From contig JAIESQ010000041.1 of assembly GCA_019745975.1 (NCBI GenBank), positions 1-64,000 on the forward strand: a DNA stretch of 64,000 nucleotides. Direction: 5' to 3'. The translations under genes and the position numbers were made by a program. This DNA comes from Pirellulales bacterium (lineage in GTDB: Bacteria; Planctomycetota; Planctomycetia; Pirellulales; JAEUIK01). This document shows, piece after piece, positions 1 through 64,000 of the stretch (within the stretch, counting starts at the first letter, position 1; every line of letters starts with the position of its first letter). The notes beneath the pieces were generated by a model, which had not been told where the DNA came from, did no database searches, and saw only the letters and a program-made list of their open reading frames with translations.

Positions 1-8
1 TCGATCAG

Positions 9-64
9 CCGAGGCCGTCAGGCCTCGGTACGGTGCCCCAGCGTATCTCGGACCTGTCAGGTCC
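9..64. repeat. Palindromic intergenic block, copy 1
   Basis: Two hairpin-forming words follow each other: CCGAGGCCGTCAGGCCTCGG at 9-28 and GGACCTGTCAGGTCC at 50-64. The same arrangement, with the first palindrome and its TACGGT extension identical, occurs at 12941-12998. Both copies end in TTCAT and lie shortly upstream of a member of the same small membrane-protein family (133 and 13063). They look like dispersed repeats rather than gene-specific regulators. Confidence 0.7.
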
Positions 65-132
65 GTTCATGGGCCCTGCGGTCGCGTGAATCGGTCTCCA
101 CGCGTTTGGACCAGTCGCGATAGAATTCGGCC

Positions 133-273
133 ATGCGTTATTTGTCCCCGCGCCGCTGGTTGCAGTTTCGCCTGAGTACGTGGTTTGTACTGGTGGCGAT
201 TCTCGGTTGGGCGATGGCTGGCCCTCATTCATGCACATACGCCCAGTCGTCCACGCGCTCTAATGACCCGCCA
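133..273 (+). pseudogene. Truncated member of the RFxLSTxLxL small membrane-protein family
   Basis: A 46-codon reading frame starts PRRWLQFRLSTWFVLVAIL, matching the N-termini of the proteins at 1320, 12505 and 13063 (basic residues, RFRLST, then one membrane segment). It stops soon after the first hydrophobic segment and lacks the C-terminal FLAWKAA part the others share. Its last 49 bases overlap the end of the convergent gene at 225-857. I read it as a decayed or truncated paralogue; expression as a micro-membrane protein cannot be excluded. Confidence 0.4.
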
Positions 274-857
274 TAGCCGTGCACAGGATAGTTTTGCCTT
301 GGAAAATAGAGAATTTGATCGAAGTTGAATCCACCGCTCGGTGTAAAGACGGATAAAGCCCAAGGGTTGCCAGCGTAGTCCTTTCGCGCCTCTGCGCCGG
401 TGTGATACACGAATCGAGGGTATGCCATCATCCCTGTCGTTGGAACGGCTGGTAGGTATTTTGGCACCAGGTCTTCAAGGGTCGTTGGTGGAGCCGACTG
501 ATCCTTTTCAAATCGCTGAATCGCGCTGATGAGCGGTTGACTGCGCCGAGCGAACGCCCGCATGCCCGCCATGCGGGCACTGTGCCCCAGTCGGATACCA
601 GCAATGCAGCATGGGACAAACAGAACGGTAAAGAGCAGGTAGAACAGCGCGCGATGGCGTGTGCGTGGCAGGATGGCGCAAATGATGAGAACAGGAAACG
701 CTAGAACAGAGACCAGCAATACGAAGCCGTAGAGAGCTTGAAACCACAAGAAGAAGTCAGTCCCGACCTTTGTCGTTGAAACCCATTGCGAGAATGGAAA
801 AAAGCCGATTGCGGACACGGCGAGAAGAATCAACAGCATCCGCCCTTGACGTTTCAT
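225..857 (-). CDS. Hypothetical membrane protein with pseudopilin-like C-terminal part
   Basis: Function unknown; 210 residues from the ATG at 857. An upstream ATG in frame at 1034 would add 59 residues with no membrane-protein character, so I prefer 857, which gives a basic MKRQGR start leading straight into a hydrophobic segment. Three or four membrane segments cover about residues 8-110. The soluble C-terminal part begins with a helix rich in charged residues followed by PPTTLEDLVPKYLP, a pattern seen in pseudopilin-like globular domains of planctomycetes. It is convergent with the small family member at 133. Confidence 0.6.
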   Translation of the reverse strand: MKRQGRMLLILLAVSAIGFFPFSQWVSTTKVGTDFFLWFQALYGFVLLVSVLAFPVLIICAILPRTRHRALFYLLFTVLFVPCCIAGIRLGHSARMAGMRAFARRSQPLISAIQRFEKDQSAPPTTLEDLVPKYLPAVPTTGMMAYPRFVYHTGAEARKDYAGNPWALSVFTPSGGFNFDQILYFPRQNYPVHGYGGSLERVDDWAYVHE

Positions 858-1093
858 GGTTCGTGGTTCGGCGCTTGGTGGATCAGCGAGTGCCGACGTA
901 ACTCGACGTCGGAACGCGCTGATGGCACAGTTTACCATCGTTTGCATGGCAACTGAGTCGACTACGTTGTCAAGTGCATCAACCCCAGGATGTTCTATCC
1001 CGCAGTCGCTCGGTGATCTTCGCCGCACGGCCAACCTGCTGCTAGATCGCTACCGTCGGTGGCGCTCGCTTGACAATTCGTGCCCGGGCTAGA

Positions 1094-1285
1094 ATGCCGA
1101 GCATGGGACGATTCCCGCTGACAGCCACGATTATTGCCTTCGCAATCGGCGTTGTGCTGGGCAAGTTGTTGCTTCCTTCGATGCGATGGCATCGAGGCTT
1201 GGTCGAAGGACCACAATGGTTCGTGGTGATTGTTGTTACCACGATTGGAACGCTCATCGACTGGTGGCGCACTCACAGGAATTAA
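1094..1285 (+). CDS. Small membrane protein, unknown function
   Basis: 63 residues from the ATG at 1094 (a second ATG lies at 1103). Two hydrophobic segments, roughly residues 8-25 and 38-56, are separated by a short loop with basic residues, and the protein ends WWRTHRN. No family is recognised. It lies 34 bases upstream of the RFxLST family gene at 1320 on the same strand, so co-transcription is possible. Its short length makes the call tentative. Confidence 0.45.
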   Translation: MPSMGRFPLTATIIAFAIGVVLGKLLLPSMRWHRGLVEGPQWFVVIVVTTIGTLIDWWRTHRN

Positions 1286-1319
1286 ACTGAATTCGACGCC
1301 GTGATGCCCGCGCGGCAGA

Positions 1320-1673
1320 ATGACAAACATGGACAGGAAGCCCAAGAAAAGCTGGTTCCGCTTCCGTCTCTCGACGGTCCTGATTCTGACCGCGATCGCG
1401 GCGTGGGGGATGCCTCTGTGCGAGCGTTCGCCAGTACTTGTTATGACACGCCCGACGACTGGTGAATTCATTGAGATTGACCACTTTCTTGGCCATTCAA
1501 ATGAAATCGAGAAGATGCAGATCCAGTTTCCCCGCTGGCAGCCATCAGTTGAATATCGTCTCGTGGTTGATGCGCGTATGATTCAGCCCACCCTAGCTCT
1601 TTTCGCCTTCCTCGCCTGGAAAGCCGCGGGGGCCGTGGTCGAACGTCGACGCCGTGAGGTCCTGCCCGAATGA
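1320..1673 (+). CDS. RFxLSTxLxL family small membrane protein
   Basis: 117 residues; an internal ATG at 1329 (MDRKPKKSW) is an equally likely start because the family begins with a short basic stretch. The N-terminus has W-F-RFRLSTVLILTAIAAWGM, one membrane helix; a middle domain of about 60 residues varies between paralogues; the C-terminus has a second helix ending FAFLAWKAAG and a basic tail. Paralogues lie at 12505 and 13063 and a remnant at 133. The bases after the stop resemble those after the paralogue at 12505, so gene and 3' flank seem to have been duplicated together. Function unknown. Confidence 0.65.
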   Translation: MTNMDRKPKKSWFRFRLSTVLILTAIAAWGMPLCERSPVLVMTRPTTGEFIEIDHFLGHSNEIEKMQIQFPRWQPSVEYRLVVDARMIQPTLALFAFLAWKAAGAVVERRRREVLPE

Positions 1674-1734
1674 ACGGCCCCTGCGGGGCCGGGAATGATC
1701 CAATGATAAGAAATGGGGTTGTTGCCGCGCGTGT

Positions 1735-1781
1735 CCCAGGCCTGGCGGCCTGGGCTGGTGTGAAGCGGCCTGTCAGGCCGC
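1735..1781. repeat. Palindromic repeat block downstream of the RFxLST gene
   Basis: Two hairpins, CCCAGGCCTGGCGGCCTGGG at 1735-1754 and GCGGCCTGTCAGGCCGC at 1765-1781. A closely related pair at 12825-12842 and 12853-12869 also follows an RFxLST-family gene, and both are preceded by an ATGAACGGCC start to the flank. They might act as transcription stops, but no T-run follows. Confidence 0.65.
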
Positions 1782-1816
1782 GATACGACTGGTGCGAGAT
1801 CACACGCGAGGCCGAG

Positions 1817-1891
1817 GGGGACCGGTACATATTTTCGGCCGGCGCGGGCTGGTTCGCACAACATCGCACGCCGAAAAATGTACGAGTCCCC
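1817..1891. repeat. 75-bp imperfect inverted repeat, REP-like (family A)
   Basis: The left arm starts GGGGACCGGTACAT and continues into TTTTCGGC; the right arm is GCCGAAAAATGTAC followed by GAGTCCCC, giving arms of about 22 bp around a variable loop. Related copies occur at 8408-8484 and 60572-60649, with a degenerate copy near 13710-13773. It ends 12 bases past the stop of the mlrC-like gene on the opposite strand, so it may also serve as a 3' stem-loop. Confidence 0.75.
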
Positions 1892-1903
1892 GGCGCGGCC
1901 GCA

Positions 1904-3442
1904 TCACGCGGGGTGCGGCGGGAAACGGCTGAAGAGCTGTGGTGCCGGCTGCCAGGCGGCGATCTCGTCCCACGGCCAGAGCGGCCGCGTGATCCGCTCA
2001 TAAGGATAGCGCCAAAAATCGCTCGGCGCGCAGCCGGGGGCCGAGGTGTGAATGATTCGCGCCGCGATCGGCTCATAAACCGCGCGAAAACCGCACGGGC
2101 TTTTGGCGACCAGCACGGCGGCTTCCCGTGGCTCCAAGCCGGCCGCGCGGAACAGCTCAGGGGCGAAGTGCGGCCCTGAGCGCGACGTGATCACCACGCG
2201 CACCTGCCTGCCCGCACCAGAGCGCAACACCGCTGCGCGCCCCATGTCGATCGGCAGGTTGCGCGCCAAGTGCCCGGAGAGCACGAAGCGGGCATCGAAC
2301 AGCTTCTCGACCGTGCCGCGCAAGGCCAGCGGCTTGCTGAAGCGTGTGTCGCGCACGCCGCCCAGTTGGACATCGACCGTCGCGCCGAAGCCGGCCGCCT
2401 CCAGTTGCCGCACCACCTCGGGCGAGACGAGCGCGGCCAGCGCCGGCCGCGGCCAGTCGTACTTGAGCAGTTCGGCGATGATCGCGGTCGCGTCGCCTGG
2501 CGCGCCTGAGGTCGTGGCGTCGCAACCATCGCCCAGCACGACGAGCCCGGGGCCGTGCTCGAAGGCTTCGCGCACCGCTTGATCATACGGCACGAGCGTC
2601 GGCAGGTACTCTTCACGACGACTCCACACCACTTCGGCGATTCGTGCGCAGTGCTCAGCCGCTAGCCGTGCGTCGCCGTCGGTCGTCACCAGAACTGTGG
2701 AGGCCAGGTCGGGCACGTCGAGCCACGGCTGCACGGTCGCCAGGCCGGCGCTGAGCACGCCTGGGGTGGCTTCGAGTGCGATGAGCGCTTGCTTGAGCTC
2801 CCAGCTCAAACCTGCGCCGCGTTCGGTGTTCGCGCGTTCGGCGGGAAAGACCACTGGCACGTGCTGGAAGGCGGTCACGGGCCGAGCGCCGTCGACGAGC
2901 ATCCGCCGCAGTAGTTTCGCGCCGCGCTGGCCGGTCTCGAAGACATCGACGTGCGGCGCGGTGTGAAACAGCACCAGCGCGTCGGCCGCGCGGGCCATGG
3001 CCGGCGTGACGTGGGCGTGCAGGTCGAGCGTGGCCACCAGCGGCAACTGGTCGCCGATCGACTGGCGAATCGCGGTGAGAAGTTCGCCTTCGACGTCGGG
3101 ATGTTCGTCGGCCACGAGCGCCCCGTGCAAGGCGAGCAACACCGCGTCGAGCTGGCCAGCGCGCGCCAGCGCCGCCAGCAGTTCGTCGCGCAGCCAGGCG
3201 AACGTGTCGGCAGTCGCCGGACCGCTCGGCCAGGCCGGCAAGCGCACCAGGCCGACAATCTCGGGCTGCTCGGGCCAGGCGCTGAGGCTTTGAATGAAGC
3301 CCCCCAGCTCGTTGGTGTGCGCCAACTGCGCGACGATCTCGGCGCCACGCAGCACGCCGAACTCCTCGAAGTCGGCGCGCGTCGTCGGCAGCGGGTTGAA
3401 GGTGTTCGTCTCTTGCCAGAGCTGGCCGATGCCGATCCGCAT
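1904..3442 (-). CDS. MlrC-family (M81) protein
   Basis: 512 residues, usual for the MlrC family (microcystinase C-like proteins, often annotated M81 metallopeptidase). The start at 3442 gives MRIGIGQLWQETNTFNPLPT, the typical opening with the conserved QETNTF; the 37 upstream in-frame residues are non-conserved and basic. Metal-binding type motifs are visible: LDLHAHV in the first half and TAPHVDVFETG shortly after, with GDGCDATTSGAPGD near the middle. It lies 26 bases downstream of the class III aminotransferase gene on the same strand, so the two probably form an operon. The true substrate of most MlrC homologues is unknown; microcystin cleavage should not be assumed. Confidence 0.88.
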   Translation of the reverse strand: MRIGIGQLWQETNTFNPLPTTRADFEEFGVLRGAEIVAQLAHTNELGGFIQSLSAWPEQPEIVGLVRLPAWPSGPATADTFAWLRDELLAALARAGQLDAVLLALHGALVADEHPDVEGELLTAIRQSIGDQLPLVATLDLHAHVTPAMARAADALVLFHTAPHVDVFETGQRGAKLLRRMLVDGARPVTAFQHVPVVFPAERANTERGAGLSWELKQALIALEATPGVLSAGLATVQPWLDVPDLASTVLVTTDGDARLAAEHCARIAEVVWSRREEYLPTLVPYDQAVREAFEHGPGLVVLGDGCDATTSGAPGDATAIIAELLKYDWPRPALAALVSPEVVRQLEAAGFGATVDVQLGGVRDTRFSKPLALRGTVEKLFDARFVLSGHLARNLPIDMGRAAVLRSGAGRQVRVVITSRSGPHFAPELFRAAGLEPREAAVLVAKSPCGFRAVYEPIAARIIHTSAPGCAPSDFWRYPYERITRPLWPWDEIAAWQPAPQLFSRFPPHPA

Positions 3443-3468
3443 GAGGGGCTCACGGAAGTATTCTGGGT

Positions 3469-4836
3469 TCAAAGCGCCGCGGCCAGGCGGGCGATGGCGG
3501 TATCGAGCCGGGCCAGGGCGTCGTCGACGTCGGCCTCGGTCATCGCGGCGCAAAATCCATGATGGCAGGCCGCGCCGCCGTAGTCGTGGAAGTAAACGCC
3601 TTCGTCGATCGCGGCGGCGATGAAGCGCAACATCAGCGCGCGATCGTGCTTAAGCGCGTCGCGATAGTTGCGCACCTCGCCATCGATGCCGAAATAGATG
3701 CCGAAGCGGGCCCCCAAGCCGACGGCACGCCCCGGCACGCCATGCCGCGCGAAGGCCGCGTTCAGCCCGCCATAGAGCCGCTCGCCGACGCGGTTGATGT
3801 GTTCGTAGAATCCCGGTTCGCGATAGGCGGCGTTGGCGGCGATGCCGGCCGCCACCGCCACGGGATGGCCATTGTAGGTGCCGCTGTGCTGGCAATCGCC
3901 GATGGGCATCAGGCGTTCCATGATGTCGGCGCGGCCGCCGAAGACGCTCAGCGGATAGCCGCCACCGACCGCCTTGCCGAGCGTACACAAGTCGGGCGTG
4001 ATGGCGAGGTGTTCCTGGGCGCCGCCGGGCCCCATGCGGAAGGCGCTCAACACTTCGTCGAAGATCAACAGCGCGCCATGATCGCGCGTCGCGCGCCGCA
4101 ACGTGCTCATGAATTCGGCGGTGGGGCGAATGCAGCCGGCGTTGTAGTAGATCGGTTCGCAGATCGCGGCGGCCAGCTCGCGGCCGTGGCGTTCGAAAGC
4201 GCGCTGGACGAGGTCGGGCCGATTGTAAGGGACCACGACCAATTGCACCGCTAACTCTGGAAGCATGCCAGTCGAAGCTGGCCAGACCGTCGGGTTGGTC
4301 TCGTCGCCCAGTTGTTCGCGCGGTGTGTTGATCGAGAACATCACCTGGTCGTGATAGCCGTGGAAGTTCCCCTCGAACTTCAGGAGCTTGGTACGGCCGG
4401 TGAAGGCGCGGGCCAGGCGGATGCAGTGCAGCGTGGCTTCGGTGCCTGAGCCGGTGAACCGCACGCGCTGGCAACAGGGGACCGTTTCGCAGAGGCGGCG
4501 GGCGAGCTCGCCGTGCAGCTCGTTTTCGTACGAGCAGGCGGCGCCGCGGGCGATCACGTCGGTCACCGCGCGGGCGACGCGCTCGTCGCCGTGGCCCAAC
4601 AGTGTCGCCCCGTGGCTGGTGCACAAGTCGATGTAGCGCCGGCCGTCGAGATCCCAGACGTAGGGCCCCGCGGCCCGATCGAAGAGCATGCCGCGGCCGA
4701 TCGCGCGGTTGACGCGCGTCGACGCCGAGACGCCGCCGGCCAGGTACTGGCGATGCTGCTCGAACTGTTGGCTGGTGCGGCTCACGGTTTGGGTCTCATG
4801 AAGCGTCTCGCAGGCGTGACGCCGTAGCACGGCCAT
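3469..4836 (-). CDS. Class III aminotransferase (glutamate-1-semialdehyde mutase-like)
   Basis: A PLP enzyme of about 440 conserved residues. The motif LLIFDEVLSAFRMGP holds the PLP-contacting Asp and TLGKAVGGGYPLSVFGG holds the Schiff-base lysine; RFTGSGTEATLHCIRLARA is the cofactor phosphate-binding region. Overall it resembles the glutamate-1-semialdehyde aminomutase/omega-aminotransferase group, but nearby genes do not suggest tetrapyrrole synthesis, so I leave it unnamed. I use the ATG at 4836; the in-frame ATG at 4875 lies beyond a hairpin repeat (4854-4870), and GTG at 4785 is where family similarity begins. It probably heads an operon with the MlrC-like gene; together they may process an amino compound. 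Confidence 0.85.
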   Translation of the reverse strand: MAVLRRHACETLHETQTVSRTSQQFEQHRQYLAGGVSASTRVNRAIGRGMLFDRAAGPYVWDLDGRRYIDLCTSHGATLLGHGDERVARAVTDVIARGAACSYENELHGELARRLCETVPCCQRVRFTGSGTEATLHCIRLARAFTGRTKLLKFEGNFHGYHDQVMFSINTPREQLGDETNPTVWPASTGMLPELAVQLVVVPYNRPDLVQRAFERHGRELAAAICEPIYYNAGCIRPTAEFMSTLRRATRDHGALLIFDEVLSAFRMGPGGAQEHLAITPDLCTLGKAVGGGYPLSVFGGRADIMERLMPIGDCQHSGTYNGHPVAVAAGIAANAAYREPGFYEHINRVGERLYGGLNAAFARHGVPGRAVGLGARFGIYFGIDGEVRNYRDALKHDRALMLRFIAAAIDEGVYFHDYGGAACHHGFCAAMTEADVDDALARLDTAIARLAAAL

Positions 4837-4853
4837 CTTGGCGGTGGTTCCAA

Positions 4854-4870
4854 ATGGGCTAGAAGCCCAT
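4854..4870. repeat. Small hairpin ending in GCCAC
   Basis: ATGGGCT-AGA-AGCCCAT is a perfect 7-bp stem with a 3-base loop, followed by GCCAC. It sits between the aminotransferase start and the end of the DUF1801 gene. Hairpins followed by GCCAC also occur at 8352 and in the 10467 family. Confidence 0.55.
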
Positions 4871-4878
4871 GCCACGGA

Positions 4879-5520
4879 CTACTTCGCGACGCGGTGCTTT
4901 TTGACTGGCGCCTTGGCGGTCTTTTTCGGTGTTGATTTGGCGACGGTCGTCTTAGTTGCTTGCCGCTTGGTGGCTTTTCGTTTGGCAGCGGCTCGAGTCG
5001 TGGACTTGGCGCTGGGCGTTTTCGCGCTGGGCTTCTCGGCAGTCGGGCCGCGCTTGGGGCGGCTGCGCATCTGGCCGAGCACTCGTTCATAGTTGGCGAT
5101 GTAGGCCGCGGCCGACGTGCGGCGCAAAGCCTCGGCGATGACGTCGAGCGCCAAGTCTTCGGCGCGCTGGAAGCGGATGCAGCACTTGCCCATATTCAGT
5201 TTCTTGCCGGTCTTGGCCCAGGCCTTGTGAAACCAATCCCAGTGCGGGCCGTCGCCGTAGACCGACATCAGGTAGAGCGACAGGTAATTCTTCTGCGACG
5301 CCAGGCAGGCCAGCGGCAGCGGCTGCTTTGGATTGCAGTGATAGCCCGGCGGGTAGACGCTGTGCGGCACGTAGTAGCCGATCATGCCGTACTGCATTCC
5401 CTCGGCAAAGCCGGAGTCGAGATTGTCGAGAATCACGCGGCGAACCGCTTCGACTGCGCGGCGGCGATCGGCGGGGAGCGACTTGAGATAGGCTTCGACG
5501 GTAGTCGCGGAGCTTTGCAT
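4879..5520 (-). CDS. DUF1801 (YdhG-like) protein with Lys/Ala-rich histone-like tail
   Basis: 213 residues. About residues 1-140 form a DUF1801 domain: it opens TTVEAYLKSLPADRRRAVEA, followed by GMIGYYVPHSVYP and YLSLYLMSVYGDG, all typical of this small soluble fold whose biochemical role is not settled. The last ~65 residues are a low-complexity tail of Lys, Ala, Thr, Pro and Ser (for example KRKATKRQATK and KKTAKAPVKK) resembling histone H1 or AlgP-type tails. The core domain alone is the usual family length, so the tail is an addition, suggesting nucleic-acid binding. That role is inference. Single gene, with the aminotransferase downstream on the same strand. Confidence 0.85.
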   Translation of the reverse strand: MQSSATTVEAYLKSLPADRRRAVEAVRRVILDNLDSGFAEGMQYGMIGYYVPHSVYPPGYHCNPKQPLPLACLASQKNYLSLYLMSVYGDGPHWDWFHKAWAKTGKKLNMGKCCIRFQRAEDLALDVIAEALRRTSAAAYIANYERVLGQMRSRPKRGPTAEKPSAKTPSAKSTTRAAAKRKATKRQATKTTVAKSTPKKTAKAPVKKHRVAK

Positions 5521-5757
5521 GGCGATGGATCCTGCGCTGGTGCCGTGTGGCGCGATTGCTAACGGAGTTCGACCGCCAGTTTCGCTGGCGACCCCTGCCG
5601 GTCGCGGCGGCGAAACGCCATACTACAACGCCTCGCCGGGCGGAGCGAGCGTCGACGCGTGCGAGTGCGCCGGTTGTAGCAACGCCGCATCGATTGCGAA
5701 GTCGCGCCGCCTACCTTCACGCCCGAATTCCCTCCCGCCTTTCATTACTCACGTCTC

Positions 5758-6984
5758 ATGTCGCCAGAAAAATTCGACATCGTGATCGTCGGGGGAGGGC
5801 TGGTCGGGCTGGCGACCGCGATGGCGCTGACCCAGCAATCGACGGCGCGCGTGCTCGTGGTCGAGGCCGAGACGGAGCTGGCCGCGCATCAGAGCGGCCA
5901 CAACAGTGGCGTGATCCATTCGGGGCTGTACTACAAACCGGGCTCGCTCAAGGCGCGCAATTGCGTCGCGGGGCGGGAGCTGATGTACGCGTTTTGCGCC
6001 GAGCACGGCGTGGCTTACGACCGTTGCGGCAAGTTGGTCGTGGCGATCAACAGCAGTCAATTGCCGGCGCTTGACGAACTGGAGCGCCGCGGAGCCGCCA
6101 ATGGGCTCGCCGGCCTGTGTCGCGTGACGCCCGAGCAGATTCGCGAGCGCGAGCCGCACGTGTCGGCCGTGGCCGGGCTCGAAGTGCCCGAGACCGGCAT
6201 CGTCGACTACAAGGGGGTCGCGCGCGAGTACGCCCGATTGGCCCAGCAGGCGGGCGGCACGATCGAGAAGCAGGCGCGCGTCGTGGCCGTGCAGCAGCGC
6301 GGCGACGGACTGACGATCGAGACCACGCGCGGCGAGTTCGCGTGCGGCAACTTGATCAACTGCGCCGGGTTGCAGTCGGACCGCGTGGCGCAGATGTGCG
6401 GCGTCGAGACTGGCGTGCGGATCATTCCTTTCCGCGGCGAGTACTATCAATTGATTCCGTCGCGCGAGTCGCTGGTGCGCGACTTGATCTATCCCGTGCC
6501 CGACGCGCGGTTTCCATTCCTTGGCGTGCACTTTACGCGGATGATTCAGGGAGGAATTGAAGCCGGCCCGAACGCGGTGCTGGCGTTGGCGCGGCATGGC
6601 TACACGCGCACGAGTTTTTCGCCGCGCGACGTGGCGAGCCTGGTGGGCTATGGCGGATTCTGGCGGATGGCCGCCCGTTACTGGCGCACCGGCTGCGGCG
6701 AGCTGTATCGCTCGTGGAGCCGGCGGGCGTTCGTGCGCGCTTTGCAGATGCTGGTGCCCGAGCTGCGCTACGACGATATCGTGCCGGCCGGCGCTGGGGT
6801 CCGCGCGCAGGCGGTCGCTCCCAACGGCACGCTGGTCGACGACTTTGTGATTGCCGAGCGCGAGCGGATGATCCACGTAGTGAACGCGCCGTCGCCGGCG
6901 GCGACCGCGTCGATCAGCATCGGCAGGACGATCGCCGAGCTGGCTGTGCGGAATTTCTCGCTGAGCATGCAAAGACGGTTGTAG
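5758..6984 (+). CDS. lhgO: L-2-hydroxyglutarate oxidase
   Basis: 408 residues, normal for LhgO. This FAD enzyme oxidises L-2-hydroxyglutarate to 2-oxoglutarate at the membrane. The Rossmann dinucleotide motif VIVGGGLVGLATAMAL is at residues 9-24; HQSGHNSGVIHSGLYY is the highly conserved family signature, and RGEYYQL and PNAVLAL follow in the expected order. The ATG at 5758 places the FAD motif at the correct distance from the N-terminus. It stands alone between intergenic repeats and is divergent from the DUF1801 gene. Confidence 0.92.
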   Translation: MSPEKFDIVIVGGGLVGLATAMALTQQSTARVLVVEAETELAAHQSGHNSGVIHSGLYYKPGSLKARNCVAGRELMYAFCAEHGVAYDRCGKLVVAINSSQLPALDELERRGAANGLAGLCRVTPEQIREREPHVSAVAGLEVPETGIVDYKGVAREYARLAQQAGGTIEKQARVVAVQQRGDGLTIETTRGEFACGNLINCAGLQSDRVAQMCGVETGVRIIPFRGEYYQLIPSRESLVRDLIYPVPDARFPFLGVHFTRMIQGGIEAGPNAVLALARHGYTRTSFSPRDVASLVGYGGFWRMAARYWRTGCGELYRSWSRRAFVRALQMLVPELRYDDIVPAGAGVRAQAVAPNGTLVDDFVIAERERMIHVVNAPSPAATASISIGRTIAELAVRNFSLSMQRRL

Positions 6985-7019
6985 TTGTCAGCGACACGCT
7001 CCACGCTACTTTGCAACTG

Positions 7020-7146
7020 GGTGGCCCTGACCCCGTCAGGGTGCCGAAGGCACAAGAGGCTACTGAAGAGCCGACTGTGATTCGAGCGGTCGCGCACAAT
7101 ACAAACCTCTTGTCGCTGCGCGACACGGACAGGGTCCGTGCCACCC
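7020..7146. repeat. Composite repeat with CACAAGAGG/CCTCTTGTCGCTGCG arms (family D)
   Basis: A 127-bp inverted structure: GGTGGCCC...CACAAGAGG on the left, CCTCTTGTCGCTGCGCGAC...GCCACCCC on the right, with smaller hairpins inside (CCCTGACCCCGTCAGGG; CGGACAGGGTCCG). A related full copy is at 15288-15426 and a right-half copy at 53303-53378. It fills the gap between two convergent genes. Confidence 0.7.
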
Positions 7147-7177
7147 CGATTCACTGCGTTGCCCGTTCCCTGCTGGC

Positions 7178-8287
7178 TCAGCCGCGCCAGAAAGCCATGA
7201 CGATCTCGAAGGCGATCAAGAGCACAATCACGACTTCGAGAAACTCCGCGCGCCAGGTGGCCGTCTGGTCGGAGAGTGTGCGATAGACCTCTTCGACCAC
7301 ATCAAGCGAGCGGCGAATGCTCTGCTCCCACTGATCGAGGTGGAACCGCGCGGCGACGAGCCGATAGACGCGCGCCAGGTACTGGTCGCCGATCAGCTTG
7401 AGCACGTTGCTCGCCCGGTCGGAGACGGCGTGCGCTTCGATGCGCAAGTCGCCCAGCTCGCGCAGCGGCCGCGACAGCGACCGCCAGAACGGCAGCCAAC
7501 TGCGCGCCAACGGATGGATCAAGCGATACGCCTCGGCGAGCCGGACGTCGAGCTGTTGATCGGTGTAGCGAAATTCGAGCAACTGCAAGTTGGCGAACTC
7601 GATCGCTTCGAGCGTCTCGTCGCAGTCCTCGTCGACGAGCACGGCCGCCGACCAGTCGGGCACGAAGAGATCGCTGGGCGCATAGCGCAATTGCAAACGC
7701 AGCGCCTCGCGGACCTCGTCGGCGGAGAGCGGGCCGGCTTCGAGCCGCACGAGACCGGCCAGCCAGTCGGCCTCGCCCACCAGCAACTGGTCGATCGCCG
7801 GCAGCGGCGGCGCGGGCGAGAGTTCGAAGACGAAATACTCTTCGCTGGCCGTGGAGAGCTGCGCATCCTTGATGGCGGGGCGAAGCCGCTCGAAGACCGA
7901 CTCGACCAGCCCACGCGCCGTGGCGACCAGCGGGCCCGGATCGGCTAACTCGCCGGCCAACTCGGCGAGCTGGGCGCGCGTGGCACAAAGCGGCAAGCGC
8001 ACGCGCACGCTGACAGCGGCGAAATCAAAGATTGTCAACTCGGCCGTGGCCGCGGCGTCGCGCAGTGCTGCGAAATCGAGTGCTGGAGCGGGCAAAGCCA
8101 GTCGCAGCGGGGGTGGCAGGTATTCGATCGACGACGGGGTGCGCCGCCGCCGCCGCAAAACATGTGGCTCGCCGCCGATCAAACGCGAAGCCTGCTCGAG
8201 ATCGATCTCGTCGCCCCAGTCGAAGGCGACAAAGATGTTGAGCCGGCCGTGAATCGGCTGGTCGGCGGCGAGTTCGGTCGCTGGCAT
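7178..8287 (-). CDS. DUF155/RMD1-type protein with C-terminal membrane anchor
   Basis: 369 residues from the ATG at 8287; 29 further in-frame residues upstream look non-coding. The order of features fits the DUF155 family (yeast Rmd1/Sif-like, human RMND1): an N-terminal beta-rich part (LNIFVAFDWGDEID), an acidic helical middle (DEDCDETLEAIEFANLQLLEFRY), a long C-terminal helical region and one membrane segment near the end (EFLEVVIVLLIAFEIVMAF). In mitochondria RMND1 supports translation; bacterial roles are not established. It is convergent with lhgO and its 5' side borders repeats before aspS. The family call is from layout and motif memory. Confidence 0.65.
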   Translation of the reverse strand: MPATELAADQPIHGRLNIFVAFDWGDEIDLEQASRLIGGEPHVLRRRRRTPSSIEYLPPPLRLALPAPALDFAALRDAAATAELTIFDFAAVSVRVRLPLCATRAQLAELAGELADPGPLVATARGLVESVFERLRPAIKDAQLSTASEEYFVFELSPAPPLPAIDQLLVGEADWLAGLVRLEAGPLSADEVREALRLQLRYAPSDLFVPDWSAAVLVDEDCDETLEAIEFANLQLLEFRYTDQQLDVRLAEAYRLIHPLARSWLPFWRSLSRPLRELGDLRIEAHAVSDRASNVLKLIGDQYLARVYRLVAARFHLDQWEQSIRRSLDVVEEVYRTLSDQTATWRAEFLEVVIVLLIAFEIVMAFWRG

Positions 8288-8351
8288 CGTGGTATCCGCG
8301 AAAACACCGGGGGCGTGCGGCGAGCAGGTTCGCAGAACGATTGTAGGAGAA

Positions 8352-8370
8352 CACGGCCACGATGGCCGTG
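8352..8370. repeat. Small hairpin CACGGCCA-CGA-TGGCCGTG followed by CCAC
   Basis: A perfect 8-bp stem with a 3-base loop, then CCAC, in the gap between the DUF155 gene and aspS. Same general form as the hairpin at 4854-4870. Confidence 0.5.
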
Positions 8371-8407
8371 CCACGACATCAGGAGAACTGCAAAGTCAAT
8401 AATGCGA

Positions 8408-8484
8408 GGGGGACAGGTACATGTTTTCGGCCGACGGGAGTTGGCAGGGATGACGTTGGCGAGCCGAAAAATGTACCAGACCCC
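8408..8484. repeat. 77-bp inverted repeat, REP-like (family A)
   Basis: The left arm GGGGGACAGGTACATGTTTT is mirrored by CCGAAAAATGTACCAGACCCC on the right, with a variable loop of about 30 bases. It is the best preserved of the family A copies in the window (others at 1817, 60572 and, degenerate, 13710). Confidence 0.8.
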
Positions 8485-8520
8485 GACTTTGCAGTTCGCC
8501 GTGCAGCGACACGACGAACC

Positions 8521-8549
8521 TTTCGCCTGGGCAGGCCTCCCTCTACAAT
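8521..8549 (+). promoter_or_regulatory. Possible sigma70-like promoter for aspS
   Basis: TACAAT at 8544-8549 is a good -10 box, 33 bases before the aspS start. The -35 candidate TTTCGC at 8521-8526 is weak, at a 17-base spacing. Supported only by sequence form. Confidence 0.35.
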
Positions 8550-8581
8550 GCCGGCCTTGAAAATGTCAAACCGACGGACGG

Positions 8582-10411
8582 ATGCCAGCGGCGCCTGTGC
8601 CCCCGCGTTCCGCCGCCACGCCGAGGATCGCTTCTTTGCTGCGCACAACGACTTGCGGCCAATTGCGGACCGAGCACGTCGGTCAGACTGCCACGCTTTG
8701 CGGCTGGGTCGATAGTTATCGCGACCATAGCGGCGTGCTGTTCGTCGATTTGCGCGACCGGTACGGGAAGACGCAGGTCGTCTTCGGGCCAGAAAGCGGC
8801 GCCGACGTGCAGGAAGTCGCTCGCTCGCTGCGGTCCGAGTACGTCATTTCGGTTACCGGCGCCGTGGCCGCCCGGCCGATGGGCACGTCCAACCCCAAGC
8901 TGGCGACCGGCGAGATCGAGCTGCGGGCGACCCGGCTTGAAGTACTGAACAAGAGCGTCACGCCGCCGTTTCAGCCCGGCAGCATCGACACGCCGAACGA
9001 AGACCTGCGACTCAAGTATCGCTATCTCGATTTGCGCCGCCCGCGGATGCAGCAGACGCTGCTCCTGCGGCATCGCATGATCAAGGCGATGCGCGATTAC
9101 TTCGACGAGCACGATTTCGTCGAGATCGAAACGCCGATGCTGGGGCGCAGCACGCCCGAGGGGGCCCGCGACTACCTGGTGCCGAGCCGGGTTCATAAGG
9201 GCTCGTTCTATGCGCTGCCGCAGTCGCCGCAGCTTTACAAGCAGATTCTGATGGTGGCCGGCTACGACCGCTACGTGCAGGTCGCGCGCTGTTTTCGCGA
9301 CGAAGACCTGCGGGCCGATCGGCAGCCCGAGTTCACGCAGCTCGACCTGGAGATGACCTTCGTCGAGGCCGACGACGTGATCGGCATCATCGACGGGTTG
9401 GTCGCGCGGTTGGCCAAGCAACTGCTGGGGCGCGACATTCCCACACCCTTGCCGCGGATGACCTACGACGAGGCGATGGAGCGGTTCGGCCACGATGCGC
9501 CCGACCTGCGCTTCGGCATGGAACTGATCGACGTGACCGACATCGCCCGCGAAGCGGAGTTCCGCGTGTGGCGCGGCGCGGCCGACGGTGGGCAGCGGGT
9601 GCGCGGCATCAACGCCAAGGGGGCGGCTGCCAACTATTCGCGCAAGGGGATCGACGATCTGACGGCTTGGCTCACTCAGGATTTCGGCGTCAAAGGACTC
9701 AGTTGGTTCAAGGTCGAAGAGTCCGGCACGCTGGCGTCGCCGATCGCCAAGAACTTCGCCGCGCCGCTGTTGGCCAAGATCGCCCAGCGCTTGAACGCCG
9801 AGCCGGGCGACCTGTTGTTGTTCGTGGCCGACACGTTCCCGATCACCTGCAAAGCGCTCTACGCGCTGCGCAAGCGGTTTGGCGAAGAGCTGAAGCTGTA
9901 CGCGCCGGGTTCGATGCACTGTTCGTGGGTGGTCGAGTTTCCGATGTTCGCCTACAACGAAGAAGAGAAATGCTGGGCGGCGATGCACCATCCGTTCACC
10001 GCGCCGCGTCCACAAGATGCGCCGTTGTTGGCCAGCGATCCGGCGGCCTGCCGCGCCCAGGCGTACGACCTGGTGATCAATGGGCTCGAAGCGGGGGGCG
10101 GCACGATCCGAATTCACGATCAGACACTCCAGCAGCAGGTGTTTGGTCTGTTGGGAATCGACGCCGAGGCGGCCCGCGAGCGGTTCGGCTTTTTGCTCGA
10201 CGCGCTGGAGTTCGGCGCGCCGCCGCATGGCGGGATCGCGCTGGGGCTCGATCGCTGGGTGATGCTGTTCGACGGGCTCGATAACATCCGCGATTGCATC
10301 GCCTTCCCCAAGACGCAAAAGGCGACCGACCTGATGACCTCGGCCCCCGGGGCGGTCGAGGCGAAGCAGTTGCGCGAACTGGGGATCAAGATCGACTCGC
10401 CGGCAAAGTAA
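8582..10411 (+). CDS. aspS: Aspartyl-tRNA synthetase (bacterial type)
   Basis: 609 residues, the usual bacterial AspRS length (archaeal enzymes are shorter). It charges tRNA-Asp, possibly also tRNA-Asn. In order: N-terminal OB-fold anticodon-binding domain ([20 protein letters not shown]), class II motif 1 and the [20 protein letters not shown] region, motif 2 ([19 protein letters not shown]), the bacterial GAD insertion in the middle, and motif 3 near the C-terminus ([16 protein letters not shown]). The ATG at 8582 leaves about 20 non-conserved residues before the conserved start. Whether it is discriminating cannot be decided here. Confidence 0.97.
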
Positions 10412-10466
10412 ACGCCGCAACGGGATCAGGAGTCGCTTCTACGACAAGTCCGGAAAGTTTCTGGCC

Positions 10467-10543
10467 GTGTGCCACTGCTTGCCCTGGCGGCAAGCAGTGT
10501 TCGTATCGAATGATTGCACTGCTTCTACGAAGCAGTGGCACAC
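10467..10543. repeat. Double hairpin repeat CACTGCT/AGCAGTG (family B)
   Basis: Begins GTGTGCCACTGCTTGCC, whose arm returns as GGCAAGCAGTG; a second hairpin GCACTGCTTC-TAC-GAAGCAGTGGCACAC follows. The outer ends are complementary as well. Related copies are at 20869-20898 and 22289-22362. It lies between aspS and the glycosylase gene. Confidence 0.75.
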
Positions 10544-10649
10544 CGACAAACATTCTGCCCCGAACAGGAATGATCCGGCATAGTCAAGGCAACTACACGA
10601 ACGTAAGCCAAAAACGACCCCCGTCCCCCTCCGCGCGAAAGGATTCACC

Positions 10650-11507
10650 ATGACGCTGCGTCGCGCGATCGTGCAAGAGCTCGAGAGTTACGCCAGCGCC
10701 GGCGTGACCGAGGTGCGCAAAGGCCGGCGTCGCGCGAAGTCGTCGCAGCCAAGCACGCCGGCGAAAGCGGCACCAGCCACAATCGCCACGACGACTGGCC
10801 GCGCCGCCGCTAGTCCAAAGACAACGGCCCCGCCGCGCCCGGCGCCTGCGGCTACCAGTTCGGCGCCCTCGGCTTCGTTGTTTGACGCGCAAGCGGCCTG
10901 GGCCAACGAACCGCTCGATCGCGGTCAGCGCGTCGCCGCGCTCGAAGTGCTCCAGCAGCAGGTGGCCGGCTGCACGCGCTGCCGCGAGCTGGCCGACACG
11001 CGCACGCAAACGGTGTTCGGTGTCGGCAATCCGCAGCCGCGGCTGGTCTTCTTGGGCGAAGCTCCGGGGGCCGACGAAGATCGCCTCGGCGAACCGTTCG
11101 TCGGTCGGGCCGGGCAACTGTTGACCAAGATCATCGAAGCCTGCACGCTCCGCCGCGAAGATGTCTACATCCTCAACGTGCTCAAGTGCCGGCCGCCGGG
11201 CAATCGCACGCCGACTGATGAGGAGGCCGCCCATTGCTGGCCGTACCTCGAACAGCAACTGGCGATTTTGCGCCCCGAGTTTATTTGTTGTTTGGGGGCC
11301 GTCGCGGTGCGGCGGCTGTTGAGCGTGACGACCGCGGTCGGCCGCCTGCGCGGGCAGTTCTTCACTTACCAGGGGAGCCAGGTGCTGGTGACCTACCACC
11401 CGTCGTACTTGCTGCGCAATCCGCCGGCCAAGAAAGACGTGTGGGAAGATATGAAACTGTTGATGGCGCGGATGGGGATCGAGCTAGGGGCCAGGGATAA
11501 GGGGTAA
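10650..11507 (+). CDS. Uracil-DNA glycosylase, family 4 (Fe-S)
   Basis: 285 residues. It removes uracil from DNA. The N-terminal ~85 residues are a low-complexity Ala/Pro/Thr/Lys linker, common in this family. The catalytic domain carries [19 protein letters not shown] (family 4 motif 1), [13 protein letters not shown], and TYHPSYLLR (motif 2). Four cysteines that would bind the 4Fe-4S cluster are visible: CTRC before motif 1, then KC...HC spaced by 15 residues, the family 4 pattern. The start at 10650 has no strong ribosome-binding site. The DinB-fold gene follows 18 bases downstream and may be co-transcribed. Confidence 0.93.
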
Positions 11508-11525
11508 GGGGACAGGTGTCAGCTC

Positions 11526-12095
11526 ATGCCGATCACGTTTGCAACGCCGACTTCTCGTGACACGCTTGTGGCGTCGCTGGCCGAGCTCGATGCGCAGGCC
11601 GGCGCGCTGTGGCGGAGCTTCACGCCTGAGGAGTTCTTCACGCGGCCGCCTGGTGGCGGCTGGTCGCCGGCGCAGAACGTCGCTCACTTGCGCACGGGGA
11701 CCGTGCCGATCATCTGGACGCTCAAGATGCCGAAGTGGCTACTGCGAGCGCTGTTCGGGCGTGCCAAGCGGGCGTCGCGCGGTTACGAGGAAATCCGCGA
11801 GCGCTATCATCAGGTGCTGGCCGCGGGGGGCGGGGCGGGGGCATTCACACCACGAAAGAAACCGCTGCCGCGCGATCCGGCGCAGGCTCAGGCCAAGGCG
11901 CTCGAAGCGTGGCAGCGACTGATCCCGCGGCTAGCGGCGGCGATCGTCACCTGGCCGGAAGCTGAGCTCGACCGCTACAACGCGCCGCATCCCCTGCTGG
12001 GTAAGCTGACGGTCACGGAGATGCTGTACTTCACGCTCTATCACTTGTCGCACCACGCGAAGGTCGTGGCAGGGCGAAGGGAGCAGTCGACGTAG
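11526..12095 (+). CDS. DinB-fold protein
   Basis: 189 residues. It fits the DinB/YfiT four-helix-bundle superfamily: an N-terminal helix with LAELDAQAGALWRSFTPEEF, then GGGWSPAQNVAHL, and a C-terminal YFTLYHLSHHAKVV. The histidines in QNVAHL and LSHH are in the places where this fold binds a divalent metal. Members are often thiol-dependent transferases or of unknown function, so no reaction is assigned. The ATG at 11526 follows the glycosylase stop by 18 bases across a GGGGACAGGTG stretch that resembles a fragment of the family A repeat. Confidence 0.8.
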   Translation: MPITFATPTSRDTLVASLAELDAQAGALWRSFTPEEFFTRPPGGGWSPAQNVAHLRTGTVPIIWTLKMPKWLLRALFGRAKRASRGYEEIRERYHQVLAAGGGAGAFTPRKKPLPRDPAQAQAKALEAWQRLIPRLAAAIVTWPEAELDRYNAPHPLLGKLTVTEMLYFTLYHLSHHAKVVAGRREQST

Positions 12096-12170
12096 GTAAT
12101 GCGCCACGAGCACGCTTTTACCGCGGAGGCCGCAGAGGCACGCAGAGTGCTAATGATGCGGATAACGGTG

Positions 12171-12196
12171 GTCATGCACGGGAGTGCATGAGCTAC
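12171..12196 (-). repeat. REP-like element, GTAG plus TCATGCAC hairpin (family C)
   Basis: On the minus strand this reads GTAG followed by CTCATGCAC-TCCC-GTGCATGAC, the tetranucleotide-plus-hairpin form of REP elements. The same 26 bases recur exactly at 12467-12492. Upstream, 12116-12147 carries an imperfect GGAGGCCGCAGAGG-type stretch that also looks repetitive. Confidence 0.75.
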
Positions 12197-12209
12197 GGCG
12201 TGCAGCACA

Positions 12210-12410
12210 TCAGTACCAAGCATCGTCCGCGTCGGCAATCCATTGCTCGTACTGGACGATGACGCATTGTAACTCGACTTCCAGCCTCTGAACGTCCGTG
12301 TCGCTGGCGGCCGCTGCGAGCTGGCTCTTCAGCGCTTGAACCTTCACCTCGCGCTCGTGCAGCAACCACTGGACGTAGCGCTCGTGGCCATCGGATACGA
12401 AAGGGGCCAT
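12210..12410 (-). CDS. Small coiled-coil-like protein, unknown function
   Basis: 66 residues with a charged, heptad-like middle (LLHEREVKVQALKSQLAAAA and DVQRLEVELQCVIVQYEQW). A GAGG lies 6 bases before the ATG at 12410, a fair ribosome-binding site. It sits between two copies of the same REP-like element. Composition and the RBS argue for a real gene, but its length and lack of a recognised family keep confidence moderate. Confidence 0.5.
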   Translation of the reverse strand: MAPFVSDGHERYVQWLLHEREVKVQALKSQLAAAASDTDVQRLEVELQCVIVQYEQWIADADDAWY

Positions 12411-12466
12411 ACAACCTCGCGAAGCGTGTCATGCGGACGAGCAAAACACATCATACCAGCGTGGTT

Positions 12467-12492
12467 GTCATGCACGGGAGTGCATGAGCTAC
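12467..12492 (-). repeat. REP-like element (family C)
   Basis: Identical in 26 bases to 12171-12196. It lies just upstream of the RFxLST family gene at 12505. Confidence 0.75.
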
Positions 12493-12504
12493 TAAAATGG
12501 CCTC

Positions 12505-12762
12505 ATGGACAAGCAGCCCAAACGCCATTGGTTTCGCTTCAGGCTGAGCACCTGGCTGGTGCTCTTTACGCTGCTACCGGCTTACGCGGGAGGAGTGATT
12601 AAGTTCCTGACCACCATCGCCGTGGGTGGCTCGCGCAACATCTCGCGCGGACCAATCGATGACGGTTGGCCCATGATTTTCCTGGTCATCTTCCTCGCCT
12701 GGAAAGCCGCCTGGGTAGTCGGACCACGACTGGTTCGACGCCGCCGGTCGGTCGCGCCATGA
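12505..12762 (+). CDS. RFxLSTxLxL family small membrane protein
   Basis: 85 residues. It starts MDKQPKRHWFRFRLSTWLVL, close to MDRKPKKSWFRFRLSTVLIL of the protein at 1320. The first membrane helix is followed by a short polar loop and a second helix ending VIFLAWKAAWVVGPRLVRRR. This C-terminus is nearly identical to that of the paralogue at 13063 (FLAWKAAWVVGPRLVRR), while the middle domain is much shorter. The ATG is 13 bases after a REP-like element. Function unknown. Confidence 0.6.
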   Translation: MDKQPKRHWFRFRLSTWLVLFTLLPAYAGGVIKFLTTIAVGGSRNISRGPIDDGWPMIFLVIFLAWKAAWVVGPRLVRRRRSVAP

Positions 12763-12824
12763 ACGGCCACTTACAGGGCCGAACGCGATCGTTGCAACTA
12801 AGATCATGGGGCTGCCACCGCGAC

Positions 12825-12869
12825 ACAGGCCTGACGGCCTGTGCTGTTAGAAGCGGCCCGACAGGCCGC
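12825..12869. repeat. Palindromic repeat block downstream of the RFxLST gene
   Basis: ACAGGCCTGACGGCCTGT (12825-12842) and GCGGCCCGACAGGCCGC (12853-12869) correspond to the pair at 1735-1781. The flank from the preceding stop codon onward is also related to that after the gene at 1320. Confidence 0.65.
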
Positions 12870-12914
12870 AAGACAGATTGCAAACACGCGCGCGGCGACG
12901 AGGCAGGACGAATT

Positions 12915-12998
12915 CTGGCCTGAAGGGCCAGTTCTGTCAGCCGAGGCCGTCAGGCCTCGGTACGGTAGCAAGGAGACCTCCCGACCCTGTCGGGGTCG
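12915..12998. repeat. Palindromic intergenic block, copy 2
   Basis: Three hairpins: CTGGCC-TGAAG-GGCCAG (12915-12931), CCGAGGCCGTCAGGCCTCGG (12941-12960) and CGACCCTGTCGGGGTCG (12982-12998). The last two match the arrangement at 9-64, again upstream of an RFxLST-family gene. Confidence 0.7.
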
Positions 12999-13062
12999 TT
13001 CATTCGCCGTGTGGATCGAATTCGCGCAGCGGGCGATCGTGCGCGCGGCGTAGAATCGAGGC

Positions 13063-13440
13063 ATGCGCTTGCTGCCACCGCGCCGCTGGTTCCGCTTCAA
13101 GCTCTCGACGGTCCTGATCCTGACCGCGATCGCGGCGTGGGAGATGTCCCTTTCACCCTATTTCGAAGAAGGGCCGGTCACCTACTACCGTCAAGTATTA
13201 GAAGTTCCACCTGGTGCATCGATAGCCTACGGCCCCGAAATTAAGGTGAGAAGCGGCGAACCACCTCCCTTTCGTCATGGCTATCAGACACCCCATGTCT
13301 CTCGTCGCATGTGGCAGAAAACGCTCGCGCCGCAATTGAGGTATCCCATCGTCGCGCTGGTCGTCTTCCTTGCCTGGAAAGCCGCGTGGGTCGTCGGACC
13401 ACGACTGGTTCGACGCGGCCAGTCGGCCGCGCCAGAATAG
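13063..13440 (+). CDS. RFxLSTxLxL family small membrane protein
   Basis: 125 residues. The N-terminal RRWFRFKLSTVLILTAIAAW is almost the same as in the protein at 1320, followed by a variable extracytoplasmic region of about 65 residues and a C-terminal helix FLAWKAAWVVGPRLVRRGQ. The order (helix, variable domain, helix, basic tail) is shared by the whole family, so the variable domain should face the far side of the membrane with both ends on the same side. The NPYRAP-type gene follows 4 bases after its stop. Confidence 0.65.
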   Translation: MRLLPPRRWFRFKLSTVLILTAIAAWEMSLSPYFEEGPVTYYRQVLEVPPGASIAYGPEIKVRSGEPPPFRHGYQTPHVSRRMWQKTLAPQLRYPIVALVVFLAWKAAWVVGPRLVRRGQSAAPE

Positions 13441-13444
13441 GGCT

Positions 13445-13633
13445 ATGGACGAGAATCCCTACCGGGCGCCCGAAGGCATCGCCGACGCGACTCGTGGCAA
13501 TCGACCGCGGGCCTCGCTGCTGCGAGACGTGCTCTGGCTCGGAGCGTTTGCCGTATTGTTGGCGCTCGGTTTGATGTTGCTCCTTGTCCTTTTCGGAGGT
13601 GTGTTGTTGTATCTCGGCAGTTTGGCGTGGTAG
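13445..13633 (+). CDS. Small NPYxAP-type membrane protein
   Basis: 62 residues starting MDENPYRAPEG; an Asn-Pro-Tyr-x-x-Pro motif near the N-terminus is common in planctomycete membrane proteins of unknown role. A long hydrophobic stretch covers about residues 30-60. The start lies 4 bases after the stop of the gene at 13063, so the two are probably co-transcribed. A longer upstream in-frame start would overlap that gene and destroy the NPY-first arrangement. Confidence 0.6.
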   Translation: MDENPYRAPEGIADATRGNRPRASLLRDVLWLGAFAVLLALGLMLLLVLFGGVLLYLGSLAW

Positions 13634-14050
13634 TCAGGTTGTCATGCACCCTCGTGCGTGACCTGCGGCAACTGCCGGTTGACAAAAGGCGACGCGAACT
13701 TGCCCTTGCTGCGCTTCGGGCTGGTGTGGGTTTGGTGACACCCCAGTCGCGCGACGAAAAATGCACCAGTCCCAGACCTGGCGGGCCTGCGCACCGCCCG
13801 CTTGCGAACCCCCAGGCGGGCAAGCTAGAATTGCTGACGAACGGGATTTGCGGCCGCTTGCAGCCTTTGACCTGCTAAAGTGCCATCGGCCTCCGCCAGT
13901 CGCGCGGAGACGATCCAACTGGACCAGTGCCAAGCCGCGAGCGCGAACCATCGTGCTGTCGCGGTTTTTTTGTTGCTCGTGGCCGCTATGCCGTTCCCCG
14001 CCGCGGTTGCGCGCCGGGCGCCACACGCTTCGTTCGCGGAAAGCAAAGCC
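13634..14050. other. 417-bp gene-free stretch before the PLP enzyme gene
   Basis: It holds a degenerate family C hairpin (13641-13666, GTCATGCACCCTCGTGCGTGAC), a degenerate family A element (13710-13773, with right arm CGAAAAATGCACCAGTCCC), a GCGGGC-containing inverted pair near 13790-13830, and a possible intrinsic terminator at 13935-13971. The reading frame of the following gene extends back into it to 13880, but those codons do not look coding. Confidence 0.6.
13935..13971 (+). terminator. Possible intrinsic terminator or attenuator in the leader of the PLP gene
   Basis: CCGCGA (13935-13940) and TCGCGG (13959-13964) can form a 6-bp GC-rich stem with an 18-base loop, followed directly by seven T. 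It ends 79 bases before the start codon at 14051, so it may be an attenuator for that gene. I see no recognisable SAM riboswitch upstream. Confidence 0.4.
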
Positions 14051-15259
14051 ATGAGCCACGATGCGGGCCACTCGGGTGGCACGCCGCGCAAAAGCGGTTC
14101 GTCGACGGTCGCCGTACACGCGGGGGAGAGCCGTCACAAGTTCGGCGACGCCATCACCGATCCGATCTTTTGCGCCGCGACTTACACCTTTCCCGACACA
14201 CAGTCGGTGATCGACTTCATCGAGCAGAAGCTGCCGCGCGAGGAATACGGCCGCTACGGCAGCCCGAACGAGAAGGTCGTCGAGAGCAAGCTTGTCGAGC
14301 TGGAAGGAGCCGAAGCGGCGGTGCTGTATTCGACGGGCATGGCGGCCTTCGTGGGGCTGTTAATGGCGCGCTGCAACGCCGGCGACGAGGTGGTGTTCTT
14401 CGACGAGTGCTATCACCGCAGCCGGGAGTTCTGCGCGAAGCACATGTCGCGATTTGGCGTCGTCACGCGGCAGGTGCCGACCGGCGACTACGAAGCGATG
14501 GCGGCGGCGATTACTCCTAGCACGCGCCTGCTCGTCAGCGAGTCGCCGACGAATCCGCACCTGAGCGTCGTCGATATCGAGCGGTTCGCCGACCTGGGAC
14601 GGCGGCACAACATCGAAACCGTGATCGATGCCACGCTGGCGACGCCGTTCAATTTGCGGCCGATCGAAGCGGGCGTCGACTACGTGCTGCACTCGGCCAC
14701 CAAGTATCTGGCCGGCCACAACGACCTTTTGGCAGGCGTGCTCTTGGGGCGGGCAGCCGCGCTCGAGCCGATCCGCAAGCTGCGCGGCATCATGGGGGCG
14801 ATCAATTCGCCGCACAACATCTACCTGTTGCAGCGCGGGCTGAAGACTTTTGCCTTGCGGATGGAGCGGCACAACGCCAATGGCCTGGCCGTGGCCCGCT
14901 TCCTCGAGCAGCATCCGCGGATCGAGAAGGTCTACTATCCCGGGCTGGAGAGCCATCGCGATTACGACATCGCGCGGCGGACGATGCGCGGATTTGGCGG
15001 CCTGGTGACGTTCCTGGTGCGCGACGCCGATTGGCGCGCGACGGCGCGGGTAGTCGACGCCTGCCAGGTGCCGCGGATCGGCCCGAGCCTGGGGGGAGTC
15101 GAATCGCTCATCGAGCAGCCGCTGGTGATGAGCTATTACGAAGTGCCGGCCGACGAACGGCGGAAGTACGGCATCGCCGACAACATGATCCGGCTGTCGT
15201 GCGGCATCGAGAACACCGAAGACCTGGTGGCCGACCTGGCGCAGGCACTGGAGGCGTAG
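14051..15259 (+). CDS. Cys/Met-metabolism PLP enzyme (cystathionine gamma-synthase-like)
   Basis: 402 residues from the ATG at 14051, which has GGAAAG 8 bases upstream; the frame is open further back but without similarity. The N-terminal TVAVHAGESRHKFGDAITDP is typical of the family. YGRYGSPNEKVVESKL and STGMAAFVGLL bind PLP phosphate; the catalytic lysine is in HSATKYLAGHNDLLAGVLLG. The C-terminal GVESLIEQP is conserved. The family includes cystathionine gamma-synthase, gamma-lyase and O-acetylhomoserine sulfhydrylase; the exact reaction cannot be fixed from sequence. A second family member follows at 15509. Confidence 0.88.
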   Translation: MSHDAGHSGGTPRKSGSSTVAVHAGESRHKFGDAITDPIFCAATYTFPDTQSVIDFIEQKLPREEYGRYGSPNEKVVESKLVELEGAEAAVLYSTGMAAFVGLLMARCNAGDEVVFFDECYHRSREFCAKHMSRFGVVTRQVPTGDYEAMAAAITPSTRLLVSESPTNPHLSVVDIERFADLGRRHNIETVIDATLATPFNLRPIEAGVDYVLHSATKYLAGHNDLLAGVLLGRAAALEPIRKLRGIMGAINSPHNIYLLQRGLKTFALRMERHNANGLAVARFLEQHPRIEKVYYPGLESHRDYDIARRTMRGFGGLVTFLVRDADWRATARVVDACQVPRIGPSLGGVESLIEQPLVMSYYEVPADERRKYGIADNMIRLSCGIENTEDLVADLAQALEA

Positions 15260-15287
15260 CGCTGGTTACCGGAAGGGGCTTCTGAAT

Positions 15288-15487
15288 GGGTGGCCCCTGC
15301 AACTGGTTGCCGGGGTGCCGAAGCCACAAGAGGTCTAGGAGAAGACGAAGACTGATCAGCCGCGTCGCAACACGATTCCTCTTGTCGCTGCGCGACCCAG
15401 GCACGCTGCGCGTCTCTGGGCCACCCGAAGAGCACTGGCAGAGGCAGTGGCACTCGATGTCCGGGGTCGCAGACGTCGCTGACCCCG
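15288..15487. repeat. Composite repeat (family D) plus extra hairpins
   Basis: GGTGGCCCC...CACAAGAGG and CCTCTTGTCGCTGCG...GGGCCACCC match the element at 7020-7146. Its right half (from GATCAGCCGCGTCGCAACAC) is nearly identical to 53303-53378. A further hairpin, CCGGGGTCGC...GCTGACCCCGG (15460-15487), follows. It separates the two PLP enzyme genes. Confidence 0.7.
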
Positions 15488-15508
15488 GCTATTGACAAAG
15501 AGTTCGCT

Positions 15509-16657
15509 ATGGAATTTCGCACCCGCGCCATTCATGTCGGTCAAGAGCCGGACCCGCAAACGGGGGCGGTGGTGCCGCCGGTCTATCTGGCCAGCACGTT
15601 CGTGCAGCCGGCCGCCGGCGCGAGCACTGCGTACGATTATTCGCGCAGCGGCAACCCCACGCGGCACGCCTTTGAAACCACCTTGGCCGCGTTGGAAAGC
15701 GGCTGCGGCGCGCTAGCTTTCGCGACCGGCATGGCGGCCACGCACTGCGCGACGATGCTCCTGGAGTCGGGCGATCACGTGGTGGCCGGCGCTGATGTTT
15801 ATGGCGGCACGTTCCGGCTCTTGAAGAAGATTGTCAACCGCGCCGGGATCGAAACCACACTCGTGCCCACCAACGACCTGGAGCGCGTCGCGGCGGCATT
15901 CACGCCGCGCACGAAGCTGCTGTGGATCGAGTCGCCGGGCAATCCGCTATTGTCGATTACCGATATCGCGGCCTGCGCCGAACTGGCGCATCGCTACGGA
16001 GCGCTCTTGGCAGTCGATAACACGTTCGCCACGCCGGCCCTGACGCGACCGCTCGAGCTGGGGGCCGACATCGTCATGCACTCGGCCACAAAATACATCG
16101 GCGGGCATAGCGATCTGTTGGGCGGGGCGCTGGTGCTCAAAGACGCCGAGCTGCGCGAGCGGCTGTACTTCATCCAGAACGCGACGGGCGCGGTGATGGG
16201 ACCGCTCGAGGCATTCCTTTGTTCCCGCGGACTGAAGACGCTTGAGCTGCGCGTGCGCGAGCAATCGCGCTCGGCCGCCGCGATCGCCGCGCATTTGGCC
16301 GCGCACCCACGCGTGCGGCGCGTGTGGTATCCGGGCCTGGCACAGCACCCGGGCCACGAGATCGCCGGGCGGCAGATGCAGGGGGGTTTTGGCGCGATCG
16401 TGAGCGTGGAGCTTGACGCCGACCTGGCGGCGACGCGGCGGTTTGTCGCGGCGACGAAGCTCTTCAAGCTGGCGGTGAGTCTCGGTTCGGTCGAGTCGCT
16501 GATCGAACAGCCGGCCAGCATGTCGCACGCCAGCTACGACCCGCCCGAGCGTCGGGCGCAGGGGATTGCCGACGGTCTGGTGCGGCTAAGCGTGGGGCTG
16601 GAAGACCCCGGCGACCTGGTGACTGACCTGGAGCAGGCGTTTCGCCAGGTTTTCTAG
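15509..16657 (+). CDS. Cystathionine gamma-lyase/synthase-like PLP enzyme
   Basis: 382 residues, the usual length. It starts MEFRTRAIHVGQEPDPQTGA. YDYSRSGNPTRHAFETTLA and FATGMAATHCATMLL are cofactor-binding segments; AVDNTFATPALTRPLELGAD and HSATKYIGGHSDLLGGALVL carry the PLP-contacting Asp and Schiff-base Lys, and SLGSVESLIEQPASMSH is the conserved C-terminal motif. It is closer to the cystathionine gamma-lyase/synthase core than the protein at 14051. The pair suggests methionine-to-cysteine transsulfuration, or two sequential sulfur-assimilation steps; the sequence alone does not decide. Confidence 0.92.
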   Translation: MEFRTRAIHVGQEPDPQTGAVVPPVYLASTFVQPAAGASTAYDYSRSGNPTRHAFETTLAALESGCGALAFATGMAATHCATMLLESGDHVVAGADVYGGTFRLLKKIVNRAGIETTLVPTNDLERVAAAFTPRTKLLWIESPGNPLLSITDIAACAELAHRYGALLAVDNTFATPALTRPLELGADIVMHSATKYIGGHSDLLGGALVLKDAELRERLYFIQNATGAVMGPLEAFLCSRGLKTLELRVREQSRSAAAIAAHLAAHPRVRRVWYPGLAQHPGHEIAGRQMQGGFGAIVSVELDADLAATRRFVAATKLFKLAVSLGSVESLIEQPASMSHASYDPPERRAQGIADGLVRLSVGLEDPGDLVTDLEQAFRQVF

Positions 16658-16883
16658 AGCGCGCTGCTTGTCGCATCGGACCGCCCAGATTCCGAGTCTG
16701 GCGGAACTCTCTTTCCCAATCGCGCGCCTCTTGCGCAGCTTCGCTGACCGGCCCGGGAAAGTTTTCCGCCTGGGCGAAGATTGTCGAAAGTTCGGGTTAT
16801 GCCGGCACCGATAGATTGGCCCAGCCGGGGGCATGCGCCTCTTTTGAGCGCGCAGGGGTCTTTGGTTGCTTGAGGTGCTAGCG

Positions 16884-18563
16884 ATGAAAGCGGTTCGCCG
16901 AATTGCGTTCGCCTGGCTGATTGCCCTGGGGATGTCGGCGCTGGAAAGCACGCCGACGTTGAGGGCGGCCGATGGTTGGCATAGCGCCGGCCAGAGTGAG
17001 TCGAACGACGACGGCCGTTCCATCCTCCGTTCGTCGAGTTCGGCGGGTCGCGCGAGCGCGGGGCGCCTGCCCGCCGTGTCGCGTGTGCCGGTAACCGCGC
17101 CCGAGGCGTCGCCGGGTCGCCCGACAGCGACAAAGGTGGCAGCCACGACGCCAGTCAACCGACGCCGCAGCGATCCACCGCCGGAAATCGAAGAGCGGCG
17201 TCCGTATCGCGAAGGGCTCGATCCGGTCGACGACGTGTTCGCCGACGTGTTTGAGGATGGCGCCGCGGCGCAGCAATCGGCGCCGCAGAGTGACTATCAG
17301 CGTTCGCACCAGTCCGCCGCAGCACAGCGCGGCTCGCGCGTGCAGGCGGCGGCTTACCAGACCGCGCCGCGGACGATGCCTCCTTCGGCATTCGGTCCTG
17401 GTGGCCCCGCGAATCGCCCGCGTGAAGTGCTCCCCACACCGCAACCCTCGCCGCGCTACGCTCCGCAACCGTCGCCCGGTTACGCGCCGCAGCCGGCGCC
17501 CGGTTACGCGCCGCAGCCGACGCCGGCCGACGGCTCCGGCATGGAATGGCTCGAGGGCTCGCCCGCAGGCCCCTATGCCGAAGGTTACGTCGACCCCAGC
17601 ATGGGCTGCTCGAGCTGCGGCGACGGTTTTTACGACGACGGCTACTGCGGCGAATGCGGTCAGTGTGGCGATTGCTGCCAGGACTGCGGTCCCTATGCCT
17701 GCCCGTCGTGCGATATGTGTCACGACTGCTACGGCGGCTTCTTGCAGTACACGACGCTGTTCGCCGGTCCGCAGGCGTTCAAGGGCCCGCTGGACTTGGG
17801 CAAGAACGGCAACTTCGGCTTCCACGCCGGAGCCAACTTCGGCGCCCCGATCTGGTTCGCCAAGAACATCGGCGGGCAGATCGGCGCCCAGTGGGTGGGA
17901 AGTGACTTCTCGGGGACCGGCGTGCCGTACGATTCGAGCGGCAACTTGATCCCCGGCGGCTACAACACGACCAGCCGCAATCAGTTGTTCCTGACGGCCG
18001 GCTTGTTCCACCGGGCCACCTTCCGCAACCCGTGGCAATTCGGCGCCGCTTGGGATTACCTCGACGATCGCTATTACACGAGCACGAGCTGGTCGAAAGT
18101 GCGCGGCGAAATCAGCTTCGTCGGCTCGGCCGGCGACGAAATCGGTGCCTGGGCCAGCGTGGCTGTGACCAATATCACCGTGCCGGCCAGTCAGTCGCTG
18201 CCGACCGTGAACAACCAGCCGCTGCAGTTCCAGGCGTCGGACCTGTATGCCTTCTTCTATCGCAAGTACTTTCCGCGCGGGGCCACGGCCCGCGCTTGGG
18301 CTGGCTTTACCAACGGCAGCGACGGCATGGTCGGCGGCGACATCCGCATGCCGCTCTCCGACTGGTTTGCGTTGGAAGCCAACCTGAACTACATCATCCC
18401 CAAGTCGAACACGGCCGAAGGGCCTTACAACCGCGAGTCGTGGGCGATCATGTGCAACCTAGTCTTCTACCCGGGCCTCAACGCCCGCTGCATGACGTGG
18501 AGCCCGTGGCGTCCGCTGTTCGGCGTGGCCGACAACTCGACGTTCATTCTGCGACGGCAGTAG
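16884..18563 (+). CDS. Exported Cys-rich protein with probable outer-membrane beta-barrel
   Basis: 559 residues from the ATG at 16884 (GAGG 10 bases upstream). Signal peptide at residues 1-26 (MKAVRRIAFAWLIALGMSAL). A disordered Ser/Arg/Ala/Pro region follows, then imperfect repeats of PQPSPGYA-type octapeptides, then 12 cysteines within about 42 residues (around residues 241-282, CSSC, CGEC, CGDCCQDC, CPSC), then a ~270-residue domain with alternating aromatic/Gly-rich strands (NFGFHAGANFGAPIW, FRNPWQFGAAWDYLDD). I recall this C-terminal type as a planctomycete-specific DUF (possibly DUF6666), not verified. Probably an envelope protein. Its 3' end overlaps the convergent MFS gene by 20 bases. 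Confidence 0.7.
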   Translation: MKAVRRIAFAWLIALGMSALESTPTLRAADGWHSAGQSESNDDGRSILRSSSSAGRASAGRLPAVSRVPVTAPEASPGRPTATKVAATTPVNRRRSDPPPEIEERRPYREGLDPVDDVFADVFEDGAAAQQSAPQSDYQRSHQSAAAQRGSRVQAAAYQTAPRTMPPSAFGPGGPANRPREVLPTPQPSPRYAPQPSPGYAPQPAPGYAPQPTPADGSGMEWLEGSPAGPYAEGYVDPSMGCSSCGDGFYDDGYCGECGQCGDCCQDCGPYACPSCDMCHDCYGGFLQYTTLFAGPQAFKGPLDLGKNGNFGFHAGANFGAPIWFAKNIGGQIGAQWVGSDFSGTGVPYDSSGNLIPGGYNTTSRNQLFLTAGLFHRATFRNPWQFGAAWDYLDDRYYTSTSWSKVRGEISFVGSAGDEIGAWASVAVTNITVPASQSLPTVNNQPLQFQASDLYAFFYRKYFPRGATARAWAGFTNGSDGMVGGDIRMPLSDWFALEANLNYIIPKSNTAEGPYNRESWAIMCNLVFYPGLNARCMTWSPWRPLFGVADNSTFILRRQ

Positions 18564-19968
18564 TTCGGCTGCGGCGAAGGATCGACGCCCAGCGCCAGGC
18601 GCCGGGCTCGATCAGTCGTACGGCGAGCAAGAGTCCGACCAGCCGCGCCGCGAGCGTGACGTAGAACACCGCCTGGAAGCGATCGATGCCTTCAGCGGTC
18701 AGCCACTCGTCAATCGTGGCCAACCAGGGCGGGGCCGATGCGGCGGCAGTCTGTGGATTGAGGGCATCGAGCAGCCAGCCACCGGCTACTGTGGCCGCGG
18801 CATACATCGCGCCTGTCACGCCAAAGTAAACGGCGATCGAGGCGGCCGCGCCCCCCGCCGGCGCCATCTTGATCAACAGGTTGTAGAGCGCCACATTGAG
18901 CGCTGCGTACATCGCGAAGCAGGCCCACGCGCCAGCGAGCCAATACGGCTGTTGGGGCGTGCTCGCCAGATAGAACAGCGGCGCCAGCACCAGCGCCACC
19001 TGCGTGAGCACGATGAGCGGTCGATTGCCATAGCGATCGGCGACCGCGCCTGCCCACAAGCTGACGCCAATCTGCCCCAAGCGCATGCCGGTGCGCATGG
19101 AATCGAGCGGCAAAACTCCCAAGCCGAGGATCGCCTTGGGATAGATGTTCTGCGCGGCTTGACCCAAACCGTTAAAGAGCGAAAGCCAGCAGCCGTACCA
19201 CAGCAGGCGGCGGAAGGCGGCACTTTCGAGCGCTCCCCACCAACTGGCGATACCGCCCGGCGCGGCGCGCTGGCCCGCGACCGACCATTCGCGGCGCGCC
19301 GCGACGGCCATGCGGCGGGCGACGGCCGGATCGCGCGGCGGCATCCAGACGAGCGGCGCGAGCGACGCCAACAGAAAGCACGCTCCCACGGCGTTGGGAA
19401 TCGCGTAGCCGAGCAAAAGCTGGTCATGTGTCGCGGCTTCGGGGCGATGACGCCAATTGTCGACGAACCAGCCCGAGGCCAACAGCGTCGGCACCAACAC
19501 GACAAGCTGCAGGGCCTGGCGGCGCCCGAAGTAGCGCCCACGCACTTCGGGTGGGACGAGCTCTGCCAGCCACGACCAGAGGGCGGCGCTAGCCAACGAT
19601 TCGAACAGTTGGTGCGCGGCCAACAGCCCGATGAGCAGCCACAGCGCCTGCCCGCGCGGCAGGAAATTTGGCAATCCTGTCGCCGGCAGCCCCCAGATCA
19701 GGGTGTAGCTTACGAGCGAAAGCAGCAAACAGGCGCGCTTGGCCGTGCCGGTCCAGCGGATGATCCTCGGCGCGGCGACGCGCAACACGCTGACAATTTG
19801 CGGCGACGCCAGCACCAGGCTTAAACCCAACCCGCGCGCGCCGAGGTCCATAGCCAGGTAGTTGACGAGCGTGCCGGTCGTCAGCCCGTTGCCGATCGAC
19901 CAGAGCATGCCGTTGACGTGTCCCAGCGCCAACGTGCGTCGACGATCGCGGTGCGCCACGCGGTTCAC
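18544..19968 (-). CDS. Major facilitator superfamily transporter
   Basis: 474 residues with about 12 hydrophobic segments. The first half opens VNGMLWSIGNGLTTGTLVNY and the loop between helices 2 and 3 is present; the second half has GMRLGQIGVSLWAGAVADRYG, with the inter-helix DRYG motif of MFS proteins. The substrate is unknown. The start is GTG at 19968, directly adjacent to the stop of the TolB-like gene upstream (19969), so the DUF1501, TolB-like and MFS genes are close on one strand. It overlaps the outer-membrane-like gene tail to tail by 20 bases. Confidence 0.8.
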   Translation of the reverse strand: MNRVAHRDRRRTLALGHVNGMLWSIGNGLTTGTLVNYLAMDLGARGLGLSLVLASPQIVSVLRVAAPRIIRWTGTAKRACLLLSLVSYTLIWGLPATGLPNFLPRGQALWLLIGLLAAHQLFESLASAALWSWLAELVPPEVRGRYFGRRQALQLVVLVPTLLASGWFVDNWRHRPEAATHDQLLLGYAIPNAVGACFLLASLAPLVWMPPRDPAVARRMAVAARREWSVAGQRAAPGGIASWWGALESAAFRRLLWYGCWLSLFNGLGQAAQNIYPKAILGLGVLPLDSMRTGMRLGQIGVSLWAGAVADRYGNRPLIVLTQVALVLAPLFYLASTPQQPYWLAGAWACFAMYAALNVALYNLLIKMAPAGGAAASIAVYFGVTGAMYAAATVAGGWLLDALNPQTAAASAPPWLATIDEWLTAEGIDRFQAVFYVTLAARLVGLLLAVRLIEPGAWRWASILRRSRTTAVAE

Positions 19969-20865
19969 CTAGGGCGCGACGCGTTGGAGGTAGACGTCGA
20001 ACTCGCCGTCGCGCTCGGCGATCCAGGCCAACTGGCGGCCGTCGGGGTGCCACTGGGCGTAGTCGTCGCGCTCCGCGTGATCGGTGAGTCGCGTGAGCCG
20101 CCCGCCGTCGACGCCGACAACATACAGCTCGTAGTTGCCGTCGCGCAGGCTAGTGAAAGCGATGCGCCGGCCGTCGGGCGACCAGGCGGGGCGCAGGTCG
20201 AGGCCGGGGCTATGGGTCAAGCGCCGCGCATCACCGCCGCCGGCCGCCATCAGGTAGATCTCAAAGTCGCCTTCGCGGCTCGAACCGAAGGCGAGCTGGC
20301 TGCCGTCGGGCGAAAAAGCAGGCCAGTCGTTGATGCCCGCCGTGTCGGTCAAGTTGCGGCGGTCGCCAGCCTGCGTGTCGATCGACACAAGCTGCTGCCC
20401 GGAGGGCTGGGGCAAGCTGAACACGACGCGGCGGCCGTCGGGCGAGATCGTTGGCGAACCGAGGTGTGCGCGGTCGCTCCCCGGATCGAACAGCGCTTCG
20501 CGATTCTCGAGCATGTCGCGCAGCAGCAGCTTGACGTTGGTGACGCCGCGAAATTCGACCCAGGCGCGAAACCGCCCGTCGGGCGAAAACGCCGCTTCGA
20601 TCTGGCTGGTGGCGGCCATCGGGTGCAAGCGCGTGGGCGTGCCCGCCGGCAGCTCGACGTGCATCAGACTCGTCATCGTCTGGCTTTCGACCACGGCATA
20701 CACAACCGCCCGACCGTTCTCGACGATCCGCAAGTCGCGTTTCAAGCGACCGTCGTGGGTGACGCGCGCGGGTTCGGCGGCGCCTGCGATGCCAGCCCAG
20801 GGCAGACAGCAAACCGTCACGATCGTCGCGATGTTACGCCACGGGGCGTTTATGTCTGCCTGCAC
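19969..20865 (-). CDS. TolB-like WD40 (PD40) beta-propeller protein, exported
   Basis: 298 residues if started at GTG 20865. At least five repeats of the PD40 type are visible: FSPDGRFRAWV, ISPDGRRVVFS, FSPDGSQLAFGSSREGDFEI, WSPDGRRIAFTSLRDGNYEL and WHPDGRQLAWIAERDGEFDV. A hydrophobic segment ending AGIAGA just before AEPARV is a likely signal peptide, so the protein is exported. An in-frame ATG at 20937 overlaps the upstream stop codon, but the codons between it and 20865 come from a hairpin repeat (20869-20898), so I prefer the later start. It probably binds a ligand or protein partner; none can be named. Confidence 0.75.
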   Translation of the reverse strand: MQADINAPWRNIATIVTVCCLPWAGIAGAAEPARVTHDGRLKRDLRIVENGRAVVYAVVESQTMTSLMHVELPAGTPTRLHPMAATSQIEAAFSPDGRFRAWVEFRGVTNVKLLLRDMLENREALFDPGSDRAHLGSPTISPDGRRVVFSLPQPSGQQLVSIDTQAGDRRNLTDTAGINDWPAFSPDGSQLAFGSSREGDFEIYLMAAGGGDARRLTHSPGLDLRPAWSPDGRRIAFTSLRDGNYELYVVGVDGGRLTRLTDHAERDDYAQWHPDGRQLAWIAERDGEFDVYLQRVAP

Positions 20866-20868
20866 TCG

Positions 20869-20898
20869 GCACTGCTGGACAAGCCAGCAGTGGCACCC
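20869..20898. repeat. Hairpin repeat (family B), single hairpin
   Basis: GCACTGCTGG-ACAA-CCAGCAGTGGC matches the second hairpin of the copies at 10467 and 22289. It lies between the DUF1501 stop and the likely start of the TolB-like gene, inside that gene's open frame. Confidence 0.65.
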
Positions 20899-20923
20899 AA
20901 GCCAGGCTGATAACTTTGCTGAC

Positions 20924-22390
20924 CTACAGCAGCTCATGGATCACCCGCGCCCCTTCGAGCACCTTGAGCTCGGCGCGCTGCGGCGAGCCGACACCGGCCA
21001 GCTCCAAGAGCGTGGCACCGACCATCGCCGGGTAGATCGGCTCGGTGACCGGCTGTTCGCCGCGCGGGTCGCTTTCGCCGATCACGCGCCCCGGCACAAT
21101 GCCGGCTCCGGTCCAAAGCGACGAGTAGCAATCGGGCCAGTGATCGCGCGAGGCCAGGTTGTTGATCTTGGGGGTGCGACCGAATTCGCCCAGGCAGACC
21201 ACGAGCGTCGACGCCAGCAACCCGCGCTCGCCGAGATCGTCCAAAAGCGCGGAGAAAGCGCGGTCGAAGATCGGCAGATGCTGGTCAGCCATCAGATTGA
21301 AATGGTGCGCGTGCGTGTCCCAGCCAAAGCCATATGGGGGCGGGCCGACTTCAACGTACTGGCTCCAGTTCACCTGCACGTAAGGCACGCCGGCTTCGAC
21401 CAGGCGTCGCCCCAGCAAACAGCTCTGCCCGAACGAGGTGTGACCGTAGCGATGCCGCGTGCGGTCAACTTCGCGCGCCAGGTCGAGGGCCCGGCGGGCG
21501 TCGGGCGAAGTGAGCAGGGCATAGGCCTGATCGAAAGTGCCGCTCCACTGCCGGGCCGAACTGGCGTCGAGCGCGCGGCGGCCAGCATCGAACTCGGCCA
21601 GTAGCGTGCGGCGATCGGTCAGCCGATTGGGAGACAGCCCGTCGAGCAAGCGCAGCGCGGGGATCTCCACCTGGCCTTCGGCAGAGCAGTCGACCAGGAA
21701 GGGATCGTAGGCTTTACCCCAGGTGCCGCCGCCGTAGCCTTCCATCGGAGCGCGGCCGTCGGCGATCGGCCCACGACTCATCGAGATGAAACCGGGGAGA
21801 TCGCCTCCGCCACGATGCCGCGCGAGGATCGATCCGAAGTTCGGCGGATGCCCGGCCGGCCCGGCCAGCGCTCCGGTCAAGCCAACCGAGCCGGCTACCA
21901 GATGATCGGCGCTGAGATTGCGATTCGTGCGCACCAAGGAGTAGCGGTCGCTGCGCTGGGCCAGCCTGGGGAGCAGTTCGCCGCAGCGGATACCGGGGGT
22001 GCGCGTCGCGATTGTGCTAAAGGGCCCGCGATATTCGGCCGGCGCGGCCGGCTTGGGATCAAACATGTCCAAGTGGCTCGGACCGCCCCAGAGCCAGACC
22101 ACCAGCACGCTACGGGCTTTGGCCAGTTCGGAAGCGCAGGCGCCCGGTGCGAATGCTGAAAGACCTAGCCCCACCGGCACGCTGGCGGCGGCGCGCAACA
22201 GCGCGCGCCGCGAAATGCCGGCACACGAGCGCGTGGCAAAATTGCCGACCTCGACAAGTGGTTTCAAAACCGGCGATGAGCAGGCGTCGGGTGCCACTGC
22301 TAGCTCGTCTAGCAGTGTCGTGTCGAACGTTGCACTGCTGGGCAAGCCAGCAGTGGCACCCAAACCGCGTTTTGAAACTGCTTCTCGCAT
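20924..22390 (-). CDS. DUF1501 family protein
   Basis: 488 residues from ATG 22390. The conserved DUF1501 part begins with a Tat-like segment (SRRALLRAAASVPVGLGLSAF), then VLVVWLWGGPSHLDMFDPKP, the family signature with a metal-site-like Asp; later SRGPIADGRAP, FGQSCLLGRRLVEAGVPYVQ, WDTHAHHFNLM and CLGEFGRTPKINN follow in family order (an alkaline-phosphatase-like fold). About 55 residues before the Tat segment are unusual because a hairpin repeat (22289-22362) lies in frame there; a TTG at 22267 is an alternative start. DUF1501 genes normally follow PSD1 genes, but this one stands without a PSD1 partner nearby. Confidence 0.88.
   Translation of the reverse strand: MREAVSKRGLGATAGLPSSATFDTTLLDELAVAPDACSSPVLKPLVEVGNFATRSCAGISRRALLRAAASVPVGLGLSAFAPGACASELAKARSVLVVWLWGGPSHLDMFDPKPAAPAEYRGPFSTIATRTPGIRCGELLPRLAQRSDRYSLVRTNRNLSADHLVAGSVGLTGALAGPAGHPPNFGSILARHRGGGDLPGFISMSRGPIADGRAPMEGYGGGTWGKAYDPFLVDCSAEGQVEIPALRLLDGLSPNRLTDRRTLLAEFDAGRRALDASSARQWSGTFDQAYALLTSPDARRALDLAREVDRTRHRYGHTSFGQSCLLGRRLVEAGVPYVQVNWSQYVEVGPPPYGFGWDTHAHHFNLMADQHLPIFDRAFSALLDDLGERGLLASTLVVCLGEFGRTPKINNLASRDHWPDCYSSLWTGAGIVPGRVIGESDPRGEQPVTEPIYPAMVGATLLELAGVGSPQRAELKVLEGARVIHELL
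22289..22362. repeat. Double hairpin repeat (family B) in the 5' end of the DUF1501 frame
   Basis: GGGTGCCACTGCTAGC...AGCAGTG and GCACTGCTGG...CCAGCAGTGGCACCC form two hairpins with complementary outer ends, as at 10467-10543. It is open in the DUF1501 reading frame. Confidence 0.75.
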
Positions 22391-22538
22391 CGTCTCGCCG
22401 GCATGGAGAAGCCTGCGCGCGTGGCGTTCGCGTCGCCGCGAGCAGATCGCGCCACGCCCGACGGACATCGTAGCGTGGAGCACGGTACGCGGCAAATTCA
22501 CTCAAGATCGGGGACGTTGCGTGACTGAGTGCCACGCG

Positions 22539-25427
22539 TTACGGGTTGTCGAGCTGGAAGCCGGATTCGGTCGTGTCGCCGGCGGCTTTGGCGTCGGCTT
22601 CCTCCTCCGCTTCGTCGTCGATTTGAAACGTATTCAAGGCGAGCCCCAACACCGGCTCGAATTCCACCTCAGGATGTTTTTGCTTGAATTGCTGCTTGGC
22701 TGCTGCCGTCACCTGCGTTCCCGAGATCAATAGCTCCCGCAGCGTCTTGGCGCCCGCGAGTTTTTCCAACCCGGCGTCGGTGATCTTGGTATTGGAGAGA
22801 TTGAGTGTTTGGAGCTTGGGAATTCGCGCCAAGGTCGTCAGTCCGGCGTCGGTGACCGCCGTGTCGGACAAGTGCAGCGTGTCGAGCTGGGACAACTCGG
22901 CCAACGGCGCCAAGCCGGCATCGGTCAGTTTGGTGTCACCGAGGCTCAATAGCTTCAATTTCGCCAGCGCTGGGAGCGACTTCAGACCGGCGTCTGCGAG
23001 CGGCGTGTCATTCAGGTAGAGGTGCTCGAGCTTGGCGAGCCGGTTGAGGTGCGCCAAACCGGGTCCGCGAATCTGAGCGTCGTTCAGGTCGAGATACTTG
23101 AGCTCGGTCAGGCCGGCCAGGAAAGCGAGTCCTTCGTCAGTGGCCCGCTTGGCATGCAGACCGAGATGCTGCAAGGCGGTCAGCGCCGCCAGATTGCGTA
23201 GTCCGTCGTTGCCGACGTCGAGATTCTCGGAATCGATCCGCAGGATGCGGAGTTTGGTCAGGCCCCGCAGGTGCGCGATGCCCGCGTCGCTAAAGTTCCC
23301 TTTCCAGACTTGCAGCTCGCGCAGTTGGGTGAGGCCGGCCAGCGGCGCCAGGCCCGCGTCGGTGAGCTTGTTATCGAACAGGTGCAAGGCTCGCAGGTTC
23401 TTGAGCGCTACCAGGTGCGCGGCGGCCGCATCGTCGAACGTGCGTGCCTCGTTGAGCGACAAGCGCGTGAGCGCGGTCATGCTGCCCAGCGAAGCAAAAC
23501 CGGAAGGGCTGATCTTGGAGACATCGAGGATCAGGTGCTTGACTTGAGTTAGTTTGCCCAGTTCGGCCAGGCCACGGTCGTCGAAGCCGGTGTCAAGCAG
23601 CGTCAGCATCCGCAAGTCGGCCAGACCGGATAGCGCGCCCAGCGTACTGCCGAGCACATTTCGACAACCGGTGACCTGTAATCGCTTCAGATGCGTCAGC
23701 GGTTTGAGCCGCGCGACGGCAGCATCGGTGATTCCTGGCTGTGGTGGCTTGGCCCGCGAGCCATCGCTGGCGACTGTGAGCGCTTCAAGGTTCGACCAGT
23801 GGCCGATCTCGCCCAGACTGTCATCGCTCAGTTCGTCGCCGTAAATGGTGAGACCCTTCGGGCCCAGCCAGTCCTTCAGGCTTTTGAGCTGCTCGAGCGA
23901 CGGATTGTCGAGCTGCAGGCTGCCGAGTTGTTGCAGAGCTTTCAGCGGGGCCAGCCCGGTGTCGGCCACTGACTTGCAGGCGAGGTAAACTCCTTGCAGG
24001 TCGTCGATCTTGCTGAGGTACGTGAGGCCGGCCGAGCCACCTTTCCACTTGCTGGCTTCCAGGATGATGGTGATGCGCACCTTGCCCGACTTGTCGCGGC
24101 TGGCGTAGGCCGCGCCACCGAGTTTTTCAAGTTCGGCCACGGCCGCGCGCTGGGCGTCGCTACCGACTTCGCGCGCGGGGACAGGCGTTTGCGGATTGGC
24201 GATGAACTGGCCGGTGATCTGCGCTTCTTCATCGTCCTCCCGCGCTTGCGCTATTGAAGTGAATTCGATCACGTCGTACGCCGGCAAGTCGAGCGTGCCG
24301 CCGGCGGTCTCGGGTTGCTTGGGCTCGGTTGCCTTGCCCGCGGGCGGTGCTTCGAGACTAAGCCCTGCGCCCGGGAGCAGCAGAACCATGAGCAGGGCAG
24401 CCACGAACCAATAGCCCAGCGGCATGCGCTTACGAAACGTGGCTGACTCACGCACCAGATGCGCCAGGCGCTGCGCCGTGAAGCTGAGCATCGGCATGCC
24501 GGCGGGAGCCCAGGCTGAGCGCCGGCACGGCGCCGCTTCGAGCACTGCCAAGAGCGACCGAGCGTAGTGCGTGGGGGGGCAGGCGAGCCCGGCGACGACT
24601 TCTTCGTCGCAGGCGCGTTCGCGCTCGCGGCGCATCTCGCGATTGGCCCACCAGACGAGCGGATGAAACCACCAGCCGATTTGCGCCAGCATTTGCAGCA
24701 GGCCGACGAACGTGTCGCCGCGCCGCACGTGAACAACTTCGTGTGCCAAAACCGGTTCGAGTTCGGCGGCGGCGCGCCGCTGGCCATCGAATGACACGAG
24801 CGCCGCGCGTGGCAGCACAACCGTGGGGCGCAGGACGCCGAATACCAGCGGACCGAGTGGTTCGGCGGTCACGACCAGGTTGGGACTACGCCGCATGCCC
24901 AACCGCGCGACGAGCGACGCGAGCTGCCGGGCCAGGTCGTCGCTCGGCTCAGTCGCATTTCGAAGCGTGCTCCGCAGTTGAAGATTCTTCGCGAGCACCA
25001 CGACGGCCAGTCCGACTGCGCTGATCGCCCAGACGCTTAGCGCGATCGCGGGAACCGTGCTGTTGCTGGTCGCGGGGATTGCGACAGCGGCCGGCGATAA
25101 CTGCGCGATGGGGGGCGGATTCGGAGTAGTTGTAGTTTCGGCCGTCGCGGATTCGGCCGCCAGATTGATCGCCGGCAGCACAGCGGGCGCCGCCGCCAGC
25201 GGCGCGCTGCGCTCGGCCAGTAGCCAACTGAAGGGGCTCAACCGGCTGGCCGCGACGGGGGGCGCGAGACACTTCGCCAACACGACCAGCCACAACAGAT
25301 AGGCGAGGTGCGGCTGCCGCCGGCAAATCGTGCGCGTCAGGAGCCCGACGAGCACCACTAGCAGCGACACCTGCCAAAGCTGCGCCACCGCTAGATCTGC
25401 GAGCCAGGTCACGTTAGCGGAATTCAT
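22539..25427 (-). CDS. BlaR1-like M56 membrane metallopeptidase fused to leucine-rich repeats
   Basis: 962 residues from ATG 25427. Residues 1-360 match the BlaR1/MecR1 peptidase M56 part: membrane helices near 12-32, 41-58, 125-147 and 337-357, the zinc motif HEVVH at 229-233 in the cytoplasmic loop, and the second acidic segment RERACDEEVV around 270-278. Instead of a penicillin-binding sensor, residues ~440-930 form about 20 leucine-rich repeats of the LxxLxxLxxLxLxxTxITDAGL type. The gene overlaps blaI-like 25424-25840 by ATGA. By analogy with BlaR1 it should sense through its extracytoplasmic part and trigger repressor loss; the ligand is unknown and probably a protein or polymer. Confidence 0.9.
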   Translation of the reverse strand: MNSANVTWLADLAVAQLWQVSLLVVLVGLLTRTICRRQPHLAYLLWLVVLAKCLAPPVAASRLSPFSWLLAERSAPLAAAPAVLPAINLAAESATAETTTTPNPPPIAQLSPAAVAIPATSNSTVPAIALSVWAISAVGLAVVVLAKNLQLRSTLRNATEPSDDLARQLASLVARLGMRRSPNLVVTAEPLGPLVFGVLRPTVVLPRAALVSFDGQRRAAAELEPVLAHEVVHVRRGDTFVGLLQMLAQIGWWFHPLVWWANREMRRERERACDEEVVAGLACPPTHYARSLLAVLEAAPCRRSAWAPAGMPMLSFTAQRLAHLVRESATFRKRMPLGYWFVAALLMVLLLPGAGLSLEAPPAGKATEPKQPETAGGTLDLPAYDVIEFTSIAQAREDDEEAQITGQFIANPQTPVPAREVGSDAQRAAVAELEKLGGAAYASRDKSGKVRITIILEASKWKGGSAGLTYLSKIDDLQGVYLACKSVADTGLAPLKALQQLGSLQLDNPSLEQLKSLKDWLGPKGLTIYGDELSDDSLGEIGHWSNLEALTVASDGSRAKPPQPGITDAAVARLKPLTHLKRLQVTGCRNVLGSTLGALSGLADLRMLTLLDTGFDDRGLAELGKLTQVKHLILDVSKISPSGFASLGSMTALTRLSLNEARTFDDAAAAHLVALKNLRALHLFDNKLTDAGLAPLAGLTQLRELQVWKGNFSDAGIAHLRGLTKLRILRIDSENLDVGNDGLRNLAALTALQHLGLHAKRATDEGLAFLAGLTELKYLDLNDAQIRGPGLAHLNRLAKLEHLYLNDTPLADAGLKSLPALAKLKLLSLGDTKLTDAGLAPLAELSQLDTLHLSDTAVTDAGLTTLARIPKLQTLNLSNTKITDAGLEKLAGAKTLRELLISGTQVTAAAKQQFKQKHPEVEFEPVLGLALNTFQIDDEAEEEADAKAAGDTTESGFQLDNP

Positions 25428-25840
25428 GGTTGAAGCTCCTGTCGCGAAGCGGGTTTTTTCGGCGAGCGCTGTTCGGCCTGGTCGAGCATCGCGCGCAGTT
25501 GCGCCAGCTCGTCGTCGGTTAACCGCCGGTCTTGAATCAAATACTCCACCAGCGGCAAGGCTTCGCCGTCGAACAAGCGGTGAATGAAATCGTTGATCGT
25601 TTCCCGCACAACTTGCCCGGGGCGCACGCGCGGCGTGTAGAGGATGCCGCGTCCCTCGCGACGCGTGTTCAGATAGCCTTTGGCTTCCAAGCGTCGCAGG
25701 TAGGTTTGCACGGTTTTGTAGTCGAGATCGCGCCCGGCCGGCAGGGCTTCGAGCACCTGGCGGACCGTGGCCCCCTTGCGGCTCCAGACAATCCGCGCGA
25801 CTTCGAGCTCGGCTTTGGAAAGGCTGGGACGGGGCGTCAT
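25424..25840 (-). CDS. BlaI/MecI family transcriptional repressor
   Basis: 138 residues, the usual BlaI length. The winged-helix domain spans residues 1-75: LSKAELEVARIVWSRKGATV, VRQVLEALPAG, and DYKTVQTYLRRLEAKGYL, the recognition helix and wing region. The C-terminal part (FIHRLFDGEALPLVEYLI, then LTDDELAQLRAML) is the dimerisation domain in which BlaR1-type signalling causes repressor inactivation. The stop overlaps the start of the M56-LRR gene by 4 bases, so they are translationally coupled. A BlaI-type operator lies in its own promoter, suggesting autorepression. Confidence 0.94.
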   Translation of the reverse strand: MTPRPSLSKAELEVARIVWSRKGATVRQVLEALPAGRDLDYKTVQTYLRRLEAKGYLNTRREGRGILYTPRVRPGQVVRETINDFIHRLFDGEALPLVEYLIQDRRLTDDELAQLRAMLDQAEQRSPKKPASRQELQP

Positions 25841-25928
25841 GCGAGTTTCTTTTGGGTATGGCGAAGCGACGGTGGCGTGAGCGGGCCGCCTGCCCGGGTG
25901 CCACTTCCAAGTCTTACAACTGAACGAC

Positions 25929-25956
25929 ACAATATCGTACAAATGTACGATGTCAA
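25929..25956 (-). promoter_or_regulatory. Promoter with overlapping BlaI-type operator
   Basis: On the minus strand TTGACA (25951-25956) is followed after 16 bases by TATTGT (25929-25934). The spacer contains TACAaaTGTA (25938-25947), the BlaI/MecI half-site pair, within an 18-bp near-palindrome ATCGTACAAATGTACGAT (25934-25951). The site is about 90 bases before the blaI-like start. Binding here would block RNA polymerase and autorepress the operon. Confidence 0.8.
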
Positions 25957-26073
25957 GAGAATTCTGCGGCACGAGGCCGAAGATGCCCCGCGCGTGCAGC
26001 TCCCGACAATCGCACGCTACAATGGCGGTCGCTCCCCCGTCTAAGTGCTGAATCTCGCGACTCGCAACCGCCA

Positions 26074-28989
26074 ATGAGTCCCCCGTTCGACAGAGTCTGC
26101 GCACGAATCGAGCTGGCAACCTGGCTGCTGGGGTGCGCGGCCTTGGTCGCCTCGGCGGCATACGGCGCGGAGCCGGCGCCCGCCGATCTCGAGTTCTTTG
26201 AGAAGCAAATCCGCCCCGTGCTGGCCCAACACTGCTTTGAGTGTCACGGCCCCAAGAAGTCGCAGGCGAGCTTACGGCTCGACGTGACGAGAGGCTGGCT
26301 TACGGGCGGGGATTCCGGCCCAGCCGTCGTCCCCGGCAAACCCGCTGAAAGCCTGCTCATCCAGGCGATCGCGTACGACGGCGAAAACGTCGAGATGCCG
26401 CCGACGGGCAAGCTGCCTGCCGAAACGATCGCGCTGTTGACCAGTTGGGTGAAGCGTGGGGCGCCGGCCCCGGCCGAGCGGGACTCGGTCGCCTCGGGGC
26501 GCGGAGCGATCGACATCGAAGCGGGCCGGAAGTTCTGGGCCTATCAAGCGCCGCGCGACGTGCCACCACCCGAAGTGCGCGACCTTACCTGGTCGTCCCA
26601 ATCGATCGATCGCTACGTGCTCGCGCGGCTCGAAGCGGCCGGCTTGCGTCCGCAGCCGGAGGCCGATCGCGCGACGCTCGTGCGCCGCTTGTACTTCGAT
26701 TTGTGGGGTTTGCCCCCCGCGCCGAGCGAGATAGACGCTTTTGTGCGGGACGAGGCGAGCGACGCCTACGAAAAACTCGTCGATCGGCTGTTGGCTTCGC
26801 CACGGTTTGGCGAGCGCTTCGCCCGGCATTGGCTCGACCTGGCGCGGTTCGGCGAATCGCTGACGTTGCGGGGTTTCGTTCTGCTCGAGGCGTGGCGCTA
26901 CCGCGACTACGCGATCGACTTTTTCAACGCCGATCGACCGTACAACCAGTTTGTCCGCGAGCAGATCGCAGGCGATCTGTTGCCGGCGGCGACCTTGGCC
27001 GACCGCCAGCGGCAACTCATCGCCACCACGTTTTTAGCACTTGGCAACACGAATCTCGAAGAGCAGGACAAGCTGCAGCTCGATATGGACGTGGTCGACG
27101 AACAGCTCGACACGCTGGGCAAGGTGTTCCTCGCGCAGACGATCGGCTGCGCCCGCTGCCACGACCACAAGTTCGATCCCATTCCCACGCGCGACTACTA
27201 CGCGCTGGCCGGCATCTTGCGCAACTGCCAACTGCTCGAACACGAGAACGTGTCAAAGTGGGTACAGGCGCCGCTGCCGCTCGAGCCTGCCGAAGAGGCG
27301 ATCTATGCCGAACACGCCGGGCAGGTCGCATCGCTCGAAGGCCAACTGAAGGTCGTGCGCGAGAAGCTGGCCGCTCTGGGGGGAAGCCGCGAGCCGCCAG
27401 CGATTGTCGCCGCCGCCGAATTGCCCGGCATCGTGATCGACGACCGGCAAGCGAAAAAAGTCGGGCGCTGGATCGAGTCGACGAGCGTGAAGCCGTATAT
27501 CGGCGAGGGGTACGTGTATGACAACCTCGCCGACAAGGGATCGAGCACGATCACGTTTGATCCCGAGTTGCCGGAGACGGGCCGTTACGAAGTGCGCTTG
27601 GCCTACACGCCGCACAGCAATCGAGCGCCGCGCGTGCCGGTCACGGTGTTTAGCGCCGAGGGGGAGAAAACCGTCGCGGTCGACATGCGCGAGCCGCCCC
27701 CGGTCGAAGGCCGCTTTGTGTCGCTCGGCGAGTATCGCTTCGAAGTGGGCGGGCAGAGCTTCGTGATCGTCGACAACGCCGACACCAAAGGACACGTGGT
27801 CGCCGACGCCGTGCAGTTCTTGCGCCGCGACCAGCCCGAATCGCCGCCGAGCGACGACCAGAAACAAGTTGCCGTGGCGACGGCCGAGGCAGCGCCAGAG
27901 CTTGCCGAGCTCAAGACGCTCGAAGCAGAGCGCAAAGGTCTGGAGAAGCAATTGAAGGAGTGCCGTGCCGCGGCGCCGCGGCATCCCGAAGTGATGACGG
28001 TGCGCGAACGCGCCGAGGTGCGCGATCTGCCGATTCACATCCGCGGCTCGGTCCACGCGCTGGCCGAAATTGCGCCGCGCGGGTTCTTGCAAGTCGTGGG
28101 GCCGGCGGCCGCGGCGCCACTGCCGTCGGTCGAAAGTGGCCGCCGCGAACTGGCCGACTGGCTGGCGTCGGCCGACAATCCGCTTACGGCCCGCGTGTTC
28201 GCCAATCGCGTCTGGCAGTGGCTGTTGGGCGAGGGGCTGGTGCGCTCGGTCGACAACTTCGGCGCGACCGGCGAGGCGCCTTCGCACCCCGAACTGCTCG
28301 ATCATTTGGCGCTGCGTCTGATCGCCGAGCGCTGGTCGACCAAATCGCTGGTGCGCTCGATCGTACTGTCGCGCACTTACCGACAGTCGTCGGCCGCGCG
28401 CGAGGATGGCCTGGCCGTCGATCCCGAAAATCGACTGCTGTGGCGCGCCAATCGCCGCCGACTCGAAGCCGAGTGCCTGAGGGACTCCATGCTTTCGGTC
28501 AGCGGCCAGTTGGATCTCGCCATGGGGGGGCCAACGATCAAGCCGGGCACGGCGAACGACTACGGCTACACCATCGCGTCGAATCGCCGCAGCATTTACT
28601 TGCCGGTCTTGCGCAACGCGCTGCCGGAAATCTTCGAGGCCTTTGATTTTCCGGATCCAAGCCTGGTGGCCGGGCGGCGCAACACGAGCACCGTTGCCCC
28701 GCAGGCGCTGTTCTTCATGAATAGCCCGCTCGTGAGCGAACAAGCACAAGCGTCGACCGAGCGGTTGCTGGCCCAGCCGCTGCCCGACAACGAGGCGCGG
28801 ATCGATTGGGCATTTCGCCTGACGCTGGGCCGGCTGCCGAGCGACTCCGAGCGCGCCGTGGCCCGCGAGATTGTTTCGCCAGCGGGCGGAGCTGCGGCCG
28901 ACGACGCCGCGACAAGCGATGCCGCCGGCCGCTACGGCCAGTTGTTCCAGGTGTTGTTCGCGTCGATCGATTTTCGTTATCGTGATTGA
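26074..28989 (+). CDS. PSD1 domain protein (cytochrome c, DUF1549, DUF1553)
   Basis: 971 residues with a signal sequence (residues ~10-32). In order: Planctomycete-type cytochrome c domain with CFECH at residues 54-58 and MPPTGKLP further on; DUF1549, with FARHWLDLARFGES and a second CxxCH-like motif (CARCHDHKFDPIPTRDYY); an inserted beta-rich segment of about 110 residues (YDNLADKGSSTITFDPELPE to VADAVQFL) like the golvesin C-terminal domain; then DUF1553, with NPLTARVFANRVWQWLLGEG and FDFPDPSLVAGRRN. PSD1 proteins act outside the cytoplasm and are often near degradation loci, but their reaction is not known. The DUF1501 partner starts 32 bases downstream, the classic pair. Confidence 0.93.
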   Translation: MSPPFDRVCARIELATWLLGCAALVASAAYGAEPAPADLEFFEKQIRPVLAQHCFECHGPKKSQASLRLDVTRGWLTGGDSGPAVVPGKPAESLLIQAIAYDGENVEMPPTGKLPAETIALLTSWVKRGAPAPAERDSVASGRGAIDIEAGRKFWAYQAPRDVPPPEVRDLTWSSQSIDRYVLARLEAAGLRPQPEADRATLVRRLYFDLWGLPPAPSEIDAFVRDEASDAYEKLVDRLLASPRFGERFARHWLDLARFGESLTLRGFVLLEAWRYRDYAIDFFNADRPYNQFVREQIAGDLLPAATLADRQRQLIATTFLALGNTNLEEQDKLQLDMDVVDEQLDTLGKVFLAQTIGCARCHDHKFDPIPTRDYYALAGILRNCQLLEHENVSKWVQAPLPLEPAEEAIYAEHAGQVASLEGQLKVVREKLAALGGSREPPAIVAAAELPGIVIDDRQAKKVGRWIESTSVKPYIGEGYVYDNLADKGSSTITFDPELPETGRYEVRLAYTPHSNRAPRVPVTVFSAEGEKTVAVDMREPPPVEGRFVSLGEYRFEVGGQSFVIVDNADTKGHVVADAVQFLRRDQPESPPSDDQKQVAVATAEAAPELAELKTLEAERKGLEKQLKECRAAAPRHPEVMTVRERAEVRDLPIHIRGSVHALAEIAPRGFLQVVGPAAAAPLPSVESGRRELADWLASADNPLTARVFANRVWQWLLGEGLVRSVDNFGATGEAPSHPELLDHLALRLIAERWSTKSLVRSIVLSRTYRQSSAAREDGLAVDPENRLLWRANRRRLEAECLRDSMLSVSGQLDLAMGGPTIKPGTANDYGYTIASNRRSIYLPVLRNALPEIFEAFDFPDPSLVAGRRNTSTVAPQALFFMNSPLVSEQAQASTERLLAQPLPDNEARIDWAFRLTLGRLPSDSERAVAREIVSPAGGAAADDAATSDAAGRYGQLFQVLFASIDFRYRD

Positions 28990-29021
28990 AGTTGATAAGA
29001 GAAAGTTGGTTAGACGGCCGT

Positions 29022-30452
29022 ATGAACGCTGCGAGCTTTTCCCGACGGCGGTTTCTCGAGCGCACGGCGTGCGGTTTCGGCGCGTTGGCGTTCTCGGCGC
29101 TGGCGAGCGGGCGCGCCGCTGGAGCGGCGTCGGCAGCCGCGTCTTCAATCGGAATGCAACACGCACCGCGCGCCAAGCGGGTGATCTTTCTGTTCATGCA
29201 AGGGGGCGTGAGCCAGGTCGATTCGTTCGACCATAAACCCCGTCTGGCCACGGACGACGGCAAGAAGATGCCATTCGACGATGCGCGGCTGCGGGCCAAC
29301 ACGGGCAGCGGCGAATCGGCACATCGCGTGATGAAATCGCCATGGCAGTTCGCGCAGCATGGCGCGTGTGGCCGCTGGGTCTCGGAGCTGTTTCCGGAAA
29401 CGGCCCGTCACGTCGACGATTTGTGCGTGCTGCACGGGCTGCACACCGAAGGGGTGGCGCACGGCCCGGCGACGCTGTTCTTGCACTGCGGAGCGACGAG
29501 CTTCGTGCGCCCGTCGATGGGCTCATGGGTGTTGTATGGACTCGGCACGGAGAATGACAATCTCCCTGGCTTCGTGACGATTTCACCTTCGTCGGGCAAC
29601 GGCGGCGCACGAAATTACGGCACGGCCTTCTTGCCGGCGCAGTTTCAAGGAACGGCGCTGGGTCGCGCTGGCATGCCGGCCGCCGAGGCCAGGCTGCGCA
29701 ACCTGGCACCGGCCGACGATTCGTCGCCGCTGGCGCGCGGCCAGCTCGATCGGCTGCAAGCGCTCAATCAAGCCCAGTTACAACGCAACCCGGGCGACGA
29801 TGAACTCGAGGCGGCCATGCGTTCGTATGAGCTTGCTTGGCGCATGCAGGCCCACGCTCCCGAAGTGCTCGACCTGTCGGGCGAGTCGGCCGCTACGTTC
29901 GCACAATACGGCATCGGCCAGCCGGCGACCGACAACTTCGGCCGACAATGCCTGCTGGCGCGGCGGCTGTGCGAGGCGGGCGTCCGCTATGTGCAAGTCA
30001 CCTACGGCGACAACACGGCTAATCCCGCCTGGGATCAACACTCGAATTTGCCCAAGCATGCTGAGCACGCGCGGGCGGTTGATCTGCCAATCGCTGGCTT
30101 ACTTGCCGATCTCAAGCAGCATGCACTCTTGGAGGACACGATCGTCTGGTGGGGGGGCGAATTTGGTCGCACGCCCTACGCCCAGAACAACGGTACCGGC
30201 CGCGATCACAATCCCGAGGGCTTCACGGTATGGCTGGCCGGCGGCGGCTTCCAGCCTGGCATTGCTTACGGCGCGACCGACGAATTCGGCCATCGAGCGA
30301 TCGCCGGCAAGATGCACATGCACGACTTGCACGCCACGATCCTGCACCAATTGGGGCTCGATCACGAGCGCTTGACGTATCGCTACGCGGGTCGCGATTT
30401 CCGTTTGACCGACGTCTTCGGCCACGTGGTGCATGAAGTGCTGGAAACGTGA
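29022..30452 (+). CDS. DUF1501 family protein
   Basis: 476 residues from ATG 29022; a TTG at 28986 overlapping the previous stop is less likely. A twin-arginine signal is at the start (SRRRFLERTACGFGALAFSA). Conserved parts: VIFLFMQGGVSQVDSFDHKP, HGLHTEGVAHGPATLFLH, LPGFVTISPSSGNGG, CLLARRLCEAGVRYVQVTYG, WDQHSNLPKHAEHARAVD and WWGGEFGRTPYAQNNGTGRD. The C-terminal part ends LTDVFGHVVHEVL. It follows the PSD1 gene by 32 bases, so the two form an operon and probably a functional pair in the periplasm-like compartment. Confidence 0.93.
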   Translation: MNAASFSRRRFLERTACGFGALAFSALASGRAAGAASAAASSIGMQHAPRAKRVIFLFMQGGVSQVDSFDHKPRLATDDGKKMPFDDARLRANTGSGESAHRVMKSPWQFAQHGACGRWVSELFPETARHVDDLCVLHGLHTEGVAHGPATLFLHCGATSFVRPSMGSWVLYGLGTENDNLPGFVTISPSSGNGGARNYGTAFLPAQFQGTALGRAGMPAAEARLRNLAPADDSSPLARGQLDRLQALNQAQLQRNPGDDELEAAMRSYELAWRMQAHAPEVLDLSGESAATFAQYGIGQPATDNFGRQCLLARRLCEAGVRYVQVTYGDNTANPAWDQHSNLPKHAEHARAVDLPIAGLLADLKQHALLEDTIVWWGGEFGRTPYAQNNGTGRDHNPEGFTVWLAGGGFQPGIAYGATDEFGHRAIAGKMHMHDLHATILHQLGLDHERLTYRYAGRDFRLTDVFGHVVHEVLET

Positions 30453-30484
30453 ACAGCATGTTGCCAATCCGCCAGAGGCACTTT

Positions 30485-32032
30485 TTAAATCGACATTGAA
30501 CCGACGTCGCGTTTTCTTCCGCGAGGCCAGAAACAGACCGCGACCAGAACGGCGACGGCCGCCATTGGCAACCAATCGCCGCCGTAAACATAGAGGCTCG
30601 TGCGTGAGTCGAGTGGCACCGGGCCCAGTGGGGTTGGTTCCCCGAGTAACACTCCGGGGGGTGCCGCGACCAGGCGGCCGCAGCCGTCGATGATGCCCGA
30701 GTAGCCGCAATCTACGTTGCGCACGACCGCCCGACGACATTCGATCGCGCGTAGCCGGGCCTGCGCCAGGATCGAGCGTTGCACGGAAAAGGTCAGGTCC
30801 ACGGATTCACAAGATGACACGACGAAAAAGTCGGGGGGCCAGTGTGACTCACGGCTTTGCATGAATCGACGATATAACGGAGCAAAGCAACTGTCGTAGC
30901 AAATCGTCGCCGCGAAAGAGCACTGCGACTTGCCTTCGCTGGAGGGAACCGTAAATGTCGGATACCGCGTGCCGGGCGAAAACCCTCCCGCGGGCTTGCG
31001 CAACACGTACCTGTCGAACCAAGGTACAAACTCGCGGCGCGGAACCAGGCACACCTTGTCGTAACATCCTTGGTATCCACTGCGCGCGTCGAAAACAGCG
31101 ACTGAATTGAACGAAGGTCGATTCACAGCGGCCGCGTCGACGCGACGGCAGCCGACGGCCAGGGTGACGCCACGCTCGTTGGCAAAGCGCTCGAGACGCC
31201 GCACGATTTCATTTGAGTCCAGATCGATCACGCCCTCGGACCACAGCAACAACACACTGTTTGGACTTTCTGGGGACCATGGCGCAACCGACTGTTCCGG
31301 GCGCGTTTGCGGTCTTGCGCCCACTGGGGTCGAATCCGCTGGCATCAGGCAAATGGCTGGCCCAAGATCACCGGCGCTTTGCCCCAATCGCCAGGTGCCA
31401 TATGCTCCTGCAGCGGCCAGCACCACGGCACTGCTTGCCGCGGAAACGGCAAGTCGGTGGCGACTGAGACCGTCGCGCCACGAACGGCACGCGCGCCAAG
31501 CGTCGAAGACCAGCCCGTTGATCATCGCCACCAAGGCACCGATTCCCCACACTCCCGTCAGGTCGGCGATTTGCACTCCCGTCAGTTGCGCTACTTGGGT
31601 CGTGCCGAGTTGCAGCCAGGGAAATCTGGTTTCGCTGACGAGCAGCCAAAGATGATAACGCAGATACTCCCACGCGACCCACACGATCGGCAAGGCAAGC
31701 GTCATGGGCCACGCCGATCCGGCGACGAATCGTCGGCCCAGCCAAACCAGCGCAAGCCAAGCGACAGCGAAAAACACGCCTGTCCAGAACCACGCCGCCA
31801 CATGCGGGCCCGCGATGCCGAGACCCCCTTCGCTGGTCCGCAGCCAGTCGAGGCCCAACAAGTGGAAAGACAGCCCCCCGAGGAAGGCGCCCAAATACAA
31901 TTCGCAAGTTCCCCGAGGTCGCGCCAAGACCGCGGCCATCGGCGCCAGCGCCACCCAGGCCAGCCAGGAGACCTCGAGCGGGGGAAAGCACAGCGCCAAC
32001 AACAAGGCGCTGCCTATCGGGGCCGTGAACAT
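30485..32032 (-). CDS. lnt: Apolipoprotein N-acyltransferase
   Basis: 515 residues from ATG 32032. Lnt transfers the third acyl chain to the N-terminal Cys of lipoproteins. About seven membrane helices cover the first ~230 residues (LLLALCFPPLEVSWLAWVAL opens as in other Lnt proteins), then the nitrilase-type domain with catalytic residues in order: Glu in WSEGVID, Lys in CYDKVCLVP, and Cys in AATICYDSCF; a final helix precedes RGRKRD. The frame is open up to 32161, but 32111-32157 is a repeat also found at 35748, so upstream ATGs at 32131 and 32161 are less convincing. Convergent with the DUF1501 gene. Confidence 0.85.
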   Translation of the reverse strand: MFTAPIGSALLLALCFPPLEVSWLAWVALAPMAAVLARPRGTCELYLGAFLGGLSFHLLGLDWLRTSEGGLGIAGPHVAAWFWTGVFFAVAWLALVWLGRRFVAGSAWPMTLALPIVWVAWEYLRYHLWLLVSETRFPWLQLGTTQVAQLTGVQIADLTGVWGIGALVAMINGLVFDAWRACRSWRDGLSRHRLAVSAASSAVVLAAAGAYGTWRLGQSAGDLGPAICLMPADSTPVGARPQTRPEQSVAPWSPESPNSVLLLWSEGVIDLDSNEIVRRLERFANERGVTLAVGCRRVDAAAVNRPSFNSVAVFDARSGYQGCYDKVCLVPRREFVPWFDRYVLRKPAGGFSPGTRYPTFTVPSSEGKSQCSFAATICYDSCFAPLYRRFMQSRESHWPPDFFVVSSCESVDLTFSVQRSILAQARLRAIECRRAVVRNVDCGYSGIIDGCGRLVAAPPGVLLGEPTPLGPVPLDSRTSLYVYGGDWLPMAAVAVLVAVCFWPRGRKRDVGSMSI

Positions 32033-32110
32033 CCAGGCTGAAGTTGATTGTGAGGCCTGCGCGACCGGTGGACTTTCAGCCGCAAACGATCGAGAAGTCC
32101 CGCGCGCAGG

Positions 32111-32157
32111 CAGTGGCTCGAACAGGTTCATGCGCTGTCCCACCGAGAGCGTTCCAC
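32111..32157. repeat. 47-bp direct repeat, copy 1
   Basis: GTGGCTCGAACAGGTTCATG then CACCGAGAGCGTTCC. It is repeated at 35748-35794 with 43 of 47 bases identical and in the same orientation. Each copy lies 70-100 bases upstream of a promoter for a MauE/DUF1573-type gene. Confidence 0.85.
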
Positions 32158-32224
32158 TCATGCCAGTCGACGCCCCAAGCGCTATGCAATCTACCGAAAG
32201 ACCCTCGGAGAATCCAAATTCATC

Positions 32225-32254
32225 TTGACAATCCTTTCACCATGTTTCTACTAT
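32225..32254 (+). promoter_or_regulatory. Sigma70-like promoter of cassette 1
   Basis: TTGACA (32225-32230), 18-base spacer, TACTAT (32249-32254). It precedes the MauE/DUF1573 gene at 32355 by about 100 bases. A 19-bp tandem repeat lies in the region that would be transcribed first. Confidence 0.55.
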
Positions 32255-32257
32255 CCA

Positions 32258-32310
32258 TTCGCGACTGCTTCTACTCTTCGCGACTGCTTCTACTCTTCGC
32301 GACTGCTTCT
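32258..32310. repeat. Tandem repeat, 19-bp unit, almost three copies
   Basis: GCGACTGCTTCTACTCTTC recurs at 32261 and 32280, with a partial third copy at 32299. The array lies in the 5' leader of the MauE/DUF1573 gene. Copy-number change is possible. Confidence 0.8.
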
Positions 32311-32354
32311 TACGCATAGCAGTAGTAGCCATTGGCGGATGGTGGGTTGCCGAC

Positions 32355-33314
32355 ATGGCGCGTGAAATGAGTTTGCGTCAACCCTGGCGATGGTCGCCTG
32401 GCCGCGCTGGGAACCAGGGCGTGCGCGTCGGGTTGGGGCTTCTATTGCTATGCGCCGCGGCGCTCAAGGGGCACGCGCTGGTGGTCGTAACCGGCGCTTC
32501 GCGCGGCCTGCTGATTTCGCCCGGGCCGGGTGCTCTGTTGATTGCGGCCGAATTGAGCCTGGGGCTGTGGCTGCTGAGTGGCCTTGCCCGACAAGGTAGC
32601 TGGTGGGTCGCACTGGTCGGTTTTGCCGGTCTGTCTTGTGTGTCGTTGACCAAGGCGTTGGCGGGGGTCGCCTCGTGCGGCTGCTTCGGGGTGCTGGCGG
32701 TCAGCCCGTGGGTCGTTTTCGGATTGGATGTCGCGGCGGTGGCGTCGCTGATCGCGTTTCGCTCGCCTGCCGCGGTAGGAGTCGCAGCAGGAATCAACGT
32801 CGCGCCGCGTCAATCGCCGCGCGAACTGCTGGCGTGGGCGGCGTGGCCGGCGAGCATCGCGTGCCTGGCAGTTGCCGGCCTCGCGATCTGGGGACTCCTC
32901 GTATTTGGTTCCTGGCGGACGATGCTCTTGTCGGTTCAAGGATATACCTTGATGCCGGAGTCGTTCGTGAAATCGGTCGGCGAAATCCCAGCCGGCCAGC
33001 GCCGCAACGTGGTCTGCGAGTTGACGAATCTGAAATCCCACGAGGTGACCGTCCTGGGGGCCAAGACCACATGCGGGCGTTTTGTACCCGCCAACCTGCC
33101 CGTGCGGATCGGTCCCCACGAAAAGGGGGCCGTGGTGTTCCAGGCCCTGGCTTCCGAGGCCCTGGATTCCGAAGCCAGCGTGGGGCAGCCGTTCGCGTCG
33201 GCGGCGCTGCTCTATTTGGATGGCCCTGGTCGGCCGATTGTCTTGGTCCTGAAAGGCACAATCTCAGCGTCGAAACGCGGCTCGAATGGACGACGCGACC
33301 GCGACAACGAGTAA
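32355..33314 (+). CDS. MauE-like membrane protein fused to a DUF1573-like domain
   Basis: 319 residues. Residues ~20-145 form four membrane helices of the MauE/DoxX redox type, with the telltale ALAGVASCGCFGVLAVSPW (MauE proteins carry such Cys pairs and are needed for folding of the disulfide-rich methylamine dehydrogenase small subunit). A fifth helix follows near residue 175, then a beta-sandwich domain like DUF1573: VGEIPAGQRRNVVCELTNLK and TTCGRFVPANLPVRIGP. The Cys-Gly-Cys of typical DUF1573 domains is reduced to one Cys. An ATG at 32367 is an alternative start. First gene of cassette 1; the Cys-rich peptide gene follows. Role in oxidative folding of that peptide is inference. Confidence 0.8.
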   Translation: MAREMSLRQPWRWSPGRAGNQGVRVGLGLLLLCAAALKGHALVVVTGASRGLLISPGPGALLIAAELSLGLWLLSGLARQGSWWVALVGFAGLSCVSLTKALAGVASCGCFGVLAVSPWVVFGLDVAAVASLIAFRSPAAVGVAAGINVAPRQSPRELLAWAAWPASIACLAVAGLAIWGLLVFGSWRTMLLSVQGYTLMPESFVKSVGEIPAGQRRNVVCELTNLKSHEVTVLGAKTTCGRFVPANLPVRIGPHEKGAVVFQALASEALDSEASVGQPFASAALLYLDGPGRPIVLVLKGTISASKRGSNGRRDRDNE

Positions 33315-33325
33315 AGAATCAAATC

Positions 33326-33363
33326 TTGTTTCGTGTTTCCTGGCCTGTATTATCGATATCGAT
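33326..33363 (+). promoter_or_regulatory. Promoter with perfect palindrome at the start site, before Cys-rich peptide 1
   Basis: TTGTTT (33326-33331), 16-base spacer, TATTAT (33348-33353), overlapped by the perfect 12-bp palindrome ATCGATATCGAT (33352-33363). The palindrome sits where a repressor could block initiation. The gene's ribosome-binding site follows directly. Confidence 0.6.
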
Positions 33364-33377
33364 TCAAGGAGACGAAC

Positions 33378-33677
33378 ATGGCGACGATGAAGTCGACGAC
33401 GGCAAAATCGACGGCAGCAAGAACTGGTTGGAATCTGCGGGCCCAGGCGCTCGTGGCCGTGGGGATCGTGATGTTGGCCATCGGGGTTGTCCTCTGCACG
33501 CCGGACATTGCCTATGCGGAGACTGGTGTTACGTTCTGTGAAGATACACTTCCGTGTGTTACTGATCCCATCATTATGGGTTGTGCCGATCCAAGCGTTG
33601 GCGGAACCGCCGGCCTGACGTGCAACACTGGCTGCACCTGCACGACTACCAATAGGAAGTGTCGTTGCGTCAAGTAA
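33378..33677 (+). CDS. Exported Cys-rich peptide 1
   Basis: 99 residues from ATG 33378, with AAGGAG 8 bases upstream, a strong site that settles the start. A long signal peptide (residues ~1-48) ends TPDIAYA, so cleavage would leave about 51 residues beginning ETGVTFC. The mature part has eight cysteines in the pattern C-x5-C-x8-C-x12-C-x3-C-x-C-x6-C-x-C and ends CRCVK. The peptide at 36586 shares the same pattern, the TGVT start, DPSxGGxAGLxC and CxCVx end. No known family is recognised; knottin-like folding is possible. It lies between the MauE/DUF1573 gene and the anchored proteins. Confidence 0.8.
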   Translation: MATMKSTTAKSTAARTGWNLRAQALVAVGIVMLAIGVVLCTPDIAYAETGVTFCEDTLPCVTDPIIMGCADPSVGGTAGLTCNTGCTCTTTNRKCRCVK

Positions 33678-33696
33678 CGAACCGCAATCACGAAGG

Positions 33697-34707
33697 GTGC
33701 CTGCCGTGCATCAAGAGCTAGGCGATCCGTGTACGCCGCGCCGAGTGCTGCCCCGCGCTGGGGGCCTGATCGCGGTCGCCCTGCCCTTGGCGCTCGGGCC
33801 TAGTTTTGCGGCAGGGGCAGTATCGAAGGAGGAGTTTTTGGCCCAGTACGAACCGGACGCCGCGCGGCTCCAGGAGTTCTACGGCAATGTCCGCCTCAGC
33901 GCTCGCGTCGCGAACTCCGGGTGGCCGCAGGAAGCCCACAATATCCAGCAGGAGATCGTGCTTCGCGGCGGCCGCGGTTCGCTGCGCTTGGATCGTACGA
34001 CCAGCCAGGGCGAGCGGCCGGGGACCGCCGCGTGGGTGGCCACGCCCACGCGCTCGTTCGCCGCGTTCGCGCGCCCCGGCCAATCGTCGTACTCGCTGGA
34101 AGACCTGAGCGGGCAGTACGCCGGCGCCGTGGCGGGGATGCGGCTGCGATGTCCGTTGACGGCGGCCCCGTACGGAATTTTGGAGGATCGGATCACTGAC
34201 TTTATCAGGTTCGAAGACCTGACAGTGACCCGGCTGGAACGGACCACCGACGAGCAAGGCGCGGCCCTGGCCAAGCTCCACTACGAGCGACACAGCGAGG
34301 ACGATGGCCAGCGGTACGAACAGTACGGCTGGCTGTCGTTCTACCCCGACCGCTGTTGGGCGCTCCGCGAATACTCTTTTGGAGCGAAGGATCCCAACAA
34401 AACACGCATCCGGGCGCTGTTGGACTACGCCGGAGACCAAGAGGGCGTGCCGCTCTTGAAGCGGGCCGAATACTGGTACGAGAGCGGCCCGCCGCCGCGC
34501 AAGCGTTCGCTGGTGCAAACGTTTGAAGTGACCGAACTGGTTCCGGGCCCGGTGCCGGAGAAGGAATTCACCCTGGCGGCTTTCGGCCTTCCCGAGGTCG
34601 AACAGGCGGCGCCAAGCAAGCTGCCGTATGTGATCGTTTTCCTTGGCCTCCTGGCGCTGGTCGCGGGGATCATGCTGCGCCGCAGGGTGCTGGCGCGCCG
34701 CGCGTAG
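33697..34707 (+). CDS. Exported, C-terminally anchored protein, unknown family (copy 1)
   Basis: 336 residues from GTG 33697 (GTG 33706 has the better-placed GAAGGG). Signal peptide to about residue 42 (LIAVALPLALGPSFAAGAVS). The mature part starts KEEFLAQYEPDAARLQEFYG and is beta-rich, with RGGRGSLRLDRTTSQG, SYSLEDLSGQYAGAVAGM and FYPDRCWALREYSFGAKDP, loosely like lipid-binding LolA-type folds. Near the C-terminus a membrane helix (LPYVIVFLGLLALVAGIMLR) and basic RRRVLARRA tail anchor it with the body outside. It starts 19 bases after the Cys-rich peptide stop. Copies at 34740 and 37045. Function unknown. Confidence 0.75.
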   Translation: MPAVHQELGDPCTPRRVLPRAGGLIAVALPLALGPSFAAGAVSKEEFLAQYEPDAARLQEFYGNVRLSARVANSGWPQEAHNIQQEIVLRGGRGSLRLDRTTSQGERPGTAAWVATPTRSFAAFARPGQSSYSLEDLSGQYAGAVAGMRLRCPLTAAPYGILEDRITDFIRFEDLTVTRLERTTDEQGAALAKLHYERHSEDDGQRYEQYGWLSFYPDRCWALREYSFGAKDPNKTRIRALLDYAGDQEGVPLLKRAEYWYESGPPPRKRSLVQTFEVTELVPGPVPEKEFTLAAFGLPEVEQAAPSKLPYVIVFLGLLALVAGIMLRRRVLARRA

Positions 34708-34739
34708 CGGCGTCGGGTTGCACGTTGATTAGGTGCGCC

Positions 34740-35744
34740 ATGAACGAGCACCGACGGTTACGCGGGCGCGGTTTTACGCTTGTCGAACTGCTGGTGGTAA
34801 TCGGCGTCATCGGCATCCTGGTGGCGCTGACCTTGCCCGACATGGCCACGGGCGCTGGCCTGAAAGAGGAGTTCTTGGCGCAGTACGAGCCGAGCGCCGC
34901 CAAGCTCCAAGAGTTCTACAGCAACCTGCGCATCAAGGCCGTTTTGACAAAGGCGGGGTGGCCGCAGGAAACCCACAATATCCAGCAGGAGATCGTGCTT
35001 CGCGGCGGCCGCGGAGCGCTGCGCGTGGATCGTACGACCAGCCAGGGCAAGCGGCCGGGAACCTCTGTCTGGGTGGCCACGCCCAAGCGTTCATTCGACC
35101 TGTTCGCGCGCCCCGGCCAGTCGTCGTACTCGCTGGAAGACTTGAGCGGGCAGTACGCCGGCGCCGTGGCGGGGATGCGGTTAAGTTGCCCCTTGATGGC
35201 GGGCCCATACGGCTTCTTGGAGGTGCGGATTGTCGACTTTATCAAGCGCGACGATCTGACCGTGACCCAACTGGAACCGTTGCGCGACGAACAAGGCGCG
35301 GCGCTGATCAAGCTGCACTACGCGCGACACTACGAGTTCCGCGGCCAGCCGGTCGAGCAGCATGGCTGGTGGACGTTCTACCCCGACCGCTGTTGGGCGC
35401 TCCGCGAGTACTCTTGGGGAGGGAAAGACCCGAACGTGAGGCGCAACCGGGCACGGCTGGACTACGCGGGAGACCAGGACGGCGTGCCACTTTTGAAGCG
35501 CGCCGAGTACTGGGACGAGCGCGGCCCGCCGCCACTCAAACGGTTTCTCGTGCAAACGTTTGAGGTGACCGAACTCGTTCCTGGGCCCGTGCCGGAGAAG
35601 GAATTCAGCCTGGCGGCGTTTGGCCTCCCCGAGGTCGAGCAGTCGGCGCCGAGCAAGCTGCCGTATGTGATCGTTTTCCTTGGCCTCCTGGCGCTGGTCG
35701 GCGGGATCATGCTGCGCCGCTGGGCAGTGGCGCGCCGCGCGTAG
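34740..35744 (+). CDS. Chimeric paralogue: prepilin leader fused to the anchored protein (copy 2)
   Basis: 334 residues from ATG 34740. Residues 1-35 are a type IV prepilin leader and helix start (RGRGFTLVELLVVIGVIGIL), then at KEEFLAQYEPSAAKLQEFYS it becomes a close copy of the protein at 33697, including the C-terminal helix and RRWAVARRA tail. The bases around the start (GGTGCGCCATGAACGAGCAC) are identical to those at the DUF1559 gene start at 38101-38120, so the leader was probably copied from such a gene. The normal long pilin helix is cut short, so the leader may simply act as a prepilin-peptidase-processed membrane signal. It starts 32 bases after copy 1. Confidence 0.8.
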   Translation: MNEHRRLRGRGFTLVELLVVIGVIGILVALTLPDMATGAGLKEEFLAQYEPSAAKLQEFYSNLRIKAVLTKAGWPQETHNIQQEIVLRGGRGALRVDRTTSQGKRPGTSVWVATPKRSFDLFARPGQSSYSLEDLSGQYAGAVAGMRLSCPLMAGPYGFLEVRIVDFIKRDDLTVTQLEPLRDEQGAALIKLHYARHYEFRGQPVEQHGWWTFYPDRCWALREYSWGGKDPNVRRNRARLDYAGDQDGVPLLKRAEYWDERGPPPLKRFLVQTFEVTELVPGPVPEKEFSLAAFGLPEVEQSAPSKLPYVIVFLGLLALVGGIMLRRWAVARRA

Positions 35745-35747
35745 AGA

Positions 35748-35794
35748 GTGGCTCGAACAGGTTCATGGGTTGTTCCACCGAGAGCGTTCCGCTC
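35748..35794. repeat. 47-bp direct repeat, copy 2
   Basis: Matches 32111-32157 in 43 of 47 bases. It begins 4 bases after the stop of the chimeric copy 2 and marks the upstream boundary of cassette 2. Confidence 0.85.
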
Positions 35795-35888
35795 GCCCTA
35801 CACCAACCGACAACAGACCAGGTTTTCCACCTACTTTCGAGACGCCCACCCCCTCGGGTCCGTCGGCCCAATTCTAGGCGAAAATCGC

Positions 35889-35920
35889 TTGACAAGCCCC
35901 CCCCCCCCCGTTTGTAATAT
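35889..35920 (+). promoter_or_regulatory. Promoter with 13-C tract in its spacer (cassette 2)
   Basis: TTGACA (35889-35894) and TAATAT (35915-35920) are 20 bases apart; 35897-35909 is a run of 13 C. A 17-base spacer is optimal, so as read the promoter would be weak, and loss of about three C would bring it to optimum. Similar poly-C or poly-G spacers drive phase variation of Neisseria opc and porA. The gene start (GTG 35966) is 46 bases downstream. Confidence 0.7.
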
Positions 35921-35965
35921 GGCTGCGTCGCGCCACCAGCCCCACTTGTCATTGGGGTCACTGCC

Positions 35966-36514
35966 GTGTCGGCAAGAGCCTACGTGTCCACAACCGATCC
36001 GCAAGTCGCGCTAGCTGCTGGCGAAAGACATGTGCTGCCTCGCGCCACAAGCAGTTCGCGTTTTCATGTTCGCTGGCACTGGTTACGCCATGTGCTTCTG
36101 GCGGCGCTGGTGACCGCACTCTTATTAGCCGGCTTTGCAGTCTGGGGATACTTGGCATTCGGTTCGTTCCGTGGCTTGCACTGCTACGCGAAAGGCATGG
36201 CGGTGATGCCGGATAGCAGTTTCATTCAGTTCGGCGAAGTAAAAGCTGGCAGTACGCTGCGTGTGCCGTTCGTGCTGACAAATCTGCGGTCTCAAGCGGT
36301 GACCGTCATAGGCGCGGACTCTACGTGTAGCTGCCTCCGCCCCTTAAACGCGCCGCTAGTTTTGTCACCGCGCGCGAACCAGACGCTCGTGTTGGAGCTG
36401 TCGACATCCGCGAACAGCGCAGGACAGGCATTCAGCATGGACGCGACGCTCTACCTGGACTGCGACTCAGCACCGGTCATTGTGACCGTCGGCGGCCACC
36501 TTTCGTCGCATTGA
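35966..36514 (+). CDS. Membrane-anchored DUF1573-like protein
   Basis: 182 residues from GTG 35966. One membrane helix at about residues 46-68 (HVLLAALVTALLLAGFAVWG), then FIQFGEVKAGSTLRVPFVLT and STCSCLRPLNAPLVLSP, the DUF1573 pattern with the Cys-x-Cys intact. It aligns with the C-terminal half of the protein at 32355 but lacks the MauE-like helices. It is first in cassette 2, followed 71 bases later by Cys-rich peptide 2. Transcription probably starts at the poly-C promoter upstream. It may be a redox or binding partner for the peptide (inference). Confidence 0.75.
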   Translation: MSARAYVSTTDPQVALAAGERHVLPRATSSSRFHVRWHWLRHVLLAALVTALLLAGFAVWGYLAFGSFRGLHCYAKGMAVMPDSSFIQFGEVKAGSTLRVPFVLTNLRSQAVTVIGADSTCSCLRPLNAPLVLSPRANQTLVLELSTSANSAGQAFSMDATLYLDCDSAPVIVTVGGHLSSH

Positions 36515-36585
36515 ACTGGACTGCGATCGCCCAGACGACGTAAATTGCGATCACTTGACGCGTGTCACTTGTTTAGGAGGCTTTC

Positions 36586-36855
36586 GTGAAACGTTCTAAT
36601 ACATGGCTTCCGAGATTGGTCGAATGCCTGGGCGCGGCCTTGATTGTGCTCGCGGTTGCGTTGTGGGCCCCCGACTACGTTTATGCCACGGGGGTGACGC
36701 CATGCCAGGATGATCTTGGCTGTAAAGAGGATCCAGTCCTAAAGACTTGCATCGACCCGAGTCAAGGGGGCAATGCGGGTCTGGTCTGCAACAACACGAA
36801 TAGTAACTGCACGTGCCAAACGACTTCCCGGGGTTGCCGCTGCGTGAGGCCGTAG
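36586..36855 (+). CDS. Exported Cys-rich peptide 2
   Basis: 89 residues from GTG 36586, with a full AGGAGG 5 bases upstream that fixes the start. The signal peptide ends APDYVYA; the mature ~54 residues start TGVTPCQDDLGC and keep eight cysteines as C-x5-C-x8-C-x12-C-x6-C-x-C-x6-C-x-C, like peptide 1 apart from a 3-residue insertion between Cys 4 and 5. It ends CRCVRP. Strong translation signals suggest high expression. Unknown family. Confidence 0.8.
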   Translation: MKRSNTWLPRLVECLGAALIVLAVALWAPDYVYATGVTPCQDDLGCKEDPVLKTCIDPSQGGNAGLVCNNTNSNCTCQTTSRGCRCVRP

Positions 36856-36864
36856 CAAGTAGCT

Positions 36865-36937
36865 GTAGGTCATGCTCCCCGTGCATGACAGGAATCAGGG
36901 CGCGGGGAATTGTCATGCGCAGGAGTGCATAACCTAC
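36865..36937. repeat. Paired REP-like elements (family C), BIME-like, copy 1
   Basis: A forward element GTAGGTCATGC...GTGCATGAC (36865-36889) and an inverted one (36912-36937, GTAGGTTATGCAC... on the minus strand) are separated by 22 bases. The same pair with a related spacer (GGAATCA...GCGCGGGGA) is at 38019-38092. It lies just after Cys-rich peptide 2. Confidence 0.8.
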
Positions 36938-37044
36938 GACTCAAGTTGATCGCCGGCGGGCGTTCGCGTGTCAGCGCGGCGATCGCCTCGTTCGTGATCA
37001 CGGATACGCGGGGCGGCACTCGAGTATTTTAAGGTGCTCGTCAA

Positions 37045-38016
37045 ATGCGACGATTATCCAGCTGGCGCATCCCCGTGTACTGGGCGGCGCTGATCGCCGT
37101 GGCGATTCAACCGCGAAGCTCCCGAGCCGATGCGAATGGCGCTCGGAAATCAGAGTTTCTCGCCAAGTACAGGCCCTTTCAGGAGCGGCTGGAGAAATTC
37201 TACGGCACTCTCCAGATCGAAGCGACGGCTCGCCAAGAAGACTTTCCCAGCGCGGTGGACGCCACGCACAAGCTGGTCTTTCGCGCCACGGATGGCCGGT
37301 TCAGGGTGGATCGAGTCACAGACCGTGATGGGCATTCTGACCAGTTGGTTCGAGTGGCAACCCCCGCGCGGTCGTTTGGGCTTCATTCGACCTCGCGGCA
37401 GGGCGCGTACGCCGTCGAATGGATTAGCGCCAAGTCCTCGGAAGCGATCGAAAACATGCGATTAACGAACCCGCTGATTTCAGCGCCCTATGGAATATTT
37501 GAGGTAACGATCGCGCAATTTCTTGAAATGCCGGATCTAACCATCACATCCATCGACGACGATAGCGCCTCTGGCGAGCTGTTGACCACAGTGTCCTATG
37601 AGCGGCATTCCACAGACGATAAACGGATGCAACAGTACGGATGGTTGACATTCTATCCGAACCGGTGCTGGGCATTTCATAAGTACTCCATCGGCGCGAA
37701 AGATCCGACCGGGACGCGTCTGCGCGCGGTCGTGGATTACAACGGTGAGCGCGACGGAATTCCGCTGCTCTCGAAAGCCCAATATTGGTACGAGAGCGGT
37801 GCCGAGCGCAAGCGATCGCTCGTACAAACGTTCGATGTTTCACGAATTGCGCCAGGCGCGGTCGACGAGTCGGAGTTCACCTTGAGTGCGTTTAACTTGC
37901 CGGAAGTAGGACGCCAGAAATCGTATTTTGGGTGGTACGTCGTGATCGTGATCGCGATCGGGATCGTGCTGGTGCTCGTTAGTTCCTTGCTGAAACGCAG
38001 AAACCAATTGCAATAG
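37045..38016 (+). CDS. Exported, C-terminally anchored protein, unknown family (copy 3)
   Basis: 323 residues. Signal peptide at the start (PVYWAALIAVAIQPRSSRAD), then KSEFLAKYRPFQERLEKFYG, which aligns with copies 1 and 2; later FYPNRCWAFHKYSIGAKDP, GIPLLSKAQYWYESG and KRSLVQTFDV are shared, with the single conserved Cys. The C-terminal helix (WYVVIVIAIGIVLVLVSSLL) and LKRRNQLQ tail anchor it. It is more divergent than copies 1 and 2 are from each other. It belongs to cassette 2 but is separated from the peptide gene by about 190 bases containing a REP pair; another pair follows its stop. Confidence 0.75.
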   Translation: MRRLSSWRIPVYWAALIAVAIQPRSSRADANGARKSEFLAKYRPFQERLEKFYGTLQIEATARQEDFPSAVDATHKLVFRATDGRFRVDRVTDRDGHSDQLVRVATPARSFGLHSTSRQGAYAVEWISAKSSEAIENMRLTNPLISAPYGIFEVTIAQFLEMPDLTITSIDDDSASGELLTTVSYERHSTDDKRMQQYGWLTFYPNRCWAFHKYSIGAKDPTGTRLRAVVDYNGERDGIPLLSKAQYWYESGAERKRSLVQTFDVSRIAPGAVDESEFTLSAFNLPEVGRQKSYFGWYVVIVIAIGIVLVLVSSLLKRRNQLQ

Positions 38017-38018
38017 CT

Positions 38019-38092
38019 GGAGGTCAGGCACTCCGTGTCTGACAGGGAATCACCGCGCGGGGAGTTGTCATGCACAGAAGTGCATGACCTAC
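38019..38092. repeat. Paired REP-like elements (family C), BIME-like, copy 2
   Basis: A degenerate forward element (38019-38043) and an inverted element (38067-38092; minus strand GTAGGTCATGCACTTCTG then TGCATGAC). Related over its whole length to 36865-36937, so the two pairs flank the gene at 37045. Confidence 0.8.
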
Positions 38093-38107
38093 GGGAACTG
38101 GTGCGCC

Positions 38108-39244
38108 ATGAACGAGCACCGCATGAACGAGTACCGTCGGTCACGCCGGCACGGTTTTACGATCGTCGAACTTCTGGTGGTGATCGGCATCATCGGAATC
38201 TTGCTGGCGTTGACGCTGCCTGCCGTGCAACACGCGCGCGAGTCGGGTCGGCGGCTCGGCTGCGCGAACAATTTGCATCAATTGGGCATCGGGCTGCAGA
38301 GTTACCATGCGAGCGTTGGCACGCTACCGCCGGCCGTGATCTGGTGGCCCAAAGGCGAGCCGCTCGGGTTCGGTGTGTATCCGATCGGCGTACTCGATCG
38401 CGTGCAAATGGGAGTCATGTCGAACCGGCAACCCGACACAATTTATGCTAACTGGGTGATTCTGTTGTTGCCCTATGTGGATCAGGGGGCTTTGCAAAGA
38501 CAGTTCAACTTTCAGCGGCCGATTTCTGACGCGTCGAACGCCGCCGCGCGGTCGACACAATTGCCAAGCGTTAAATGCCCGAGCGATCCCTACAATGATG
38601 AATTGTTCGAGCGCGGGGCAGCCCACGGTGTTACGAACAATTTCTATGCGCGTGGGAATTACGCGATCAACGTGGGCCCGGATGGCAATTGCCTCAACGG
38701 CGGCGCGCTGCCATGCGTGCAGGGGTTTTTCATCCGCGGATCAAACCTGCTGGTCGACAACGACCAGGTGTGGGGGAGTGGCGTCGCCGGCGTAAACAAG
38801 TCGTTCGGTTTCAATTCAATCCCCGACGGCTTGGCCAACACCGTGGCCTTGGATGAGATCCGCGCTGGGATCGATCCGCTCGATCCACGCGGCGTGTGGG
38901 CGCTCGGGCAGGTCGGCTCCAGCATGATCGCGCGGCATGGCCTCCTCGACGACGCTGGCGGACCCAACAACACGAGCCCTTATTCGGAAGAATTCATCGG
39001 CTGCGCCGCGCTGACCGAAAAACTCGGTGTCGCCGCCTTGGTCGCGGAGGGGATGGGTTGTTACCCTCGCTCGCCAGATCGAGAAGGCAATATTCAAGCG
39101 GGCGCGCGGAGCTTGCATGCCGGCGGTGTCCATGTGTTGCTGTGCGACGCTTCGACCCAGTTCGTGCGAAACGAGGTCGATGCGCACGTGTGGCACGCGA
39201 TTCACACGCGCGACCGCCGGGAGCAAGTCGGCGCCGCGTGGTAG
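38108..39244 (+). CDS. DUF1559 prepilin-like protein
   Basis: 378 residues from ATG 38108. N-terminal prepilin signal RRHGFTIVELLVVIGIIGIL with Glu+5, then the full pilin helix leading to CANNLHQLGIGLQSYHASVG, the DUF1559 signature. The C-terminal part keeps ARSLHAGGVHVLLCDASTQF, the counterpart of the usual H-x9-DG motif with Ala in place of Gly. DUF1559 proteins are expanded in planctomycetes and probably form pseudopilus-like envelope structures. Its 5' end is the likely source of the leader in the chimera at 34740. Follows cassette 2 across a REP pair. Confidence 0.9.
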   Translation: MNEHRMNEYRRSRRHGFTIVELLVVIGIIGILLALTLPAVQHARESGRRLGCANNLHQLGIGLQSYHASVGTLPPAVIWWPKGEPLGFGVYPIGVLDRVQMGVMSNRQPDTIYANWVILLLPYVDQGALQRQFNFQRPISDASNAAARSTQLPSVKCPSDPYNDELFERGAAHGVTNNFYARGNYAINVGPDGNCLNGGALPCVQGFFIRGSNLLVDNDQVWGSGVAGVNKSFGFNSIPDGLANTVALDEIRAGIDPLDPRGVWALGQVGSSMIARHGLLDDAGGPNNTSPYSEEFIGCAALTEKLGVAALVAEGMGCYPRSPDREGNIQAGARSLHAGGVHVLLCDASTQFVRNEVDAHVWHAIHTRDRREQVGAAW

Positions 39245-39307
39245 CGGCCCAAGTCGCGGGCTCCGTCAGCGCGACTTCGACCGTGCCACGTCACGCTTTG
39301 CTTGGGA

Positions 39308-40243
39308 TTAACCTGGCACAAGGGCGCAGTCGGCGGGCTCAGCCACGACAACGCGATTGCGTCCCGCGCGCTTCGCCTCGTATAGCGCGGCATCGGCCGC
39401 TACGATCAGCGCGTGGGCGTCAAGCTGGCATTGACGATCGGCCACGGCCACGCCCACGCTGATCGTGGGGCGAATCACTCCCGACGGAGTGGAGACCTCC
39501 AGGCGGCTGATCGCGGCGCGAATCCGCTCGCCATGGCTCGAGGCATTGTCGCGCACGCAGCCGGGTAGCACGGCCACGAACTCTTCACCCCCGTAGCGGC
39601 CGACCGAGTCGTACGGTCGCAACACCTCGCGCATCGATTGCGCAACGGCGCGCAGCACTTCGTCGCCAATCGGGTGGCCGTAGGTGTCGTTAATCTGCTT
39701 GAAATTATCCAGGTCGCCCACCATGACCGCGAGCGACGAGCCTTCGCGGCTGGCGCGGTTCAACTCGTTGCCGATGGTCGTGAGAATCGTGGCGCGGTTC
39801 CAGAGATTGGTCAACTGATCGCGCGTGGCCAGATCGCGCAGCGCCTCGCGGGCCCCGATCAACTGGTCTTGCAGGTACAGTATGCGCTTACCGGTGCGCA
39901 GCCGCACCTTGAGCTCCGAGGGGTCGAACGGCTTGCAAACGTAATCGTCGGCGCCCGCTTCCAGCCCGCGAATCACATCCTCCTTGGTTTGCTTGCTGGT
40001 GAGCATGATGATGTACGTGTACGGCTCCGGTTTCTGCCGGCGAATGTCTTCGCAGAGTTGGGCGCCGTCGATGCCGGGCATCAGCCAGTCGAGCAGCGCG
40101 AGCTTCGGTGCGTCGGGCCCGAGCAACACGTGTGAAGCTTCCAGGCCATCGCTGGCCACGACCGCTTCGTAACCCCAACGTACTAGCGACGACTCGACGA
40201 GTCGCCGCGACATGGCATCGTCATCGGCAATCAAGACCTTCAT
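39308..40243 (-). CDS. Response regulator with GGDEF diguanylate cyclase domain
   Basis: 311 residues. REC domain, residues 1-120 ([18 protein letters not shown]; phospho-acceptor Asp in [24 protein letters not shown]), then GGDEF from about 135: [28 protein letters not shown], and the intact GGEEF active site. The product-inhibition site RxxD is present as RPYD five residues before GGEEF, so it should make cyclic di-GMP and be feedback controlled. The gene starts within the stop of the hybrid kinase (ATGA overlap), so the two are coupled and probably form a phosphorelay. Confidence 0.93.
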
Positions 40244-43002
40244 TGAGGGACTCCCAGCGAAAGCTCGTTGAGTTCGGCGGTTAGTGAATTGAAGCGGGCT
40301 TGCAACTCGGCCAGTGCCGCGTCGGCTTCGCTCAGATCGCCGCCGCGGGCCAACTGTTCGAGCTTGGCGGCGGCCTCGGCCGCATGGGGCGCCGCCAGAT
40401 TCTGCATCGAGCCCTTGAGCGCATGTGCCAGCCGCTCGATGGTTTCGGGCTGCCGCTGCTGGACGCCAACGGCTAACTCCGTGAGCAGCAGCGGTGCGTT
40501 ATCGAGAAACAGCGCGATCAGCTCCTGCATCAAGTCGAGGTCGTTCTCAACCCGCGCCAAAAGCGCGCCGGGATCGAAGGCCTCGGCCGACGGCGCACCG
40601 CGCGCGTCGCTGACAACAGCGTGCGGCTCCATAAGCCGGTCCGCGGCGCGGGTGGTCGTCTCCAGAGCGTCGGGGGATGGATCATCGGCGGGCGCTGGAG
40701 CATCGCCGACCAGCCCCGCAATCGTGCGCATGAGCTCGCGCGCCTGCACCGGCTTGGTCTGATAGGCATCCATGCCGGCCGCCAGGCAGCGGTCGGCGTC
40801 ACCCTTGAGCGCATGCGCCGTCATGGCAACGATCGGTGTGCGAGTGCCGACGGCTAGCTCCAACTCGCGGATGCGCCGCGTAGCCTCGAGCCCATCCATC
40901 TCGGGCATCTGCACGTCCATCAGCACCAGGTCGAACCGCTGTGTGGCGATGGCCGCCAGCGCCTCGCGTCCGTTGTTGACTACCACCACCTGGTGGCCCC
41001 GCTTCTTCAGCAGTTCCGCGGTGACACGTTGATTCACGATGTTGTCTTCAGCCAGCAGAATCGTGAGGGGACGGAGCGCTGGTTCGGTAGCGGCCGAGAT
41101 CGGCGAAGACGGCGCGGCGGCCTGGCCATTATTGGAACCCGTGCCCGGCGCCAGGACCTTCGTCAGCACTTGTTGCAAGTCGGCGCGCTTGAGGGGCTTG
41201 ACCAGGTACGCGTCGACGGGCAACTGACCATTTCGCCCGGACTTGGCCAGTTGCGCCGGCGAGCTGAGCATGATCACGACTTTTGTAGCTCGTCCCGTAG
41301 TCACGAGAATGTGCTCGGCGATGGCGAAGCCGTCGATGCCAGGCATGTCGGCGTCCAGCAGTACGAGCTGGAAGTGCTGTCCGCTGGCGGCCCGCTTGTC
41401 GACCAGGGCCAGTGCCGAGTCGCCGTCTCCGACGACCGTCGGTCGCAGGCCGGCGGCGAGCAACATGTCCTCGACAATCCGACGTTGCGTAGCGTTATCG
41501 TCGACCAGCAACATCGGCACGCGCTGCCAATCGTCGCAGTAGCGGATTGCGCCAGACGGTTCCGTCGCCCCAAGCGCGAATCGGGCCGTGAAGTAGAAGG
41601 TGCTGCCGCGCCCTGGCTCGCTCTCCAGCCAGATCTTGCCGTGCAAGAGCTCGACCAGCTTGCTGACAATCGTCAAGCCCAGGCCCGTGCCGCCGTAGAC
41701 GCGGGTGGTCGATTGATCGGCTTGCTCGAATGGCCGAAAAATCGCCGCCTGGCGATCGACTGGAATGCCCACGCCGGTGTCGATCACGGCGAAGCGGAGT
41801 TCCACACCGGCGGCGCATTGCAACGCGACATCAACCCGCACGACAACTTCGCCCTGTTCGGTGAACTTGATCGCATTGCCGACCAGATTGATGAGGATCT
41901 GCCGCAGTCGCCCGGCGTCGCCTTGCAAGTTGTCGGGCGTGTTCGCGGGGAGATCGCACGCCAGCTCGATTCCCTTCTGCCAGGCCCGCACGCCCAGCGG
42001 GTTCAGCGCTTCGTCGAGCACCTGGCTCAAGGAGAACGGGGCCATGTCGAGCGTCAGCTTACCGGCTTCGATCTTGGAGAAATCGAGTACGTCGTTGACT
42101 TGAGCCAAGAGCGACTGGGCGCAGCCCCGGGCCGTGTCGAGGTAATCGCGCTGCAGCGCGGACAAGTCGGTATCGAGCGCCAGTTCGGTCATGCCGATGA
42201 CGCCATTGAGCGGCGTGCGAATCTCGTGACTCATGTTGGCCAGAAACTCGCTCTTAGCCTGGTTGGCGGCCTCGGCCGCCTCCTTGGCGTGGCGCAGTTG
42301 GGCTTCGCTAGCGCGCAACTCGCGCGTGCGCTCGATGACCTTGCACTCGATCTGTTGATTCGTGGCCTCGAGTTGGGAAGTGCGCTGGGCACTCTCCCAT
42401 AGCTCCTGGGTGCCGTGCACGCAGAAGCGAATCAGCACCACGTCTTCGAACACCACCCAACCCGCATGCTCCAGCCAACGCCACCAGCCGGGGGCGTCGA
42501 CGCCGTAGACCGACACCGGCCACCACAGGCCGCGGAGAAAGTGATCGGCCGCAACGACGGTCGAGGCGGTGATCAGCACCCGCCAGTCGCGATAAACGGC
42601 CAGGAAGGCCAACGAGCCGAAGACGTGGAAGTGCGTTTCGATGCGCCCTCCCGACAAATGAATCAGAATCGCCGACGTGACCATCTGGGCGATCGCAATG
42701 GTATGCCGCGTCAACAGCGAACCCGATCGCCAGCAGGCCAAGGCGATCGGCAAGCTGTCGACGATGCCCAACAGCGCGACCGCCGCCCAGACATGCGGAT
42801 GCAGGCGACTGGTGGCCCCTTCCCAGGCTCGCGGCGAAATCCAGACGGCGGCCGCGATGGCCGCCAACCACTGGGTGGCGAGCAACACGGCGAACATCCG
42901 GTCGGTGGCAGCGAACATCCGTCGCTGCTGCCGCTGGAATAGCTCGGCCGTGCGCTGACGCACGCCAAGCCGCGCGATGTAATCCACCTGGCGAATCGTC
43001 AT
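40240..43002 (-). CDS. Hybrid sensor histidine kinase (membrane sensor, HK, two REC, HPt)
   Basis: 920 residues. N-terminal membrane sensor with about six helices (residues 35-195) including the conserved [20 protein letters not shown], then a coiled coil (205-250), HisKA with the phospho-His at 259 ([11 protein letters not shown]), HATPase_c (N and G boxes: [32 protein letters not shown]), REC1 ([11 protein letters not shown]), REC2 ([15 protein letters not shown]) and a C-terminal HPt ([12 protein letters not shown]). The layout allows a full His-Asp-His-Asp relay ending in the GGDEF regulator next door. It starts inside the stop of the thioredoxin-like gene (4-base overlap). Confidence 0.94.
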
Positions 43003-43607
43003 GGTTTAGTCTCTCGCTGAACCGGAGCCGATTGCTGCAAGCCGCAACCAAATACCGGGGCGCAGTCAGGTACGCTCGTTGCGCCGTCGAGTAGCGCCGT
43101 GAGCGACTGGCTCCCCAAGTTGTCGCCGACGTGTCCGCGCGCCGGCGTCAAGCCGCCGTGAAAGAGTAAGTTGCCCCCCGGGCCGAAGAGCAAGGCTTGT
43201 CCTGAAGTCTGTGCGCCGAAGCGTTGCGCCTCGACGCCGTCGATATCCCAATGCACCAACGCACCAGGAATGCCGGCGGCCGCGCGAACTTGATCCGTCT
43301 GCTCCCACGACTCGGAGTCCGGCGCGGTGGGTCGGTAAAACACGATCCGCACGGCGACCTCTGGTTGGCGCGCGACGACCTTGCTCAGCTCGGCCAGACT
43401 CGCCCGCGTGCAGGGGCAACGCGGATGCGCGAACATGACGAGCGTGGGCCGGTCGCTGGCGCGCGGAATGTTGCTTTCTGCAGGCCATTCCTGCGGGACA
43501 AGACCACTGGCACCGGGCTGGCCAGCATGACTGGCCAAGAGGCCCAGGCCGGTGAGGGTCGCTCCCAGCCAGGCGAGCACGATGATGGACCCGGTCGCTC
43601 GACGCAT
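42999..43607 (-). CDS. Membrane-anchored or exported thioredoxin-fold protein
   Basis: 202 residues. A hydrophobic N-terminus (residues 6-27) and then a thioredoxin-like domain: [20 protein letters not shown] carries Cys-Pro-Cys in place of the usual CxxC. RedB-type redoxins have this arrangement. Later residues ([20 protein letters not shown]) resemble the cis-Pro region of the fold. Overlap with the kinase start indicates that it is made together with the signalling proteins; it may relay a redox signal to the kinase's membrane sensor (inference). Confidence 0.78.
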
Positions 43608-43928
43608 CGAAGTCGTGACTTGGTTCGATCAACCGCCGCCGACAGCGGCGGCCGTCCTGGCGCGATCCACCGCACTACGGCCGCGGATCGCGGCAAGCAA
43701 CGACACTCACGACGGCGAATCAGGGTATTGCCCGCCAGAGCAACCGTAGGATGCAGCAAAAAACCGCGCGGCCGTGAGTCGGGCGAATCTTTTCCGCCCA
43801 CGCTGGAATATGCGCCAAGAACGGTACAATTCAGCCCGCCGGTCGACCGGCGCGCGTCGGCTGGTTGCGCTTCGGCCGGGGCGCGAGTGCCCTAACTCCC
43901 ATCACCGCGGTAACGACGAGACTCGATC
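43608..43928. other. 321-bp divergent intergenic region
   Basis: It separates the signalling operon (minus) from the Tat-exported gene (plus). Visible features: a GCCGCCGCTG-type hairpin near 43631-43650, a -10-like TACAAT at 43825-43830 on the plus strand, and the perfect 16-bp palindrome CGCCGGTCGACCGGCG at 43837-43852, right after that box. The palindrome could be an operator. No ORF in it looks coding. Confidence 0.5.
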
Positions 43929-45242
43929 ATGTCCGAACACGCCTGCACGCGTCGCGGATTTCTGGCCACGCAAGGAGCCGCGTTGGCCGGCGCCGCCAGT
44001 TTGCTCGGCTGGCACGGCGCAAAGCGGCTGGCCGCTGCCGACCCGCCGGGTGCCGGGGCGCCGGGGCGCTCGGCAACCTTGCCGGCCAAACCGCTCAAGC
44101 GCATCGCCGCCGTGAACACGGTTTATCGCATCCGCTCGCACGCGTATCACATCGCAGGGCGATTCGTCTTCGGCTACGACCGCGAGGGCTTTCATCATCA
44201 ACCGCCGTTCAAACTGGTGCGGATGTACAACGACCAATACCCGGGCGACGACCTCAGCCGCGACCTAGCCGAGGAGCATGGCTTTGAGATTGCTGATTCG
44301 GTGGCCGCGGCGCTGGGCGGGACCGATCGCGTCGACGTCGACGGCGTGCTGTTGATCGGCGAGCACGGCGACTACCCGATCAACGAGCGCGGGCAGATCC
44401 TTTACCCACGTTACGACCTGATGCGGCAGATCGTCGAACAGTTTCGCCGCGCGGGGCGCAGCGTGCCAGTCTTCAACGACAAGCATCTATCGTACGATCA
44501 TCAGAAAGCGTCCGAAATGGTGGGCTGGTCGCGGGAGCTGGGCTTCGGCTTCATGGCCGGCTCGTCGCTGCCGGTGACTTGGCGGCGCCCGGAACTCGAA
44601 CCGCCGCTGGAGACCCCCTTCACCGAGGGACTCGTCTGCTACGGCGGCTCAGTCGAGCCGTACCTGTTCCACGGGCTCGAAACGTTGCAGTGCATGCTCG
44701 AGCGGCGGCGCGGCGGCGAAACGGGCGTGCGCAGCGTGGCCTGCGTGCGCGGCGACGCGGTATGGCAGGCCGAAGACGCTGGTCGCTGGTCGAAGAAGCT
44801 GCTTACCGCAGCCTTGTCGCGCAGTCCGAGCCGCAACTACGGTAGCGCCCGCGACAATGCCACTGATCCGGTCGCCATCCTGATCGACTATCGCGATGGC
44901 ACGCGCGGCACCGTGCTCAACCTGCCGGAGCACATCTCGGACTTCAACTTCGCCGCGATGATCGCCGGCCGCGACGAGCCGGTTTCTTGCGCCTTCGAGC
45001 TCCCGGCCCCGCCAGGCGCGAACTACTTCGATGCGCTGGTGTGGAATATCGAGAAGCTGTTTGCCACGGGCAAGTCGCCTTACCCGATCGAGCGCACGCT
45101 GCTGACGAGCACCATGCTCGACCTGGCGATGCGCTCGCTGGCCGACGGCGGCCGCTCGCGGAGCGACGCGGCGCTCGACATCGACTACCATGCGCCGGAA
45201 GAGAGCGGCTTTTTCCGCGGGCGCTATACGCAGGCCGGGTGA
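43929..45242 (+). CDS. Tat-exported protein of unknown family
   Basis: 437 residues. The twin-arginine signal TRRGFLATQGAALAGAASLL at residues 7-26 indicates export of a folded protein. The body starts KRIAAVNTVYRIRSHAYHIA, then LIGEHGDYPINERGQ and VPVFNDKHLSYDHQKA; the C-terminal part has EESGFFRGRYTQAG. The pattern of an N-terminal Rossmann-like segment with a later alpha/beta part suggests a relative of the Gfo/Idh/MocA-type proteins that are common in planctomycetes, but no dinucleotide motif is clear. I do not assign a reaction. Single gene, convergent with the heme protein. Confidence 0.7.
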   Translation: MSEHACTRRGFLATQGAALAGAASLLGWHGAKRLAAADPPGAGAPGRSATLPAKPLKRIAAVNTVYRIRSHAYHIAGRFVFGYDREGFHHQPPFKLVRMYNDQYPGDDLSRDLAEEHGFEIADSVAAALGGTDRVDVDGVLLIGEHGDYPINERGQILYPRYDLMRQIVEQFRRAGRSVPVFNDKHLSYDHQKASEMVGWSRELGFGFMAGSSLPVTWRRPELEPPLETPFTEGLVCYGGSVEPYLFHGLETLQCMLERRRGGETGVRSVACVRGDAVWQAEDAGRWSKKLLTAALSRSPSRNYGSARDNATDPVAILIDYRDGTRGTVLNLPEHISDFNFAAMIAGRDEPVSCAFELPAPPGANYFDALVWNIEKLFATGKSPYPIERTLLTSTMLDLAMRSLADGGRSRSDAALDIDYHAPEESGFFRGRYTQAG

Positions 45243-45263
45243 TCGGCTGCGCGGCGGAAAGGA

Positions 45264-48200
45264 TCAGTCGGTATTCCGCGGCTGCGGGGCGCCAGGCAAG
45301 CGGCGGGCCGCCGGATCGTCGGGCGGGCGGTCGAGTGCCAAATACGCGAACAGGTCGGCCAGCTCCGCCGGAGTGATCTGTTTTTCCAGCTCCTCGGGCA
45401 TGAGCGACAGCGGGCTTTTCTCCATTTCGTCGATTTCGTCGCGCGGAATCGTCTCGAGCTTCGCCCCTTGCAGCTTGAGCACGACGCGCTCGGGACTGTC
45501 TTCGACCAGCAATCCAGAGAGCACTCGGCCATCATCGGTGACGAGCGTGTGAGTTTCGTAAGCGGCGCCGATAACGAGGTTCGGATCCAACACGTTGGAG
45601 AGGAGCTGCTCCCAGGAGTTGCGGCCGTTTGCCGTGATATCGGGCCCGACCTCGTGGCCGGCGCCGTAGATCTTGTGGCACTGGGCGCACGATTTTTCGA
45701 AGACGGCGCGGCCGGCGAGTGGATCGCCCGGGTTTGCCTCGAGCGCGGCGCGAACCTGCGCAAGGACTTGTTCGCGCGCGGGATTGCGCTCGGTGCGCAC
45801 CGTGCCCCAGATGGCGTGAATCTGCCCGGCGAGCTGTTTGTCGGCGGCGCGCGCCAGCCGGCGAACTTGCGCGAGGTTCAGCGCTTCGCGCGGGAGTCGA
45901 TTATCGGCCACGGCGGCCAACAGGGCTTGCGCCCAAGCGGGGCGCTGCGTGAGCAACTCGATGGCGGCGGGCCGCAGTTCGGGCTCCTGCCGATCATAGG
46001 CCGCCAGCACGATGCGCGCGATGTTGTCGCGTTGGGATTGCCCCAGTGTGGTCAGCACCCCGCGCCGCAGCGCGAGCGAGTTTTGCTCGACGTCGGCCAG
46101 CAATCGCTCGACGAGCGACAGCAACTGTTCGGCGTCGACGGCGGCCAGCGCGTCGATCGCGCTTTGACGTTGCGCGTCGGCGGCGCGAACGTCTGCTGCC
46201 AGAGCGATGGCACTGTCGCGGGCAGACGCGTCCCCCCAAGCAAGCGCCAGCGCGATCGCGGCCGCACTGAGTCGGTCATGTGACGTCGTGACCGACAGGC
46301 TCGAAAACTGTTGGCCGAGCTGCGCACGAAGCGCGCCAATTTCCTCTTCGTCCAACTCGCCGTGCCGGATCGCCTGGTGGATGGCTTCAAGACATTCGGC
46401 GGCCGCCGGGCGGGCCGACGGATCGTGGACCAGCGCGAGCACCAACTGGCCAGCGACGTCGAATTGCTCTCCGCTGACAGATAGCCAGTGAACGACGCGT
46501 GGCACCAGTGGTGCCAGCCCACGCCCTCCCTGCTTGGCACGCGCGACGAGCGCGGCTAGGGCCGGCTGCGCGTTTCGCTGCAGCAGCGGGTACAGATTCT
46601 GCCAGACGATAGCTGGCACCAGCGGGTCGTCGCCGCTATCGGTCAGCACTTCGAGTAGGACGTCGAAGGGCAGCGCTCCATTGGAACCGCTAAAACACTT
46701 TGGCGTGGCGATGGCGACTTGCAGGCGAACATCGGGCGAATCATCGGTCGCCAGCGCCGCGATGCACGCGCGCAAGCCGCTGGGCAATTCGATACCGGCG
46801 GACGCCAGATTGCCAGCGAGCCGCACCCCCCAGGCGCGCAGCGTTGAATCCGAATGCTGTAGCAACCGCGCGCAAAGCGCCGCGTCGAGCGCGCCGCCGC
46901 CGCGCGCGCCGGTGCCCGCCAATGCCCAGAGCGCGTGCAGTCGCGTTTTGATCGACGCACTGCCATCAAAGACCAGCCCGACGAGCCGGGCGTTAGCTGC
47001 TGCCGAGTTACGCTCTGCCAGGAGCCGCTGCGCCTGGTCGCGAAAATAGAAGTTGCCGCTGGCCAACCGCGCGATGAGCTTATCGTCGCTTTCGCGCGCC
47101 AGATCAAATGGCGCGGCACGCGGCGTGTCGCCGTAGCGTACGCGATACAATCGCCCGCGCAGCCGATCGATGCCGGCCGGGTCGCGCCCCGCGTCTTGGT
47201 AGCAGTGGTATCGGTCGTACCAGTCCAGAACATAGAGCGAGCCATCGGGGCCCGTTTTCTGCGCCACAGGCATGAACCAGGCGTCGTTCGCGGTGAGAAA
47301 GTCGGACGCCGGCCGCGCGAAGTACGTCGCGCCACGCCGCTCGAGCACGTCGACATTCAAGCAGCCGCCGTGAATGTTGCCCATCACCAGCCGGTCGCGA
47401 TATTCTGCCGGGTACGCATCGCTATCGACGTAGTGGATGCCGCAGTAGGCCGCCTTTTGATGCGTGTGCTCGACGATGGAACCGAGCTTCCAGGCGTGCG
47501 GAGGATAGGCGCCACCCTGGCGATGGTAATAGCCCGTCTCCGTGATGTGCCAAAGGTGATCGATCACGCAGGCGCTCAAGAACATGCTGCCCGCCGGATC
47601 GAAGGCGATGCCCCAGGGGTTGCTGGTCCCCTCGGCGAACAGCTCGAAGCGGCGGGTGCGCGGCTCGACGCGCCACACCGCGCAAGTGAACAGGTACACG
47701 CGGCCGTCCTGTTCGACGCGGCTGCGATTGAACACGCCGTTGAGACCGTAGAGCCAGCCGTCGGGGCCCCAAGTGAGCGAGTTGGGTAGCTCGTGCGTGT
47801 CGTCGCGGCCGAAGCCGGTGACGACCACTTCACGCCGGTCGGCATGGCCGTCGCCGTCGGTGTCTTGCAAGAAGAGCAAATCGGGCGAATTGGCGACCCA
47901 TACGCCGCCGTGCCCGACGGCGATGCCCGAGGGAATGTTCAGCCCTTCGGCAAAGATGGTGAAGCGATCGGCGCGGCCGTCGGCGTCGGTATCATCGAGC
48001 ACTTTGACGCGGTCGCGCCCCGGTCCCGCTTCGCGCCGCGGGTATTCCAGACTTTCGCACACCCAGACGCGGCCGCGTTCGTCGAACGTCATGGCCACCG
48101 GGTTCACCAGGTCGGGCTCGTGCGCCACGCATTCGACCCTGAAGCCCTCGGGCACAGTCATGCGGGCGATCGCCTCTTCGGGCGAGAGAGCAGGCCCCGG

Positions 48201-48359
48201 GGGACGATCCTGATGGTAGGGAATCGGCTGGCTAGGTTTCGCTGGGGCTGCGGCAGCCGCGGCCGCGTTGGGCGGGTCGGCTTCCGCCTTCTTCAGTTCA
48301 AAAGAAGCGAAAGTGAGTAAGAGCCCGGCGATGAGCAATCGAGATTCTTGGCGCTGCAT
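45264..48359 (-). CDS. PVC-type membrane-bound dehydrogenase-like protein with C-terminal cytochrome c
   Basis: 1031 residues from ATG 48359. Signal sequence (LLIAGLLLTFASFELKK); N-terminal propeller domain of the PVC type (MTVPEGFRVECVAHEPDLVN, VWVCESLEYPRREAGPGRD, SGIAVGHGGVWVANSPDLLF, LYGLNGVFN); helical HEAT-like middle (about 430-850); C-terminal heme domain with CAQCHKIYG and GHEVGPDITANG, then LVTDDGRVLSGLLVEDSPER and ITPAELADLFAYLA, as in the planctomycete heme-binding family. These proteins sit outside the cytoplasm and are thought to oxidise sugars or alcohols; the substrate is unknown. Length and order are normal. Confidence 0.92.
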   Translation of the reverse strand: MQRQESRLLIAGLLLTFASFELKKAEADPPNAAAAAAAPAKPSQPIPYHQDRPPGPALSPEEAIARMTVPEGFRVECVAHEPDLVNPVAMTFDERGRVWVCESLEYPRREAGPGRDRVKVLDDTDADGRADRFTIFAEGLNIPSGIAVGHGGVWVANSPDLLFLQDTDGDGHADRREVVVTGFGRDDTHELPNSLTWGPDGWLYGLNGVFNRSRVEQDGRVYLFTCAVWRVEPRTRRFELFAEGTSNPWGIAFDPAGSMFLSACVIDHLWHITETGYYHRQGGAYPPHAWKLGSIVEHTHQKAAYCGIHYVDSDAYPAEYRDRLVMGNIHGGCLNVDVLERRGATYFARPASDFLTANDAWFMPVAQKTGPDGSLYVLDWYDRYHCYQDAGRDPAGIDRLRGRLYRVRYGDTPRAAPFDLARESDDKLIARLASGNFYFRDQAQRLLAERNSAAANARLVGLVFDGSASIKTRLHALWALAGTGARGGGALDAALCARLLQHSDSTLRAWGVRLAGNLASAGIELPSGLRACIAALATDDSPDVRLQVAIATPKCFSGSNGALPFDVLLEVLTDSGDDPLVPAIVWQNLYPLLQRNAQPALAALVARAKQGGRGLAPLVPRVVHWLSVSGEQFDVAGQLVLALVHDPSARPAAAECLEAIHQAIRHGELDEEEIGALRAQLGQQFSSLSVTTSHDRLSAAAIALALAWGDASARDSAIALAADVRAADAQRQSAIDALAAVDAEQLLSLVERLLADVEQNSLALRRGVLTTLGQSQRDNIARIVLAAYDRQEPELRPAAIELLTQRPAWAQALLAAVADNRLPREALNLAQVRRLARAADKQLAGQIHAIWGTVRTERNPAREQVLAQVRAALEANPGDPLAGRAVFEKSCAQCHKIYGAGHEVGPDITANGRNSWEQLLSNVLDPNLVIGAAYETHTLVTDDGRVLSGLLVEDSPERVVLKLQGAKLETIPRDEIDEMEKSPLSLMPEELEKQITPAELADLFAYLALDRPPDDPAARRLPGAPQPRNTD

Positions 48360-48432
48360 AGGCTGCAGTTTCGACTGCCGAGCGCCGCGATGCAATGCAT
48401 GGCATCCAGAGAAAGAAACCAATCCCGCGCGC

Positions 48433-49275
48433 TTACTTTCCGCAGTAGTCGATGGCGCGGGCGATTTCGGTCTTCAGATCGGCGCGGGAGACGATGCGGT
48501 CGATGAAGCCGTGTTCGAGCAAAAACTCGCTCGTTTGGAAGCCGGCGGGCAGCTCGATGCGGATCGTGGCCTTGATGGTGCGCGGGCCGGCAAAGCCGAT
48601 CAGCGCCTTGGGCTCGGCGAAGATGATATCCCCCAGCGAGGCGAAGCTCGCCGCGACGCCCCCCATCGTCGGGTTGGTGAGGACCGAGATGAACAGCCCG
48701 CCCGCTTCGTGAAAGCGGGCCAGCGCCGCCGTGACCTTGGCCATCTGCATCAACGACAGAATCCCCTCGTGCATACGAGCGCCGCCACCGGAGCCGCTAA
48801 TGATGATCAGCGGCAACTGATCGGCCGTGGCCCGTTCGACCAGGCGCGTGAGCCGCTCGCCGACCACCGAGCCCATACTCCCCATCAAGAAGGCCGAATC
48901 AGTGACGCCGAAAGCGACGCGCCGCGCGCGGATCATGCCGGTGCCGGTGATGGCGGCATCGCGCAGGCCGGTGCGGGCCTGCTCTTCCTTGAGCCGTTCG
49001 GCATAGGCCTTGCGATCGACGAAGCCCAAGGGATCGGTCGGCCAGAGGTCGGCGTCCCACTCTTCAAACGTCCCCTCGTCGAGGACCTGGCGAATGCGTT
49101 CCTCGGCGGCGACGTACCAGTGGTAGCCGCAGACGGGACAAACGCCCATCTTGCGCTCAGCCGCGTCGCGAAAGATGATCTCCTTGCAACCCGGGCAGCG
49201 CAGCCAGAGCCCCGGCGGCACGCCGCGCTTGGGAGGGTGCAGGGGAGCGGCTTTTTCCGACGTTGGCTCAGCCAT
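48433..49275 (-). CDS. accD: Acetyl-CoA carboxylase carboxyltransferase beta subunit
   Basis: 280 residues, the normal length. It forms the carboxyltransferase with AccA in fatty-acid synthesis. The N-terminal zinc ribbon has CPGC and [23 protein letters not shown] is the oxyanion/biotin site region, and [19 protein letters not shown] and [15 protein letters not shown] are the CoA-binding signature. The ATG at 49275 is 15 bases after the stop of the phosphatase-like gene, so they are co-transcribed, with the heme protein gene farther down. Confidence 0.97.
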
Positions 49276-49290
49276 GAGGCAATCTCGCGT

Positions 49291-49872
49291 CTAGCGGGCA
49301 GCGGCCAGCTCGGCGGGGCGCACCTCGATTGCTTCCCAGTGGCCGTGTTCGTCGCTGGCCTTCCATAGGTCGCCGCATGCGCACTGGCAAAGCTGCGTTC
49401 GGGCAAGGCTTGCCAAGGGCTCGGGGAGGACCAGGCCGATCACGCCGTCGCGATGCCGTTTGACCAGCTTGCGCAGCGACCGTTGCACGCGCTGGCGGGC
49501 TTCTTCGAGCATTTCGCCCTGGGGAGGACAGACGCTATCGGGCTGCTCCTGCCATTGGCGATAGAGCTTGGGATGCTTGCGGCGAATCTCGCTGACGAGC
49601 ATCCCCTGCCAGAGCCCGTGGTCGAGATTCTGCATGTCGTCGAGCGTCTTGAGCTTGATGTCGAGACCGTCGGCCAGCTTGCTGGCGGTCTCGAGCGCCG
49701 GTTCGGAGTCGGAAGTGTAGAGCAGTTCGAGCGCGCGGCCGCGAAGCTGCTCAATCAACTGGCTTACTTCGGCACTGCCCGCGCCGTTGAGCGGGATGTC
49801 GAGCGTGCCCTGAATCCGGCCATGCTTGTCGTAGTCGGTGGCGCCGGGCCGGATCAAAACAATCGTGAGCAT
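49291..49872 (-). CDS. Histidine-phosphatase-fold protein lacking the catalytic histidines
   Basis: 193 residues with the phosphoglycerate-mutase-like fold: LTIVLIRPGATDYDKHGRIQ, LDIPLNGAGSAEVSQLIEQL, LLYTSDSEPALETA and DHGLWQGM follow family order. But the RHG catalytic motif reads RPG, and the second catalytic His, normally in VSHG or VTHG, is replaced (GLVLPEPLASLAR). It is therefore probably not a phosphatase. It lies directly upstream of accD (15 bases), suggesting a regulatory or structural role, which is inference. Confidence 0.85.
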   Translation of the reverse strand: MLTIVLIRPGATDYDKHGRIQGTLDIPLNGAGSAEVSQLIEQLRGRALELLYTSDSEPALETASKLADGLDIKLKTLDDMQNLDHGLWQGMLVSEIRRKHPKLYRQWQEQPDSVCPPQGEMLEEARQRVQRSLRKLVKRHRDGVIGLVLPEPLASLARTQLCQCACGDLWKASDEHGHWEAIEVRPAELAAAR

Positions 49873-49977
49873 AGGTTCCTTATCATGATAACTGTGAACG
49901 AGCCGCCGGTTACTTCGCGGCGGCAGGACTTGTGCGGTTGTTTAGCGTGGCGTCGCCTGCGGTGGCCCGCCGTGCGG

Positions 49978-50730
49978 TTAAGCTTCCGGGAAACGTTGAT
50001 CGAAACCCTCGCGAGCGCGGCGATAGAGCCGGGCCACGTTATTGGCGTAGTCGCCACCGCGAAAAATCGCCGAGCCCGCGGCGCAGATATCCGCTCCCGC
50101 AGCGACGCACTGGGCGATCGTGTCGAGGTTAACCCCGCCGTCGATCTCGATGACTAATTCGGGATTGAGCTGTCCGGAGCGGCGGCGCTGGGCCAGGTCG
50201 GCCACTTTCTCCAGCGCGACGGTTTCGAACTTCTGCCCGCCGAAGCCGGGATGCACGCTCATCACGAGCACGAGATCGCACTCATCGAGCGCGCCCTCGA
50301 CGGCGGCCAGCGACGTACCAGGGTTGATTGCCAGACCAGCCGCCGCGCCATGGGCACGAATGTCGGCGAGCACCGGGCGCGGATTGCCGACCGCTTCGGC
50401 GTGGATCGTGAGCACGTCGGCACCGGCCTCAATGAACTCGCCGATGAACCGCTGCGGTTCGGCGATCATCAGATGTGCCTCGAGTGGCAGCTCAGTGAGC
50501 CGGCGTACAGCCGCCACGATCGGCATGCCGTAGGTGATGTTCGGAACGAATTGACCATCCATGCAATCGAGATGCATGCCCGGCAGGCCAGCGGCCTCGA
50601 GCGCGGCGACCTCGCGCTCAAGGTTGCCGAAATCGCACAGCAACAGCGACGGGAGGAGCCATGGCCCGCTCGAGCGCGATGCTCGTAAGCCAGACGCCCG
50701 CGCGGCCCGACAAGCTACTGGATCTGACAC
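49978..50730 (-). CDS. rpe: Ribulose-phosphate 3-epimerase
   Basis: 250 residues from GTG 50730. It interconverts ribulose-5-phosphate and xylulose-5-phosphate. Family motifs in order: PSLLLCDFGNLEREV, MHLDCMDGQFVPNI (metal-binding His and Asp), AHLMIAEPQRFI, VMSVHPGFGGQKF and VIEIDGGVN, then AGSAIF near the end. The conserved domain is about 215 residues, leaving ~20 non-conserved residues at the N-terminus; an upstream ATG at 50802 would add 24 more. The start is therefore uncertain. It heads the direction rpe, phosphatase-like, accD, all on the minus strand, with a 105-base gap after rpe. Confidence 0.94.
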   Translation of the reverse strand: MSDPVACRAARASGLRASRSSGPWLLPSLLLCDFGNLEREVAALEAAGLPGMHLDCMDGQFVPNITYGMPIVAAVRRLTELPLEAHLMIAEPQRFIGEFIEAGADVLTIHAEAVGNPRPVLADIRAHGAAAGLAINPGTSLAAVEGALDECDLVLVMSVHPGFGGQKFETVALEKVADLAQRRRSGQLNPELVIEIDGGVNLDTIAQCVAAGADICAAGSAIFRGGDYANNVARLYRRAREGFDQRFPEA

Positions 50731-51167
50731 AAGAAGCCGCTCAAGGAGGATCCCGCGAGCATGACCACGCGGGAGCGTCGGACGGGCTCGACACCTTGGC
50801 AAGCCCGCAGGGTACGCGCTCTGGTCGCGCGTGCCGCCTCGTGCCGCGACGCTTCAGACGGCAGCAGACACCATCAAGTTTAGCGGGTCGGGTTCGGGGT
50901 GTCAGCGCGTCGTTGAAGCGATGTGCGTAAGCCGCTGGCAGGGAACGATTTGTATCCGGACGGCGCTTCCCGGGATGTTACAGGCCCCGCTACCGCGTTG
51001 GGGGCAAAGATCGCCGTGGCCGGGCCGACCGCGATCGCGCCGGTGAGCTAGGGTTAAGAGTTGAAATAGGGTCCTGTCGCCGACTCAGCGGACGCCCCCG
51101 CCACTGATCGCCCGGCGGCGCACCATGCGCGTCGCGTTCTTTTCTGGCGCCACGAGGTTCACAAGTC
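50731..51167. other. 437-bp stretch without a convincing gene
   Basis: It lies between the rpe start and the HAMP-like gene. Short frames on both strands lack coding character. An AAGGAGG at 50744-50750 has an ATG 10 bases later (50761), but that frame does not resemble any protein I recognise. No hairpin repeat of the families listed elsewhere was seen. Confidence 0.4.
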
Positions 51168-51716
51168 ATGGCCAACCACAAGCGAAAGCAGTTGTTCGTC
51201 GATCCGCACGTGCAGGGGGCACTGATCGCTCGCATCATTGGCTACTGGCTGAGCTGCTTGTTGACAGTGATCGTGATGGTCGTCAACTGGCGGATTCTGA
51301 CCGAGGGAGACAAGCTCTGGCACCAGCAACTGACCGACATCTGGCGATCGATGGGGCCTGCCTTCGTCGTGGCGCTGGTGCTCCTGCCGATCGCCTTGTA
51401 CGACATCCTGCGCTTGTCGAACCGCGTCGTGGGACCGATCGTGCGCTTGCGCTCGGCGCTGCGGGCACTGGCGCGCGGTGAGCGGTTGCAGCCGATTCGC
51501 TTTCGCGACGGCGACTTCTTCGGCGAGCTGGCCGAAGAATTTAACGCGGTCCTGGCACAGCTCGAAGCAAATCGCGACGTCGCGGTTGGCGACGCCGCCA
51601 GGCGCGCTCGTGACCTGGCCGCTCGCGCCGTGGAAAACGAAGGGCTGAGCCGACAGCCAGGGGACGCGACCGAGGGATTGGAAGCAGCCGGCGTCCGCGG
51701 ATTCGACGAGGCGTAG
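51168..51716 (+). CDS. Orphan two-helix membrane protein with HAMP-like domain
   Basis: 182 residues. It has a short basic N-terminus, two membrane helices (about residues 21-42 and 63-83) around a ~20-residue loop, then LSNRVVGPIVRLRSALRALARGERLQPIRFRDGDFFGELAEEFNAVLAQL, a HAMP-like segment with its two amphipathic helices. The typical output domain (kinase, methyl-accepting or cyclase) is missing; only a ~45-residue tail follows. Similar stand-alone HAMP proteins occur in planctomycetes. GAGG upstream of ATG 51168 supports the start. Confidence 0.68.
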   Translation: MANHKRKQLFVDPHVQGALIARIIGYWLSCLLTVIVMVVNWRILTEGDKLWHQQLTDIWRSMGPAFVVALVLLPIALYDILRLSNRVVGPIVRLRSALRALARGERLQPIRFRDGDFFGELAEEFNAVLAQLEANRDVAVGDAARRARDLAARAVENEGLSRQPGDATEGLEAAGVRGFDEA

Positions 51717-51786
51717 CAGTCGCAAAGCGCGTGAAACGCGCCCTCGGTCAACTTCGTCAATTTGGTGTCCTGCGTACACCAAGAAG

Positions 51787-53175
51787 TCAATGGTCCGCAC
51801 GATCGTCGAGATGCGCGCGGTGCGTTTCAGCGGCCAAGACGACCGATACGAGCGTCAACGCGGCGAAGGCGATCAGGTAAAGTGACACCGGCCATGGTTT
51901 GCCGCCCGACCAGGCGAGCAGTTGCACGCAAATGAGAGGGGCCAGGCCGCCGGCCAGCGGCGAGGCCAACTGATAGCCGATCGAGGCGCCGGTGTAGCGG
52001 ACGTCGGTGCCGAACAGTTCGCTGAGAAAAGCCGCCAGCGGTGCGTACATGGCCGCGTGGATCAACAGGCCGATCAAAATCGCCAGCACCATGAGCGCGA
52101 CGTTGGCCGTATCGAACAGCCAGAAAAACGGAAAGGCGTACAAGGCCAGGGCCGTGGCGCCGGCAAAGAAGACCGGCCGGCGGCCGACGCGATCGGAGAG
52201 CATGCCGAACCCCGGGATCACGAAGAACTCGATGGCCGAGGCCAAGAGCACGCCGTTGAGAATCGTCGAGCGGGGGACGTGCAAGTAGTCGGTCGCATAG
52301 CTGAGTACGAAAACGGTGAAGATGTAGAAGCAGGCGTTTTCGGCCATGCGGGCACCCATGGCCAGCAAGATGTTGCCGGGGTGGCGGCGAATCGCGGTCA
52401 GAAAGGGAATGCCGGCTTGCTGCTTCCGCACGCGGACGCGCTCGAACAACGGGCTTTCGAGCACTTGCAGGCGGATGAACATGCCAACGGCCAACAGCGC
52501 GATCCCCAACAAGAACGGCACGCGCCAACCCCAACTGAGGAATGACGCCTCGGGCAGCAAATTGAAGAGCGTGAACACAGCCGTGGCCAAGAGCATGCCG
52601 GCGGGGACGCCTGCCTGGACCCAACTCGCGTACAGGCCGCGGCGGCCGCGATGGCCGTGCTCGACGACCATCAGGACGGCGCCCCCCCACTCGCCGCCGA
52701 CGCCGAAACCTTGCACGAAGCGCAGCACGACCAGCAACACGGGGGCAGCGATGCCGATCTGCGAGTAGGTCGGCAGCACGCCGATCAGAAAAGTCGCCAG
52801 GCCCATTAGCATGAGCGTGGTGACGAGCATCGACTTGCGGCCGAGCCGATCGCCGAAGTGGCCGAAGACGACGCCGCCGATCGGGCGGGCGAAGAAGCCG
52901 ACCGCATAGGTGGCAAACGCGGCGATGCGACCGGCCGTTGGATCGAGCTCGGGAAAGAACAGGTGGTCGAACACCAGGGCGGCGGCCGTGCCGTAGAGAA
53001 AGAAGTCGTACCACTCGATCGTGGTGCCGACGAGACTGGCCAGCACGACACGGTAGATCGAAGTGTCGGCGACGGCGGTCGCGGCGGCGGGTTCCAGAGC
53101 GATGGCGGAATCTACTGCATGAGGATTGGCGGGGCCGTGCAGCGCGTTCTGGGTCGTGGGTTGTCGGCTCGCCAT
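51787..53175 (-). CDS. MFS transporter, metabolite:H+ symporter (MHS) type
   Basis: 462 residues from ATG 53175. Twelve helices. The start ASLVGTTIEWYDFFLYGTAA is the signature of the MHS family (ProP, ShiA, KgtP), followed by GFFARPIGGVVFGHFGDRLGRKSM, which contains the MFS loop motif, and VQGFGVGGEWGGAVLMVVEH. Substrates in the family include betaine, shikimate, citrate and 2-oxoglutarate; none can be chosen here. It stands alone, convergent with the HAMP-like gene. Confidence 0.92.
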   Translation of the reverse strand: MASRQPTTQNALHGPANPHAVDSAIALEPAAATAVADTSIYRVVLASLVGTTIEWYDFFLYGTAAALVFDHLFFPELDPTAGRIAAFATYAVGFFARPIGGVVFGHFGDRLGRKSMLVTTLMLMGLATFLIGVLPTYSQIGIAAPVLLVVLRFVQGFGVGGEWGGAVLMVVEHGHRGRRGLYASWVQAGVPAGMLLATAVFTLFNLLPEASFLSWGWRVPFLLGIALLAVGMFIRLQVLESPLFERVRVRKQQAGIPFLTAIRRHPGNILLAMGARMAENACFYIFTVFVLSYATDYLHVPRSTILNGVLLASAIEFFVIPGFGMLSDRVGRRPVFFAGATALALYAFPFFWLFDTANVALMVLAILIGLLIHAAMYAPLAAFLSELFGTDVRYTGASIGYQLASPLAGGLAPLICVQLLAWSGGKPWPVSLYLIAFAALTLVSVVLAAETHRAHLDDRADH

Positions 53176-53302
53176 GCCCCGGATTGTAGCGGTTGCTGGC
53201 GGACGGAGAACCGGCAGGGAAGTCTTGGGTGTGCGCAGCACGTCAAGGAGAGTTGCGAGGTGCTGACAAAGGCACTAGAGATTCAACAGAATATGCACGC
53301 GC

Positions 53303-53378
53303 GTGATCAGCCGCGTCGCAACACGATTCCTCTTGTCGCTGCGCGACCCCGGCACGCTGCGCGTTCCTGGGCCACCCG
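53303..53378. repeat. Right half of the family D composite repeat
   Basis: From GATCAGCCGCGTCGCAACAC through CCTCTTGTCGCTGCGCGAC to GGGCCACCC it is nearly identical to the right half of the element at 15288. The left half is missing here, so the halves can move or survive separately. Confidence 0.7.
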
Positions 53379-53405
53379 CCAATAGATGCGTGGATCGCGA
53401 AACCG

Positions 53406-56400
53406 CTAGATGCCGCCCTTCAGCTTGCCCGAGGTTTGGATGAAGTCTTTGGCGACGACGTTGGCGTCGTTGGCATTAGTCGTGGCCAGGTGCGCGGCCA
53501 TCAGCTTGTACAGCTCGTCGGACGCAATGAAATTCACCCGCGCGGCTTCTTCGCGGCCGTCGCCCCGCATGTTGGCGATCCAGTAATTCAGACCGCCGGC
53601 GTCGGCCGAACGGCCCAGCACGTCCTGGTAGAGCTCGAGCGCTTCGGCTTTGAGGGCTTCGTCGCTGCCGAGGACCGACGAGGCGACGGCGCTGCGCTTG
53701 GCGCCGTTGGCCAACTGGGTCGTCCACCAGCTCGCGCCGGGGAAGTCGACCTCGCGGCCGAGCACATCCTGGTACAGGTCCTTGACGAAATTGAAGTCGG
53801 AGCCGCCGGCGTTCTTAAAGTACTCGTCGGAACCAATAATCGACGCCGTGAGCTGCCGCTGCGTGGCGCCGTGGGCGAACTGGTCGAGCCACCACTGGCG
53901 GCCTCCGGCGTCGGCGGCGCGGCCGAGATACGTTTCGTAGACGTGGTCGATCAGGTTCGCGCGATACTCGGTGCTCTGCTGAATGCTTTGGACGACCTGC
54001 TGCCTTGAGGCGCCGTTGTCCAACAGCTTGGTCCAGTATGCCAGGCCGTCGGCGTCGGCGTCGCGCTTCAGTTCTGAGTTGTAAACGGCGGAGACGAAGA
54101 CCGAATTGGCCGACAGCGTCGCGGCGGCTGGCGCGCTGGTGGTGGTTGTGGTCGTCGTCGAGGTATCGGTCGACGGCTTCGTGTCGCCGGTGCTCGTCGA
54201 CGCGCTGGCGATGACCGGCGGATCGAAGTTGCCGACCAGCGGCAGAGCCGGCAAATTGCCAAATTGGGCGTGGATATCGTGGCCCAACGGCGTCGGCGAA
54301 TACTGGTGCGCCAGCGTGACGGCCGAACCGGTGATGCGCTTGGTATGGTGCAGGTCGTCGGAGATCAAGAACCGCCATTCGCTGTCGCCGGTGACCGAGC
54401 CGCTTTGCGGAATCCAGATCCCCAGGTCGTCGATGCCATCGCCATCCATGTCGGCGGCCAGCGGGCGATCGAGCACGCCTGGCGCGCCAAAGCCGATCGT
54501 TTGATCGGTGCCATTGAAGCCATTGGCGGCGAAGTCGATATAGAATGTATCGTTCTGGTAGGTGGCCAGGTCGTCCTTCCCATCGCCGTCGAAGTCGCCG
54601 ACGATCGGATAGCCGCGCTGCCCGTTGGTCACGACGATTGGCGCGCCCAACACGTCGAGATACCACTTGGTGCCGTCGAAGATACCGACTTCGTCCTTGC
54701 TGTTGGCGGCGCCGGTGAAGTTGCCGGCCACGGCGAGGCCGTCAATCTGCAAGGGGCTGTCGATGTAGTCGCCCGGATCGACCGCGCCGTTGAAGTTCCA
54801 GTCGATCAAAAAGCGGTAGCGGCCATTCACGGGGTCGCGTCCGTAGGCGGAGAGCATGTCGAACCGCAGGCCCATCGACGAAGCGTCGCCAAACTTGCCG
54901 GCGAAACGCTGGTCGTTGACCGTGCCGAACTGGAAAATCGTGTCTCGATTGGTGAAGTTGGTGTTCGTGGGGTCGAACGTCGAATTGCCGTTCAAATCGG
55001 TCGCCACGTTCAGGCCGGCGTAAGTGGCGATTTCCGGCCGGCTGTCGACGGTGAAACGGGCCGTGAAATCACCGCCTGGCGTGCCGTTGCCGCTGGGGAA
55101 CGGAGAGGGTGGCCCGGCGGGCTGTGGTTCCGCGGCGTTGCTCTCACCGTCGAGCGGATTGTTCGCCGGATCGGTGACGTGGTCCGAGAGCGTCAGCGTG
55201 TAGCGATCGTCGGGCAGCGGCGAGAAGAAGTCGATCTGCAAGGTGCCCGTCGCCGCCAACCCCGCGACTTGCGAGATGGGAATGAACCGAACTTCCTTGA
55301 TGGGAATGAGCCCGTTGGCGTCCCCCTTGACCTGCACCAGGCCGGGGTTGAGCAGGATGGGGTGCTCTTCGAGCGAAACTTGAAGGGTGTAGTTTTCTCC
55401 GTTTTGCAACGGGATGGGGGAAGCGCCGCCTGCGTTAAACGCTCCGATCTTGATGGCGTATTTGCCAGGCGCCGTGAAGTTGAACGTCAAGAAAGAGTCG
55501 TTCGTCGTGGCGCTACCGCCGGCGCCGTTGATCAACGCCGAGTCGTCGTTCTGACTGAGTAAGTTACCGGCTTCGTCAAATAGCTGGATAAACGTGTCGG
55601 CGCCGCCCGTGGTGAAGTCGATGTCAAAGGTTCCCTTGACCGGAGAACCGGCGCTCGCGCTACCCACCGTGAAAGTGTAAAAGTCGAAGCTCCCGTCGCC
55701 CGTTCCCAAGATCGTGGCGTGCGGCACGGTCAGCGAGGTGTCGATCCCGGCGGTGTCGCCGATGTTGGGGCTGGCATTGAGGTTGAAGTACTGATCAATG
55801 TTCTGTCCGTCGGCGATCGAGTTGTTTTGCTCGACTTCGGTCACGGTGCCGCCGATCAGCGCCGGATAGGTGAAATCCAAAGCGCGGCCCGGCAGGTCCT
55901 TGATGTCCAGCGACAGCCCGTTGACCAGCGGCGTGGGGCCAGGCGTGGTGCCGGGGAACGACTTGGTGGCCTGCAGGTCGAACTGCGTCTCATTCGCAGG
56001 CGTGTTGGGATTGTCGCTGATGTAGAGCTTGGTAACCTGCGGGCCGATGACATCGACGTCGGTCAGCTTGATCTGATAGGTGTTGATGGCGTCGTTGACC
56101 GTTTGTTCCTCGTTCACGACGTGCGGATGTCCTTTGACGCGAATGTAGTAGTGGTTGCCCGCCTGGGCGCCGAAGGTGAGCTGCTCGCCGATATTCTGTT
56201 CGCCCAGGTCGACCAAGCCCTGACCTGAAACATCGGTGCCCGTAGTGATCTGCTTGCCGTTGATGTCGTAAACGGAGATGTCGAGATTGCCATCACCAGG
56301 CAAGCCCGCGCGGCCGCTATTGACCTGGGCAATCTGGTTGAACACGAGATCAAGCCGGTAAACCGAAGTCTTCGTCGGCTGGAAGACGTACCAATCTTCG

Positions 56401-59400
56401 TCGCCGGGCTCCTGCGGCAAGCCAAAGGTATTCGTATCCTCGCCCGGGTCGATCGTCGGGTTGAGATTGGTAGTCGCCAAATCGCTGAATTCGGTGGGGA
56501 TCAGGCGATTGTCGTTCATTTCGAATGGATCGGCCTGGAAGACCACGATGCGGCCCTTGCCATCGGCGCCGGTGCCGCCAGTGATGGAGTTGGCTGGCGT
56601 AACATCGACGCGTTCGATGTGCGTATAGACAACGTCTCCCTGTGCCGTGATGCCATTGTTGATTGCGGGGGCCATCGTGACGCGTCCGCTGCCGGGAGTA
56701 CTTGCCTGGCGCACGAGCACCAGGTCGCCGGTACCAATATCGCGCACGATGAGCCGGTCGCTGGCGTCGGGCGCGCCGCCATCCACCGTAAACCGCAGCA
56801 TCTGGTTGTGGATGCCATTGGTGGTGATTTCGGCATGAGGAGCAGTCAGAGCCGTGTCCGAATACTCGTCGGCATATGCGACTCGCATGGTATCGTTGCC
56901 GTCGCCCGCGTCGATAAACAGTTCTTCGACCGTGGGACGATTGGCAGTGCTATTGGGCGCGGCGCCGTTGACGGGCACAATCTGAAACGTCGAGTTCGTA
57001 GTGACGACTACCTGACTGTTGTTGACGGTAGCGAGCACGCTCGAGATCGTGTAATTGTCGCCGGCCACGGCGCTGGGCGTATTCTGCAGCACGTCAAAAT
57101 TGTCGTTTCCTTTAGTGCCGCGGATGACCAGTTGATCGAAGCCGGTGCCGCCATTGAAGGTGTCGCTTGTGCGGCTGGAGACGAGCACGTCGTCGCCGGC
57201 GCCCCCCTCGAGGGTATCGGTGCCGGCCCCGCCTGTGAGCGTATCGTTACCGTCGTTGCCTTGCAGCAGGACGGGCGAGTTCTGGGTCACGCCGCCGGCG
57301 TCGAGCACGTCGTCACCGGCGCCGCCGATGAGCGTGGTACCCAGGTAGGCGCCGACGGCCGGCAAGTTCAGCGCCGTGATCGAGTCGTTACCCAGGCCGC
57401 CGTCGGCAACAATTCGCGTCAGGCCGGTCGGCACACTGGCATTGTCGAGTACGAACTTGTCGTCGCCCCCCAGGCCCACCATGACCAGGACCGCCTTATT
57501 CTCGAATTCGAGCGATTCAAATTCGTCGACGCGCACGATGCCCCGCGTCGGCGTGCTCCCCTGTTCGTAATTGATCGTGTTGGGGGAGTTGGTGCCGCTG
57601 ACGGCCAGGCCATCCTCCGTCGAGGTATCGACGACCGGCTCGAGGTTCAGGAAGTCAATCGTCATCAAACGACTGGTGCCCGCGATCGTTAAGGCGTCGT
57701 AGCTCAAGCGCCCCTGATTCACCGCGGGGCCGGGCGTGTAGGTGACGTTACGAATGGTGCCGATAACTGGCGTTACCGCGCCCTGAACAGTGAGCTGATC
57801 GCGCCCCGTTCCGCCGTCGTACAGAATGGGCACGCTGATGTAGTCGCTTGGCACGGCCGTGCCGATATCGACCGTCACCTGGTCGTCGCCACCGAGGGTA
57901 TTGATTTGCAGCTGCCTGGTGCTTGCCGACGTGGCGGTCACGACGACGTTCGATACATTGTCTTTCACCGCCAACTCATTGCCGGTCGGATGCGTCACGA
58001 GGTAGGAATCGTCCGCGCTGGCTGTATTGCCGTCGGCCCCCTCGATTGCCAACGCCCCGGCATTGAAGGCGTCGTATTGGTAGTTTGTCTTCGTGGCGCC
58101 GGCGAGATTGGCCGTCTTGAAGGTCACCACGTCGGAGCCGGTATCGGCGGAAACGGTGAAGCTTGTGAGTTTTTGAAACGCGATCCGCGGCAAGCTGTCG
58201 GATGTGATCTGGTCGAAATCGTTGGTGCTGCGCTCGACGCGCGCAGTATTGTCGCCACTTCCCAAGTGTACGTTTAAGGCGTCGTTGATCGGATCATCGT
58301 TACCGACGTAGTTGATCAACTCGATGCCCGACGTCTGGATCGGATTGGTGCTACCCGCGACGTTGCGGAAGCCAGTGATTTGCTGCTTGGTCTGATCGGC
58401 CGCTAAGGGCGTGATCGCCACGGATTGCGCGAAGGTCGCCGGCGCGATCAAGTTCACGACGTCGCTGGCCGAGGGGTCGCCGCCGGCGAGAAACAAGCCG
58501 CCGGAGTAGGGGTTATTCTGATTGACGTTGAAGGTGTCGTCGCCGTCGAGGCCATCGAGGACGACTTCTTCGATCCCCGTGCTTGTCGAGCTGATCGTGA
58601 CGAAGGTGTGCGAGGGATTCGAAAGCTCAATCGAGCCGTTAGCATTGACGTCGAAGGTGTCGTTGTTGTCGGTGCCGTTGTAGACGACGCGGTCGGTGCC
58701 GGCGCCAGCCTCGATGACAAACGTCGTCAGTCCCTGCGCCGGGATCGGGGCATTGAGCGTGATGATGTCGTTGGGCGAGCCGCCGTCGTTGGTGGCCGTG
58801 TCGATCGTGAACGTCGGAATGTCGAAGAACGTGACCGACTCGAAAGGCAAGCCGCCGCTGGTGCCAGAGATGGTCATCTGGCCGACCTGCGGGCCGGATT
58901 GGACGAGGATGTTGTCCCGACTGTTGGGGGTCGTCAGCGTGTAGCTGGCCAGGGCGCTGACGGTCATCGGCTCGAAGTTCGAGAAGTCAATCGTGTCGAT
59001 GCCAACCACCAAGGTGCCGGCGCCTGGGGAAGTGCCGTCGGGGGTATAGACGGCGCCGTCAAGGCCGTCGCCGATGTACTCGAAGCTGTCGAAACCGGTG
59101 CGGCCGTTGAGCGCGATGTCCTTGTTGAAGTCGCCGACGATGATGATGTTGTCGTCGTCGCCCGAGCCATTGATGATCAGCTTATTGACGTGCGAAAGCA
59201 GGTCGGACCAGACGACTTCACCGTCGACGAGCAATTGCAAGCGGGTGCTGTCGTTGGGATCGCGGCGGGCGATGATCTCGTCGGGGGTGCCATCGTTCCC
59301 CAGCGGCTGGAAATTCATGTCCAGCGTGATGTCAGCCGGATCGTCGAGCGTGTCGTCGACAAACGAGGTGAATCCCGACACCCGCGTGTAATGTTCGGCG

Positions 59401-60284
59401 ATCCCGAATTGGTTGATCTCGTCCAGGGGATCGCCGAATTCCTCGAACGAATAGATGCCGGCAATCACTGGGCCGCCGGAGAGCGTCGAACCATCGGGGA
59501 GCTTGCTAAGGAAGGCCGGCGCGCCTTTATCGCCGAACGCCGCGACCGCCTCGCTGGTGCCGAGGCTATTACCGCCTGACTCCTCGAATTCCACGTGCAA
59601 CAAGTCGCCGTTCGATTGGTCGTCGATCTGTGTAACACGGTTGTTTCCAATGCGCTTGATGCCCTTGCTGTTAGGGAGCGAGCCGGTGACGCCGGTGCCC
59701 GTGTCGCCATAGCCGACGATCGTGAGCACGCTGCCGTCTTCGGGGCTTTGATTCTCGTCGTCCGCGGGGACGCGGAAAATGTTGTAGCGCTCGGCCGGGA
59801 AGGGGGCGATGACCGGCAGCGTGACAATCGCCAGATCGGCCCCATTGGTGAGGTCGCCATCCCAGTCGGGCGCCAACACGATATTCGCCGACGTGGCATC
59901 GACCGAAATCGCGTAGTGCTGCTTGTTCATCTCGAAAACGACTTGGAACGATCCCAAGTCGTCGTCGATCGCTCCATCACCGTCACGATCGAAGGCTTGC
60001 GCGGTCGCGAGGATGTGACGCCCGTCGTACAAGAGCGCGCCGGTGAAATTGGCATTGAGCGTGGTGTTCGTCGAGGCATTCGTGAAGTCGAGCGCCACGA
60101 CGCCATCGAAACCAGCGCCGGGAGCGACGAGATCCGCGGCGCCCTGCGCGCCGACGACGAGCATGCGGCGATGTTCGAGTGTCTCGAACCGGAGGTCGGC
60201 TTTGCGGGCACGCTGCGATGCGGCGCGCGAACCACGACGACGCGATGCGGTTGGGCGACGATACCACGGCGAGGAGAAGCTCAC
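53406..60284 (-). CDS. Giant exported protein: inactive trypsin-like domain, repeats, FG-GAP region, DUF4214
   Basis: 2292 residues. The basic start and FETLEHRRMLVVG near residue 35 match the planctomycete export-type N-terminus (LEPR-x-LL-like). Residues ~60-320 resemble a trypsin-like domain, but the His, Asp, Ser sites read TAQAF, DLAIVTL and GDKGAP, so His and Ser are lost. A long region follows with calcium-repeat-like pieces (GGDGNDTLTGGAGTDTLEGG type) and pre-peptidase-like beta domains; then VGDFDGDGKDDLATYQ-type FG-GAP motifs and four DUF4214 repeats (ELYQDVLGRSADAGGLNYWI) at the C-terminus. Probably a secreted adhesin or matrix protein. Confidence 0.85.
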   Translation of the reverse strand: MSFSSPWYRRPTASRRRGSRAASQRARKADLRFETLEHRRMLVVGAQGAADLVAPGAGFDGVVALDFTNASTNTTLNANFTGALLYDGRHILATAQAFDRDGDGAIDDDLGSFQVVFEMNKQHYAISVDATSANIVLAPDWDGDLTNGADLAIVTLPVIAPFPAERYNIFRVPADDENQSPEDGSVLTIVGYGDTGTGVTGSLPNSKGIKRIGNNRVTQIDDQSNGDLLHVEFEESGGNSLGTSEAVAAFGDKGAPAFLSKLPDGSTLSGGPVIAGIYSFEEFGDPLDEINQFGIAEHYTRVSGFTSFVDDTLDDPADITLDMNFQPLGNDGTPDEIIARRDPNDSTRLQLLVDGEVVWSDLLSHVNKLIINGSGDDDNIIIVGDFNKDIALNGRTGFDSFEYIGDGLDGAVYTPDGTSPGAGTLVVGIDTIDFSNFEPMTVSALASYTLTTPNSRDNILVQSGPQVGQMTISGTSGGLPFESVTFFDIPTFTIDTATNDGGSPNDIITLNAPIPAQGLTTFVIEAGAGTDRVVYNGTDNNDTFDVNANGSIELSNPSHTFVTISSTSTGIEEVVLDGLDGDDTFNVNQNNPYSGGLFLAGGDPSASDVVNLIAPATFAQSVAITPLAADQTKQQITGFRNVAGSTNPIQTSGIELINYVGNDDPINDALNVHLGSGDNTARVERSTNDFDQITSDSLPRIAFQKLTSFTVSADTGSDVVTFKTANLAGATKTNYQYDAFNAGALAIEGADGNTASADDSYLVTHPTGNELAVKDNVSNVVVTATSASTRQLQINTLGGDDQVTVDIGTAVPSDYISVPILYDGGTGRDQLTVQGAVTPVIGTIRNVTYTPGPAVNQGRLSYDALTIAGTSRLMTIDFLNLEPVVDTSTEDGLAVSGTNSPNTINYEQGSTPTRGIVRVDEFESLEFENKAVLVMVGLGGDDKFVLDNASVPTGLTRIVADGGLGNDSITALNLPAVGAYLGTTLIGGAGDDVLDAGGVTQNSPVLLQGNDGNDTLTGGAGTDTLEGGAGDDVLVSSRTSDTFNGGTGFDQLVIRGTKGNDNFDVLQNTPSAVAGDNYTISSVLATVNNSQVVVTTNSTFQIVPVNGAAPNSTANRPTVEELFIDAGDGNDTMRVAYADEYSDTALTAPHAEITTNGIHNQMLRFTVDGGAPDASDRLIVRDIGTGDLVLVRQASTPGSGRVTMAPAINNGITAQGDVVYTHIERVDVTPANSITGGTGADGKGRIVVFQADPFEMNDNRLIPTEFSDLATTNLNPTIDPGEDTNTFGLPQEPGDEDWYVFQPTKTSVYRLDLVFNQIAQVNSGRAGLPGDGNLDISVYDINGKQITTGTDVSGQGLVDLGEQNIGEQLTFGAQAGNHYYIRVKGHPHVVNEEQTVNDAINTYQIKLTDVDVIGPQVTKLYISDNPNTPANETQFDLQATKSFPGTTPGPTPLVNGLSLDIKDLPGRALDFTYPALIGGTVTEVEQNNSIADGQNIDQYFNLNASPNIGDTAGIDTSLTVPHATILGTGDGSFDFYTFTVGSASAGSPVKGTFDIDFTTGGADTFIQLFDEAGNLLSQNDDSALINGAGGSATTNDSFLTFNFTAPGKYAIKIGAFNAGGASPIPLQNGENYTLQVSLEEHPILLNPGLVQVKGDANGLIPIKEVRFIPISQVAGLAATGTLQIDFFSPLPDDRYTLTLSDHVTDPANNPLDGESNAAEPQPAGPPSPFPSGNGTPGGDFTARFTVDSRPEIATYAGLNVATDLNGNSTFDPTNTNFTNRDTIFQFGTVNDQRFAGKFGDASSMGLRFDMLSAYGRDPVNGRYRFLIDWNFNGAVDPGDYIDSPLQIDGLAVAGNFTGAANSKDEVGIFDGTKWYLDVLGAPIVVTNGQRGYPIVGDFDGDGKDDLATYQNDTFYIDFAANGFNGTDQTIGFGAPGVLDRPLAADMDGDGIDDLGIWIPQSGSVTGDSEWRFLISDDLHHTKRITGSAVTLAHQYSPTPLGHDIHAQFGNLPALPLVGNFDPPVIASASTSTGDTKPSTDTSTTTTTTTSAPAAATLSANSVFVSAVYNSELKRDADADGLAYWTKLLDNGASRQQVVQSIQQSTEYRANLIDHVYETYLGRAADAGGRQWWLDQFAHGATQRQLTASIIGSDEYFKNAGGSDFNFVKDLYQDVLGREVDFPGASWWTTQLANGAKRSAVASSVLGSDEALKAEALELYQDVLGRSADAGGLNYWIANMRGDGREEAARVNFIASDELYKLMAAHLATTNANDANVVAKDFIQTSGKLKGGI

Positions 60285-60804
60285 GGCGAGACCCCAGTCT
60301 GGCGCTTGAGTGTGCGGAAATCAGGTGATCCGCCACGTCCGGTTGCGGCCTTCCGGCGCACGGCCGCCCCCGGCGGAAATGGATGGCGCTGGCGATCCAG
60401 CGTTACTTCCGATCCGGCTGCGAGCGTAATAGGGGGCTACAGGCCCGTCAAGGAATGAGGGTTGCATAGGATAGGCAAACTATCCACGGCCGTGGGCCAC
60501 TTAATCGTGCGCCGTGCCGAAAGTTGAAGGGGGAGATGGGGAACCCGATGGCCGCGGCGCACGAGTTGCCGAGGGGGGGTGCCGGACATGGTTTCGCATG
60601 GCGGTTGCCGGCTGGCGCGAATTCGTACGCCGAAATAGGTACCAGCCCCGGCGGCGGCCTGGCCAGGGCCGCAGACCCCGGCTACTGGTGAGGCGCCAAG
60701 AATTCCTGTGTCATCGATCCTGGCTCCCGTATGCTTCGACAGCGTAGGCCGCGGCGGCCAACGAACCCCCCGCGGCCGAGAATTCGAACGCAAAGCCACT
60801 AGAA
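60285..60804. other. 520-bp gene-free stretch upstream of the giant gene
   Basis: It holds the presumed promoter region of the giant gene (not clearly identifiable), a small hairpin GGATAG-GCAAA-CTATCC at 60470-60486, and a family A element at 60572-60649. The frames in it do not look coding. Confidence 0.5.
60572..60649. repeat. Inverted repeat, REP-like (family A)
   Basis: Arms GGGGGGTGCCGGACATGGTTT and GTACGCCGAAATAGGTACC plus AGCCCC are imperfectly complementary, and the GCCGAAA/GTACC parts match the other family A elements. More degenerate than 8408-8484. Confidence 0.6.
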
Positions 60805-60877
60805 AGCGGGCGAATCGACTCGAACTCTCGACATCCCGCCTGGGAAGCTAACGCTCCACCAACTGAGCTACGCCCGC
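60805..60877 (-). tRNA. tRNA-Gly (CCC), possibly degenerate
   Basis: A 73-base cloverleaf on the minus strand. The 7-bp acceptor stem (GCGGGCG/CGCCCGC) is perfect with discriminator T, the D arm is GCTC-AGTTGGTG-GAGC, the anticodon loop TTCCCAG gives CCC, and the T loop is TTCGAGT. The anticodon stem has an A-G mismatch and two G-U pairs, and the T stem has two mismatches. CCA is not encoded. These mismatches are unusual, so decay to a pseudo-tRNA or a variant is possible; tRNA-Gly(CCC) is dispensable where a UCC tRNA exists. Confidence 0.65.
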
Positions 60878-60986
60878 GGTTGCGCGACGGGCTTCAGCCG
60901 CCGCGATCTCGCCAAGATACGGTCGTCGCCAGGCGCCGCGGCAAGCCGTCTGTCGTTTGAATCGCGGGTGCGGCCTCACGGCCATT

Positions 60987-61802
60987 TCATGTACCAGGTT
61001 GCCAGATCAGGATCTCGCCTTTGTCGGAGACAGACGTATCGCCGGCGTAAATGCGGTAAGTCCCTGTGGATGCCGCGCAGGGAATCGGAACTCCGAAACT
61101 TTTCATGTATTTGGCAAGCAGCATCACGAAGGTCGGAGTGGCCGTCGTGGAATAGGCAAACGTGGGCATCAACTGCAGTGCCTTCAAGGAAATGATCGTG
61201 CCGCGATTCATCCATGCTCCGGCGCGAATTTCGGCGCCGCTTTGCAGGACGATGGTGCCGCCTTTCATTTGCAAGCCGGTAAAGTCTCTGGCTGGGCCAC
61301 CGATGACGATGATTCCGCGTCGCATCCGCATGCCGACTTCCAAACCGGCCGAGCCGTCGATGATGATCAGTCCATTGCTCATGCCGGCGAGGGAACCGCG
61401 GTAAGCAGCGCCAACTTGTCCCCCCGCGTTTCCATGCACGTGAATGAAGCCATTCTTCATCTCGGCGCCGATCCAGTCGCTAGCATGGCCATGCACTTCG
61501 ATACGGCCGCCAGTCATGTAGGCGCCCAAGTGCATGCCGACGGAACCATGGACGGTGACAGTTCCTTTCGACATCGCGCGGCCAATCCAGCGGACCTTAT
61601 CGAGGACACCGTGGATCACGATCTCGTCACTGCGTTCCCCTTCGACATCGAAGAATTCGCCCAGTGCTAGGTGGCGTTTGCCGTGATACACGACGAGCGA
61701 GCGAATCTCCGCGTTCGACAGGCCGCCTAGCGTGTCCGGCGAAATCACCTCGGCTTCCAAGGGAACGATCGGCTGCCGTATGAGATGCAACGTGACGGGC
61801 AT
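60987..61802 (-). CDS. fhcC: Formyltransferase/hydrolase complex subunit C
   Basis: 271 residues. It belongs to the FmdC/FwdC family: the middle consists of parallel beta-helix-like repeats with G-x-x-x-G-x-x-M (GSVGMHLGAYMTGGRIEVHG, GNAGGQVGAAYRGSLAGM, GSAGLEVGMRMRRG). In bacteria this subunit belongs to the Fhc complex, which releases formate from formyl-methanofuran/H4MPT in C1 oxidation. It starts 9 bases after the stop of the A subunit gene on the same strand. Confidence 0.92.
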   Translation of the reverse strand: MPVTLHLIRQPIVPLEAEVISPDTLGGLSNAEIRSLVVYHGKRHLALGEFFDVEGERSDEIVIHGVLDKVRWIGRAMSKGTVTVHGSVGMHLGAYMTGGRIEVHGHASDWIGAEMKNGFIHVHGNAGGQVGAAYRGSLAGMSNGLIIIDGSAGLEVGMRMRRGIIVIGGPARDFTGLQMKGGTIVLQSGAEIRAGAWMNRGTIISLKALQLMPTFAYSTTATPTFVMLLAKYMKSFGVPIPCAASTGTYRIYAGDTSVSDKGEILIWQPGT

Positions 61803-61811
61803 TTTGATGGA

Positions 61812-63455
61812 TCAGTTGCCGGCTGGCGGAAGGCAATCGCGCAGCTCCGCGTGTTCGACGCGCTCGAACTCGACGGGATAGTTTTCGAAGGACATCGTGT
61901 AGCAATCTTCAAACAACGGCCGAATGAACGCATCGGTTTCTGGATCGCACGCGGGCTTCACGAGGAATTCTCGGCCCTGCGGCGTCTCGCGGATGTCGCC
62001 GTCCTCGATGACGATCTCGCCACCTTTGATTACATAGCGTGGGTGACCAAACATTTGCGCCACGTCGGCATGCGCGTTGTAAATCACGAGGTCGGCGTCA
62101 GCGCCGATCCCGAGATTTCCCTTTTGCGGAAGGCCCAGGGCCCTTGCGGGTCCCGCCGACATGGCGGTGGCAATTTCGTAGAGTGTGTACTCGCGGTCGA
62201 TTTCCGGCAAAGTGATTCGATTCTTGACGCGAGCCGACAGCTTCTCCATCTGCTCTTGGCGAGCATCCGCACACATCAGCAGTTGGATGATTTCTGGATA
62301 TCGCCAGAAACAACCACCGTTCGGATGGTCCGTGGAAAGAAACACTTGCCACGGACTTTCGATCAGCAGCAACAATTCCAAGCCGGCTGCCCACTGCACC
62401 GCGTTGACCAGATTGCTGGGACGGTACGTGTAGGGAACAATCCCACAGCCAGTTTCGTTTTCTACGTCTAGATTGCCCCACTTGCGTCCAGTTAGCTTGT
62501 AGAGCAAATGCTGCCACGGACCATCAGCGGTGATGGTGACTGTGTCGCCAAACAGCACTGCGCCCGCATCGGTGGTGATGTGTGGGTGTGAATTAAAGTA
62601 GTCGGCCAATTGCGCCGTTTGAGAACAGATCGTGTCCCAGTCGTCGCCGCCGTAGGCATGGTACTGGGAGTGAGCGATATGGGCGCGATGCCCCTCCAAG
62701 TGCTTGAGCGTGTCGATCGTGGTGGAAATGTTACCGGGGGCGCCGAGGTTATTGCAATGCAAGTGCAGGGGGTGAGGCAACCCAAGGTCGTCGCAAATCT
62801 GAGCCAGTTGAGTGACAATGCGGCCGGGCGTCAGTTTGTTGTAGCCTGCGATGGGGGATGATAGCTGCTTGGCGTCTTTACCCCACTTCCACGCGGCGAC
62901 ACCGCCAGGGTTTACCGCCTTGATGCCGTACGACTTCGCGGCCCACAGGTACCAGGCGACGACTTGTTTCGCTCGTTCGTATTCCCCTGCCTCCAATTGA
63001 TCGAGCATGATTTCGTTGTTCGCCATCAACGTCAGCGACGACTTATCCACGATGGGAACATCCGCGAGCTCCTCATGCGTGTGGCGAGCCGACAGTACAG
63101 GAACGGCTGCTTCATTCAGGGTGGTCCAACCCATGCCTGCGTAGAGATAGCCCGTCGCGAAAGTCGTAGGCGCCATTCCGCCGAGGCCACTGCGCCGCGA
63201 TTTTGTGCGAATGAAAGCCTGGGCACGCCGATGGTCTTCCGGCGTCATCGCGCGCGCGAAGTTGATCGCACCGCCGGCCACGTGGGTGTGCACGTCAACG
63301 CCGCCGGGAAAGACAATCATCCCCGTGGCATCGATCGTCCTACCCCCCTTCACCGCAGAAGTGAATCGACCAGAGTCGTCGATGAAGAGGTCTTTGATTT
63401 CCCCGTCAATGCCGTTGGCGGGGTCATAGACTCTTCCGCCCGTAATACGAAGCAT
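61812..63455 (-). CDS. fhcA: Formyltransferase/hydrolase complex subunit A
   Basis: 547 residues, the normal length for FmdA/FhcA, an amidohydrolase-fold subunit. The metal site motif is GGVDVHTHVAGGAINFARA, followed by the conserved AVNPGGVAAWKWG and LHCNNLGAPGN, with STDHPNGGCFW in the C-terminal half. In the Fhc complex it hydrolyses the formyl group. The ATG at 63455 gives MLRITGGRVYDPANG, the typical opening. It is followed 9 bases later by fhcC, and the B subunit lies upstream across a 181-base gap with an inverted repeat. Confidence 0.95.
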   Translation of the reverse strand: MLRITGGRVYDPANGIDGEIKDLFIDDSGRFTSAVKGGRTIDATGMIVFPGGVDVHTHVAGGAINFARAMTPEDHRRAQAFIRTKSRRSGLGGMAPTTFATGYLYAGMGWTTLNEAAVPVLSARHTHEELADVPIVDKSSLTLMANNEIMLDQLEAGEYERAKQVVAWYLWAAKSYGIKAVNPGGVAAWKWGKDAKQLSSPIAGYNKLTPGRIVTQLAQICDDLGLPHPLHLHCNNLGAPGNISTTIDTLKHLEGHRAHIAHSQYHAYGGDDWDTICSQTAQLADYFNSHPHITTDAGAVLFGDTVTITADGPWQHLLYKLTGRKWGNLDVENETGCGIVPYTYRPSNLVNAVQWAAGLELLLLIESPWQVFLSTDHPNGGCFWRYPEIIQLLMCADARQEQMEKLSARVKNRITLPEIDREYTLYEIATAMSAGPARALGLPQKGNLGIGADADLVIYNAHADVAQMFGHPRYVIKGGEIVIEDGDIRETPQGREFLVKPACDPETDAFIRPLFEDCYTMSFENYPVEFERVEHAELRDCLPPAGN

Positions 63456-63531
63456 TGAATTGCCTGGATGGTCGTAAGCCTACAACGTTGCGAATCGGAT
63501 CCCGGGAGCAGCGTACGTTACACGCCCCTTC

Positions 63532-63628
63532 GGGCCTATCCCAGAACCCATCGTGGCGACGGCCGCGGGGATTTCGGCCTCCGGCAAGGAGCGCCGCCGC
63601 CGCTAACGAGCGATTCTGGGATAGGCCC
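63532..63628. repeat. Perfect 15-bp inverted repeat flanking ~67 bases
   Basis: GGGCCTATCCCAGAA (63532-63546) and its exact reverse complement TTCTGGGATAGGCCC (63614-63628) enclose a GC-rich loop. It lies between fhcB and fhcA and could form a long stem or be a non-autonomous repeat. No other copy was seen in this window. Confidence 0.75.
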
Positions 63629-63636
63629 TTAGTACC

Positions 63637-64000
63637 TCACACCTGCGAAGTGAGCATCTGCGGCTGACTTCCAGCGGGCAGCCAGAACGGCAGCTTTGCG
63701 AGCTCCTCGTTGATGCGGCGAACAACTTCTTCATCCGTCGGATAGGGCGATTTCAGCGCCGGCTTGAGCGGCATCGGGATCTCGTCCATGCGGTAGGCTG
63801 TTCCCGGTGCAGCGATACCCTGCGGGGCCGTGGTAATGTGGACGCGGGACAACTTGCTCGTGTGCGTGATATGCGGATCGAGCACGATCGTGGGAATTCG
63901 CTTCAAGTGTTCGATCGCCGGCTGCGGCATCGTTGCCCCCGGATCGGCTCCAATGACGAAAGCCGCATCGCAGTCGCCGCGCACCAGAATATCGACCGTC
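63637..64000 (-). CDS. fhcB: Formyltransferase/hydrolase complex subunit B, 3' part (runs off the window)
   Basis: The frame is open to the window edge; about 121 C-terminal residues are visible. FVIGADPGATMPQPAIEHLK, IPTIVLDPHITHTSKLSRVH, and GTAYRMDEIPMPLKPALKSP match the C-terminal part of FmdB/FwdB molybdopterin-type subunits, which in bacterial Fhc complexes have lost the catalytic function. Order fhcB, fhcA, fhcC fits a C1 operon. No start codon is seen because the gene continues outside. Confidence 0.88.
   Translation of the reverse strand, partial: TVDILVRGDCDAAFVIGADPGATMPQPAIEHLKRIPTIVLDPHITHTSKLSRVHITTAPQGIAAPGTAYRMDEIPMPLKPALKSPYPTDEEVVRRINEELAKLPFWLPAGSQPQMLTSQV

What the first reader, a model, noticed from the sequence alone, without database searches (positions are those of the whole stretch)
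35889..35920. 13-C tract between -35 and -10: candidate phase-variable promoter
TTGACA and TAATAT are 20 bases apart with 13 consecutive C in the spacer. Slippage in the C run would move the boxes closer to or further from the optimal 17 bases. The same architecture controls Neisseria opc and porA. The promoter drives the second Cys-peptide cassette, a plausible surface trait.
Basis: partly seen in the sequence, partly recalled or inferred. Interest (0 to 1): 0.68.

Follow-up and report, generated by a model that had tools for sequence, protein, structure and literature searches.

The report
Slippery C-tract promoter before Cys-peptide operon
A run of 13 C's sits inside the promoter of a small operon for exported proteins in an environmental planctomycete; related genomes use the same slippery-promoter design in front of exported proteins, so these bacteria probably switch such genes up and down by random changes in the run's length, as meningococcus does with surface proteins.

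Summary
It is one of only two C runs of 12 or more in the 6.98-Mb genome, and lies 45 nt before a DUF1573 gene, a Cys-rich exported peptide and a membrane-anchored ~330-aa protein. Strain or read data for this locus do not exist here, so switching itself is unproven. Three comparative results support the reading. (1) The only other genome of ~396 in the order with a Cys-peptide homologue (another family, found by protein alone) has TTGACA-20 nt with G12-TATAAT before its DUF1573/Cys-peptide/~337-aa operon. (2) Order-wide, TTGAC-C9+-TAnnnT gives 46 matches against 9 for the reversed pattern. In six genomes 11/11 of these precede secreted genes (7 PEP-CTERM), against 4/40 for ordinary C runs. 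(3) One relative has three copies of one such promoter, nearly identical outside the tract, carrying C7, C9 and C14. Best explanation: an opc/porA/fetA-type slipped-strand phase-variable promoter, probably low at C13 and higher near C10-C11. I found no earlier report from Planctomycetota in the literature searched. New member of a known kind, in a new phylum with new cargo.

The parts
35889..35894 (+). -35 element TTGACA (6/6)
35895..35914 (+). 20-nt promoter spacer AG-C13-GTTTG
35897..35909 (+). C13 homopolymer, proposed slippage tract
35915..35920 (+). -10 element TAATAT (4/6; A2 and T6 present)
35966..36514 (+). DUF1573 protein, 182 aa, one N-terminal transmembrane helix; first gene of cassette 2 (lacks the MauE part of cassette 1)
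   Evidence: Pfam DUF1573 8.4e-06; in-frame TAA at 35915 makes GTG 35966 the first usual start
36586..36855 (+). Cys-rich exported peptide, 89 aa
   Evidence: 51% identical to cassette-1 peptide; hydrophobic N-terminus
37045..38016 (+). 323-aa protein with N-terminal signal and C-terminal TM helix
   Evidence: 44 and 39% identical to the two cassette-1 paralogues
32225..32254 (+). cassette-1 promoter TTGACA-N18-TACTAT, no tract; the closest internal comparison
   Evidence: best local alignment of the two upstream regions lays promoter on promoter, but its score is not significant against shuffles
32355..33314 (+). cassette 1: MauE-DUF1573 fusion, 319 aa
33381..33677 (+). cassette 1: Cys-rich exported peptide
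35735..35794 (+). 60-nt remnant of the lnt 5' end, 88% identical to 32100-32159, marking duplication of the cassette with its upstream region

Best explanation
The C13 run lies in the -35/-10 spacer of a sigma70-type promoter that drives the DUF1573/Cys-peptide/TM-protein operon. Slipped-strand mispairing during replication adds or removes C's, changing the spacer: 20 nt at C13, 17-18 nt at C10-C11. RNA polymerase binding, and so expression of the exported peptide operon, changes between cells and reversibly. The assembled C13 state is predicted to be low. Shown: the sequence anatomy, the recurrence of the architecture in front of secreted genes and of the homologous cassette, and tract-length differences among near-identical promoters of a relative. 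Inferred: that this tract slips in this organism, that expression follows it, and that the product acts at or outside the cell surface.
For: Exact anatomy and rarity. The order's only other Cys-peptide homologue (G034, a different family, found by protein profile alone) lies in a DUF1573/Cys-peptide/337-aa operon behind TTGACA-ACGGC-G12-CGG-TATAAT, spacer 20. Order-wide, TTGAC-N0-4-C9-N0-10-TAnnnT gives 46 matches in 25 of 396 genomes against 9 in 6 genomes for the reversed pattern (p 4e-7). In six genomes, 11/11 such sites precede genes with an export signal (7 PEP-CTERM) against 4/40 control C9+ runs from the same genomes, Fisher p 2.9e-8. Further MauE/DUF1573 or Cys-peptide operons lie behind such promoters in G376, G328, G229, G138, G202 and G384. 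Three copies of one promoter in G197, with 2 singleton substitutions in about 96 non-tract nt, have C7, C9 and C14, hence spacers 13, 15 and 20. Precedent: fetA poly-C, high at 9-10C, intermediate at 11C, low at 8C and 12-14C (PMC13293289).
Against: No reads, sister strain or expression data for this locus; its genus holds one genome. Most cassette homologues found without promoter selection have no tract (G040, G143 twice, G057, G323, G301), nor has cassette 1 of the window. TAATAT matches only 4/6. Among 30 single -10 sites in relatives the spacers are mostly 19-20 and 15 rather than 17, so the optimal length in these bacteria is unknown.
Confidence: 0.72

Rival explanations
1. A real promoter with a long but essentially static spacer: the C run grew by neutral slippage in a spacer tolerant of its sequence and gives a constant weak promoter, without selection for switching.
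For: Spacers are the least constrained part of a promoter; as assembled, this and many related promoters sit at 19-21 nt; cassette 1 works without a tract.
Against: Does not explain the concentration on secreted, PEP-CTERM and Cys-peptide genes (11/11 against 4/40) or the independent G12 in the G034 cassette. A C13 tract is expected to be unstable whatever its role, as the C7/C9/C14 copies show.
Confidence: 0.17
2. The G/C tract is a binding site or structural element (A-like helix, or a transcription factor site) that sets promoter activity, with length change a side effect.
For: C and G tracts occur in the same place, and the tract usually starts 0-3 nt after TTGACA, a fixed position.
Against: C and G versions are not the same site on one strand; lengths 7-17 differ freely between near-identical promoters.
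Confidence: 0.06
3. Chance or artefact: a coincidental TTGACA and TAATAT around a homopolymer, or a homopolymer miscounted in assembly, with the true promoter elsewhere.
For: Draft assembly in 204 contigs; the other long C run lies at a contig end; exact homopolymer counts are error-prone.
Against: The contig continues 35 kb and 28 kb on either side; the architecture recurs in many independent assemblies, including the homologous cassette.
Confidence: 0.05

Closest known systems
Neisseria fetA, porA and opc phase-variable promoters
   Same: Unstable homopolymer between -35 and -10, changing spacer length and expression of exported proteins (PMC2791445, PMC13293289, PMC5320596).
   Different: An environmental planctomycete, not a host-restricted pathogen; cargo is a DUF1573/Cys-peptide operon; many relatives carry two overlapping -10 elements (not this locus); switching not measured.
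PEP-CTERM genes with the PrsK/PrsR sigma54 motif (Haft 2006, PMC1569441)
   Same: Relatives of this promoter stand before PEP-CTERM genes.
   Different: The sigma54 motif was reported only in Proteobacteria; here the promoter is sigma70-like with a homopolymer.
MauE/DUF1573 proteins, nearest curated family BT_3928 (NF045576)
   Same: MauE-like membrane domain joined to DUF1573 in cassette 1.
   Different: Scores 29.9 against a cut-off of 250; the Cys-peptides match no Pfam or NCBIfam family.

Membership tests
slipped-strand phase-variable promoter (opc/porA/fetA type) | homopolymer of 8 or more inside the -35/-10 spacer | tested here: met
   C13 in a 20-nt spacer
slipped-strand phase-variable promoter (opc/porA/fetA type) | recognisable -35 and -10 in front of a correctly placed gene | tested here: met
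   TTGACA 6/6, TAATAT 4/6; gene start 45 nt downstream
slipped-strand phase-variable promoter (opc/porA/fetA type) | tract length differs between copies or isolates with identical flanks | tested here: inconclusive
   No sister strain for this locus; shown for a related promoter in G197 with C7, C9 and C14
slipped-strand phase-variable promoter (opc/porA/fetA type) | expression changes with tract length | not testable with these tools
   needs reporter or transcript data
slipped-strand phase-variable promoter (opc/porA/fetA type) | cargo is a surface or exported product | tested here: met
   By prediction only: N-terminal hydrophobic export segments in all three downstream proteins; relatives 11/11 secreted
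BT_3928 family (MauE-DUF1573) | score above the curated cut-off | tested here: not met
   29.9 against 250 for cassette 1
DUF1573 (PF07610) | score above the gathering cut-off | tested here: met
   26.2 against 26.1 for the first gene of cassette 2, marginal

The most novel reading that the evidence does not exclude
Planctomycetota carry a lineage-wide set of contingency promoters in which C or G tracts after TTGACA tune PEP-CTERM and Cys-peptide genes; in many of them two overlapping -10 elements 5 nt apart (TAnnnTAnnnT; 19/51 against 3/80 control sites) would let slippage bring one or the other -10 into register, giving a cyclic rather than simple on/off switch.
Probability: 0.35. Interest if true: 0.75.

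Novelty: new member of a known kind. Interest (0 to 1): 0.6.

Why it matters
Slippage-driven promoter switching is known mainly from host-adapted pathogens, where immune escape explains it. Finding it in free-living planctomycetes, on PEP-CTERM proteins and Cys-peptide operons, would mean that bet-hedging of surface or secreted traits is also used where there is no immune system, for example against phage, grazers or changing surfaces. It also offers a regulation for planctomycete PEP-CTERM genes, which lack the sigma54 motif found in Proteobacteria.

Tried and rejected
Plasmid collection: no match to the locus. Genus and family searches for the Cys-peptide found only this genome. Homology of the two window promoters: the best alignment pairs them, but 231 of 500 shuffles score as high, so it is only suggestive; the 60-nt lnt remnant (88%) is the firm sign of duplication. 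The poly-G version is less clear by counts alone: 22 matches in 18 genomes against 35 control matches in 10 genomes, 24 of them in one genome. Sites of the form TTGACCCC are probably chance and were left out of the later sets. Orthologues of the G130 PEP-CTERM genes in its genus mostly lack a tract. In alignment A3 the C76 copy was entered on the wrong strand; the correct comparison is.

Full report
What is there. The reported boxes and the C run are exactly as described. TTGACA is at 35889-35894, C13 at 35897-35909, TAATAT at 35915-35920, and the spacer is 20 nt. The window's other C or G runs stop at 7. In the whole genome (6.98 Mb, 204 contigs) the only other C run of 12 or more is a C17 at a contig end. 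The site lies between genes: an in-frame TAA at 35915 and the GTG at 35966 bracket the start of the first gene.

What it drives. Three collinear genes follow: a DUF1573 protein with one transmembrane helix, a Cys-rich exported peptide and a ~320-aa protein with a C-terminal helix. Another copy of the cassette lies upstream (32355-35744) with MauE fused to DUF1573. A 60-nt remnant of the lnt 5' end stands before both (88%), so the cassette and its upstream region were probably duplicated. Cassette 1 has TTGACA-18-TACTAT without a tract. At C11 the cassette-2 spacer would also be 18.

Is the architecture more than chance? In up to 396 genomes of the order, TTGAC-N0-4-C9-N0-10-TAnnnT gave 46 matches in 25 genomes; the same pattern read backwards gave 9 in 6 genomes (p 4e-7). 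Some matches are overlapping readings of one site, so the p value is optimistic. A scan of 84,980 species genomes with a stricter pattern gave 51 stretches, about 15 of them Planctomycetota by record title; their share of that collection was not measured here, but from general knowledge it is a few per cent. The rest include host-associated groups such as Helicobacter and Pasteurellaceae, where slippage promoters are expected.

What these promoters stand before. In six genomes, 11 of 11 TTGAC-polyC sites lie 33-128 nt before a gene with an export signal, 7 of them PEP-CTERM. Of 40 ordinary C9+ runs in the same genomes, 4 do (Fisher p 2.9e-8 for secreted, 2e-5 for PEP-CTERM). Many ordinary runs are not upstream of any gene, so part of this contrast is simply promoter against non-promoter; the window baseline for export-like N-termini is 12 of 41 long ORFs, against which 11 of 11 is still high. 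Paralogues within a genome are not independent. In other families the same promoters stand before MauE/DUF1573 proteins, Cys-rich peptides and TM proteins like those of the window (G376, G328, G229, G138, G202, G384).

The strongest single result. A profile of the two window Cys-peptides found one other genome in the order, G034, from a different family. That locus was not chosen by its promoter, yet carries TTGACA-ACGGC-G12-CGG-TATAAT, spacer 20, 96 nt before a DUF1573 / Cys-peptide / 337-aa operon. Other cassette homologues lack a tract (G040, G143, G057, G323, G301), so the feature is recurrent, not universal.

Does the tract vary? Not testable for this locus. In relative G197, three promoter copies before three genes share about 96 non-tract nt with two singleton substitutions, but have C7, C9 and C14. 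G130 paralogues have C13 and C14. Tract length thus changes faster than the flanks.

Mechanism. In Neisseria porA, fetA and opc the unstable homopolymer lies between -10 and -35 (PMC2791445), and fetA is high at 9-10C, intermediate at 11C and low at 8C and 12-14C (PMC13293289). By analogy the window promoter is probably low at C13 and rises as the tract shortens to C10-C11. That step is inference. A complication: across 51 planctomycete sites the assembled spacers cluster at 14-16 and 19-21 with few at 17-18, and 19 of 51 carry two overlapping -10s 5 nt apart (3 of 80 in control sites, p 8e-7). The control sites are mostly not real promoters, so this needs a better background; among single -10 sites alone the shortage at 17-18 is not significant (4 of 30, p 0.2). 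The window site has a single -10.

Literature. Searches for phase variation with Planctomycetes, PEP-CTERM or homopolymeric tracts found no report of this; only the held open-access library was searched. Haft 2006 states that the PEP-CTERM upstream motif is shared only within Proteobacteria (PMC1569441).

Verdict. A new member of the known slippage-promoter kind, in a phylum and on a cargo where I found no report. Promoter identity about 0.85; phase-variable control by tract length about 0.72.

Noticed in passing
window 34739-34844 and 38122-38227: A 106-nt repeat (82%) gives the second ~330-aa paralogue (34740-35744) a prepilin-type N-terminus like that of the DUF1559 gene: an apparent leader swap between gene families.
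   Followed up: partly
window 35735-35794: Fragment of the lnt 5' end left between the cassettes, marking a tandem duplication of about 3.6 kb spacing.
   Followed up: yes
G000:C55:63-79 (L013): C17 run at a contig end; on the other strand it reads TTGACG followed at once by G17. No clear -10 follows.
   Followed up: partly
L056 and L095 (G138, G229): Behind such promoters, operons with a Cys-peptide, a C39-peptidase/rhodanese protein and MauE, suggesting processing and disulfide formation of the peptide.
   Followed up: partly
51 sites: Overlapping twin -10 elements TAnnnTAnnnT in 19 of 51 homopolymer promoters; spacers avoid 17-18 nt.
   Followed up: partly
L105 (Bryobacterales), L148 (Thermoanaerobaculia): C11 spacer promoters before a PEP-CTERM gene and a Cys-rich small protein in Acidobacteria-related genomes, so the link may reach beyond Planctomycetota.
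   Followed up: no
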